This document shows, one piece after another, positions 1 through 39,227 of a stretch of 39,227 bases of DNA. The stretch's first letter is position 1. Every line of letters starts with the position of its first letter. The notes beneath the pieces were generated by a model. That model was not told where the DNA came from. It made no database searches and saw nothing but the letters and a program-made list of their open reading frames with translations. The stretch is from a virus: the IMG/VR virus record IMGVR_UViG_3300005613_004724, positions 1 through 39,227 of that record; one strand, given 5' to 3'. Made by a program: the position numbers and the translations under genes.

Positions 1-3000
1 CGATTCTTGCTTTTGCTAAAATCCATTTAATCTGTTGTTCTCTGCTCGGTTCTAAAATATTAATTACTGTTACTTTATTATATGTTACTTCTTTTGCTCT
101 ATTTTTAACATATGTTATGTCTTCAACAAGTCTTTGATCTCTTTTATGGTCTACTATCTCTATAACTTCGTAAGTGGCAATTGCTGCTTTTACAGTAATT
201 GTTTGATAAGAAGATTTTACAATATTTGTTTTTGCTTGTAAAGTTTGTTCGGTTTCTAATACAATACATGCTTTAACATTGATAATTTGATTAGATATTT
301 TTTTAATACTTCCACCCGTTTCAATTGTCTGGATTATTGTTGTTACAACATTAGCTTTAGCAGAAACCTCTCGTTGAGAAATTATTGTTATTCTTCCTTT
401 TGCGTTTAATAACTGTGTTTGGAATTTCTTTATACTTCCTTTGGCTAAAATAGTTTCAACTTGAACACTTTTTATATTTCCTTTTACACCTATGATTTGT
501 ATAAACTCCTTTTGAATACAACCCCTGACGGTTATTTCAGAGGACTTTGTTCTTTCAATTCTTCCTAAAGCATTAATAGATTGACTGCTTATTATTTCAA
601 TACATCCTAAGACATTTATAGTCTGAACAAATGTTCTTTGAATTACTGCTTTAACAGATATTATTTGTTCAGAGATAATAGTAATTCTACCTAGAGTATT
701 AAATGTTTGAATTTGAGATTTCTTTATATTTCCATAAGCAATTATGGTTTTGGTCTGAATAGCAGTTATTCTTCCTAAAACAGATATTATTTGACTTGTT
801 TGCTTTTTAATATCAGCACCCGCAGTTATTGTTTTTAACTGATTAACATAAATATCTCCTTTAGCTTCAATTACTTGAATAGACTCTTTTTCAATTCTAC
901 CCTTAGCATTTATAGTTTGAATGATGACAGCTTTAACATTTCCTTTAGCGGAAATCGTACTTGAATATGTATTAGTTATTCTTCCTAATCCTTGTATTGT
1001 TTGAGCAAAGGTTCGTTTAATAACGCTTTTGGCTGTTAAGGTTTGAATACTAGATATTTGAATTCTTCCTAAAGCATTGATCGTCTGAATGAATTGTTTT
1101 TGAATTCTCCCAACAACACTAATTGTGTAAGTATAATTTTTGAAAATATCACCTTTTGCTTCGACAGTTTGGCTAAATTGCTTTTGAATTCTTCCTATAA
1201 CCTGAATTGTTTTAGTGTAATTTTTAAAGACATCTGCTTTAGCACTTATTAATTGACTAGATGTAATAGCTATCCTGCCTTTAGCAGTTATTGATTGAGT
1301 AAATGTTCGCTGAATAACACCCTTAGCCTCTATGGTTTGACTAGAACTAATTTCAATTCTACCAAGAGCAGATATTGTTTGAGTAAATTGTTTTTGTATT
1401 CTTCCTTTAGCTAAAATAGTTTGTTCTTGAGTAAGTTTGATTGCTCCTTTAACCTGTATAGCTTGACTGAATTCTTTCTGAATTCTCGCCCCAACAGTAA
1501 GAGTTTTTATAGTTATTATAGTAATACGACCTTTTACTTGAATTGTTTGAGTAAGAGTTTTTTGAATCGCTGCTTTTACCTCAACGATTTGTGAAGATGT
1601 TTTTTGCACTCTTCCTTTGGCAGTTACTGTTTGGACAAACTCTTTTGCAATTCTTCCCCTTGCAATAATTGTTCTGTTTGTAGATATTTGTATTCTTCCC
1701 TTAGAAGTTAGGATTTGAGTTGTAGTTGTAGAGATTCTACCTTTAGCTTGAATGGTCTGAATTGTCGTTGTTTGAATTCTTCCTTTAACTGTTAGAGTTT
1801 GAATACTCACAATCTGAATTCTTGCTTTGCCAGTAATCGTTTGAGTAAAGGACTTTTGTATTCTTCCTTTCACAGTGATTGTTTGAGTAAATAATTTCTT
1901 TATAGAAGCTTTTCCTTCAATACTTTGTACCGTTGCTGCAGTTATTTTTCCTTTTCCTTCAATCGTTTGAGTAAATTCTTTTTTAATTCTTGCTTTAGTG
2001 GTTATTGATTGAATTGAAGCAATTTGGATTCTAGCCTTAGAAGTTACATTTTGAGTAAAAGTCTTTTTAATATCTCCTTTGACATTAATTGTTTGAGTTA
2101 TTAATTTCTTAATCGCCCCCTTAGCCTCTATATTTTGATTTAATATCCTCTCTAATCTTGCTTTTGCACTTATGGTTTTAGTTCTTCCTATTTGGATACG
2201 AGCTTTACTTTCAATTGCTTGACTAAATGTTTTTTGAATTCTTCCTTTGGCTTCTAGGGTTTGACTTGTAGTTACCGTTATCCTTCCTTTTACCCCCACT
2301 GTTTGAATCGTTATTATAGTAATCCTGCCCTTAACTTCAATTGTTTGGATTGATAAAATCTGTACTCTAGCTTTTACAAGTATTGTTTGATTAGTTCCAA
2401 TTTGTATTCGTCCTTTTGCTTCAATAGTCTGAGTAAGTATTTTTTTAATTGAAGCCTTTGCACTAATAACCTGAGAGCTAGGAATTTGAATTCTTCCTTT
2501 AGCCTGAACGGTCTGGGTAAATTCTTTTCCAATTCTTCCTTTAACCTCTAAGGTCTGTACAAAACTAACTTTAATACAGGTCTTAGCTTCAATAGATTGG
2601 ATAGTGGCTATAGTAATTCTACCTTTGGCAGTAATTAACTGATTAAATCCTTTTTGTAATCTTCCTTTAGCTGTTAATGTTTGGCTTAGTGTAATTTGGA
2701 TTCTTGCTTTTGCTGTTATAGTTTGGGAAAAAGATTCTCTAATACTGGCTTTTACTTCAATTGTTTTTACAAATGATTTTTTAATACAAGCCTTAGCTTG
2801 AATAGATTGGATAGAAATAATTGTTATTCGAGCTTTAGTAGTTGTCGTTTGGATAGAAACAATCTGTATTCTTCCTTTTGCTTGAACCGTCTGGGTAAAT
2901 GATCTTTTTATACTAGCTTTTGCTAATATTGTTCGAACCACAACCTTTTTAATAGATGCTTTGACAGTAATCGTTTTTGAAATAACTTTTTTAATCGAAG

Positions 3001-3337
3001 CCTTTCCTGTAATAGTTTGTGTAACAGAAATTTGAATTCTACCCTTGACTTGAATAGTTTGCGTAAGTCCTTTTTGTATTCTTCCTTTAACAGTCAGACT
3101 TTGGCTAAAATTCTTTTGAATATTCCCTTTAGCCGTAAGAGATTGTATAGTTTCTCTTTTAATCCTCGCCTTAGAAGTTAAGGTTTGTATTTGTTGAATC
3201 TTAATTCTACCTTTTACAGTAATTGTTTGAGTTGAACCAATTTGAATACGCCCCTTACTTGTAACAGTCTGGGTTTTTTCTCCGAACAAAAGACCATTAA
3301 ATAATTCTTCATTAAAACCAAGCGTATTAAATCTCAT
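1..3337 (-). CDS. Giant 14-residue tandem-repeat protein, 3' end outside window
   Basis: An open frame of 1112 codons runs from ATG at 3337 to the left edge without a stop. After a 21-residue leader (starts MRFNTLGFNEELF) the protein is 74 consecutive 14-residue repeats, roughly x-Q-T-I-x-A/V-K-G/A-R-I-x-I/K-x-x, ending at base 167. A non-repeat stretch follows (ATYEVIEIVDHKRDQ onward). Each unit alternates short beta-prone stretches around a K-G turn, which suggests a stacked beta structure such as a fibre or stalk; that is inference. I do not recognise the family. It lies downstream of capsid and other structural genes, which fits a tail or surface fibre. No Shine-Dalgarno is visible; a terminator-like hairpin and T7 tract abut the ATG. 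Confidence 0.85.
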   Translation of the reverse strand, partial: MRFNTLGFNEELFNGLLFGEKTQTVTSKGRIQIGSTQTITVKGRIKIQQIQTLTSKARIKRETIQSLTAKGNIQKNFSQSLTVKGRIQKGLTQTIQVKGRIQISVTQTITGKASIKKVISKTITVKASIKKVVVRTILAKASIKRSFTQTVQAKGRIQIVSIQTTTTKARITIISIQSIQAKACIKKSFVKTIEVKASIRESFSQTITAKARIQITLSQTLTAKGRLQKGFNQLITAKGRITIATIQSIEAKTCIKVSFVQTLEVKGRIGKEFTQTVQAKGRIQIPSSQVISAKASIKKILTQTIEAKGRIQIGTNQTILVKARVQILSIQTIEVKGRITIITIQTVGVKGRITVTTSQTLEAKGRIQKTFSQAIESKARIQIGRTKTISAKARLERILNQNIEAKGAIKKLITQTINVKGDIKKTFTQNVTSKARIQIASIQSITTKARIKKEFTQTIEGKGKITAATVQSIEGKASIKKLFTQTITVKGRIQKSFTQTITGKARIQIVSIQTLTVKGRIQTTTIQTIQAKGRISTTTTQILTSKGRIQISTNRTIIARGRIAKEFVQTVTAKGRVQKTSSQIVEVKAAIQKTLTQTIQVKGRITIITIKTLTVGARIQKEFSQAIQVKGAIKLTQEQTILAKGRIQKQFTQTISALGRIEISSSQTIEAKGVIQRTFTQSITAKGRIAITSSQLISAKADVFKNYTKTIQVIGRIQKQFSQTVEAKGDIFKNYTYTISVVGRIQKQFIQTINALGRIQISSIQTLTAKSVIKRTFAQTIQGLGRITNTYSSTISAKGNVKAVIIQTINAKGRIEKESIQVIEAKGDIYVNQLKTITAGADIKKQTSQIISVLGRITAIQTKTIIAYGNIKKSQIQTFNTLGRITIISEQIISVKAVIQRTFVQTINVLGCIEIISSQSINALGRIERTKSSEITVRGCIQKEFIQIIGVKGNIKSVQVETILAKGSIKKFQTQLLNAKGRITIISQREVSAKANVVTTIIQTIETGGSIKKISNQIINVKACIVLETEQTLQAKTNIVKSSYQTITVKAAIATYEVIEIVDHKRDQRLVEDITYVKNRAKEVTYNKVTVINILEPSREQQIKWILAKARI
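167..3274 (-). repeat. 74 tandem 42-bp coding repeats
   Basis: The frame divides without a break into 74 units of exactly 14 codons from 3274 down to 167. No insertion or deletion was seen. The QT(I/L/V) core and the K(G/A)RI core are the best kept; the last two and first residues of each unit vary most. Units differ at many codons, so this is an old or diversified array rather than a recent expansion. Units near the C-terminal end are more divergent (ALGRI, VIGRI, AYGNI variants) than those in the first half. Confidence 0.9.
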
Positions 3338-3380
3338 AAAAAAAGGGTTTAGTTCAAACTATTTAGTCTGAAGCTAAACC
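3338..3380 (-). terminator. Hairpin plus T-tract before the repeat gene
   Basis: On the minus strand GGTTTAG (3380-3374) pairs with CTAAACC (3352-3346). The stem continues by four base pairs past one bulged C. It is followed by C and seven T residues that end directly at the ATG at 3337. The shape is that of an intrinsic terminator, and it could also act as an attenuator. The 3338-3400 gap holds nothing else that I see. Confidence 0.6.
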
Positions 3381-3400
3381 TCTTAAATTAAACTATTTCT

Positions 3401-3967
3401 TTATAATGCTTTGAAACCTTGTCGTTCGGGGGTTATAGGGATACCAAGATGTCCTCTTTCGTCAATAACTATTGTATGTTTTTCATCTTTTCCATCTACT
3501 TTTCCTTCATAGCCCAACTCATATGTCATACTAACAGAAACTGTTCCTGTTCCCATATTAAAATCTCTTCTAATATGACGTACATATATTAATTTTGCTT
3601 TATTTCCCCATGAAGATACAATTTTTTTATCACCAAAAAATAGACCAAGAGGAATTTTGATGTTGTCAATCAGAGTCTCTTTAACGGGTTTATTATTTAT
3701 ATAAAATACTCCGTTTTTAAGATTGACAGAAACTATAAATTTAGGTTCTGTCTTAGATTCTAAGATAAATTCGACAACTTTCTCTTGGTCTATGTGTCCA
3801 AAATGGTAAACTAATTGCTTTTTATCATCATACTGTCTTAACTCAGTTCCATCATTGTATTTAGCTATCCATTCATATTTTAATTCTTTTCTAGCTTTTT
3901 TTTCCTGACCATTTAATTTACCAATTGGTTTTAGCATAGGATTGTATTCCTCCGAATAACGGCGCAT
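3401..3967 (-). CDS. Hypothetical virus protein, 188 aa
   Basis: Soluble 188-residue protein starting MRRYSEEYNPM. Residues about 31-70 contain W-I-A-K-Y-N-D-G-T-E-L followed by Q-Y-D-D and H-F-G-H-I-D, a pattern I associate with small uncharacterised phage proteins; no function follows from it. The rest is beta-rich with no membrane segment. It sits between the intron-split structural gene and the repeat gene, so a virion or assembly role is possible but not shown. A terminator-like hairpin follows its stop. Confidence 0.7.
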   Translation of the reverse strand: MRRYSEEYNPMLKPIGKLNGQEKKARKELKYEWIAKYNDGTELRQYDDKKQLVYHFGHIDQEKVVEFILESKTEPKFIVSVNLKNGVFYINNKPVKETLIDNIKIPLGLFFGDKKIVSSWGNKAKLIYVRHIRRDFNMGTGTVSVSMTYELGYEGKVDGKDEKHTIVIDERGHLGIPITPERQGFKAL

Positions 3968-3988
3968 TGTATTGCAATGCTAATACTT

Positions 3989-4228
3989 TTACTTTTTAGG
4001 TAAGTTTGTCCATTCACCAACTGAAAAATCAATAGGTGGACAATCTTTTCTTAACACCCTAAGCATATCTGTTTCTTTATTGTAAAAAAGATTAATATAA
4101 TCTTCGGCAAATTCTTTTTTGGCTTTTGCCAAAAGTTTAGCATTATTAGTTCTTATTGCTTTAGATGCCTCTTTCATTAATCTAGAAAAAGTTTCATCCT
4201 TAGGATGTATGGGAATCTTTTTAACCAT
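3989..4228 (-). CDS. Hypothetical small protein, 79 aa
   Basis: Chosen start is ATG at 4228, with AAAGGA six bases upstream. An in-frame TTG at 4243 would add five residues but has no ribosome site of its own. The product (MVKKIPIHPKDETF...) is lysine-rich and mostly helical up to about residue 45, then ends with a short W-containing segment. No family recognised. It follows the intron-split structural gene by 56 bases. Confidence 0.65.
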   Translation of the reverse strand: MVKKIPIHPKDETFSRLMKEASKAIRTNNAKLLAKAKKEFAEDYINLFYNKETDMLRVLRKDCPPIDFSVGEWTNLPKK

Positions 4229-4284
4229 AATATTTCCTTTCAATTTAAAAAACTAAACCTAACACTTTTACTCTTTTCTACTGA

Positions 4285-5563
4285 TTAGTTCTCGTCATAG
4301 GTCAAAGTAAATGTAAAGGTATTGGTGTCTCCTGCTTCTGCCGCAGTAGTTGTTCTCAACTGCAAAACCATAAAATCAGAATAACCTGCTCCAGTAATAT
4401 TACCCGCAAGGTCGCCACCAAAAGATACATTCGCTGAACCCGGTGCAGATGTTGGAACATCTGCTGATGCATAAGAGCTATCTCCAGTTACAGGATCATG
4501 AAAAGCAGTCGTATGCCCAACAAATTTAATTGCTTCTCCTGCTCCTAAAGCACCTGCTGATTTATGAAACTTTGCATTTTGAACCTTATTAAATGTTCCA
4601 GTATAATGACCTTTTAACCAGACATCGTAAGAATTATTACCTGCTGTAATTGGATACGAAGTGTAATCCGATGCATCAGCTAATGAATTACTTGTCTTGA
4701 AGTTAAAAAGGTTTCCAGAAACACCTAAATCACCAGTCGTCGGAGAACCAGTCGCTCCATACTCACCCCACCATTGAACACTTTTGTTACTATTCTCTTG
4801 TGAGAATGGCTAGGATATTTCTACCTAGCTCTGTATGTTACCATACAGGTCGGACTATACTTTCATCCAGATTTTCTGGAGCCTCCCCTCTAGTCTCTGC
4901 ACCTTCCTTTTCAGGCTTGGCTCAGGATTGTCCTCTGGCTATTTTTATTGAGGAGTTTCCCTGAATTTGAGAGGTTTCTTTATATCTGTTGCCAGATATA
5001 CAACACTACTTGTTGTTTCCTTACCTTATTGATTTAACTTCTTAATTTTATTAAAGATTTTTTCAAGTTTTTTATCTACTTCTTCTAAATTATAATTACT
5101 TAATCTATGATTTTTAATAATCTCAAGAGCTTCCTTTAGTAATTTTCCTTGTTCTTTTTTAGTAATAAGAAATTCTAAAAGAATATCTGAAATTTTTCTT
5201 ATAAGATTAGAATTTGCATTCCATTGATAAATCAATTTTTTGCTTTTAAAACTGCCTTTGTTAATTCTACCTTTACTAACATAACCGCCAATTTCTTTTT
5301 TAATAAATTCAAGTATTTTTTTATCTGTATTTGTTATAGTAATTCTTGGATACCACGTAAAACCTCTTTTACATTTAAGGTCTTTATGTTTTAAAAGCAA
5401 TATAGACCCATCTGAATCTATAACTCCCGCAAGATAAGCAAAAAACTCTCTTTTAATCATCCTATTTTATATTATAGGATATAAAATCAAGAAAATCAAT
5501 ATTTTAAAGTGCTAACAGACTAAAAAGGTGTAAGGATACAACATTTCTTAATGTTGCAGCCAT
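4285..5563 (-). CDS. Intron-split structural-type protein (exons 5563-~5530 and ~4790-4285)
   Basis: Exon 1 starts at ATG 5563 behind AGGAG and reads MAATLRNVV before running into intron sequence; unspliced, it stops after 19 codons. Exon 2 ends at TAA 4285-4287 and encodes about 167 residues, beginning near NKSVQWWGEYGATG and ending TFTFTLTYDEN. It is rich in G, T, S and N with beta character, typical of small virion or tail proteins; the family is not recognised. The coding frame of exon 2 is open only up to the end of a group I intron core. Exact splice points could not be fixed by eye. Confidence 0.75.
5026..5460 (-). CDS. LAGLIDADG homing endonuclease in the group I intron
   Basis: 144 residues, single-motif length. 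The motif is YLAGVIDSDGS near residue 9, with the acidic residue typical of LAGLIDADG catalysis. A second diagnostic stretch (YPRITITNTDKKILEFIKK) matches the beta-alpha part of the fold. One motif implies that it works as a homodimer, cutting intronless copies of the host gene. It lies in the 5' part of the intron, ahead of the whole catalytic core. It has its own sigma70-type promoter, and the start codon is inside a hairpin. Confidence 0.9.
   Translation of the reverse strand: MIKREFFAYLAGVIDSDGSILLLKHKDLKCKRGFTWYPRITITNTDKKILEFIKKEIGGYVSKGRINKGSFKSKKLIYQWNANSNLIRKISDILLEFLITKKEQGKLLKEALEIIKNHRLSNYNLEEVDKKLEKIFNKIKKLNQ
5459..5499 (-). promoter_or_regulatory. Promoter and start-masking hairpin of the intron endonuclease
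   Basis: -35 TTGATT (5499-5494), 17-bp spacer, -10 TATAAT (5476-5471), then 10 bases to the ATG. ATCCTAT (5480-5474) pairs with ATAGGAT (5465-5459), leaving an 8-base loop; the -10 box spans the loop and the top of the 5' arm. The 3' arm contains AGG and the first two bases of the start codon, so a read-through transcript would hide the start. A transcript from this promoter would begin within a few bases of the ATG. Confidence 0.7.
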
Positions 5564-5598
5564 AGTTTTGTCTCCTTTTTAAATAATTAAATAATTTT

Positions 5599-6753
5599 CT
5601 ACCACTTGAACTTAAAACTCAAAACTCGATTATAAAATTTCATCCATTTATGAATATGTTTATCAATAGTATTTTCTTTATACCACCGATAATTATTCCT
5701 TCCGAGTTTTTTCCTTAAATTCTCGTTCTTGATAAGGAGTTCCAAACTATCAAACCACTCTTTACCTGTATTGGCTAAGAAACCCGTATATCCTTCCTTC
5801 ACGCTTAAACTGTATGGCTTCATCCTAGTTGCTACAATCGGTATTCCTAGGGCTGCACATTCTTTTATTTTTATATCACTTTTACATTGATTAAATCCAG
5901 TTTCAATTAAAGGAGCTATTCCAATGTCAAAAGCACACTCCTTTAACTTGCTTGGATAATATAATAACTTAATTCCTGGTATTTTTTCAAGTTGTCCTCC
6001 AAACTTACAATGAGGACAAACTGATGTAATGGGTGAAATATTCTGGAAAAGATTTGGTCCTCTCTTAGATTCTCCATGATAACCCATCAAGCAAAGATGG
6101 ACATTTGGATATTTTTGACAAATTTTTTCTAAAACATTCTCTACTAACTGCAAATCTTCATAATGACTTGCTGCACCCATCCATCCAATTCTTATTATAC
6201 CATCATTTTTCTTTTTGTAAAAATTGTCCCAATGAGAAGCTGTCCAAGCAGGAATGTCCCATAGATGTTTATCCAAATAGTTAGGCAAAACTTCTATTCT
6301 TGAGTTCCAAAGAGAATATTCATTTCTTAACCTCTCTGTAGTTGTTTGAACTGCATCACATTTCTGGATAATTTTTAAACAACGAGCATAGTTTGGTCCA
6401 AAAGGAGACCAAAAATCAAAGGAAGGATTTACAGGAGAAATAGCATTTACATAATCATCTATTTCAAAAATAATCTTTTTACCTAACGAATGAGCCTGGT
6501 CAAATGCTTCATAGGCTTGTATATCGGTCATTCTTTGAACAATAATAACATGAGCCCATTCCACCATCTGCCAATTCCAGCCAAAATTAACAGTTACATT
6601 AGCCAAGTCTTGTCTTTTAATTTCATTAGCAGGAACTAACATTCGATAGAAACCACATCCCTTGTTGTCTCGAGGAATCCATAAAAGATTCAATCGCTTG
6701 GGGACTTGAATATCACCAGCCTGTGCAGTTCCACCCCTCATTATTTCAGTCAT
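5599..6753 (-). CDS. Glycosyltransferase, GT-B fold (GT4-like), 384 aa
   Basis: Likely transfers a sugar from a nucleotide sugar in the cytoplasm. The N-terminal half has a Rossmann-like start (LNLLWIPRDNKGCGFYRM) and the pattern IIFEIDDYV common in this group. The C-terminal half has IRIGWMGAASHYEDL and an acidic SDIKIKECAALGIPIVAT segment that matches the E-x7-E donor-binding region. A CPHC pair near residue 240 is unusual and may bind metal. AAGGAG precedes the ATG at 6753. The stop of the upstream GT overlaps its start as ATGA. Substrate unknown. Confidence 0.85.
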   Translation of the reverse strand: MTEIMRGGTAQAGDIQVPKRLNLLWIPRDNKGCGFYRMLVPANEIKRQDLANVTVNFGWNWQMVEWAHVIIVQRMTDIQAYEAFDQAHSLGKKIIFEIDDYVNAISPVNPSFDFWSPFGPNYARCLKIIQKCDAVQTTTERLRNEYSLWNSRIEVLPNYLDKHLWDIPAWTASHWDNFYKKKNDGIIRIGWMGAASHYEDLQLVENVLEKICQKYPNVHLCLMGYHGESKRGPNLFQNISPITSVCPHCKFGGQLEKIPGIKLLYYPSKLKECAFDIGIAPLIETGFNQCKSDIKIKECAALGIPIVATRMKPYSLSVKEGYTGFLANTGKEWFDSLELLIKNENLRKKLGRNNYRWYKENTIDKHIHKWMKFYNRVLSFKFKW

Positions 6754-7769
6754 ATTTTTCTCCTTAATGCTTTTTCTAATAAATTCACTGACCTATCCCA
6801 ATTTAATTCTTTCGCTGTTGTTAGACCTCCTCTGACAAGCTTTTCTCTTAATTCCTTATCATCTATTAACTTTTTTAACTCTTTTGATAATTGTTTATAA
6901 TCACTAATCTTAACTATAACAGAATTCTTTTTATTACAAAACATTTCTACTCCTGATGTTTTTGTTGTTAAAACAACACAGCCACAAGCCATTGCTTGAG
7001 CTTGTAAATCTGCTATTCCATCTTCGTGATTCGCTTTTACTAAAACATCACAAGAAGAAAGTATTTTTCTTAAATCTATAATTGTAGGATTTATCCAATG
7101 TTTATCACTTTTAATTGTAAACTTTGTATTACTTATTGTCCACAATTCAAAATTTCTTAAATCACTCAAAGCTCTATTAATATCTTTAACTCCTTTATAA
7201 GGTAAAAGATTTCCTTCAACTAAAATTCTTACTTTATTTCCTTTAAGAACAGCCATGTCTGGATAAAATAATTGATGATTTACTCCAACTGGAATTGTAA
7301 AAACTTTTCTTTTCCATTGATTTTTAAGTAAATAAGATAAAGAATTATTAGTGACTAAATAAGTAAAAGGTAATTGATAAGAAGTGGTTATATAATGTTT
7401 TTGTTTTTCATATTCAATTTTAATTCTATCTTTGTCTAATTTTGGAAACCTTGCCTTAAAAACTTCTTCTGTATAAAATTTTATAATATCATCTGTGAGA
7501 AAATAAAACTTCTTTGCTCGAACATCTAAATCATTTACATAAAAAGCACAAACAGGGTAATAAGCAATAATAGCATCTGCTTTTTCAAAAAACTTTAAAC
7601 CATCTTGAAGTTTTTGTGATGGAGTTTTAAGAGGATAAGGAGAAAGCTCTATTTTATCTAAACAAGTAATTCTAACATCATGTCCTTTACTAGATAATCT
7701 ATCTACTAATTCAAATAAGACTGTAGCTCCACTAACCCTCAATGAAGGTATTACTAATACTATTTTCAC
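6750..7769 (-). CDS. Glycosyltransferase family 4-like, 339 aa
   Basis: Starts MKIVLVIPSLRVSGATVLFE, the usual first beta strand and glycine loop of GT4 enzymes. Residues about 175-200 hold VRILVEGNLLPYKGVKDI (start of the donor-binding domain). Around 240-270 lie DVLVKANHEDGIADLQ and AQAMACGCVVLTT, which match the conserved E/A-x-A-G-x-x-V region; the usual first glutamate appears as Q. It overlaps the next GT by ATGA, so the two are probably translated together. Donor and acceptor unknown. Confidence 0.87.
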   Translation of the reverse strand: MKIVLVIPSLRVSGATVLFELVDRLSSKGHDVRITCLDKIELSPYPLKTPSQKLQDGLKFFEKADAIIAYYPVCAFYVNDLDVRAKKFYFLTDDIIKFYTEEVFKARFPKLDKDRIKIEYEKQKHYITTSYQLPFTYLVTNNSLSYLLKNQWKRKVFTIPVGVNHQLFYPDMAVLKGNKVRILVEGNLLPYKGVKDINRALSDLRNFELWTISNTKFTIKSDKHWINPTIIDLRKILSSCDVLVKANHEDGIADLQAQAMACGCVVLTTKTSGVEMFCNKKNSVIVKISDYKQLSKELKKLIDDKELREKLVRGGLTTAKELNWDRSVNLLEKALRRKI

Positions 7770-7793
7770 AAGCTTAACCTTTCACTATACTAA

Positions 7794-8084
7794 TTAATAC
7801 ATTACCGCAACATATACATTAGCAGTATTACCACTAATGTTCCAAAGTGCAATTCTATCAAGACCCCTGCCAACAAGAAATTCTCTTTCAATATTTGCTT
7901 TAAGCAAATAATCATCTGCATCTGCTACAGTAGTGCTACTTTTAGGAGTTAATAGAATATGAACATCTTGATCGGGAGTTATTTTAAGCAATTTTTCAGT
8001 ACCAACAATAGTATCAATGTCTTGTTCTCCACCATTATTATTAGCAACAACTATTTTAAGATTATGCATGTTTCCAAATACCAT
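7794..8084 (-). CDS. Small beta-rich virion-type protein, 96 aa
   Basis: AAGGAG lies just upstream of ATG 8084; M6 is a possible alternative start. The protein is beta-rich and ends LDRIALWNISGNTANVYVAVMY. This 'relief of the N-terminal receptor by a terminal DR-I-x-NxSG-x-A-x-VYVA strand pair' style of ending resembles small phage head or tail decoration proteins, but I cannot name a family. Position after the capsid gene and an 8085-8453 small protein supports a virion role. Stop and start of the two neighbours are directly adjacent. Confidence 0.65.
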   Translation of the reverse strand: MVFGNMHNLKIVVANNNGGEQDIDTIVGTEKLLKITPDQDVHILLTPKSSTTVADADDYLLKANIEREFLVGRGLDRIALWNISGNTANVYVAVMY

Positions 8085-8453
8085 TTATTTCTCCTTTTTT
8101 TTAGAATGTTTGTGTAACATGTGACCTGCTAATCCTGCTCTATTTTTAAATGGTCCTGCCCCACAAATTTTACAAAGTAAACCTTTTCCTTTAGATGCTT
8201 TAACAAATGCCTTTATAACTTTACTTGGATTTTTCTCTAACGATTTTAATACTGCAAATTCATTAGGATTTTGTTTTATAAGAATTTTTGCTTGCTTCAA
8301 AGGCATTTCTGCTTTAAAATCTCTAAAGATATAAGTCCTACTAATCTCTCTTACATCTGTAACTTCACCAAATCTTTTTTCTACAATATGAAAAACTACT
8401 GGAACTGCTTCATTATTAATAGTTTTACTTTTAACTATAACTGGATTCTTCAT
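8085..8453 (-). CDS. Small protein with C-terminal C2H2-like zinc finger, 122 aa
   Basis: Strong TAAGGAG five bases before ATG 8453. The first 90 residues form a basic mixed alpha/beta region (FRDFKAEMPLKQAKILIKQ). The C-terminal segment LLCKICGAGPFKNRAGLAGH, followed by HKH, fits C-x2-C-x13-H-x4-H, a single treble- or C2H2-type zinc site, with a lysine-rich tail. It is next to the capsid gene, separated by an inserted HNH gene. Function unknown; a nucleic-acid or assembly role is possible. Confidence 0.7.
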   Translation of the reverse strand: MKNPVIVKSKTINNEAVPVVFHIVEKRFGEVTDVREISRTYIFRDFKAEMPLKQAKILIKQNPNEFAVLKSLEKNPSKVIKAFVKASKGKGLLCKICGAGPFKNRAGLAGHMLHKHSKKKEK

Positions 8454-8499
8454 TTTTTCTCCTTACACTAAATAACTAATAACTAATTGTAGCATAATA

Positions 8500-9342
8500 C
8501 TAATAATTATATTTGTCAAATATTAACTGTTTGAATTTTTTTGTCCAACTTTCTCGATTAAAATTTACTTTACCATTACATTTTCTACATAAAGTAACTA
8601 AATTATATTCTACACAATTCTGTTTATTATAGTCAATATGATGTATATGTAAATATTTTTTGCTTCTACATAACTGACAAGTATAATCATCTCTTTTCTT
8701 AATTTTCTCTTTTAATTCTTTATTAAATTCAAATGGATAAGGTTCATTAGATATTCCACCTTTCCAGTTAGGAGCTAAATCCTTTCTTTTTCCATACATA
8801 GCATTATTTTTACCACTTGAATTTTTGCTTCTAATTCTTTTCATTTTCTTGGTATTATTTGCTTTAATCATTTTTGCTTTATATTCTGGATTTTGCCATT
8901 TCTTTTTAATGGCTTCACGTACTTTTTCAATATGTTCTTTACTTTTAGGTTTACCTTTGAGAGCTTTAGATATTTTCTTTCGTACATCAGGTCGTTTATT
9001 GGCTTCAGATAATTTTCGTCTCATTTCTATTGCCCATTCTTTATTGTTCCAATACTTCTTTGAATTTTTGCTAATCTTCTTTTTATGCTTCTCGCTCAAT
9101 TTTGTACCTAAATGAACTTTTCTCATATTTTCTCTATTTTTAGGATCTTCAAAATATTTTTTTCTAGCATCGCTCATCTTCTTCTTAGATTCTTCTGAAT
9201 GTTTCTCTCCTTTGAAAAACCCCATCATTCCAATAAAAAACCTACCTTTAGAATTTCTTCTATCAGTAGGTTTTTCGTCTTTTACTAATTTCTGTTTTTT
9301 CTTACTTTTAACTGCCTTGTAGTTATTATCTAGGTTTATCAT
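8500..9342 (-). CDS. HNH homing endonuclease with NUMOD3 repeats, 280 aa
   Basis: N-terminal half carries several NUMOD3-type motifs (GEKHSEESKKKMSDARKK, GTKLSEKHKKKISKNSKK, KGKPKSKEHIEKVREAI), used for DNA contact in GIY-YIG and HNH homing enzymes. The C-terminal domain has YTCQLC, LHIHHIDYNKQN and NLVTLCRKCN, the two CxxC pairs and HH of an HNH nuclease. It is free-standing, inserted between the capsid gene and the zinc-finger gene. No ribosome site; the start lies at the end of a hairpin and just behind a sigma70-type promoter. Confidence 0.92.
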   Translation of the reverse strand: MINLDNNYKAVKSKKKQKLVKDEKPTDRRNSKGRFFIGMMGFFKGEKHSEESKKKMSDARKKYFEDPKNRENMRKVHLGTKLSEKHKKKISKNSKKYWNNKEWAIEMRRKLSEANKRPDVRKKISKALKGKPKSKEHIEKVREAIKKKWQNPEYKAKMIKANNTKKMKRIRSKNSSGKNNAMYGKRKDLAPNWKGGISNEPYPFEFNKELKEKIKKRDDYTCQLCRSKKYLHIHHIDYNKQNCVEYNLVTLCRKCNGKVNFNRESWTKKFKQLIFDKYNY

Positions 9343-9379
9343 ATTCTTATATTATAAAGAATATGAATACATTTATCAA
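9340..9379 (-). promoter_or_regulatory. Promoter and start-masking hairpin of the HNH gene
   Basis: -35 TTGATA (9379-9374), exactly 17 bp, -10 TATAAT (9356-9351), then 8 bases to ATG 9342. CATATTCTT (9365-9357) and AAGAATATG (9348-9340) form a perfect 9-bp stem with an 8-base loop holding the -10 box. The 3' arm includes the whole start codon. Initiation six or seven bases after the -10 box would leave a leader of only one or two bases. Confidence 0.75.
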
Positions 9380-9395
9380 GGTTATTGACTAATGC

Positions 9396-10415
9396 TTACC
9401 CGATATTTTTCACTACGCTTTGCCACTGGGGTACTCGAACTTCCAAAACAATATTCCAGACCACTGTTTGGGTTTCAGCCAAATCTAATGCTCTGTAAGT
9501 TGGAAGTCTGTACATTGGCTCAGTTTGAGCTAAAGCAATTTCGTCCATATCAACGATAAAGACATCGGTGTTTGGTGTATTTGGTGAATTAGCCGCAATC
9601 AAGAACGGATCTAGAACAATATCAATTGCACCCGCCCAAGACATATAACGAGCTACATTATAACCAAAAGTCATTCCTGCACCTGGATCGTTATAGACAA
9701 CTTTATTAGCCCAAAGAGCTGCGAAATCTCTCAAATCTTTTGCTCCCATAAACATATGGGTGACCATTCCACCATTATCTACAACCGCTTGGATTGCATT
9801 GTCAATATATGTCTGGGTAATAGGATTACCAGCAGCATTGACGGTGTTAGATGATCCAGCATAATCAGCAATCAACTTATACAAACCTGTAAAGTCGCAA
9901 GCTGTAGATCCATCATGATTTCCATAGTAGATTTTTTTCTCTACATCATGAAGGATTTTACGCATACCTTTTTCAAGATGAAGATTCATCAAGTCAAAGT
10001 AATCACTTGCCGCCCATTGAGCCAAATCACAGACTTTTACGCTTGTAGCATAAGTCTTAATTTGTGCTGAATAGCGAGTAATTGTTGCATCATTCTCTGA
10101 TGGAGTTCCACATTCTGCAACACAGGTATCTGTGCTTCCAAGAGCGGTAACCATGTCCCATTCATGAGTTTTACCATTTGCTTTAACCTTGGCTACTCTG
10201 TCAAGAAACGGAGTATTCCTTTTGGTAATATCCGCAATTTGAGTATCAAGATGTTCCCTCTGAGCAAAAGCACCAGAAGTAGTAGTATAAATGGCATCTT
10301 TCATCAACATGGACGCAGCTTCATCTACACCATGAGAGACCTTTGCTGATTTTTCAAGAATTGCAGCAGCCTCAAGTAAGGTTTTTCTCAAATCTAATTG
10401 AGTTTTATTTTCCAT
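9396..10415 (-). CDS. Major capsid protein, probably HK97 fold
   Basis: 339 residues, directly downstream of the protease-scaffold gene, the usual place for the capsid gene. The N-terminal 45 residues are helical and could be a removable delta-like segment. The body has TTSGAFAQREHLDTQIADI, TPFLDRVAKVKANGKTHEWD, VTHMFMGAKDLRDFA and a beta-rich end (VVWNIVLEVRVPQWQS). The pattern of an early T-P-F-L and late W-x-V-x-L-E-V resembles capsid proteins of the SU10 type; this family call is from memory and moderate. AAGGAG lies 12 bases upstream of the ATG. Base composition here is richer in GC than in neighbouring genes. Confidence 0.82.
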   Translation of the reverse strand: MENKTQLDLRKTLLEAAAILEKSAKVSHGVDEAASMLMKDAIYTTTSGAFAQREHLDTQIADITKRNTPFLDRVAKVKANGKTHEWDMVTALGSTDTCVAECGTPSENDATITRYSAQIKTYATSVKVCDLAQWAASDYFDLMNLHLEKGMRKILHDVEKKIYYGNHDGSTACDFTGLYKLIADYAGSSNTVNAAGNPITQTYIDNAIQAVVDNGGMVTHMFMGAKDLRDFAALWANKVVYNDPGAGMTFGYNVARYMSWAGAIDIVLDPFLIAANSPNTPNTDVFIVDMDEIALAQTEPMYRLPTYRALDLAETQTVVWNIVLEVRVPQWQSVVKNIG

Positions 10416-10456
10416 ACTTTTTTAGACTCCTTAAATAAATAAATAATATCTTAAAC

Positions 10457-11122
10457 TTACGCTATTACTTTAATGAGCTTTTTTGAGTATTTAGCTCGAA
10501 TTCTTTGAATCTTAGCAAAAAGAGTTGGATCGTTTTTGTAGGTTTTTCTCGCTTCTTCAATCTCTTCATCTCTTTCATTTTTTAATTTTTTAACATCTTC
10601 TTGTGTTACATCTTCGCCCCCAAGTTCTTTTTTAACCTCTACAGTTTTACGATCCGCTGGTTGAGCTTCGAGTTCTTCAACCCTTTTTGAAAGTTTCTCG
10701 TTGCTCTCTAGAACTTTTTCAAGACTTTTAGAAAGATCCCCAATAGTCTTGGCAAGTTTCTCATCAGCTTTAACCTCTACGGTTTGGGTGGATTTTTCCT
10801 CTGACTCTTCTTCAGAAGTTTCTTCCTCATCTTTTTCAGATTCGGTTTCTTCCTCATCTTCAGAGGTTTCTTCACCGTTTTCCTCTTTTTCTTTATCCTC
10901 ACCCTCTTCTCCCGATTTATCTTCAGATTCATCGTCGTCAGATTTGGTTTCAGTTTCTTCTTCTTCAGAAGTTTCCTCTTCCTTTTCTTCAGACTCTTCC
11001 TCTTCAGATTCCTCATTCTCTGGGGTTGCTGATTTTTCATCCTTTTCGTCTTCGGGATCGACTACTTCGGCATCATCCTTTTTGGCTTCCTCAGCTTCCA
11101 GTGAGACATCTTTTTTAGCCAT
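10457..11122 (-). CDS. Possible nested scaffold from internal start, 221 aa
   Basis: An in-frame ATG at 11122 (MAKKDVSLEAEEAKK) is preceded by AAAGGAG with seven bases between, as good a ribosome site as any in the window, though it lies inside the protease-scaffold frame. The product would be just the acidic and coiled-coil scaffold part. Nested scaffold genes in protease genes are known, for example lambda Nu3 within C. Expression is inferred from the site only. Confidence 0.6.
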   Translation of the reverse strand: MAKKDVSLEAEEAKKDDAEVVDPEDEKDEKSATPENEESEEEESEEKEEETSEEEETETKSDDDESEDKSGEEGEDKEKEENGEETSEDEEETESEKDEEETSEEESEEKSTQTVEVKADEKLAKTIGDLSKSLEKVLESNEKLSKRVEELEAQPADRKTVEVKKELGGEDVTQEDVKKLKNERDEEIEEARKTYKNDPTLFAKIQRIRAKYSKKLIKVIA

Positions 11123-11872
11123 GTCTAAACTCCTTTCTAATAATAATATTTGATTGTCGTTTAAAAAGAATAATCCTTTATAAACGAACTCTAATAGCAA
11201 GTCGGATTCTAATTCTTGAATACTTCTTGCTATTCCTTTAGCTAACTCTCTTAACTTTTTATTCTTTTGACTTTCCCTACTTTTTTCTTTTTTATTCTCC
11301 TCTATTTTCTTTAATAATTCTTTTTTATTTTTATTAATTGATTTAGCAATATTTGAAACCCATGATTTAGGATAAGCAGGACTTGATGTAACAGCAATAT
11401 GATCTAAGTCAATTTCTTTGTAAAGACGAACCCATTTTGTATCTCCTTCTTCTCCTTCTTTAACCATTTCATATTCTTTAACATAACCACCAATCGAAAG
11501 ACCTAGTTTTTTATTCTGTTTTGTTAAAGCATACCATAAATCCTTAGCAGAACTCATCTCATTTAATTTTGCTTTAAGTTCTAAATCATTATTTTCAGAA
11601 ACTTCTAATTTATCAATATCTCCTAATTCTCCTAACCAAGAAGTATCATGTTCAGCATTTAAAGCAACAATATGTTGTTTGAGAGATTTTGCCATCGACT
11701 CGATGGCAGAGGGAGCCATTCTATCTCCATGCTTATCTAGCTCTGTTCCTGAAGCAATTCCTTCTACATATCTTTCTTCAACTTCATTTCCCTTTTCATC
11801 TTTGATAAGTTTAACACTCGTTTTGATAATAGGAAGTGTAAACTTAAATCTTTCAACTTTTGTGTCTTCCAT
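10457..11872 (-). CDS. Prohead protease fused to acidic scaffold, 471 aa
   Basis: Residues about 1-185 form a herpesvirus/HK97-type prohead protease (serine peptidase). RYVEGIASGTELDKHGDRM is the family start; LNAEHDTSWLGELG holds the likely catalytic His, and KLGLSIGGYV the likely Ser. Residues 185-255 are a charged helical linker. From about 255 to 365 the chain is almost pure E, D, S, K and T. It ends with coiled coil (LAKTIGDLSKSLEKVLESNE) and a basic C-terminus, as in scaffolds. It would cleave scaffold and capsid during head maturation. The single fused gene may also express the scaffold alone from an internal start. Confidence 0.87.
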   Translation of the reverse strand: MEDTKVERFKFTLPIIKTSVKLIKDEKGNEVEERYVEGIASGTELDKHGDRMAPSAIESMAKSLKQHIVALNAEHDTSWLGELGDIDKLEVSENNDLELKAKLNEMSSAKDLWYALTKQNKKLGLSIGGYVKEYEMVKEGEEGDTKWVRLYKEIDLDHIAVTSSPAYPKSWVSNIAKSINKNKKELLKKIEENKKEKSRESQKNKKLRELAKGIARSIQELESDLLLEFVYKGLFFLNDNQILLLERSLDMAKKDVSLEAEEAKKDDAEVVDPEDEKDEKSATPENEESEEEESEEKEEETSEEEETETKSDDDESEDKSGEEGEDKEKEENGEETSEDEEETESEKDEEETSEEESEEKSTQTVEVKADEKLAKTIGDLSKSLEKVLESNEKLSKRVEELEAQPADRKTVEVKKELGGEDVTQEDVKKLKNERDEEIEEARKTYKNDPTLFAKIQRIRAKYSKKLIKVIA

Positions 11873-11881
11873 GCATCTCCT

Positions 11882-12172
11882 TTATTTTAATAAAAATAAA
11901 TCTTTATATTTTTCTGAATCGTATATTTTTAAAGGTCTTGAATCAAACCTTCCTTCTTTTCCTGAACACCAATCTTTAAGTTCCATGAATGGCGGAATGT
12001 TTCTATCATTCTTTGGACACCAAGATATATCTCTTGAAGTCTTCTTTAAAAAATAATCTGCATCGTTATCATCTACTTTTGTTACAAACCTCTTTTTAAA
12101 GTTATATTTCTTCCCGCTTTTAGATGTTATTGTCAAAGTCAAAAAATATCCGCAGTTATAAATTATATACAT
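11882..12172 (-). CDS. Hypothetical protein, 96 aa
   Basis: Starts at ATG 12172 (MYIIYNCGYFLTLTITSK); an in-frame TTG one codon earlier is possible. No clear ribosome site. The N-terminal half is beta-rich with basic residues; the second half has two Cys and several W, D and P (ISWCPKNDRN, ELKDWCSGKEG). It lies ten bases before the protease-scaffold start. Family not recognised. Confidence 0.55.
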   Translation of the reverse strand: MYIIYNCGYFLTLTITSKSGKKYNFKKRFVTKVDDNDADYFLKKTSRDISWCPKNDRNIPPFMELKDWCSGKEGRFDSRPLKIYDSEKYKDLFLLK

Positions 12173-12200
12173 CAATAAAAAAGAGCTCCATAAGTCATAG

Positions 12201-12269
12201 ACTCTTAACTGGAACTCTTAACTGGAACTCTTAACTAAGACAAGTATATTAAAGACTTTGCTACTTGTC
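12201..12269. repeat. 13-bp tandem repeat followed by a hairpin
   Basis: ACTCTTAACTGGA occurs twice in full (12201-12213, 12214-12226) and once as its first ten bases (12227-12236), plus strand. Immediately next, GACAAGTA (12239-12246) pairs with TACTTGTC (12262-12269), an 8-bp stem with a 15-base loop. It lies just downstream of the 50-residue zinc-ribbon gene. No T-tract follows, so a terminator role is unproven. Confidence 0.6.
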
Positions 12270-12276
12270 AAATATA

Positions 12277-12429
12277 CTACTTTTGCTTTTTCTTTTCAAC
12301 CAAAATATCTGCTGTTACATCTGAAGACCCACAAACAGGACATTTTGGTAGTACGGTTTTAATAAAACCAGCAAATAATCCTCTATGGAATTTTGCTCCA
12401 CATTTTTTACATATATATTCTTTTTTCAT
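12277..12429 (-). CDS. Small zinc-ribbon protein, 50 aa
   Basis: ATG 12429 follows AGGAGG by nine bases. The 50-residue product (MKKEYICKKCGAKFHRG...) has CKKC near residue 7 and CPVC near residue 30, a four-cysteine zinc ribbon, and a lysine-rich tail. Such rubredoxin- or FmdB-like mini ribbons are frequent in viruses; the role is unknown. It sits 13 bases after a GT2 gene. Confidence 0.75.
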   Translation of the reverse strand: MKKEYICKKCGAKFHRGLFAGFIKTVLPKCPVCGSSDVTADILVEKKKQK

Positions 12430-12442
12430 TATAACATACCTC

Positions 12443-13123
12443 CTAAAAAACAACTGTTTTTTCTTGTTTTCTCAACGCAAAATACTTTTTATACTTTTTT
12501 AATTGTCCTAAAGTATCGTCTATATGTTTAACAACGACATCCTCTTTGTATCCAAATTTATATCCTGATAGAGCAAGATTCATACAAAAAGCCCTATCTC
12601 CTCCTGCATGTTTAGGTCTTGGCACTTTCCAACCTCCAGAATCCTCTTTCCATGCCTTCATTAATCCTATCATACATATTCCACCAACAAAAGGAGTATA
12701 TCCTATTTTACTATTTTTATCATACCAAAGTCTATTTACTCCTCCTCTGTTATAGATTAAACCTTTTACATAAGGAGAAATTAAGAGTTTAGGACGGAGA
12801 ACTTTTAGGCACTTTTTAAGCCAACCATCTGTTTCAATCTCGCAGTCATTATCTAATTTCACTACAATATCATATTTATCACCAATTTTGTCAATAGCAA
12901 AATTAACACCTCTATTAATACCTATGTTCATTGATAACGGATAGACAAAGACTTTCCCTAATTGGTTATGGAAACTATTAAGCCAATCCACTGTTTTATC
13001 TTTACTTCCTTGGTCAATAACAAAATGGTCAAAAGGAATATGAGTTTTTTCGTTTAAACTCTTAAACGTTCTTTTTGTATAATCTAATCTATCTTTGCAG
13101 AGTGTTAGAAATGCTATTTTCAT
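12443..13123 (-). CDS. Glycosyltransferase family 2-like, 226 aa
   Basis: GT-A fold. Start taken at ATG 13123 (MKIAFLTLCKDRLDYTKRTF); an in-frame TTG at 13141 would add six residues without a ribosome site. Motifs: FDHFVIDQGSKDKT (strand and loop after the nucleotide site), VVKLDNDCEIETDGW (the D-x-D metal site) and RPKHAGGDRAFCMNL (acceptor-side acidic region). It would add one sugar from a nucleotide donor. It overlaps the end of the upstream small ORF by 35 bases. Confidence 0.85.
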   Translation of the reverse strand: MKIAFLTLCKDRLDYTKRTFKSLNEKTHIPFDHFVIDQGSKDKTVDWLNSFHNQLGKVFVYPLSMNIGINRGVNFAIDKIGDKYDIVVKLDNDCEIETDGWLKKCLKVLRPKLLISPYVKGLIYNRGGVNRLWYDKNSKIGYTPFVGGICMIGLMKAWKEDSGGWKVPRPKHAGGDRAFCMNLALSGYKFGYKEDVVVKHIDDTLGQLKKYKKYFALRKQEKTVVF

Positions 13124-13343
13124 TTTTATATGTTTTTTCAATTATTCTATATCGTCTTCTACAAACCCTTTTAAATAAAGGTAGATATAAATGTAGGTTT
13201 TTTTGTATATGTTCTATATTTTCGGGATATTTTCTTTGATATTCTTTAATTAAATCTTTAACTTTAGTTATTACCCTTCTATAACAAAGCGAGTGTATTT
13301 GACCCTTTATACTTTCATATCTAATTTTCCTTTTTACCTTCAT
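13089..13343 (-). CDS. Hypothetical basic protein, 84 aa
   Basis: Start at ATG 13343, overlapping the stop of the small membrane protein as ATGA, is preferred over ATG 13358. The product (MKVKRKIRYESIKGQIHSL...) is very rich in K and R and mostly helical, with two Cys. No family recognised. Its 3' end overlaps the GT2 gene by 35 bases. Confidence 0.55.
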   Translation of the reverse strand: MKVKRKIRYESIKGQIHSLCYRRVITKVKDLIKEYQRKYPENIEHIQKNLHLYLPLFKRVCRRRYRIIEKTYKNENSISNTLQR

Positions 13344-13483
13344 TTGAATATTTTCCATAAATTATCTAAATTAGCACTTCCATTTAATATTCCAATCATT
13401 ACAACCATTGCAAAGATAGCAACAACTATTATAGTTACAATTAATATATATAGGATTAAATCATACGCTGTTGATGTTTTCAT
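13340..13483 (-). CDS. Small single-pass membrane protein, 47 aa
   Basis: ATG 13483 to TGA 13340-13342. Residues about 9-33 are one long hydrophobic segment (LILYILIVTIIVVAIFAMVV), followed by a short polar tail. It overlaps the upstream ORF by 23 bases and the downstream one by ATGA. Size and shape fit small phage membrane proteins of many roles; nothing more specific can be said. Confidence 0.6.
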   Translation of the reverse strand: MKTSTAYDLILYILIVTIIVVAIFAMVVMIGILNGSANLDNLWKIFK

Positions 13484-13679
13484 TTTCTTTAATAAACTTA
13501 CTTAATGTTTTAAGAATATTATTTAATCTATTTTTTTGAGGTATCCACTCTAAATTACTTGGGAAAGAACGACTGGCAGTATCTAAAAATCCATAAATTA
13601 ACTTAACTTCCTCCATTCCAACAGCGAATAAAATCCTTTTTTTATCTGAACCTGCTATTTCTTCTTTATAGATTTTCAT
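13461..13679 (-). CDS. Hypothetical protein, 72 aa
   Basis: MKIYKEEIAGSDKKRILFAVG..., mixed charged and hydrophobic, no Cys and no membrane segment. Starts at ATG 13679 with an ATGA overlap of the GT2 stop upstream, so it is probably translated with it. The pattern VGMEEVKLIYGFLDTASRSFP is not one I can assign. Confidence 0.55.
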   Translation of the reverse strand: MKIYKEEIAGSDKKRILFAVGMEEVKLIYGFLDTASRSFPSNLEWIPQKNRLNNILKTLSKFIKENENINSV

Positions 13680-14395
13680 TTTTTACTTACATCTCTTGCT
13701 AAATTCTGAATATGTTTTCTAAATTGTTTTGTTGATTTAGGATATTCTCCTCCCATCGGATTTCGTTGTCCTACATTTGAACCCGTCCACCAATACTCAG
13801 TTATTACTTTAGGAACATGAACTATCTTTTTACCTGCCTTTCCAAATCTAACCATTAAAAGCCAATCAGCTTTTCTTTCCCAGAATATATCGAAAAAACC
13901 AATATCATTAATAGCTTGAATTGTATGCATAATATCGGAAGTATCAATATAATTACCTTGATTTATTTGCTCTAAAATATAAGGGAAACTTTGTTTTCCC
14001 ATAAATCTTGTTTCATTGGGATTATTACTTTTATAAACTCTATCTCCATATACAATATCAGCTTTGCTATTTTTTATTGCTTCATAAAGCACTTCTAAAT
14101 GATTAGGCAAATAAACATTGTCATCATCAAGATGGGCAATGTATTTACCTCTAGCAACCATAATGCCTATATTTCTAGGTCTAACAAAATAACCAGTATT
14201 ATAAGGCAACCGCATAGCCACAACTCTATCTTCACCATTTGGTAATTTTATATTAGGTGGTTTATCTGAATGGTCATCTACAATAATAACCTCAAAATCT
14301 TTAAAAGTTTGCCCTAAAACGCTATCTAACGCTCTTTGTAAAAGTTTTGGTCTATTATATGTTGTAATAATACAAGATATTTTAGGATTGTCCAT
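13676..14395 (-). CDS. Glycosyltransferase family 2, 239 aa
   Basis: Start set at ATG 14395 because MDNPKISCIITTYNRPKLL is the typical GT2 N-terminus; a longer frame to 14470 lies inside the HNH gene. Motifs: FEVIIVDDHSD, RGKYIAHLDDDNVYLPNHLE (metal-binding DDD), and a later FWERKADWLLMVRFGK that corresponds to the acidic acceptor region. The HNH gene upstream overlaps the start by 14 bases and seems inserted at this gene's 5' end. No clear ribosome site. Confidence 0.9.
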   Translation of the reverse strand: MDNPKISCIITTYNRPKLLQRALDSVLGQTFKDFEVIIVDDHSDKPPNIKLPNGEDRVVAMRLPYNTGYFVRPRNIGIMVARGKYIAHLDDDNVYLPNHLEVLYEAIKNSKADIVYGDRVYKSNNPNETRFMGKQSFPYILEQINQGNYIDTSDIMHTIQAINDIGFFDIFWERKADWLLMVRFGKAGKKIVHVPKVITEYWWTGSNVGQRNPMGGEYPKSTKQFRKHIQNLARDVSKK

Positions 14396-14960
14396 GATTG
14401 TTTTTTGTATATTTATTGCCATAAAATCTGAAAGTAGTTTTATGACATTTTTTACATAATGTTCTTCCATTGCTTACTTCAAATCTTAATTTTGGATACA
14501 AAGCCCATGGTTTAATATGGTCTGCTTCTAAATCTCCACCCCGTTGACCACAAAACTGACATGTATAATTATCTCTTTCAAAGACTTTTTTTCTCCATAA
14601 TTTATATTCTGGTGTATTTAACATTCTAGGAGTAATTCCACCTTTCCAATTCCAATGTTTTTTTCCACTTATTTGTGGAAATTTTTTACCTTTATTCCAA
14701 GAAGTATTTCCTTTAATGAATCCTCGCTTATTATTAATCATTTCTGGTCTTTTTTTACCTAACCAATACTTAGTTGGATTTTTTAGTTTTGCTTGACGTA
14801 ACTTTTCTTTATGTTCATCGCTAAGATTACCCCCTTTTTTGAATTTACCATTTTTATCCATATTATATATTTCTTTTACGCTAATTATTGGTTTTATTAA
14901 CCTATCCTTTAAAGGTTTATTTATTGGTGTTATATCTGATAATATTTTATCTAAATTCAT
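14382..14960 (-). CDS. HNH homing endonuclease with NUMOD3-like region, 192 aa
   Basis: NUMOD3-like segments (KFKKGGNLSDEHKEKLRQA, GKKRPEMINNKRGFIKGN) precede an HNH domain with YTCQFCGQRGG, LEADHIKPW and GRTLCKKCH. Such enzymes nick or cut intron- or endonuclease-free copies of the locus. ATG 14960 gives the longest frame; an inner ATG (MDKNGKFKKGGN, near 14861) also makes a complete domain set. Unlike the other four homing ORFs, it lacks the TTGATW-N17-TATAAT promoter. It lies between a structured-RNA candidate and a GT2 gene. Confidence 0.88.
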   Translation of the reverse strand: MNLDKILSDITPINKPLKDRLIKPIISVKEIYNMDKNGKFKKGGNLSDEHKEKLRQAKLKNPTKYWLGKKRPEMINNKRGFIKGNTSWNKGKKFPQISGKKHWNWKGGITPRMLNTPEYKLWRKKVFERDNYTCQFCGQRGGDLEADHIKPWALYPKLRFEVSNGRTLCKKCHKTTFRFYGNKYTKNNHGQS

Positions 14961-14982
14961 AGTTTTTTAAATCCCTGTTTGT

Positions 14983-15318
14983 TTATTTAATATTCACTTC
15001 AGGGGAGGCAGATTTACACTGCATTTTTGCGGAATTGCCAGCCTCCGCTTTATTAGTCCCTTTGGCATTAGGGCTTTCATCGGTAAGACCTACTCCCCTG
15101 AAGTAAATACTAATCCACTTGTTAATAAACTTATAATGACTTCTATCACCAGAATAACTTAAAAAGGGCTTTTTATAGTTAACAGGACCTCTATTACTTA
15201 CATATCTTTTATATTCATAATATTTATCAATCGTTCCAAACTTAGGATAATAAGTGCCAAAGTCTTTAGTATTAATAATTTTTTTGATAGTTCGTTTTAT
15301 CTTATGTAGTTTTCCCAT
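14983..15318 (-). CDS. Hypothetical protein, 111 aa, with RNA-like 3' end
   Basis: The first 70 residues (MGKLHKIKRTIKKIINTKDF... then Y-, K- and F-rich sequence) look like an ordinary basic protein. The last 40 residues are encoded by a GC-richer palindromic block and have a different make-up (S, A, N, G, C). The gene may therefore have been altered by insertion of that block, with a TAA just beyond it. No clear ribosome site; no family recognised. Confidence 0.5.
   Translation of the reverse strand: MGKLHKIKRTIKKIINTKDFGTYYPKFGTIDKYYEYKRYVSNRGPVNYKKPFLSYSGDRSHYKFINKWISIYFRGVGLTDESPNAKGTNKAEAGNSAKMQCKSASPEVNIK
14991..15109 (-). ncRNA. Candidate structured RNA, 119 nt, unclassified
   Basis: A 17-bp closing helix joins 15109-15093 to 15007-14991, with 16 Watson-Crick pairs and one G-U. 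Inside are three hairpins: CCCT/AGGG (15073-15070, 15061-15058), GCGGA/TCCGC (15048-15044, 15033-15029) and GCAG/CTGC (15022-15019, 15011-15008). TGCCA in the first loop (15067-15063) is complementary to TGGCA in the second (15040-15036), giving a possible kissing contact. The block is clearly GC-richer than its surroundings. No known class was recognised. It could instead be a small inverted-repeat insertion. Confidence 0.55.
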
Positions 15319-15349
15319 ATTTCATCTATACATAAATTCTTTAATTCAA

Positions 15350-15880
15350 TCATAAAAACCTAAAATTAGTATCTTTGGGTAATTTTAATATATTTTCCAT
15401 AGCCTGTACTAGACCATTCCCTTTGGGTCCAGACGGATAATTCTGTATGTGACCATGAGCATATAAAATTTTTAAAGGTGGTGGTGAATCTTTTATATTC
15501 CAATTAAATTTGATTCCCTCTCTTGAGTCGTTTGGATGAAGCATTATTTTATATCCTAACCTTTTTAATCTTTTATACATTTTATCTGATAATTGCCAGT
15601 AAGGAGCTCTATAAACTTTTGAAAATGAATAATCAAGCCGAGCAGTTTCTAATTCTTTTTTAGTTACTTCTTCATTGTTTAAATGCTTGCTTCCATGAAA
15701 ACATAAGTTTATCCATTTAATATTATTTATGTAATAGAAGAAACCATTACTTGATAAACTAAAAGAAGCAAATAAGTTTACTTTAAAATTAGAAAATTCA
15801 TTTTTAAGCATCCACAACCAATCTAACCTATTATTTTGTTCACTAAAGTCATCAAAATCCAAGAATACTATTTCATTCAT
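15350..15880 (-). CDS. Polysaccharide deacetylase-like protein, 176 aa
   Basis: Short member of the NodB/CE4 fold. Motif 1 is FLDFDDFSEQN at residues 6-16 (metal and base aspartates), motif 2 HGSKH at 62-66 (two metal-binding His), and motif 3 RAPYW at 91-95. A late YAHGHIQNYP segment supplies the last His. The family removes acetyl groups from glycans such as GlcNAc polymers, and DUF2334-type relatives are also possible. Its stop-start overlap with the methyltransferase upstream is ATGA, placing it in the sugar operon. No signal peptide, so it would act in the cytoplasm. Confidence 0.72.
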   Translation of the reverse strand: MNEIVFLDFDDFSEQNNRLDWLWMLKNEFSNFKVNLFASFSLSSNGFFYYINNIKWINLCFHGSKHLNNEEVTKKELETARLDYSFSKVYRAPYWQLSDKMYKRLKRLGYKIMLHPNDSREGIKFNWNIKDSPPPLKILYAHGHIQNYPSGPKGNGLVQAMENILKLPKDTNFRFL

Positions 15881-17499
15881 TTTGGCTTTCTTACCATTGC
15901 TGATGTTAATATTTTACTAAATAAAGCTGATTTACCGAACTCAAAACCTACTTCATCTAATATTTTTTTCATTGCTGTATGAGAGATTCTCCAATAATCA
16001 TCATATCCGCTAGTTCCATGATAAGGATAATAAAAGGGACAATCTATAATCAAAAATCCACCCGATTTTAACAATCTAAAACATTCTTTGATAGCTGCTC
16101 TAAAATCAAAAATATGTTCTAATGTTTGACTTAAAATAATTAAATCCCATTTCTTGGCTGGTAATTTAGTATCGCAGTTGTGAATTACTATTCCATCAGC
16201 AATATAACTATTATCTTCTTCAATCTCAAAATTATAAACATCTTTTTTCTCTCCGTATTCTATTTTTTTAACTGGATGAGCATAATATCCTTTAAATTTT
16301 TTTACTTGCATGGTTTGTGTGCTTTGGGAACCAAGACTTTTCCACTGACCTAATTCTTTTTTAGCACTCTCTTTGTATATTTCTGCCTCCCTGAGAAATC
16401 GTTTTGATTCACTAGGAGAGAGTATTACTCTCCATTGAGGCTTTGCCTTATATGTTTTTCCATTTTTATGTTTAAAATCATAAATTGGCCCTTCATTTTT
16501 TATATATCCCATCCTTGCATTAAATCCACAATCTCTATATAATTGCCAAATCCCAAAAGAAATTTTCTTTGATATACTACTAGTAATTATTCCGCTTTTA
16601 TCACAACATCCATCTCCAGAAATATATCCTTCTAAAAAATTAATTTTCTGTTTTCTAGGAAAACCGAATACCATCCACGGTATTTGCTTATTTTCCTTTA
16701 TTCCACTTTCTTTTCTGAAAAATTCTACCCATTGAGGGGAACCAAAATAGACAATTCCTACACTTCCCTCAAGGTCTTTATGTTCTCTGTAACTGGGTTT
16801 ATATCCTATACTTTTAATTATCTTCATTATTCTTTTTCTTTGTTTCTTTTCCTTTATGTTCATTGAGAAACTTACTTGATGGCCACCATGCGTTCCTTCT
16901 GCAGTATAATATCCATACATCCAAGCCATGTTTTGTGAAACTTTCTCTATTTTAAATTCTCGCTTTGCTAAAGAGGCAACAATAGAACCCCATTTACGTG
17001 CCTTGCTAGGAACGAGTTCACTTACTTTTTCCCAGTTCCAATCTGATGTGAAAACAAGACTGTTATTATTATTATACTCACGAATACTAGATAAAACTGG
17101 GTGATTATCTGTAATTTCTAAAATAGGCAAGTTGGCAACCTTTAGTTTAATAGTTTCATTTTTTCTTTTGAAGACCCTTTTTACTGTTTTGAATCTTCCT
17201 TTATGAGTAACAACTTTATTGCCTTTTTTTATTTCAGAAGCATATTTCCATCCATGATTTGTTAAAATAAGTGTATCTCCAGCAACACAAATATCAGCTA
17301 CAATGTCAGGATTAACTCTTTCTAGAATGTCTAGAGTTTTATAATCATTTCCTACTCCAAAATATTTATAATTCCCCCCTGGTTTTGGGTCTCCATCAAT
17401 TCCAACTTCTAAAACCTTCCAACCCCTATTTTCAGGTTTTAATTTCCTTTTATAATGCTCCATTGTTTTCCAAACTGTTTCACGCATTTCACTAGCCAT
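15877..17499 (-). CDS. SAM methyltransferase interrupted by an intein, 540 aa precursor
   Basis: Start at ATG 17499: AAGGAG lies eight bases upstream and the ATG overlaps the epimerase stop. A longer in-frame start at 17535 is less likely. The host protein is about 169 residues: RGWKVLEVGIDGDPKPGG (SAM loop), NPDIVADI-C-DTKLP (acidic motif, split by the intein), KKWDLIILSQTLEHI and LLKSGGFLIIDCP. This is a class I methyltransferase of the kind common in sugar clusters. The intein occupies residues 71-441 and must splice for the SAM fold to close. The substrate is probably a sugar or glycan end. Confidence 0.9.
   Translation of the reverse strand: MASEMRETVWKTMEHYKRKLKPENRGWKVLEVGIDGDPKPGGNYKYFGVGNDYKTLDILERVNPDIVADICVAGDTLILTNHGWKYASEIKKGNKVVTHKGRFKTVKRVFKRKNETIKLKVANLPILEITDNHPVLSSIREYNNNNSLVFTSDWNWEKVSELVPSKARKWGSIVASLAKREFKIEKVSQNMAWMYGYYTAEGTHGGHQVSFSMNIKEKKQRKRIMKIIKSIGYKPSYREHKDLEGSVGIVYFGSPQWVEFFRKESGIKENKQIPWMVFGFPRKQKINFLEGYISGDGCCDKSGIITSSISKKISFGIWQLYRDCGFNARMGYIKNEGPIYDFKHKNGKTYKAKPQWRVILSPSESKRFLREAEIYKESAKKELGQWKSLGSQSTQTMQVKKFKGYYAHPVKKIEYGEKKDVYNFEIEEDNSYIADGIVIHNCDTKLPAKKWDLIILSQTLEHIFDFRAAIKECFRLLKSGGFLIIDCPFYYPYHGTSGYDDYWRISHTAMKKILDEVGFEFGKSALFSKILTSAMVRKPK
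16177..17289 (-). mobile_element. Intein with LAGLIDADG endonuclease, 371 aa
   Basis: Starts at Cys71 (block A CVAGDTLILTNHGW), with block B LEITDNHPVLSS (TxxH-type). The C-terminal blocks are VYNFEIEEDNSYIADGIV and then IHN followed by the extein Cys. Two endonuclease motifs, MYGYYTAEG and LEGYISGDG, lie about 95 residues apart with acidic catalytic residues, so the homing function may be intact. All residues for standard splicing are present (Cys1, the block B His, His-Asn end, Cys+1). Removal joins ...VADI to CDTKLP. Confidence 0.93.
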
Positions 17500-18385
17500 T
17501 ATCGAACTCCTTATAATTTTTTCTATACCATTCAATCGTTTTTTTCATTCCATCATCAAAACTAACTCGTCGACGAAACTTTAATAATTGACAAACAGGT
17601 GCAGGATTAGCCAATGTTACTGAAACTTCTGGTTCTCCTTTTCTCATTTTTTGATGAATAATTTTAGATTTACTACCAGCTAATTCAATAATTCGTTCTG
17701 CTACCTCATTAACTGTTATAGGTATTCCTGTTCCTCCATCAATAGATTTTCCCCAACAAGTTCCCATTTCATACATTCTAATTAACATTTCAGAAATATC
17801 ATCAGTATGAACCAAGTCTACAACTTGATTTCCAGAACCATTGATAATTAAAGGCTTATTTTCTAGAGCTAAAGTAATAAAGGTAGGAGCAATTTTTCTA
17901 ACCTTTTTCCAATGTTGTCTTGGTCCATATCCATTAAGTGCTTTTAAAACAGCTACTTTCATATTAAATTCTTTAGCATACATTAAACAAAACTTATCTG
18001 CTGCTCTTTTAGTTATTGTATAAGGATTAAGCCATCTATTGGTGAGACCAAGATAAATCATTGGTGTTTTAAACTTCTTTACTGCTTCTAATGTATTTAT
18101 CGTCCCTTTAATATTAACATCAACTGTTTTTTGTATATGGCTAAAGGTTTCAGCAGTTCCTAGAATTCCAGAACAATCAAAAATTATACTAGGTTTAAAA
18201 AGTTTAATGGCTGTTTCCAAAGATAAATAATTTAATATATCACCTTGAAAAAATGTTCCCTTAAAAATAAACCCATCAGGTTTTTTAATATCAAAGACAG
18301 ATACTTGATAATTTCTCTTTTCTAGAATTTCTACTAAATTGCCCCCGATAAAACCGCTTCCTCCAAGAACAAGTGCTTTTTTCAT
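17492..18385 (-). CDS. NAD-dependent epimerase/dehydratase (extended SDR), 297 aa
   Basis: The start MKKALVLGGSGFIGGNLVEI has the GxxGxxG NAD(P) loop. The active-site YTITK gives the Tyr-x-x-x-Lys pair near residue 137, and NGYGPRQ and VVDLVHTDDISEML match the later extended-SDR signatures. It would act on a nucleotide sugar (epimerase, dehydratase or reductase). AGGAGG lies five bases before the ATG. The next gene starts within its stop. Exact substrate not predictable. Confidence 0.92.
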   Translation of the reverse strand: MKKALVLGGSGFIGGNLVEILEKRNYQVSVFDIKKPDGFIFKGTFFQGDILNYLSLETAIKLFKPSIIFDCSGILGTAETFSHIQKTVDVNIKGTINTLEAVKKFKTPMIYLGLTNRWLNPYTITKRAADKFCLMYAKEFNMKVAVLKALNGYGPRQHWKKVRKIAPTFITLALENKPLIINGSGNQVVDLVHTDDISEMLIRMYEMGTCWGKSIDGGTGIPITVNEVAERIIELAGSKSKIIHQKMRKGEPEVSVTLANPAPVCQLLKFRRRVSFDDGMKKTIEWYRKNYKEFDNG

Positions 18386-18394
18386 ATTGCCCTC

Positions 18395-19135
18395 CTATAA
18401 TTTTTTAAATGATTTATATTTAATTGGTCTTTTTTTTACAGTCTTAGGTAATTCTCCTGCCCATTTTAATATTCTCCTAACAGCATCTCTTCTTCTTTCT
18501 CGATGACCTCCAGCTTGAGAAAGTCCTACTATTTTTGTACTACTAATAGGAATAGGACCAGATTCATTTGTATAAGGAATAACATAGTTTTTTGCTTTAT
18601 CTATATATTTATTGCCCAAACTTAAAATAATATCATCCTCTGTTAGTGGTAAATCAGGAATTTCTTTTTTAAGGATAAAAGAATTAGTTAACTTATCTCG
18701 TTTACAAAAATGAATCATTCCCATTATCAAATCTACTTCTTTTTCTTTATTTACAAACCAATTACTTTTATCAAGAGAATAAAGAGCTTCACTCCGAATA
18801 ACATTTCTACCATAATAACCAAGAATTGCTTCTGGATACTTTTTGATATAATTTAAGAAATTTTCTATTACTTTTGGTTTTAATACCACATCATCATCAA
18901 CAAATAAACAATAATCTACTTCTCTTGTTAAAGCAATGGCATGACGAATAATACAATAAAAATTTTCTTGAGAATTGATATTTATACAACCAGCGTAATT
19001 TGTTTGAATCTTTGGATTATTATTAAAAATATAAACAGCGGTTGGTTTTATAGTTTGATGTAAAACAGAATCAACAACTCTAGGGGTTGTGTCTGGTCGC
19101 ATAAAACTGAGAAGAAAAACTCCTACCTTTTGCAT
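18395..19135 (-). CDS. Glycosyltransferase, GT-A fold (GT2-like), 246 aa
   Basis: MQKVGVFLLSFMRPDTTPRV is the first beta strand of GT-A enzymes. VDYCLFVDDDVVLKPKVIEN is the metal-binding DDD region, and LPLTEDDIILSLGNKYI an acidic second motif, like those in exostosin-related (GT64-like) enzymes. The C-terminal 40 residues are very basic. It sits ten bases upstream of the epimerase start and overlaps the upstream GT by 13 bases. Confidence 0.82.
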   Translation of the reverse strand: MQKVGVFLLSFMRPDTTPRVVDSVLHQTIKPTAVYIFNNNPKIQTNYAGCININSQENFYCIIRHAIALTREVDYCLFVDDDVVLKPKVIENFLNYIKKYPEAILGYYGRNVIRSEALYSLDKSNWFVNKEKEVDLIMGMIHFCKRDKLTNSFILKKEIPDLPLTEDDIILSLGNKYIDKAKNYVIPYTNESGPIPISSTKIVGLSQAGGHRERRRDAVRRILKWAGELPKTVKKRPIKYKSFKKL

Positions 19136-19980
19136 AAACTATACCTTTCATTACTACCAACTTGATGCAATTCTATTTTACCATAATGTCCACCATTAAA
19201 TCTATAACCTCTAAAACTATAACCACCCTTCTTTCCTATACTTTTATGTCTTAATGTTCTTGTATGAAGTCCCAAATATCCTGCTTTTTCAACACAAATC
19301 TCAAGAACGTGGTCACCCGCAATAGCATTGCCATATAATTCGCTAATTTTTTTACGAATTATTGGATAAGAACCAGAATTTCTATAAAATTCATTAAAAT
19401 CAATTTCTCTTATTAAATCAAAATATGGTTTCATAAGAGGTTTTATTTTTTTAGCACTTTCTCTCCAAAACCCCTGTTCCCATCTATGAGAAAATCCATA
19501 AGCAACACAACTTTCTAACTTTTTTGCTTCTTCTTCAGTCTGAAAATTATTTCCTTCATGTCTAAATGATGTCTGAAGCATTCCTGCTTTTTTATCATCT
19601 TTAAATTGTTCAAATAAAACTTTTAAACTTTTAATATAATATTTATTAAAGATTAAATCATTATCCGCTAAAATAGCGTATTCATATTTTGGAAATAAAT
19701 AGTTTAATTGATGTTCTTTATGGATTGGTGTTCCAGTATTTTGTTTCTTAATAAAAAGAGTTTTATTGGGTAGCTTGACCCTTTCTACAAGACTTATACA
19801 TTTTTCTATTTCTTTATCTTCAGCATACCTTATTTTAGTATAAGGATTTATTGCCCCATCTTGAATAAAGTAAAAATCAACTCCTTCCAAATCTGTATTA
19901 GAGAGCAATGAATTCAGACACCTTTGCAGGTAATCTACTCTTTTCAGGCTTCTTATTGAGATGCATAGTTTGTTTTTCAT
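19123..19980 (-). CDS. Glycosyltransferase family 2-like, 285 aa
   Basis: MKNKLCISIRSLKRVDYLQR begins the GT-A fold. VDFYFIQDGAINPYTK and YEYAILADNDLIFNKYY provide the nucleotide and D-x-D sites. A long insert with SHRWEQGFWRES follows, a pattern shared with the 28041-28871 protein, so the two may be related and use similar donors. The start overlaps the upstream gene by 83 bases, long for this window, but the N-terminus is needed for the fold. Confidence 0.8.
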   Translation of the reverse strand: MKNKLCISIRSLKRVDYLQRCLNSLLSNTDLEGVDFYFIQDGAINPYTKIRYAEDKEIEKCISLVERVKLPNKTLFIKKQNTGTPIHKEHQLNYLFPKYEYAILADNDLIFNKYYIKSLKVLFEQFKDDKKAGMLQTSFRHEGNNFQTEEEAKKLESCVAYGFSHRWEQGFWRESAKKIKPLMKPYFDLIREIDFNEFYRNSGSYPIIRKKISELYGNAIAGDHVLEICVEKAGYLGLHTRTLRHKSIGKKGGYSFRGYRFNGGHYGKIELHQVGSNERYSLCKR

Positions 19981-20665
19981 CTTTTATCCAATTCACTTTA
20001 ATATTATTATTCTTACAACCAGCAATAATAGCCTGTAATCCTCTTGTCATCCTTGTTCCTCTATATCCAGTAAATGAAGGGGTTGTTGGTCGCATATCAC
20101 GGTCAATCTTATTAGTTTCTCCAAAATGTTCTTTACCATCTATATTCCTAAAATTACAACCAATTATATTAATAGGATTACAGCCCATCATAATTACCGC
20201 ATACATACAAGGATGTAGGCAAGTACCATGTCCACCATATTCCATTCTTTTGCCTCTTACAGCTTCGTCAACCATTGCTCTCATTGCATTAGGACCAGAA
20301 TCACTAAAAATATCACTGGCATTACCATTTGGAGGATATGGTCTTAAATTAAGATAATATGCTTTTTCACCAGCCCTACCTATTGTTTCATCGGCTAATT
20401 GTTTTGAACGATTATAAAAAGGATAACCAAATATATTTATTTTATTAACAATTTCTGGATATTTTTCTTTTAAGAATAAGAATCTGTCTCTTTCATTAAA
20501 ATAATGAAAAGTGGCGTTAGGAAATTTAATATAAGCCAAATGAAGCGTGATTGACAACTTACCATCTAAAAAATCATTAGGATAGTTTTCTAAAGTTGGA
20601 TCTGAACCCACCACCCACATCTCTTTATCTTTATATTTATTATGTAATTTAGTTATTGGCTTCAT
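19898..20665 (-). CDS. Rossmann-like DUF115/sialyltransferase-type protein, 255 aa
   Basis: KEMWVVGSDPTLENYPNDFL resembles the G-x-G-P-S-L nucleotide loop of DUF115/MptE-like proteins and of GT42 sialyltransferases, with P-T-L in place of P-S-L. AVIMMGCNPINIIGCNF is the second conserved strand pair of that fold. GGHGTCLHPCMYAV is a conserved-looking centre. It could be a phosphosugar- or CMP-sugar-using transferase; the exact role is uncertain. Overlaps the methyltransferase upstream by 17 bases. Confidence 0.6.
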   Translation of the reverse strand: MKPITKLHNKYKDKEMWVVGSDPTLENYPNDFLDGKLSITLHLAYIKFPNATFHYFNERDRFLFLKEKYPEIVNKINIFGYPFYNRSKQLADETIGRAGEKAYYLNLRPYPPNGNASDIFSDSGPNAMRAMVDEAVRGKRMEYGGHGTCLHPCMYAVIMMGCNPINIIGCNFRNIDGKEHFGETNKIDRDMRPTTPSFTGYRGTRMTRGLQAIIAGCKNNNIKVNWIKDEKQTMHLNKKPEKSRLPAKVSEFIAL

Positions 20666-21245
20666 TTTTTATAAATCCCCAATCTTTAGTTCTGTCTCCA
20701 TTTGCATGTCTAGGACACCATTTAGTCCAAACCTTAATTCCATATTTTTTACAATGTTCATCTACTGCTGTTTTTACTCCATATTTATATCTATCAGGTG
20801 CATTAGTATAGTCGTGGCCGCCAATTAAACCGCCTATTTTGATTTTTGGAAGCCATACCCTAATATCTTCTTTAATAAATTTATAAGTATGATTAGCGTC
20901 AATATAACAAAAATCTAAACTATTGTCTTCAAATCTTTTTGCTGCTTTAACAGAATAATCTTTTACCCAAACCATCTTTTCACCATTATCAAATTCTTTC
21001 AAAAGTTCTTTAGCATCATAATATGCCTCGCCTAATTGATTTTCTAGTTTTTCTTCATTATATCCACTATAGTTTTTCCACGTGTCAACTAAATACATTA
21101 TCTTAATATCTAAATTTACTAGCATTTCTCTAGCGTGTTGACCCCTATAAACACCCACTTCAACACCAATTAAATCTTTTTTGTCTTTTAAAAGTGAATC
21201 AAAAGGTCTTATATACGGATTTCTATTATAATTAGCTTTTAACAT
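20649..21245 (-). CDS. Class I SAM methyltransferase, 198 aa
   Basis: LIGVEVGVYRGQHAREML is the SAM-binding loop, IMYLVDTWKNYSGYN the second strand, and LDFCYIDANHTYKFIKEDI the region typical of the Methyltransf_24 group. IGGLIGGHDYTNAPD is also typical of that group, which includes sugar O-methyltransferases. The ATG follows AAGGAG by seven bases. Likely modifies a nucleotide sugar or glycan end. Confidence 0.85.
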   Translation of the reverse strand: MLKANYNRNPYIRPFDSLLKDKKDLIGVEVGVYRGQHAREMLVNLDIKIMYLVDTWKNYSGYNEEKLENQLGEAYYDAKELLKEFDNGEKMVWVKDYSVKAAKRFEDNSLDFCYIDANHTYKFIKEDIRVWLPKIKIGGLIGGHDYTNAPDRYKYGVKTAVDEHCKKYGIKVWTKWCPRHANGDRTKDWGFIKNEANN

Positions 21246-21966
21246 AATTATCTCCTTTCGCCATTTTTTGGCCTGTTTTTAATAAATATTTTTTATATAA
21301 ACCCCAAGGATTTATATTTTCTTTTTTAATCCATTTTCTGAAATAAAGCTCTCTTAATTCTTTTAATCTTAAGTCCATATGATGAGCCTCACTGTCTTTA
21401 GCTTCAGGTATCATTCTCCATTTCTTTGTTGATGCAATCCAAAAAGTTACCCCCTTTTTAGCCAATTTTCTTTCCCACCACCAATCATCAATAAAAACAG
21501 ATGGAATTTCTCTTAAATCAATATCAATTGTATGTTTTCTTGAACTTAGGCAAATGTTAGTACAAAGATAGTCTATTTTCATTGGTTCATTGATACTATG
21601 TGAACGAAATCCTGTTGCAGTATAATAAGTATCGCCTGTAAAGTTTTTACCCATTATTCCTACAATTCTATCTTTCTTATAACATTTTAATAAATCTTTT
21701 ACCAATCCTTTTTCAACAATAAAATCATCACCACTTTGAATAATTAAGTCATTCTTAGCAAGATGAGCTAAAAGGGTTCGCCATCTTGAATTTAGATTTT
21801 TACTTGAACTAATAACAATTACTCCTTTTAAATCAGTTTTATATTTTCCTGAATTATCCCAAACTAAAACTTGGTCAACTTCATCTTGAGCCAACCAAGC
21901 CTCTAAAACCTCTCTAAAACGTCTTTCTCTTTTCCAAAAAATAGTACAAACGGTTACTTTTTGCAT
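21232..21966 (-). CDS. Glycosyltransferase, GT2/GT64-like, 244 aa
   Basis: MQKVTVCTIFWKRERRFREV begins a GT-A fold. LIIQSGDDFIVEKGLV holds the metal-binding DD pair, and FIDDWWWERKLAKKG the second acidic motif seen in exostosin C-terminal-type enzymes. SRWRTLLAHL resembles the acceptor helix. Overlaps the transketolase subunit upstream by 13 bases. Confidence 0.78.
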   Translation of the reverse strand: MQKVTVCTIFWKRERRFREVLEAWLAQDEVDQVLVWDNSGKYKTDLKGVIVISSSKNLNSRWRTLLAHLAKNDLIIQSGDDFIVEKGLVKDLLKCYKKDRIVGIMGKNFTGDTYYTATGFRSHSINEPMKIDYLCTNICLSSRKHTIDIDLREIPSVFIDDWWWERKLAKKGVTFWIASTKKWRMIPEAKDSEAHHMDLRLKELRELYFRKWIKKENINPWGLYKKYLLKTGQKMAKGDNYVKS

Positions 21967-22457
21967 CTTCTTAAATTAAGATAAACAGGGTTATTATTAT
22001 TTATTATTTCTTCCATTATGCTTGATATTTGTTCTTTTTTACTAGGCCAAAAACATTCAATATTAGGAATTAATTTAGGTATAAAAATATCTTCTTCTGC
22101 CCAATGCGAAAATCCATCATGTTTATAATCTTTATTACGACCACTACCAATTAGCTTTACTGGTATTTTTTCATGATTAAGATAATTTCTAATTGTTTCA
22201 AAAGGTCTATAAAGTAGAAAAGGAGTAATTGAATAGCAAAAAGGAATTTTGTTTTCTAAAGCCAATCCCACACTTATTCCTATCATGCTTTGTTCAGCAG
22301 CACCAGCATTTATTGTTCTTTTAGGAAAGTCTTTAAAATGACTGTCAAATACTTTATATCCCAAGTCACCCACTATTAGCCAGATATTTTTGTTCTTTTT
22401 CATTTGATAATAAAGTTCATAAGCAAACCAACCCCGCATACTATCGTGTTTTTTCAT
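21954..22457 (-). CDS. Transketolase-like subunit, pyrimidine-binding domain, 167 aa
   Basis: Covers only the Pyr domain. RTINAGAAEQSMIGISVGLA carries the Glu that activates thiamine diphosphate. FCYSITPFLLYRPFETIRN and KHDGFSHWAEEDI match the active-site loops, the latter with the conserved H-D-G-x-S-H. The C-terminal transketolase domain is absent. AAGGAGG is three bases from the ATG. It pairs with the gene directly upstream (22441-23049) as a two-subunit enzyme. In sugar clusters such pairs are thought to transfer two-carbon units in building unusual sugars; that use is inference. Confidence 0.88.
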   Translation of the reverse strand: MKKHDSMRGWFAYELYYQMKKNKNIWLIVGDLGYKVFDSHFKDFPKRTINAGAAEQSMIGISVGLALENKIPFCYSITPFLLYRPFETIRNYLNHEKIPVKLIGSGRNKDYKHDGFSHWAEEDIFIPKLIPNIECFWPSKKEQISSIMEEIINNNNPVYLNLRRCKK

Positions 22458-23049
22458 AGTCCTCCTTTGTCATTTTATAGTAGTGAGCGTCTAATCCTTT
22501 TAAAAAAGGATACTGTTCTGTTTTAGTTATAATTACTTTAACTGGAAATTCAAAGGCTTTTATTCTTTTGACAAGATAAGAAATATTAACTTTGTCATAA
22601 GCAGCCCAACCATTTATATTTAAGTAAATCTTTAAGTTATTTAATCTTTGTTCTTTAGCAATTCTTAAACTTTCCCAGATAGAGCCTTCTGCACACTCAC
22701 CATCAGATATTAAACAATAAACATTCCTGTTTCTATCAGATAAAGCCATTCCTAAAGCAATTGGCAATCCTTGACCTAAACTGCCGGTTGAACACCAAAT
22801 ACCATTAGGCATATCACGATTAGGGTGAGTTCCATGTTTTAACCATATTTCTTCAGCATTACCAAATCCATACTGTTCTAAAACCGCATATAAAGCTAAA
22901 CCAGCGTGTCCATTTGATAAAATAAAAGGCTCTTGGTCTTTCTTTTTCTTATAGATTTTGTCAATAATATTAACTGAGGTAATACAGCTTCCAATATGAG
23001 TTAACCCATGTTTATAAGATATATCAAGAATTCTTTTTTTTAAGTTCAT
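22441..23049 (-). CDS. Transketolase-like subunit, TPP-binding domain, 202 aa
   Basis: Contains PFILSNGHAGLALYAVLEQY (active-site H), GSLGQGLPIALGMAL and LISDGECAEGSIWESLRIA, the G/S-D-G-E...x-N thiamine-diphosphate and Mg site; YLNINGWAAYD supplies the Asn. It is shorter than the usual N-terminal domain (about 270 residues) at the start. Overlaps its partner subunit by 17 bases and the epimerase upstream by 26. Confidence 0.9.
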   Translation of the reverse strand: MNLKKRILDISYKHGLTHIGSCITSVNIIDKIYKKKKDQEPFILSNGHAGLALYAVLEQYGFGNAEEIWLKHGTHPNRDMPNGIWCSTGSLGQGLPIALGMALSDRNRNVYCLISDGECAEGSIWESLRIAKEQRLNNLKIYLNINGWAAYDKVNISYLVKRIKAFEFPVKVIITKTEQYPFLKGLDAHYYKMTKEDYEKTR

Positions 23050-23860
23050 AATTAACCATTTCCTTGATAGATTGTTCTAGTGTTTTAGTTTGCTTCCAAC
23101 CTAAAGATTTCAGTTTACTATTATCGGCCATCCAGAATTTACTATCATAATCACGCATACTTTTAACTAATTCAAAACTTGCCTTTTTACCAGTTACTCT
23201 TTCAACTATATCTAAAACCTCTTTATTTGTATATTGTTTTCCACAGCCTAAATGAAACACTTCACCATTATATTTTTCAATATTTTTAAGAACTAGAATT
23301 ACTCCTTTGCATAAATCAACTACATTGATATAATCATGGACGGGTTCTGGTACAAACTTCATTTTTTCACCATAAAGACAGCTTCTAATCAAAGTTGGTA
23401 TTAAATGGCAATCTTGTTCACCAATGCCCATTATTGAAAACGGTCTTACAATTGCCACATTATAGAATTTAGAAAAATGTCTAGTAAGTTGAGTTCCACA
23501 AGCCTTAGTTATACCATAAAGCGTTTCTGGTCTAGCAACCATTTCTTCATGCATTGGCTCTTTTTTTGTTCCCAATTCATAAGAAGAACTAAAATAAATG
23601 AAGTTTTTTACGCCCGCTTTTCTTGCAGCTTCTAAAACATTAAAAGTATAAATTACATTTACTCTAAATGTTTTTTCATCGCCTTCCTGAAAGCTGAAAT
23701 TGCCATATACAGCAGTATGGATAACTGTATCTATATTTTTGAAGTATTTAATTAACGAAGTTTTGCTTTTAAGTAATCCTCTTGGTATTGGCTTCAATGG
23801 CAATAGTTTTGCTAAATTTGTAGCAACAAAACCATGTGAGCCGCTTATGGCTACTTTCAT
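23024..23860 (-). CDS. NAD-dependent epimerase/dehydratase (extended SDR), 278 aa
   Basis: MKVAISGSHGFVATNLAKLL has the NAD loop in the form G-x-x-G-F-x-x. YFSSSYELG and YGITKACG give the Ser and Tyr-x-x-x-Lys catalytic residues, and HDYINVVDLCKGVILVL matches the family. It is the second such enzyme in the locus and probably acts on a different intermediate. Joined to the transporter stop by ATGA. Confidence 0.92.
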   Translation of the reverse strand: MKVAISGSHGFVATNLAKLLPLKPIPRGLLKSKTSLIKYFKNIDTVIHTAVYGNFSFQEGDEKTFRVNVIYTFNVLEAARKAGVKNFIYFSSSYELGTKKEPMHEEMVARPETLYGITKACGTQLTRHFSKFYNVAIVRPFSIMGIGEQDCHLIPTLIRSCLYGEKMKFVPEPVHDYINVVDLCKGVILVLKNIEKYNGEVFHLGCGKQYTNKEVLDIVERVTGKKASFELVKSMRDYDSKFWMADNSKLKSLGWKQTKTLEQSIKEMVNYELKKKNS

Positions 23861-25023
23861 TTTTTATTAGATAAGTAAATAAATACTCCACTAATTATAG
23901 CACCTAATACCCAAAAATAGAAAGCGTAAGTCCAGCTATAAGAATCAATTAACCAACCAGATATTACACCAGTCAAAGACGCTCCTAGATATCCTAAAGC
24001 ATCAATGACCCCCGTAATAGAAGCTGTATTTTTTCTATTACCAAATATCATTGGTAATTGAGAAACAAGCAAGCTATGAGGTCCAAAGGTAGTAAATCCA
24101 ATAATAGCTAATAGTATAAGTCCTATAACCCAACTATTAACATTGGCAAATAGTATTGCTGATATAGCTAAAATTACTGTCATAATTAAACCAATAAGCA
24201 TTTTTTTACCTTCAAATAATTTATCTGTTAACCAACCAATAGTTAAAGCTCCCAATGCTCCTGCTACTGGAAAAACTAATGCTTTATATGTTGCTGTAGT
24301 AATTTGAGCACCTTGAGTTTCGAAAAAGTAAGTTGGAGCCCATCCTAGAAATCCATACCTTACTATATTTAACCCAAATAGTCCCATACCAGCAAGTAAA
24401 ACTCTTTTATCTTTTAAAACATCAATTAATGTTTCTTTAAGATTTACTTTATCTTCTTTACCTTCTGGATTTTCTTTTGCTTTAAGCACCCATAAAAACA
24501 AAACTGGTAAAGCTAATAATGCTGGGGCATAAAATACATATCTCCAACCAAATTTAGCCATATATCCTGCAAATAACCAACTTAAAGCTCCTCCAAAAAT
24601 GTAAGAAGTTCCTAGTATTCCTGCAACTCTTCCTTTAAGATTATCAGAAGTCCAAGAAGAAACTATTTTAACATTGGGTGACCAACCCATTGATTGAAAT
24701 ACACCATTCAATCCCCAAAGAACAGTTAATAATCCAACTATCATAGCTACAGAAGGAATAAATAGGCTTATTAAAATTGTTCCTATTAATCCAAGAGCAG
24801 CTAATTTTTTGGCTCCTAAGTTATCTGCTAATTGACCATTAACAAACTGACCAATAGCATACATCATAAAAAAGGCACTGGCAGCACCCCCTAACGCTGT
24901 TTTAGTCAAGTTAAATTCTTGCATAATACCAGGTAATGCTATTGAAAAATTAACTCTTAAGAAATAGAAAATAGCATAACCTATCCATGACAAAGTAAGA
25001 ACTTTTTTTAATTTATTTTTCAT
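23857..25023 (-). CDS. MFS transporter, OPA (organophosphate) type, 388 aa
   Basis: About twelve hydrophobic segments. The N-half has YFLRVNFSIALPGIMQEFNL and GQLADNLGAKKLA (the MFS loop 2-3 signature), then GLNGVFQSMGWSPNVKIVSS, close to the Q-x-M-G-W-P-P region of GlpT/UhpT organophosphate:phosphate antiporters. The start has AAGGAGG five bases upstream. It would sit in the host inner membrane. It follows a glycerol-3-phosphate-type cytidylyltransferase, so glycerol phosphate or a sugar phosphate is a likely cargo. A full-length transporter is rare in a virus. Confidence 0.88.
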   Translation of the reverse strand: MKNKLKKVLTLSWIGYAIFYFLRVNFSIALPGIMQEFNLTKTALGGAASAFFMMYAIGQFVNGQLADNLGAKKLAALGLIGTILISLFIPSVAMIVGLLTVLWGLNGVFQSMGWSPNVKIVSSWTSDNLKGRVAGILGTSYIFGGALSWLFAGYMAKFGWRYVFYAPALLALPVLFLWVLKAKENPEGKEDKVNLKETLIDVLKDKRVLLAGMGLFGLNIVRYGFLGWAPTYFFETQGAQITTATYKALVFPVAGALGALTIGWLTDKLFEGKKMLIGLIMTVILAISAILFANVNSWVIGLILLAIIGFTTFGPHSLLVSQLPMIFGNRKNTASITGVIDALGYLGASLTGVISGWLIDSYSWTYAFYFWVLGAIISGVFIYLSNKK

Positions 25024-25495
25024 GTTTACCTCCTTTCTTTAGATTTCTACTATCGCCGAATTTACCACCTTCGGCTTCTGGACAATAAGTCCATTTTTTT
25101 AATATTTTGTTTTTAATAGCAGTAACACTTTGTCCTGCATAATAAGGCATTACAATTACTCTACCATCTAACTCTTTCATTACTTTTCTGGCATTAACAA
25201 TAGCTTTATCATCATGACTAGTACTTTCAAAAAGAATATCTGGTTGTAATTGTTTTACATTTGGAAGAGGTGAATAAGTTTCTTGTTTAACTGCTACATC
25301 AACAAACTTAATATTTTTTACCATTTCTAATCGTTCACCAAAAGAAATAATTGGTTTAGGCTTTTTTTCCATAACAGCCCCATCAGTAAGAATTCCAGCA
25401 ATGAGTTTATCGCAAAGTCCTTTGCAAGCCTGAAGATGTTTTAAATGACCTATGTGGAGTAAATCGGCAACTAGATAGCAATATCCTACTTTCAT
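25013..25495 (-). CDS. Cytidylyltransferase, TagD/glycerol-3-phosphate type, 160 aa
   Basis: MKVGYCYLVADLLHIGHLKH carries the HxGH nucleotidyl-transfer motif. CDKLIAGILTDGAVMEKK and ISFGERLEMVKNIKFVD are the other two conserved regions; the usual R-T-E-G-I-S-T-T appears only as PYYAGQSVTAIK. The family couples CTP to glycerol-3-phosphate, ethanolamine phosphate or similar small phosphates. The adjacent OPA-type transporter supports a glycerol-phosphate-like substrate. AAAGGA lies eight bases from the ATG. Confidence 0.85.
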   Translation of the reverse strand: MKVGYCYLVADLLHIGHLKHLQACKGLCDKLIAGILTDGAVMEKKPKPIISFGERLEMVKNIKFVDVAVKQETYSPLPNVKQLQPDILFESTSHDDKAIVNARKVMKELDGRVIVMPYYAGQSVTAIKNKILKKWTYCPEAEGGKFGDSRNLKKGGKHEK

Positions 25496-25538
25496 AACAG
25501 TAGTCCTTTCTTTAAACTTTTATAACAGTTATTTAACT

Positions 25539-26552
25539 TTAAAACAATTTTTCTAATTTGTCAACTGTTTTTTCCCAAGAATATTCTTTAGCTCTTTCTA
25601 TTGCTCTCTTACTTAATTTTTCCATTAAAGAAATATCTTGAAAAAGATTCATTACTTTTTCTGCTGCTTCGATTTGCCATTTATAATCCATTATATTCCC
25701 ACTAATAACAAATCCAGCATCTCCTACTAAATTCTTAATATTTCCACTATCACTTGCTACTACTACACAACCAGCTGCCATTGCTTCTAAAACAACCATA
25801 CAAAACGTTTCTTGAAAGTCTTTTCTTACTGGATATAAAAAGATTTGAGAACCATTTAATTGCATTTTCATTCTTTTTTTACCACTACTTTTACCACCAT
25901 GATATAAAATCTTTGAACGAATTAATTTATCATAGAGAGAACGATATTGCATATCATCCCAACCCCACAAATGTCCCCCACCATGAACATGAATTTGACA
26001 CTTTGACATTTTTGGTTTTATTCTATTTGCTACCTTAATTAAAACTTCCATTCCACCCTTGCTTGGATGTCCTGCATAAGTAATACTAGATTCCCACTTT
26101 TTAACATCTTGGAAAAAACCTTTATTTACACCTGGCTCAATAACAACCATCTTTTTTACTAAGTCAGGAGTTAATTCAGAAGCATATCTATCTCTATGCC
26201 AATCACTTAAAACTATTAAATTATTAATTTCTCTATATTTAACAACATCATGTCCCGCTATTCTTGTTGACCAGTTAAATACTCTTTTAGCATTATAAAT
26301 TTTAGGCAAACTTTCAAATCCAATTAAAACATCTTCATTTAAAGGTTTATAATCATAATGCTGATAATATTTAACATCATCATAAATATCAGGAGTATTG
26401 CATTTAATATAAGCCGTAACCTCATGTCCTCTTTTAGCTAATTCCTTAGCCACTTCAATAATTATTGTCTGAGTTCCTCCAACCCCAACATTTTTCATAG
26501 TATTAGGATTGTAGGCTAATTTTTCATTATTGTCGTAAATAGAAATCTTTAT
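25539..26552 (-). CDS. Glycosyltransferase family 4, probable AUA start
   Basis: The first ATG (26498) would remove the first Rossmann strand. In-frame sequence extends upstream to ATA at 26552, reading (M)KISIYDNNEKLAYNPNT before MKNVGVGGTQT, the expected GT4 beginning. GGGAGG lies four bases ahead, and ATA overlaps the previous gene's TAA as ATAA, exactly where neighbours use ATGA. Motifs: SITYAGHPSKGGMEV (donor domain), FQETFCMVVLEAMAAGCVVV (E-x7-E region). About 337 residues. The AUA call is inference; the family is clear. Confidence 0.85.
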   Translation of the reverse strand: MKISIYDNNEKLAYNPNTMKNVGVGGTQTIIIEVAKELAKRGHEVTAYIKCNTPDIYDDVKYYQHYDYKPLNEDVLIGFESLPKIYNAKRVFNWSTRIAGHDVVKYREINNLIVLSDWHRDRYASELTPDLVKKMVVIEPGVNKGFFQDVKKWESSITYAGHPSKGGMEVLIKVANRIKPKMSKCQIHVHGGGHLWGWDDMQYRSLYDKLIRSKILYHGGKSSGKKRMKMQLNGSQIFLYPVRKDFQETFCMVVLEAMAAGCVVVASDSGNIKNLVGDAGFVISGNIMDYKWQIEAAEKVMNLFQDISLMEKLSKRAIERAKEYSWEKTVDKLEKLF

Positions 26553-27433
26553 ATTACCTCCCTTTTAATATTTTCACTTACTTGTTCATTCCAATAATCA
26601 TCATATCTTTTAAGCCAATGTTTTCCTATATCCCATTTTATCGGAATCCAACTTACAATATTTTTAGGTATTGTTGTTATTCTATACTTTCTTTTTTTTA
26701 AAAATCTATTTCTCGCTTCTTTCCAAAGTTTCTCTTTAGGAATATTATATTTCCTAAATTCTCTCATTATTTTTTCAAAAGGAAAATCTCCTGCGGCCCA
26801 AGACCTACGCATAAAATTGTCTTTGTAAAGCCATAAATGAATTATATAATAGTTATACCAATCTTTTTTTGGATGTTTTGACGAAGTCCAAGGAATCTCA
26901 GTTCTTCCAGGATAAAAATAGGTTTCATGAATATGACTACCTTTATATTCACCAAAGCCCAACTTAAATATTCTTCCATGATTTCCTTTTGACAATCTCT
27001 GATTTGGTTCTCTCCAAAGATTATCAAGACAATGATCGTCATCAATTATGCTTATTCTTTTAGGTCTTAATACTAATGTTTCAGGTGGTAAACTTTTAAT
27101 CTTATCTCTTAAATCCCTACACAACTCTTTACTTAGCATTTCATCAGAATCTACTCTAATTCCCCACTCCATTGTACACATTTTTAAAGTAGCATTACAA
27201 CAATCTTTATAACTTCCATGCCATTTTAAACGATTAATTTTAATTGGTAAATTATTCTTTTCTGCTTCTTTCTTAATCCATTCTTGATATTGTAAAGACA
27301 ACTCATCTCTTTTAGTTGTATCTAATACACAAACTTCTTCTGGTTTTAAATCTACTAAAGACCTAAAACAATTCACAAGATGAGATTTATCACCTATATG
27401 TGTAAATAGAAATACCGATATTGTTGGTTTCAT
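26549..27433 (-). CDS. Glycosyltransferase family 2, 294 aa
   Basis: MKPTISVFLFTHIGDKSHLV is the GT-A start; EWGIRVDSDEMLSKELCRDL is the D-x-D metal site. NHGRIFKLGFGEYKGSHIHE resembles the region after the acceptor loop in lipopolysaccharide core GT2 enzymes (WaaE/KdtX-like). The C-terminus is basic and W-rich. Its ATG overlaps the methyltransferase stop as ATGA. Confidence 0.85.
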   Translation of the reverse strand: MKPTISVFLFTHIGDKSHLVNCFRSLVDLKPEEVCVLDTTKRDELSLQYQEWIKKEAEKNNLPIKINRLKWHGSYKDCCNATLKMCTMEWGIRVDSDEMLSKELCRDLRDKIKSLPPETLVLRPKRISIIDDDHCLDNLWREPNQRLSKGNHGRIFKLGFGEYKGSHIHETYFYPGRTEIPWTSSKHPKKDWYNYYIIHLWLYKDNFMRRSWAAGDFPFEKIMREFRKYNIPKEKLWKEARNRFLKKRKYRITTIPKNIVSWIPIKWDIGKHWLKRYDDYWNEQVSENIKREVI

Positions 27434-28044
27434 TGATGACTTCCTTTGTAAAAAACAGAAATTTCACCAATATCAATAGAATGATATCTATATTTTACTG
27501 CTAATTTTGCTAGTTCTTTATGTGTCCAAACAACATAATCCATATGAGAATGGGCTGTGCTTTTAATTGAAGCATGATGTTTAGATAATGGTAATCTAAA
27601 AATAAAAACACCAGTTTTTTCTTTTAAAAGTCTTTTTGCATCTTCAATTATCCTTTCAGTCATATGCTCTGGTAAATGATCTAACATTATTACCGCAATA
27701 ACTATATCAAAAGCAAAATCGCTAAGAATCGAAAAATCTCGAATAATAGTAGATAATTGATACTTTGATGAATCACTAGACAATTTTAAACGACTATCTT
27801 TTAACATTGTTGGAGAAAAATCTACAGCATGAACAAACGCCCCTTTAGATATAAGGCTTTCTATTAAAAATCCCTTTTCACATCCTAATTGAACAATACG
27901 TTTACCATTTAAGTCGATATTTAATTCGCTTAATCTTTTAAATAATTTTTCTTTAATATTTTTAATAATTAAAGAATCTGCGGGTTTAGTTTTTTTAACC
28001 CAATCCTCTCTTTGTTCTTTAACTTGATAAAAGTTTTTATTCAT
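27430..28044 (-). CDS. Class I SAM methyltransferase, 204 aa
   Basis: KRIVQLGCEKGFLIESLISK is the SAM loop (G-C-x-x-G), FVHAVDFSPTMLKDSRLK motif II, FDIVIAVIMLDHLPEHMTER motif IV and EDAKRLLKEKTGVFIFRLP motif V/VI. The fold is complete. Substrate likely a sugar, from context. Linked to both neighbours by ATGA overlaps. Confidence 0.87.
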   Translation of the reverse strand: MNKNFYQVKEQREDWVKKTKPADSLIIKNIKEKLFKRLSELNIDLNGKRIVQLGCEKGFLIESLISKGAFVHAVDFSPTMLKDSRLKLSSDSSKYQLSTIIRDFSILSDFAFDIVIAVIMLDHLPEHMTERIIEDAKRLLKEKTGVFIFRLPLSKHHASIKSTAHSHMDYVVWTHKELAKLAVKYRYHSIDIGEISVFYKGSHQ

Positions 28045-28871
28045 AACCTAAACTTATTAATATTTAATTCTTCTTTAAAAACATATATTTTATTATGTCC
28101 ATCTTTACTTTGTTTTAATTTAGCAGGAGTACTATGTATTCCATAATCTCCTATTCCTGTTGCTCTATTAACTACTAACCTTGCTCTTTTCATTCCTGTT
28201 TTTATTATTGCCCAGTCTTTCCCATTATCTTGAGAAGTCGTTATCATTTTTATACCACTATTTCCAAATAGGTTTTTAATTGCTCCAACATTTCTTTTTC
28301 TGTATGATCTATCTTTTACTATATTGTAATAAGGCATATATTCTTTCTCTATTATTTTCCATTTTTTAGCCCAACACCCCTCAGCCCAAAAATGTCCTCT
28401 ATCAAAAACTAATTTATCAAGATTTTCTTTTACTTTATCTTCTTTGCAAAATAATCTTAACCCTGGAGAAATACAAGCAACTCTTTTATCATTCTCGAAT
28501 TGATTAAGCAATTTTCTCATTATTACAATAAAATTAGGACTAACAATGACATCATTTTCCAAAAAGATAAATTGAGAATAGTTTTTATAAAGAGTTCTCA
28601 TTGCTTCAAACTGAATAATAGCATTTGCTACATTTTTGTCTCTAATATGATAATGCTTATTTGGAAGTTGCGAATCATGGAATACTTTTATACTCTCAGT
28701 GATTTTACTTTGGTCAGTAAGTTTTTCACCAGTAAATTTACAAACTGCTCCATCTTGAAATAAATAAAAAGATGTATCAGATAAATCGTTTCTTTCAAGC
28801 GATTCCACCAATCGTTTAAAATATTCTGGTCTGTTCCACGATATGATTCCTACTCCAATTTTTTCACTCAT
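28041..28871 (-). CDS. Glycosyltransferase, GT2/GT13-like, 276 aa
   Basis: IGVGIISWNRPEYFKRLVES starts a GT-A fold, YSQFIFLENDVIVSPNFIVI is the E-x-D metal site, and FDRGHFWAEGCWAKKWKIIE a W-rich central segment shared in style with the 19123-19980 protein. The two could be distant paralogues. Overlaps both neighbours by ATGA. Confidence 0.8.
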   Translation of the reverse strand: MSEKIGVGIISWNRPEYFKRLVESLERNDLSDTSFYLFQDGAVCKFTGEKLTDQSKITESIKVFHDSQLPNKHYHIRDKNVANAIIQFEAMRTLYKNYSQFIFLENDVIVSPNFIVIMRKLLNQFENDKRVACISPGLRLFCKEDKVKENLDKLVFDRGHFWAEGCWAKKWKIIEKEYMPYYNIVKDRSYRKRNVGAIKNLFGNSGIKMITTSQDNGKDWAIIKTGMKRARLVVNRATGIGDYGIHSTPAKLKQSKDGHNKIYVFKEELNINKFRL

Positions 28872-29473
28872 AAGTTTACCATTCCAACAATATATGATTT
28901 ATTAAAATTTTTAGACAATCCTAATTGGTCTTGTCCCCAAAGTTCTTTACGGACAGCATTGCTAAAATATTTTTCCAATAACAATGTCCACTTACTTTTA
29001 TTAAAAGCGTTTTTATGCCACCTACTATTATCTTTTAAGTCTTTTTTATTAGGCGTACTAAAATAAAATATACCTTTAGAATTTAGATGGTTTTTAATAT
29101 TCTCTAATAACCTTTCAGGATTTTCTAAATGTTCAATAGTTTCAAAACAAGTAATCACATCGAATTTCTTATGTTTGTAATTACTTAAAGGCTTATTATC
29201 TTCTAAATTTCTAATCTCTAGACAACAATTACAGTGATAAGGAAACTTTTTAGCCTCATTAATCGCATCTTTATTATAATCGTAACCAGATACACTTTTT
29301 GCAAAATAAGACATCAAATACATCCCATATCCAGTACCACAAGCAATATCAAGAATTTCTTTATCTTTTACATTCTGTAACGCCCAAACATATCTAAGCA
29401 AATGCTCCCTAATTGTTACTAATGGATGTCCTAAGCTTTTATCTATTGATATTCTTTCTAATGTTTCACTCAT
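28868..29473 (-). CDS. Class I SAM methyltransferase, 201 aa
   Basis: VKDKEILDIACGTGYGMYLM is motif I (E/D-x-x-C/G-x-G-x-G), KSVSGYDYNKDAINEAKKF motif II, and KKFDVITCFETIEHLENPER motif IV of the UbiE/Methyltransf_11 group. GIFYFSTPNKKDLKDN matches the post-IV strand. Small-molecule or glycan methylation likely. Overlaps both neighbours by ATGA. Confidence 0.9.
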   Translation of the reverse strand: MSETLERISIDKSLGHPLVTIREHLLRYVWALQNVKDKEILDIACGTGYGMYLMSYFAKSVSGYDYNKDAINEAKKFPYHCNCCLEIRNLEDNKPLSNYKHKKFDVITCFETIEHLENPERLLENIKNHLNSKGIFYFSTPNKKDLKDNSRWHKNAFNKSKWTLLLEKYFSNAVRKELWGQDQLGLSKNFNKSYIVGMVNL

Positions 29474-31782
29474 TTTGGTTTATATGCTATTACTGACAAA
29501 GCAAATTTTCTATGTTTTGGTTGTTTAGTAAAACTTACTCTTACAAAATTAATTTTTGATAAGATTTTATCTAATGTACGAAAAGTCCAACCGTGTTGAT
29601 AATAATCTAATTCATATTCTTGATTGCCATATATCTTATTCAATAACTTTTCATCTTGAGTACTAATAAACATTCTCATTATTTTATCTAAATCAGGAAC
29701 ATGAATTTCTAATTTTCCTCCTGGTTTTAAACACCTAAACCATTCTCTTAACGCTTTCTCAGCTTCTTCTTTAGACAAACATTGAAGCATATAACAAGAA
29801 CATATATTAGACAAACTATTAGAGGCAAAAGGAAGAAGTCTTGCATCATTTTGATACTTAACTCCTTTAAGTTTTCTTAAATCTACTTGAATATATTTTG
29901 GATAAAGAGGATGTTCTCCTCCTCCTATTTCTACATCTTTTACACTACCTATTTTTAACACATTTATCATTTTAGACATTTTTGGTAATTTTTTCATCTT
30001 TTTATCCCAAAGTTTATGAAATAATTTTTTATTAACCTGACTTATTTTTTTAAATTTTGTTCTATCCTTTTTTTGAATAAGAATTTGAGTCTTTCCTTCA
30101 TAATGAATTAATTTTGCATCATGATTTACAAATACTTTCCAACCCTTTTCTCTTAATCTAAAACATAAATCAATATCTTCATAATATCCCCTTGTAAATT
30201 TCTCATTTAACTTTCCCAATTTCTTTCTAACCAACATACAAGCACCCGTTACCGCACCCACTTCTTGAATTCCCAAGTTTTTTACAAGTTTATCTTTTAT
30301 ACGCCCTCCTATATGTTTGGGTTCTCCATTTCTAATTTCAACGCCAGCATGTTGTACTATCCATTCCCTTTTAGGATTCTTTGGAAAATATAATCTTGCT
30401 CCTACCGCACCAGCTTTAGGATTTGTTTCTAAAACATCTACCATTCTTTCAAGCCATCCCCATTGTGGCAAGGTGTCATTATTAAGATAACAAACATATG
30501 GTTTTGTTGTTTTTGCTAAACCAATATTATTTGCTTTAGCAAAACCAAGATTTTTCTTATTAAAAATAGTTTTAATATTTTTAAACTTCTTTTTTAATTT
30601 TTGAAAAACAGCTTTTGTATTATCGGTTGAAGCATTGTCAATTAATATTAATTCAAAACCAGTAGGAGTAACTTTATAAAGTCTTTCAACACATTCTCTT
30701 GTATATTTACTATTATTATGACAGAGAATAATAATACTAACTTTATCTGTTTTAGTTATAACTGAATAAAGTTTTTGTTTAATATTTTCTTCATTAAAAT
30801 ATTCTGCTCTCTCAATTGCCTTTTTTGACAACTGATTTAAGAATTTTTTATCTTTTATTAATCCTTCTGTTGCCTTTTTTAATTCTGTTATATTTTTAAC
30901 AAAAATACCATTTACTCCATTTGTAAAGATTTCCTTTACTCCACCCGTATTTAAACAAACAGGAACTGCTCCTGAAGCCATAGCCTCTACAATTGTCATC
31001 CCAAAATGTTCTTGAGCGCCTGCTTCATTTGGCATAGTAATACCTGTCAAATGCCAATAAATCTTTGCTTCTCCATAAAGTTTCTTTAATTGTTTAAATG
31101 GAAGATTTTTAAAAAAACGGACAGGATAACCACTAGCAAGAAGTTTTAATTCATTATAATAAGTTGGACTTTGAACTTGTCCTACAATATAAAACCACCA
31201 ATCTTTTAACCCCTCATCGCACATTTTTTTAAATGTTTTAATCATTTGTCTATGTCCTTTATCTGCTTCTGAAACAGGAGGAGTAATTCTGCTTACATGA
31301 ATAATGGTATTTGTTTTTTTTATTGATTTTAATTTAGAGGTATTAATTGGAGGATAAACGACATGAATTTTTTTAGCATCTTTTTTCCACCTTTGAATAA
31401 TATTCTTTTTTGTATATTCTGAATTAGCTAAAAATTCATAATCACTTGGTATAGGAAAGAAAAATTGAGGAAAGAAAACGAGCATATATTTTTTAAAGGC
31501 ATTTGTTTTTTCTGCTTTCCAATGAGATATATTTAAAAATATATACTTATATTTTTCTCCTATTCCCTTGGAATATCTTTGAAAAGTCAGTCCATCTATA
31601 TCTAAATTAAGAAATATCTTCATCCATTCTTTAGTTTTTGGATTGCCAGGAATATAAACATCAATATCATAATATTTTTTCAAATATTCCAGAAATTTAA
31701 ACGAATGAACTGTTCCACCTCCCAATAAGTCATAATGGTCATTTAATACACCGCACTTAATTTTAGGAAAAAAGTTTTTCAT
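29470..31782 (-). CDS. Three-domain fusion GT4-GT2-methyltransferase, 770 aa
   Basis: Start ATG 31782 overlaps the upstream stop (ATGA); a TTG two codons earlier is unlikely. Residues 1-345 are a GT4 domain (GVLNDHYDLLGGGTVHSFKF, IIHVSRITPPVSEADKGH, EHFGMTIVEAMASGAVPVCL). Residues 350-600 are GT2 (VSIIILCHNNSKYTRECVER, ELILIDNASTDNTKAVF, YVCYLNNDTLPQWGW, FTRGYYEDIDLCFRLREKGW). Residues 615-770 are a methyltransferase-like domain (KDVEIGGGEHPLYPKYIQVD, WFRCLKPGGKLEIHVPD). One chain could add two sugars and methylate the product, capping it. Order of action is inferred. Confidence 0.92.
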   Translation of the reverse strand: MKNFFPKIKCGVLNDHYDLLGGGTVHSFKFLEYLKKYYDIDVYIPGNPKTKEWMKIFLNLDIDGLTFQRYSKGIGEKYKYIFLNISHWKAEKTNAFKKYMLVFFPQFFFPIPSDYEFLANSEYTKKNIIQRWKKDAKKIHVVYPPINTSKLKSIKKTNTIIHVSRITPPVSEADKGHRQMIKTFKKMCDEGLKDWWFYIVGQVQSPTYYNELKLLASGYPVRFFKNLPFKQLKKLYGEAKIYWHLTGITMPNEAGAQEHFGMTIVEAMASGAVPVCLNTGGVKEIFTNGVNGIFVKNITELKKATEGLIKDKKFLNQLSKKAIERAEYFNEENIKQKLYSVITKTDKVSIIILCHNNSKYTRECVERLYKVTPTGFELILIDNASTDNTKAVFQKLKKKFKNIKTIFNKKNLGFAKANNIGLAKTTKPYVCYLNNDTLPQWGWLERMVDVLETNPKAGAVGARLYFPKNPKREWIVQHAGVEIRNGEPKHIGGRIKDKLVKNLGIQEVGAVTGACMLVRKKLGKLNEKFTRGYYEDIDLCFRLREKGWKVFVNHDAKLIHYEGKTQILIQKKDRTKFKKISQVNKKLFHKLWDKKMKKLPKMSKMINVLKIGSVKDVEIGGGEHPLYPKYIQVDLRKLKGVKYQNDARLLPFASNSLSNICSCYMLQCLSKEEAEKALREWFRCLKPGGKLEIHVPDLDKIMRMFISTQDEKLLNKIYGNQEYELDYYQHGWTFRTLDKILSKINFVRVSFTKQPKHRKFALSVIAYKPK

Positions 31783-32303
31783 ACCCAATTAATTTTGCCG
31801 CTAACATTTCTATCTCTTCTCACCAGTCCTTCATCTTGAGGAGTAGGTGCAGATGGTCCACCAGAATCTCTTTGGTCAACTAATTTTTTTATTTTTGCTC
31901 CCAATTTTGTTGCTCCACCAGTACGTCTTGGTGGATGCATTACATTTGAAATTGCTTTATCTAATTTAGGGTCAATTTTACCCGCAGTTGGTCTAGCAAC
32001 TGACCTAATAACTGGCACTTGTTCGCCCAATGCTCTTTTATAACCACAATTAGGACAATTATAGCCAGTAGTAGGATTAAAAAATAGTCTTTCCTCACAT
32101 TGAGGACAAAATTGGTCAGGATATAATTCTTTTTGAACTAATTGAAAGAGGTCTTTTTTTAATTTTATTCTATTCTCCTCATCTATTTCAACTACTTTAT
32201 CAACAACAATATTGATTCTGTCTTTTAATGTTGTTTGTTTTACCTTTGTTTCTATTATTTTTTCTATTTTTGGTTTTTTTACTTTTGCTTTTTCCTTTTT
32301 CAT
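31779..32303 (-). CDS. Zinc-ribbon protein with charged N-terminus, 174 aa
   Basis: The first 60 residues are lysine-rich and helical; CPQCEERLFFNPTTGYNCPN with C-G after it gives a CxxC...CxxC ribbon at about 70-90. The last 80 residues are low-complexity, basic and proline/glycine-rich (HPPRRTGGATKLGAKIKK). AAGGAG is six bases from the ATG. Family not recognised; a nucleic-acid-binding or virion role is possible. Confidence 0.65.
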   Translation of the reverse strand: MKKEKAKVKKPKIEKIIETKVKQTTLKDRINIVVDKVVEIDEENRIKLKKDLFQLVQKELYPDQFCPQCEERLFFNPTTGYNCPNCGYKRALGEQVPVIRSVARPTAGKIDPKLDKAISNVMHPPRRTGGATKLGAKIKKLVDQRDSGGPSAPTPQDEGLVRRDRNVSGKINWV

Positions 32304-32339
32304 AAGCTTCTCCTTTTACTAAAATTATTATATCCTATT

Positions 32340-32663
32340 TTACTCTATAGGTAAATGGGCATTAGGATCATTAACAGCATCAACCATTCTCCTAAAAAAT
32401 TTATCATAGGGTTCTGCTTTTATTATATTTTTTACTTCTTTCTTTTCCTTTTTTGTTGGTAATTCTTTTTTAATATTAATAACTGTACCCGTAAATCTTT
32501 CTGGATCAACTTTTACATTGTCTGGTATCAATCCTTTTACAAAATCAGGAGAACTTCTTTTAACTTCAACTTGACTAGCAATACAGAAGAATTTACCATT
32601 TATAAATATTTGAGTCGGTGTTTTTAATGTAATGTCTATTTTACCTCCAATTTTTTGTTCCAA
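32340..32663 (-). CDS. Hypothetical protein, about 99-107 aa, uncertain start
   Basis: A TTG at 32663 gives 107 residues but has no ribosome site. GGAGG at about 32651-32647 is four bases ahead of an in-frame ATA (32639), which overlaps the endonuclease stop as ATAG; this would give 99 residues beginning (M)DITLKTPTQIFINGK. The first 50 residues are beta-rich (TPTQIFINGKFFCIASQVEV), the rest basic with a helical end (YDKFFRRMVDAVNDP). No family recognised. The inserted LAGLIDADG gene may have replaced its original start region. Confidence 0.55.
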   Translation of the reverse strand: MEQKIGGKIDITLKTPTQIFINGKFFCIASQVEVKRSSPDFVKGLIPDNVKVDPERFTGTVINIKKELPTKKEKKEVKNIIKAEPYDKFFRRMVDAVNDPNAHLPIE

Positions 32664-33382
32664 GCAATATGTCCCTTTTTAAACTCAGTTTTTGGTGAAT
32701 AATGTTTTCCTTTATGAAATTCTTTAATATCTATTTTATTTCTCAATAATTTTTCTATCTTTATCAATTTATTATATTTTCTTTGAAGATATATTTCCTT
32801 TTTGTTCTTATACATCCATCTTGGAAAATCCAATCCTGTAATTCGTAGTATATAAGCAGTTTTATATGCATTATGGGATACTTTTTGTGACTTGAATCCC
32901 GTTTCTATCAATTTGTTCCTTAATGTCTTTAAAAAAGATTTACTTCCGCTACAAAAACTTGTCATTAAACTTCCTGCATATTTAGGATTATAATAATTTC
33001 TTCTATGAACAAAGCATCCGTCTCCTTCAAAATAACCTCTAATAAAATCCTGAAGATATTCAGAAGGAACTTCAGGAAATGTCATTGTTTTTGATTTTCT
33101 AGGAGTTAATCCTAATTTAAGTAATGCACTAAATAATTGTTTATTTCTAAGTGAAAATCTATATGAATATCCTTTTTTTATTTTTCTTTTAAGAATTTTA
33201 TTATCAGCATTTAACAACTTTTTTAAAGTTTCAACAATTTCTTTATCTTTTAGTTCTAAATGGAACGAACCACTATTAATTAAATATCCATCAGCATACA
33301 TCCATCCTAATATCCAAACCATTGATTTCGACCAATTATTGAAAAATCTGACATTGAGATTTTTATTAAAGCCATGTTTCAT
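32636..33382 (-). CDS. Two-motif LAGLIDADG homing endonuclease, 248 aa
   Basis: Motif 1 MVWILGWMYADGYL near residue 21 and motif 2 LQDFIRGYFEGDGCF near residue 109 each end with an acidic residue, so this is a monomeric two-motif enzyme. SGSFHLELKDKEIVETLKK and SFCSGSKSFLKTLRNKL are the matching repeat parts. The C-terminal KGKHYSPKTEFKKGHIAWNK is NUMOD-like and basic. Free-standing; its last codons contain the ribosome site of the next gene. Preceded by its own sigma70-type promoter; no ribosome site. Confidence 0.92.
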   Translation of the reverse strand: MKHGFNKNLNVRFFNNWSKSMVWILGWMYADGYLINSGSFHLELKDKEIVETLKKLLNADNKILKRKIKKGYSYRFSLRNKQLFSALLKLGLTPRKSKTMTFPEVPSEYLQDFIRGYFEGDGCFVHRRNYYNPKYAGSLMTSFCSGSKSFLKTLRNKLIETGFKSQKVSHNAYKTAYILRITGLDFPRWMYKNKKEIYLQRKYNKLIKIEKLLRNKIDIKEFHKGKHYSPKTEFKKGHIAWNKKLEVK

Positions 33383-33417
33383 ATTAAAATTATATAATAA
33401 GCTGGAGATTTAATCAA
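33382..33417 (-). promoter_or_regulatory. Leaderless promoter of the LAGLIDADG gene
   Basis: -35 TTGATT (33417-33412), 17 bp, -10 TATAAT (33394-33389), then six bases to ATG 33382, so a start seven bases after the -10 box falls on the A of AUG. TATTA (33399-33395) and TAATA (33386-33382) flank an 8-base loop with the -10 box, a weak version of the hairpin seen at the other two endonuclease genes. Confidence 0.7.
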
Positions 33418-33428
33418 CGATGTCCATT

Positions 33429-34166
33429 TTATAATTTTCTTCCTAATGCATATTTTGACATATATAAGCTAAAATTAGAACCTTCTTGACTATATCTTCC
33501 TTCTGTTCTCGATTCATAATGATAAACTAATGATTTTGGTTCATAATAAATTCTAAATCCTTTTCGTCTTACCCTTTGACAATAATCCATATCTTCCCAA
33601 CCACACCAATATCTCTCATCAAATCCTTCTAATTCTTTGAAAAGAATCTTAGGAGTTACCATACAAGCTCCTGTAACAGCAAAATATTGTTTCCTTTTCA
33701 TTGCTAGTGGATAATCCATTGGCTTTCTAAAATAAATATGGTCTGGTAATCCTGACTTATGTTCAAAGATTCCTGCATGTTGAATTGTACCTGAACCAGG
33801 ATGTATAAGACGAGCACCGACAATTCCAACTGCTTTTTCTTCACTAAAAACATTCATCATTTCTGTTAACCAATTCTTAGTTACAATCGTATCATTATTA
33901 AGAAAACATATAAAATTACCCTTAGCAATTTCTACTCCTTGATTATTAGCAATAGCAAATCCTTTATTTTCTTTATTACTAATAAATTGTCCGTCCATTT
34001 TTAGTTTTGAATTAAGAATATAATCCTCTGTTCCATCAGTTGATGCATTGTCAACAATTACCAACTCAAAAGGATAATTCGTATTTCTCTCAACAGATTC
34101 CGTCATCTGTTTTAAGAAATCCAATTTATTATATGTTGGACAAATAATTGATACTAAATCTTTCAT
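33429..34166 (-). CDS. Glycosyltransferase family 2 (rhamnosyltransferase-like), 245 aa
   Basis: MKDLVSIICPTYNKLDFLKQ, FELVIVDNASTDGTEDYIL, NFICFLNNDTIVTKNWLTE (metal site) and YWCGWEDMDYCQRVRRKGFR (the acidic ED-x-D catalytic region) are all present. It is very close in motif order to the central GT2 domain of the 29470-31782 fusion, suggesting duplication and fusion. Starts with an ATGA overlap of the small basic protein upstream. Confidence 0.92.
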   Translation of the reverse strand: MKDLVSIICPTYNKLDFLKQMTESVERNTNYPFELVIVDNASTDGTEDYILNSKLKMDGQFISNKENKGFAIANNQGVEIAKGNFICFLNNDTIVTKNWLTEMMNVFSEEKAVGIVGARLIHPGSGTIQHAGIFEHKSGLPDHIYFRKPMDYPLAMKRKQYFAVTGACMVTPKILFKELEGFDERYWCGWEDMDYCQRVRRKGFRIYYEPKSLVYHYESRTEGRYSQEGSNFSLYMSKYALGRKL

Positions 34167-34285
34167 TTCCTTCTTCCTTGAGGAGTTCTTCTTCTACCTC
34201 TTCTTGAACCCCCCGGAACTCCTGTTCCTTTACCCCTACCATCATGCGCAGGACCAGTTGGAGGGCATGGTTTTTTCTTTGTCAT
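34163..34285 (-). CDS. Small basic RG-rich protein, 40 aa
   Basis: ATG 34285 to TGA 34163-34165, with ATGA overlaps at both ends. The sequence begins MTKKKPCPPTGPAHDGRGKG and ends with an arginine-rich tail (RRGRRRTPQGRRK). Nothing folded is obvious; the tail could bind nucleic acid. Small glycine/arginine proteins of this look occur in phage operons, function unknown. GC content is above that of its neighbours. Confidence 0.65.
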   Translation of the reverse strand: MTKKKPCPPTGPAHDGRGKGTGVPGGSRRGRRRTPQGRRK

Positions 34286-34467
34286 ATCATTTCACCCCTT
34301 TCTTTTCTTAATAATTTCTCAATTTCTCTATCTATACTAACCCCAGCATATTTTTTTAATACTTTCTTGACAATTTTAATAAAAAATACTATTTTTTTCA
34401 TTTCTTCTTCTAATTTTTTAATTCTATTTTCTAAATTTTTAAATTCATTTATATCAATCTCATTCAT
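34282..34467 (-). CDS. Small coiled-coil protein, 61 aa
   Basis: GGAGG is about nine bases ahead of ATG 34467. NEFKNLENRIKKLEEEMKKI is a clear heptad pattern; the middle has a hydrophobic stretch (IVFFIKIVKKVL) and the end is charged. ATGA overlaps on both sides. Function unknown. Confidence 0.6.
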   Translation of the reverse strand: MNEIDINEFKNLENRIKKLEEEMKKIVFFIKIVKKVLKKYAGVSIDREIEKLLRKERGEMI

Positions 34468-34694
34468 TTTTTTTCACCTCCTAATATATAACAATGAACA
34501 TGGTCTTTATTTTCCTTCATTTTCCACACAATTTTTCTACTAGGAAACATTTTCTTAATCATTTTTCTTTCTTCTTCATTAAAATAGTCTTTATGTTCTG
34601 TTGCAGTAATTACTACTTTTTTCTTTTCAAGTGTAATATAAAACTTATAAATATCATCATTACATAAAGAACAACCTATTAATTTTCTTTTCAT
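34464..34694 (-). CDS. Hypothetical protein with N-terminal CxxC, 76 aa
   Basis: AAGGAGG is six bases before ATG 34694. MKRKLIGCSLCNDDIYKFYI contains one CxxC; a further C and two H (DHVHCYILGG) at the end could complete a metal site. The centre is basic. No family recognised. Confidence 0.6.
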   Translation of the reverse strand: MKRKLIGCSLCNDDIYKFYITLEKKKVVITATEHKDYFNEEERKMIKKMFPSRKIVWKMKENKDHVHCYILGGEKK

Positions 34695-34697
34695 TTT

Positions 34698-35027
34698 TTA
34701 CCTCCTTAAATATTTAGTTAATTCTATAACAATCCATTCTTCATCTTGCTCAACCTTAACATGTAGCAATTCATGAATAATATTTTCTTCTATTTCTTTT
34801 TTTGTTAAATTTTTATTTAACCTAATAAAAATAACTCCTTTTTCTATACTAAAGAAATTATCACCTTTAACAATGTAATTCTTCCATGATTTTGCTCTTT
34901 TGTCATTTACCCAACTTCCATTTAATATTCTTTGATTTTCTCTAATAACATAGATTTTGAACTTATCCAATCCTAAATAATTCTGCCATTTTTTAACAAG
35001 TTTTTTTATAATTAACTTCTTTATCAT
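34698..35027 (-). CDS. Metallopeptidase-like HExxH protein, 109 aa
   Basis: The sequence ends in EIEENIIHELLHVKVEQDEE: HELLH is the zinc-binding helix of SprT- and zincin-like proteins, here near residue 87. The first 80 residues (WQNYLGLDKFKIYVIREN, GVIFIRLNKNLTKKE) resemble the small beta part before the helix in SprT-like or wss-type domains. A third zinc ligand is not obvious, so activity is uncertain. ATGA overlap with the GT4 gene upstream. Confidence 0.65.
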   Translation of the reverse strand: MIKKLIIKKLVKKWQNYLGLDKFKIYVIRENQRILNGSWVNDKRAKSWKNYIVKGDNFFSIEKGVIFIRLNKNLTKKEIEENIIHELLHVKVEQDEEWIVIELTKYLRR

Positions 35028-36199
35028 CTTCTTGCAAAGGGTTGAGCATTTTCTTTAATTAATTTTCTAAATACTTTTAACATTTGTTCAGCCCTACTTT
35101 CTGGTGTTAACTTTTTAGCAAACTTATATGCTTCTTTTCCATATTTAGTTCTTAATTTTTTATCATTTATCAGTTTAATAATCTGGTCTTTCAAATCTTT
35201 TGGATGACAAAGAAAATATTTAGAACCATCTAAATTATAAGCATGAGTTCTAGGTTCAACTAATAATCCTCTATTTCTAACCACTTCACGAACCGCAGAA
35301 TGGTCAACTCCTATTGAGGGAATCTTTGAAATACCCGCTTCAATAAAAGGCAAGCCAAACCCTTCACCCCAACTTGGTAATATATTTATATCCGCAAGGT
35401 TATATTGGATATTTAAAGCGTCATCATCTATTGGCCCTTTTTGCATGTTCTTTGGAAAAAGAACATAATCATCTAATTTTAATTCATTTACAAACCTATC
35501 AAGGTCATAACCGTCAAGATTACCCCTGTCAGTTCTGGTCTGCTTTATTCCAGAAGACAATATTAAACAAGTATTAGATACTTCTTTTAAAACGAGTTTA
35601 AGAGCCTCTAATAAGATAGGAACATTTTTTCTTTGTTGTCCCCTTGCATTACAAATAAGAACATTAAAATCATTTAATTTGAACTGGTTCTTTAACTTCT
35701 GTTTATCTAGTTTATGGAATATTTTTTGATCAACCGAAGGATAAATAACTTCTCCCATTAAACCCGGACAAACAAATTTAGATTCTATTGCTCCAAAATG
35801 AGATTGCCAAAAACAATAATGCATCCATTTAAGAGACTCTCTTGAATAAAAATCTAAAGGTTCTGAATCTAATGTTCCCCAATGAACCCATTTAAAACTA
35901 CCAGGATGAGCCAATACAAAGGAGATTTTAGGAAGTGTCCAGAAATCTTGAACTGTTAAAACAATATCAGGTTTAAAATCATCTAAGGCATAATGTAAAA
36001 CCTCTTGAGCATATCTATCTTTAACCTCTGGAGTTTTAGTATGATAAACAATTAAGTCTTTATCTATTGGATAACCATTATAATCTAAGGCTACTTGTCT
36101 AACCTCATTTTTCTTTTTTAGGAAAGGGAGAATGTCCCGTATTTCACGAGCAAATCCACTTTTCCATTTATAATAATCCCCATAAATTAATATCTTCAT
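35024..36199 (-). CDS. Glycosyltransferase family 4, 391 aa
   Basis: MKILIYGDYYKWKSGFAREI begins the N-domain; VLICNARGQQRKNVPILLEA the C-domain (R and K phosphate ligands); SWGEGFGLPFIEAGISKIPS matches the E-G-F-G-L-x-x-x-E region of GT4 enzymes well. GAGG is six bases before the ATG and lies in the last codons of the upstream ORF. Full length. Donor unknown. Confidence 0.93.
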   Translation of the reverse strand: MKILIYGDYYKWKSGFAREIRDILPFLKKKNEVRQVALDYNGYPIDKDLIVYHTKTPEVKDRYAQEVLHYALDDFKPDIVLTVQDFWTLPKISFVLAHPGSFKWVHWGTLDSEPLDFYSRESLKWMHYCFWQSHFGAIESKFVCPGLMGEVIYPSVDQKIFHKLDKQKLKNQFKLNDFNVLICNARGQQRKNVPILLEALKLVLKEVSNTCLILSSGIKQTRTDRGNLDGYDLDRFVNELKLDDYVLFPKNMQKGPIDDDALNIQYNLADINILPSWGEGFGLPFIEAGISKIPSIGVDHSAVREVVRNRGLLVEPRTHAYNLDGSKYFLCHPKDLKDQIIKLINDKKLRTKYGKEAYKFAKKLTPESRAEQMLKVFRKLIKENAQPFARR

Positions 36200-36201
36200 G
36201 C

Positions 36202-36417
36202 TTATCCTCTAAATCCTGTTTTATAAGGATTTTCAGAACCTTTATAACCTCCTGCGTGTGCTGCTTGTCCTTGTTTGTCAGCTTTAGCCCTTGCTCTTGC
36301 TCTAGCAGCCTTATCTCCACACTTATAATAATATTTAGCTCCAGAGCTACCCCACCTACAGAAACATCCCTTGGCATCCTTCAAACACCTGGTTGGTTTA
36401 GTTATTAATCCTTCCAT
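36202..36417 (-). CDS. Small Cys- and Ala/Arg-rich protein, 71 aa
   Basis: Follows the LAGLIDADG gene by three bases; the ribosome site AGGAGG is within that gene's last codons. Contains CLKDAKGCFCRWGSSGAKYY and then KCGDKAARARARAKADKQGQ, with four Cys in the first half. Small phage proteins with the YYYKCGD...A..KA..QG pattern are familiar to me but have no known role. An overlapping frame at 36168-36377 is a shadow. Confidence 0.7.
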   Translation of the reverse strand: MEGLITKPTRCLKDAKGCFCRWGSSGAKYYYKCGDKAARARARAKADKQGQAAHAGGYKGSENPYKTGFRG

Positions 36418-36420
36418 CTT

Positions 36421-37110
36421 TTATGCCTCCTCTCTTAAAATTTTATTAGCTATTTCCTTTTTCCTTTTTAGAAAATAACTACTATCTTTATAAATAAGTT
36501 TTAATAATTTTTTTATTTGAACCCTTCCTGTTAATTGATAACTTAATTTTCCATTTTTATGTTTAATTAAACTACCCACATCTATACCAGTTCTATTCTT
36601 TATCTCTGTAATTAGTTTTTCTTGTCCAAAAACGCTAAATCTATAAATTTTTTCTTTTTTACTATAATAAATACCAATATGTCCATCAGCATCAAATAAT
36701 CCAAGAAAAAATTGCCAAAAATAATTATCAGGAATAATTTTTTCATCTATATTATTAGCTTTTCTTGGTCTTATACCCCTTTTGATTAAATCATCATAAA
36801 GTCTTTTACTTGCAATCTGTAAACTAGCTACTTTTTCTCGTGAATACTTAACATAATCTGTTGAGTACCCAAGAAGATTAGCCAATGTTTTTAAATGATA
36901 GTCATCTTTCTTTTTTAATGCCATGCTAAAATGTTTAGATTTAAAATTGCCATATCTTCCAATACTTCCATCTCCAGCTATAAAACCAAGCCAATATGCT
37001 TGACCTGGACCCATTCCTGAAAAATAACCATTATAAGCTCCCCATCCTGGATAATTCCTTTTAAACTTATGCCCTTTTATAAATTGACCTTTTTCATTTC
37101 TGTTCTTCAT
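36421..37110 (-). CDS. Two-motif LAGLIDADG homing endonuclease, 229 aa
   Basis: A NUMOD-like start (RNEKGQFIKGHKFKRNYPG) leads to motif 1 AYWLGFIAGDGSIG near residue 38 and motif 2 FWQFFLGLFDADGHIG near residue 131, both with acidic residues at the catalytic position. A monomeric enzyme. Free-standing and inserted just upstream of the small Cys-rich gene. No ribosome site; a sigma70-type promoter ends six bases before its ATG. Confidence 0.92.
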   Translation of the reverse strand: MKNRNEKGQFIKGHKFKRNYPGWGAYNGYFSGMGPGQAYWLGFIAGDGSIGRYGNFKSKHFSMALKKKDDYHLKTLANLLGYSTDYVKYSREKVASLQIASKRLYDDLIKRGIRPRKANNIDEKIIPDNYFWQFFLGLFDADGHIGIYYSKKEKIYRFSVFGQEKLITEIKNRTGIDVGSLIKHKNGKLSYQLTGRVQIKKLLKLIYKDSSYFLKRKKEIANKILREEA

Positions 37111-37116
37111 ACCACA

Positions 37117-37145
37117 ATTATAATACCAATAACCTTAAAAATCAA
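37117..37145 (-). promoter_or_regulatory. Leaderless promoter of the LAGLIDADG gene
   Basis: -35 TTGATT (37145-37140), 17 bp, -10 TATAAT (37122-37117), then TGTGGT and ATG 37110. The expected start base is the A of AUG. Unlike the other three cases, no stem pairs across the -10 box here. Confidence 0.7.
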
Positions 37146-37147
37146 TA

Positions 37148-37429
37148 TTATTTCTTGATTTTCCATCTTTCCCTTCTTAATTTTTTCTTTTCCTTTTTTG
37201 TTAATTTCTTAAACTTATAACAAATTCCTTTTTCTACTCCTTTTTCATAACATTCATAACACCACATATCTTCACCTTGTGCGGTCATTACTCTTACTTG
37301 ACTTGCTTTTCTTCCTTTTTGTCCAAACCTTCTTAAACAATGAGGACATTGCCACGGAAAAATAGGAATTATATTTCCAATAGCTTTCTCAAATCCCTGC
37401 GTTACCGTTGTGTCTATTAACTTACTCAT
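37148..37429 (-). CDS. Small protein with two CxxC pairs, 93 aa
   Basis: WQCPHCLRRFGQKGRKAS and MWCYECYEKGVEKG supply four cysteines of a zinc ribbon around residues 28-60; the tail is very basic (KKLTKKEKKKLRRERWKIKK). The start has GGAG nearby and overlaps the previous ORF by eight bases. Function unknown. Confidence 0.65.
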   Translation of the reverse strand: MSKLIDTTVTQGFEKAIGNIIPIFPWQCPHCLRRFGQKGRKASQVRVMTAQGEDMWCYECYEKGVEKGICYKFKKLTKKEKKKLRRERWKIKK

Positions 37430-37604
37430 TCTTTTTTCTCCATTTTTTCCAACCCTTTATTAAAGCTATTTTATGCTCCATTGTTAATTTAGCACCCTTT
37501 CTACTTGGTGGTCTAATTCCTTTTCTTTTTAAAGTAGCTCTAATTTTATCTTTATGTTCTTTTGATTTTAATCCTGTTCCGGATCTTCCTTTAATTCCTG
37601 CCAT
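37422..37604 (-). CDS. NUMOD3-like small basic protein, 60 aa
   Basis: GLKSKEHKDKIRATLKRKG and GAKLTMEHKIALIKGWKKW resemble two NUMOD3 DNA-contact motifs as in the HNH genes here, but no nuclease domain follows. It may be a remnant of a homing endonuclease or a DNA-binding protein in its own right. The upstream gene's last codons hold its AAGGTGA ribosome site. Confidence 0.55.
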   Translation of the reverse strand: MAGIKGRSGTGLKSKEHKDKIRATLKRKGIRPPSRKGAKLTMEHKIALIKGWKKWRKKNE

Positions 37605-37606
37605 AT

Positions 37607-37903
37607 TTAATCACCTTTTTCTTTAATCCAATCTTTACCACTTTGAGAACCAATAAGGGAATGTGGTGAATCAGGACAACCACAAAAATCGTGTTCAAAA
37701 ACCAACTTTCCAAAATTCTTAGACTTTGGATTAACAATAACTCCCCAATCAGCTCCTAAAACTCCTTTTAATGGAACATAATAAGGACAATATAATGCTT
37801 GTGATTCTATAAATACATTTTCCTTTATGGCTTCTTTATACTTTTTAGAAAGAAGTTTTTTAACAAGCAATTTATGCATTTTATGGATTGTATATTTTTT
37901 CAT
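37607..37903 (-). CDS. Hypothetical protein with a Cys cluster, 98 aa
   Basis: Basic N-terminus (KKYTIHKMHKLLVKKLLSKK), then ALYCPYYVPLKGVLGADWGV and HDFCGCPDSPHSLIGSQSGK. The C...CxC pattern could bind metal. The A-D-W-G-V-I-V-N-P stretch looks conserved in type but I do not recognise the family. Its upstream region has only a weak ribosome site. Confidence 0.6.
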   Translation of the reverse strand: MKKYTIHKMHKLLVKKLLSKKYKEAIKENVFIESQALYCPYYVPLKGVLGADWGVIVNPKSKNFGKLVFEHDFCGCPDSPHSLIGSQSGKDWIKEKGD

Positions 37904-37963
37904 ATTTTCTCTATTCTTTCTTGCGGACGCACCTTTTATTATTCTAATAGAAACAACACTCTT

Positions 37964-38131
37964 TTATTTTTTCATCACGCAACTAGCCACAGTATAATCT
38001 GTTTCAAATCTAACTAAATACTTCCCGCCAGCGAATTTACAAAGAGAGCCAAAGCCTGATCTTCTAAGGTTAAGATTAAAACCGATTAAGAAAGTTACAA
38101 TTAACATTACTAATATGGCGACAATTTTCAT
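37964..38131 (-). CDS. Small membrane-anchored or secreted protein, 55 aa
   Basis: AAGGAG is five bases before ATG 38131, which overlaps the upstream stop as ATGA. MKIVAILVMLIVTFLIGFNL is a signal anchor; the remaining 35 residues hold two Cys (one in GSLCKFAGG, one in TVASCVMKK) that could pair outside the cytoplasm. Role unknown. The 37904-37963 gap shows no further gene. Confidence 0.6.
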   Translation of the reverse strand: MKIVAILVMLIVTFLIGFNLNLRRSGFGSLCKFAGGKYLVRFETDYTVASCVMKK

Positions 38132-38250
38132 ATTCTCTCCTTTACAATCTTTTTATATTCTTCTTTTGTCATTTTACTCGCTTTCTTCAACACCTCATTA
38201 TACTTTTTAACTTGAGGCGTATTTTTTAACTTAATTCTTTTCTTCTTCAT
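38128..38250 (-). CDS. Small basic protein, 40 aa
   Basis: ATG 38250 overlaps the SpoU stop as ATGA and follows a GAGG site within a 21-bp repeat. MKKKRIKLKNTPQVKKYNEV... is lysine-rich and helical. Ends in an ATGA overlap with the membrane protein gene. Function unknown. Confidence 0.5.
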   Translation of the reverse strand: MKKKRIKLKNTPQVKKYNEVLKKASKMTKEEYKKIVKERI

Positions 38251-38735
38251 ATAATCCTCATTTGTTCTTGTTTAAATAATCTATCATACATTACTATTGT
38301 TCCCGCCATTGCAACATTATAACTATTAGTCCTAACTGATGGTATAATTACATATTTATAAGACTCATTTTTCAAAAATTCTCTTGGTAGTCCAAAATCT
38401 TCAGAGCCTAATAAATAAATACACCTTTTAGGATGACTAAAGCTAACTAATTCTTTAGCGCCTTTGCAATTCTCAATACAAACTATTTGACAATCATAAA
38501 TCCTAGAGTTCTTAAAGCTATCAATGTCTTTAAATTGTAAAAGAGGAATATACCTCGGCGTTTTCAAAACATCAGTTATTTGTTTTTTGTATCGCTTACC
38601 GATTACGAAAATAAAAGAAGCGCCAAGTTGATAAGCACTACGCCAAAGAGTGCCAATATTTTCAGATGTCTTTGGCATATAAACACCTATCCCAAAATAT
38701 CCTCTTATATTCTTCGAAGCCTGTTTTCTGCTCAT
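38247..38735 (-). CDS. SpoU/TrmH-type RNA ribose methyltransferase, 162 aa
   Basis: SPOUT fold. Motif 1 ENIGTLWRSAYQLGASFIFV (Asn26, Arg32), motif 2 YLLGSEDFGLPREFL and motif 3 IIPSVRTNSYNVAMAGTIVM, the knot region. Length is that of a catalytic domain without an RNA-binding extension, as in TrmL. It would 2'-O-methylate tRNA or rRNA. It lies between two copies of a 21-bp repeat, which supply the ribosome sites for this gene and for the next one. Confidence 0.88.
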   Translation of the reverse strand: MSRKQASKNIRGYFGIGVYMPKTSENIGTLWRSAYQLGASFIFVIGKRYKKQITDVLKTPRYIPLLQFKDIDSFKNSRIYDCQIVCIENCKGAKELVSFSHPKRCIYLLGSEDFGLPREFLKNESYKYVIIPSVRTNSYNVAMAGTIVMYDRLFKQEQMRII

Positions 38736-38758
38736 AAAATCCTCATTTGTTCTTGTTT
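38253..38758. repeat. 21-bp direct repeats flanking the SpoU gene
   Basis: Identical 21-base copies lie at 38253-38273 and 38738-38758 (plus-strand core CCTCATTTGTTCTTG). On the minus strand each contains TGAGG, a ribosome site, followed after a few bases by an ATG. One copy forms the end of the SpoU coding frame, the other the end of the upstream 35-residue ORF. Recombination between them would remove SpoU cleanly. Confidence 0.8.
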
Positions 38759-38850
38759 TTATAGCTAAAATAAACCTTCACTACTCCTCCTATTGTTGAA
38801 CAAATCATAAAAACAGAACCTAAAATAACTATGCCTTCTGTTATACTCAT
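38743..38850 (-). CDS. Small membrane peptide, 35 aa
   Basis: ATG 38850 to TGA 38743-38745. EGIVILGSVFMICSTIGGVV is one hydrophobic segment, followed by a charged tail (KVYFSYKNKNK). GAGGAG lies about 14 bases upstream, rather far. A ten-codon ORF overlaps its ATG as ATGA and could couple translation. Weak support. Confidence 0.45.
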   Translation of the reverse strand: MSITEGIVILGSVFMICSTIGGVVKVYFSYKNKNK

Positions 38851-38930
38851 ATAAAAGCTAACTGCTCCTCTCTACTCATTTTTAATAAATCAACTTTTTA
38901 CCGTTTTTTTTCAGGTTCATAAACCAACTT

Positions 38931-39065
38931 CTACAATTCTATATTTTTTTTTGGATTAATCAAACCTTTTCTAAACCATTTTTTAATTCTCTTGTCTCTA
39001 TCAGAATTATCAAATTCTATCGTTTCTTCATGACTAATTCCTTTTTTGTCAGTATATACTTTCAT
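38931..39065 (-). CDS. Hypothetical small protein, 44 aa
   Basis: AAAGGAG is directly ahead of ATG 39065 (three to four bases). MKVYTDKKGISHEETIEFDN... is charged, with one WFRKG segment. No family recognised; the strong ribosome site is the main support. The 38851-38930 gap has no other clear gene. Confidence 0.55.
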   Translation of the reverse strand: MKVYTDKKGISHEETIEFDNSDRDKRIKKWFRKGLINPKKNIEL

Positions 39066-39095
39066 TTTCTCCTTTCTATGCCTTTAACCGCTCAG

Positions 39096-39227
39096 TTATT
39101 TTTTAAATATTTTTTCCTCATTTTCCTCTTTTAACAAATCTATAATTAAACCCCTTTTGAAATTTTTTGAAGGAATAAAATGTCTATGATAATGAAAAAC
39201 CTTTTGTAATTTAGGCGGGTGGACAAA
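39096..39227 (-). CDS. 3' end of a gene entering from the right edge
   Basis: Open frame from the edge to TAA 39096-39098, 43 residues (FVHPPKLQKVFHYHRHFIP...), ending in a charged helix (IDLLKEENEEKIFKK). The start lies outside the window. Family not recognised. Support is the open frame and codon use only. Confidence 0.5.
   Translation of the reverse strand, partial: FVHPPKLQKVFHYHRHFIPSKNFKRGLIIDLLKEENEEKIFKK

Follow-up and report, generated by a model that had tools for sequence, protein, structure and literature searches.

Near the end of a small gene, a virus record of 39,227 bases and 30% GC (the window, meaning the whole stretch of DNA that was analysed) carries a palindromic block with a real, well-formed and unusual structure. 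The block is a singleton and is probably a palindromic insert. The more specific reading, that it is foreign, about 117–127 bp long, similar to MITEs or Rickettsia palindromic elements and read in frame as roughly the 39 final codons of the gene, is the best explanation available, held tentatively and at somewhat less than an even chance. We infer the foreign origin, the insertion and the mobility from a palindrome, an excess of stability, a jump in GC content and an open frame that are themselves seen directly. The block does not yet amount to evidence for a new class of RNA, and neither an RNA nor an insertion is proven.

The block and its predicted fold

The block occurs once in the record and consists of an inverted repeat with two 21-nt arms that enclose 85 nt, giving 127 bp overall. 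Its elements, all on the minus strand, are as follows.

15093–15113, minus strand: 5' arm of the closing helix P1, UUAGUAUUUACUUCAGGGGAG
15082–15090, minus strand: weak hairpin GGUCUUACC, an alternative to the extension of P1
15055–15075, minus strand: hairpin P2, AGCCC[UAAUGCCAAA]GGGACU, core pair probability 0.96–0.98
15063–15067, minus strand: UGCCA in the P2 loop, proposed kissing partner
15029–15048, minus strand: hairpin P3, GCGGAG[GCUGGCAA]UUCCGC, pair probability 0.95–0.99
15036–15040, minus strand: UGGCA in the P3 loop, proposed kissing partner
15008–15022, minus strand: weak hairpin GCAG..CUGC, an alternative to the extension of P1
14987–15007, minus strand: 3' arm of P1, CUCCCCUGAAGUGAAUAUUAA

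As DNA the arms are 90% complementary. In minus-strand RNA both mismatches become G-U pairs, and the closing helix is continuous over 20–21 bp, so that the closing stem reported in an earlier note on this DNA is present but longer than the 17 bp given there. The predicted fold energy is −51.8 kcal/mol for the minus strand versus −42.1 kcal/mol for the plus strand, with z-scores against shuffled sequences of −5.3 and −4.5, respectively. According to these predictions it is the minus strand, which is sense for the small gene, that folds best. For neither strand did any of 200 shuffles fold as well, in agreement with the earlier description of the block as compact and structured. In a GC-weighted inverted-repeat scan of the whole window, the block was the best hit with a score of 28 (minus strand), and the maximum in 200 shuffles of the whole window was 24. 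The abrupt change in composition is also confirmed, with a GC content of 0.454 in the block and of 0.21 and 0.25 in the flanks. The outermost 8–9 bp of the closing helix are AT-rich, as is the DNA of this phage.

The short hairpins that had been proposed inside the closing stem fared unevenly. P2 and P3 are robust, with probabilities of 0.95–0.99, whereas GGUCUUACC and GCAG..CUGC compete with the extension of P1 (about 0.6 for the extension versus 0.37 for GCAG..CUGC). The matching pentamers TGCCA and TGGCA do lie in the loops of P2 and P3, and such a match was equalled in 0.6% of shuffled-loop trials (p about 0.006); the kissing interaction itself is proposed.

The block lies inside one open reading frame and upstream of another.

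14983–15318, minus strand: small ORF of 111 amino acids, whose final ~39 codons are the block
14382–14960, minus strand: HNH endonuclease ORF, downstream of the block

The predicted reading frame of the small ORF remains open across the block, which supplies about 39 final codons where 40 had been counted before. The distance from the block to the annotated HNH start codon, an ATG at 14960, is 30 nt rather than 31.

Genome setting and searches for relatives

The window derives from a tailed phage, since it encodes a major head protein and a head maturation protease. Nearly all of its genes are on the minus strand, and glycosyltransferases and methyltransferases are numerous. The sugar genes include a transketolase-like enzyme (21954–23049, minus strand), encoded by two adjacent ORFs for the pyrimidine-binding and TPP-binding halves, and a major facilitator superfamily transporter (23857–25023, minus strand; 170 bits) lies within the sugar-gene cluster. 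The genome is rich in mobile elements, with five endonuclease ORFs, an intein and a group I intron.

8500–9342 and 14382–14960: HNH ORFs
5026–5460, 32636–33382 and 36421–37110: LAGLIDADG ORFs
15877–17535, minus strand: methyltransferase ORF containing an intein with splicing and LAGLIDADG domains
4831–5024, minus strand: catalytic core of a group I intron (Rfam RF00028, 88.5 bits), with the LAGLIDADG ORF 5026–5460

A separate observation concerns the starts of the homing-endonuclease genes. Most such genes in this phage group, HNH and LAGLIDADG alike, have a TATAAT-like box that lies 9–19 nt ahead of the ATG and is often accompanied, about 17 nt further up, by a TTGA-like element of the −35 type. 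The TATAAT-like −10 box sits inside a hairpin that terminates on the start codon. This arrangement is found at the start codons at 9342, 5460 and 37110 of the window (minus strand) and, among relatives, at L004 5143, L007 6664, L008 10571, L011 1741, L014 1960 and L015 4669. At that position, TATAAT occurs in 0 of 25 other genes of the window. By analogy, the device looks like a T4-type control in which promoter and hairpin are merged, possibly giving near-leaderless transcripts.

For comparison of the locus, 32 related IMG/VR loci were retrieved with the head protein. The homologous site in relatives is flanked by a gene like that at 15350–15880 and a glycosyltransferase like that at 13676–14470. 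Between these two conserved neighbours L011, L016 and L019 have nothing, and other relatives have other small genes, methyltransferases or other endonucleases. The locus is thus a variable-cargo site. Looking for genomes without the block at this position, as had been suggested, gave no clean empty site, because the relatives examined lack the entire small gene.

The block matched no Rfam family above the gathering threshold or above chance with lax filters and E-values up to 10, and the matches at E 2.6–8.7 are chance; the earlier statement that it belongs to no familiar class therefore holds. Negative Rfam results need caution here, as the group I intron was overlooked by the fast whole-window scan and detected only with lax filters. 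A group I intron, tRNA or tmRNA at the block itself is excluded. A covariance model built from the block found no convincing match in 50 virus records, relatives of the phage included, so that the covariance search recommended earlier, run on Rfam and these 50 records, yielded neither a family nor a convincing homologue. One match of 16 bits, in L176, was dismissed as chance; it lies in an open coding frame, and its second hairpin is broken.

Searches at the level of sequence were likewise negative at the sensitivity reached. Pattern searches of IMG/VR and GTDB that required both loop sequences returned nothing. Ten IMG/VR matches to the arm pattern CTTCAGGGGAG..CTCCCCTGAAG are unrelated, being GC-rich palindromes with other interiors on contigs of 66–73% GC. 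Phage and plasmid sequences, searched with the block as DNA and as peptide, contained no relative of it, and the plasmid matches at E 4 are chance. Among 17 whole records of the phage group there was no convincing copy of the block or of the small gene; for the latter, a single weak match (21%) was seen. Peptide patterns drawn from the block-encoded tail and from the small gene gave no match either.

A candidate palindromic insert

Several features argue for an insert. The inverted repeat is strong and is the only one of its kind in the window, and 45% GC stands in surroundings of 21–25%. The frame is open, and there is a possible direct repeat:

15106–15109, minus strand: TATT, left copy of the possible repeat of 4 bp (weak)
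14989–14992, minus strand: TATT, right copy of the same possible repeat (weak)

The two copies are spaced 117 nt apart, exactly 39 codons, although the repeat is just 4 bp long and lies in AT-rich DNA. In addition, the locus takes variable cargo in relatives, and the genome holds many mobile elements. The suggestion in the earlier note that the block had been inserted is thus plausible and fits the composition, but no homologue was found.

MITEs are shorter than 500 bp, have terminal repeats of 4–30 bp, are transcribed into stable stem-loops and are able to form in-frame fusions (PMC10969869). Rickettsia elements of ~150 bp often form such fusions (PMC10969869). Like the MITEs QMITE, Correia and RUP, the block is short, with inverted-repeat ends of ~20 bp and a stable predicted stem-loop transcript; its 21-nt terminal arms span 127 bp, and it contains no transposase gene. 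It differs from them in having no second copy, parent transposase or firm target-site duplication. With the Rickettsia palindromic elements it shares a size of ~100–150 bp, a palindromic build and in-frame read-through inside an ORF, here the predicted frame 14983–15318. Those elements form many-copy families, whereas the block is a phage-borne single copy that is GC-richer than its surroundings. The likeness in build to both groups is clear, and from its sequence the block is a candidate member only.

Under the insertion model, palindromic DNA from elsewhere would have entered a small accessory gene of the phage close to its 3' end, mobilised in trans by an enzyme encoded elsewhere. The inserted block would now be translated in frame as the last ~39 codons of that gene, and its mRNA would fold into a long helix with two hairpins on top whose loops match.

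Some observations count against this model. Elements of the MITE and Rickettsia type are normally multicopy, and the block has one copy in the record and none in the 17 phage-group records, in phages, in plasmids or, by the loop pattern, in IMG/VR and GTDB. MITEs are typically AT-rich (PMC10969869) and the block is GC-rich. The outer 8–9 bp of its helix have the AT-rich composition of the phage. Pfam scans of the main genes of the window revealed no transposase, and no empty site was present among the relatives examined.

Alternative readings

The block might instead act in cis, as an mRNA structure governing the HNH endonuclease gene downstream, a reading that we regard as rather doubtful. 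Two short sequences would be involved.

15000–15004, minus strand: CCCUG in the 3' arm of P1, predicted alternative partner of the ribosome-binding site (RBS)
14973–14977, minus strand: CAGGG, RBS-like sequence of the HNH ORF, predicted to pair with 15000–15004 when the 5' arm is absent

A switch built from them would leave the RBS free when P1 is formed. Removal of the 5' arm, by ribosomes on the small gene or in a shorter transcript, would let CCCUG pair with the RBS and turn the gene off. In folding predictions the first RBS bases are unpaired with a probability of 0.88–0.93 in the presence of the 5' arm and of 0.00–0.02 without it. The two mismatches of the helix also become G-U pairs in the mRNA. 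Precedent comes from T4-like phages, which use RBS hairpins on homing endonucleases (PMC2988022). A parallel is offered by seg43(25) of Aeromonas phage 25, where a very stable hairpin lies immediately upstream of a free RBS (PMC2988022).

Like the T4-type hairpins of I-TevI, segB, mobE and seg43(25), the block is predicted to be very stable and lies directly in front of a free-standing endonuclease gene and its RBS. It is, however, much larger and branched, has a loop-loop match, lies within the upstream ORF and does not cover the RBS directly; the RBS is mostly free when P1 forms and is covered in the alternative fold only. The arm is matched equally well by 2 of 40 RBSs in the window, so that the pairing has a probability of about 5% by chance. 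In relatives the HNH genes have no block of this kind and use small AT-rich start-codon hairpins instead.

The true start of the HNH gene may also lie elsewhere, possibly at 14861. The first ~25 codons of the annotated ORF (14886–14960, minus strand) are similar to the beginning of a small zinc-ribbon gene in relatives (L033 4922–4996), with 68% identity, which gives the ORF the look of a fusion formed at a recombination joint. Because the annotated ATG at 14960 lies in the leader shared with the zinc-ribbon gene, the HNH unit proper possibly starts further down, and we infer that the endonuclease itself may begin at 14861.

It is unlikely that the block is an independent structured RNA of an undescribed class, such as a ribozyme, a riboswitch-like aptamer or a trans-acting RNA, built on a three-way junction whose hairpin loops kiss. 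The fold z-score of −5.3, the loop match (p 0.006), the occurrence of the mismatches as G-U instead of A-C on one strand and the lack of an Rfam class would all suit such an RNA. Against it, IMG/VR and GTDB hold no homologue that keeps both loop sequences, the covariance model finds none in the 50 virus records, and the block lies within an open reading frame. Nothing in the analysis favours a ribozyme in particular. In kissing-loop three-way junction RNAs, for example the purine riboswitch, two hairpin loops pair above a closing helix. The likeness of the block to these is architectural only, with no sequence similarity and no Rfam match.

We consider it quite unlikely that the block is a chance by-product of illegitimate recombination, in which a GC-rich scrap without mobility or function became attached to the small gene. 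Its singleton status would fit, as would the adjoining HNH ORF, itself fused to the leader of another gene. The 3' flank, too, has 19 nt in common with a gene end in L004: window positions 14956–14974 are identical to L004 5077–5095 (GGATTTAAAAAACTATGA..), shortly ahead of the following start codon and behind genes that are unrelated to each other. Against this reading, the enclosing 20-bp helix beats 200 of 200 shuffled windows, which is not expected of a random scrap.

A solo omega-RNA (reRNA) scaffold from a tnpB 3' end was a striking candidate, because the peptide seemed like a TnpB tail and tnpB 3' ends double as omega-RNA. The sense frame of the block is GVGLTDESPNAKGTNKAEAGN, and we took its GLTDESPNAKG...AEAGN to resemble the tail of ISDra2 TnpB. 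About 90 TnpB 3' ends were compared, and a profile was built from about 20 of them. With this nucleotide profile the block obtains no score, whereas held-out TnpB tails score as high as 40 bits. Aligned with the roughly 90 tails, as nucleotides or as peptide, the block does no better at its best than shuffled versions of it (175 of 300 and 176 of 1000 as good, respectively). The block shares with IS200/IS605 TnpB omega-RNA an ORF 3' end predicted to be a structured RNA and a superficially similar peptide tail, but it lacks a guide junction and the conserved terminal hairpin with a TTCA-type end, and there is no TnpB in the window and none that is convincing in close relatives. The omega-RNA is already refuted for the TnpB types sampled, and overall it is extremely improbable. 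A retron is rejected, as the Pfam-scanned genes of the window include no reverse transcriptase, and a translational bypass from a GGA take-off site to a GGA landing site in another frame, which can be drawn up from the sequence, is likewise set aside.

That the block founds a new class of phage structured RNA, whose three-way junction and kissing-loop pair at a gene's 3' end would serve as a homing-endonuclease switch or as an independent RNA, is in our view quite unlikely. The TATAAT start-codon hairpins and the group I intron may be worth more than the block, and the hairpin device may merit a study of its own. With the block a singleton, neither of its two possible meanings is established yet. 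Were the block an insert, it would exemplify a palindromic mobile element that lengthens a phage protein in frame; new protein ends that arise in this way have been described chiefly in Rickettsia. Were it a regulator, a branched, switch-like structure would be added to the hairpin control already known for homing endonucleases of phages.
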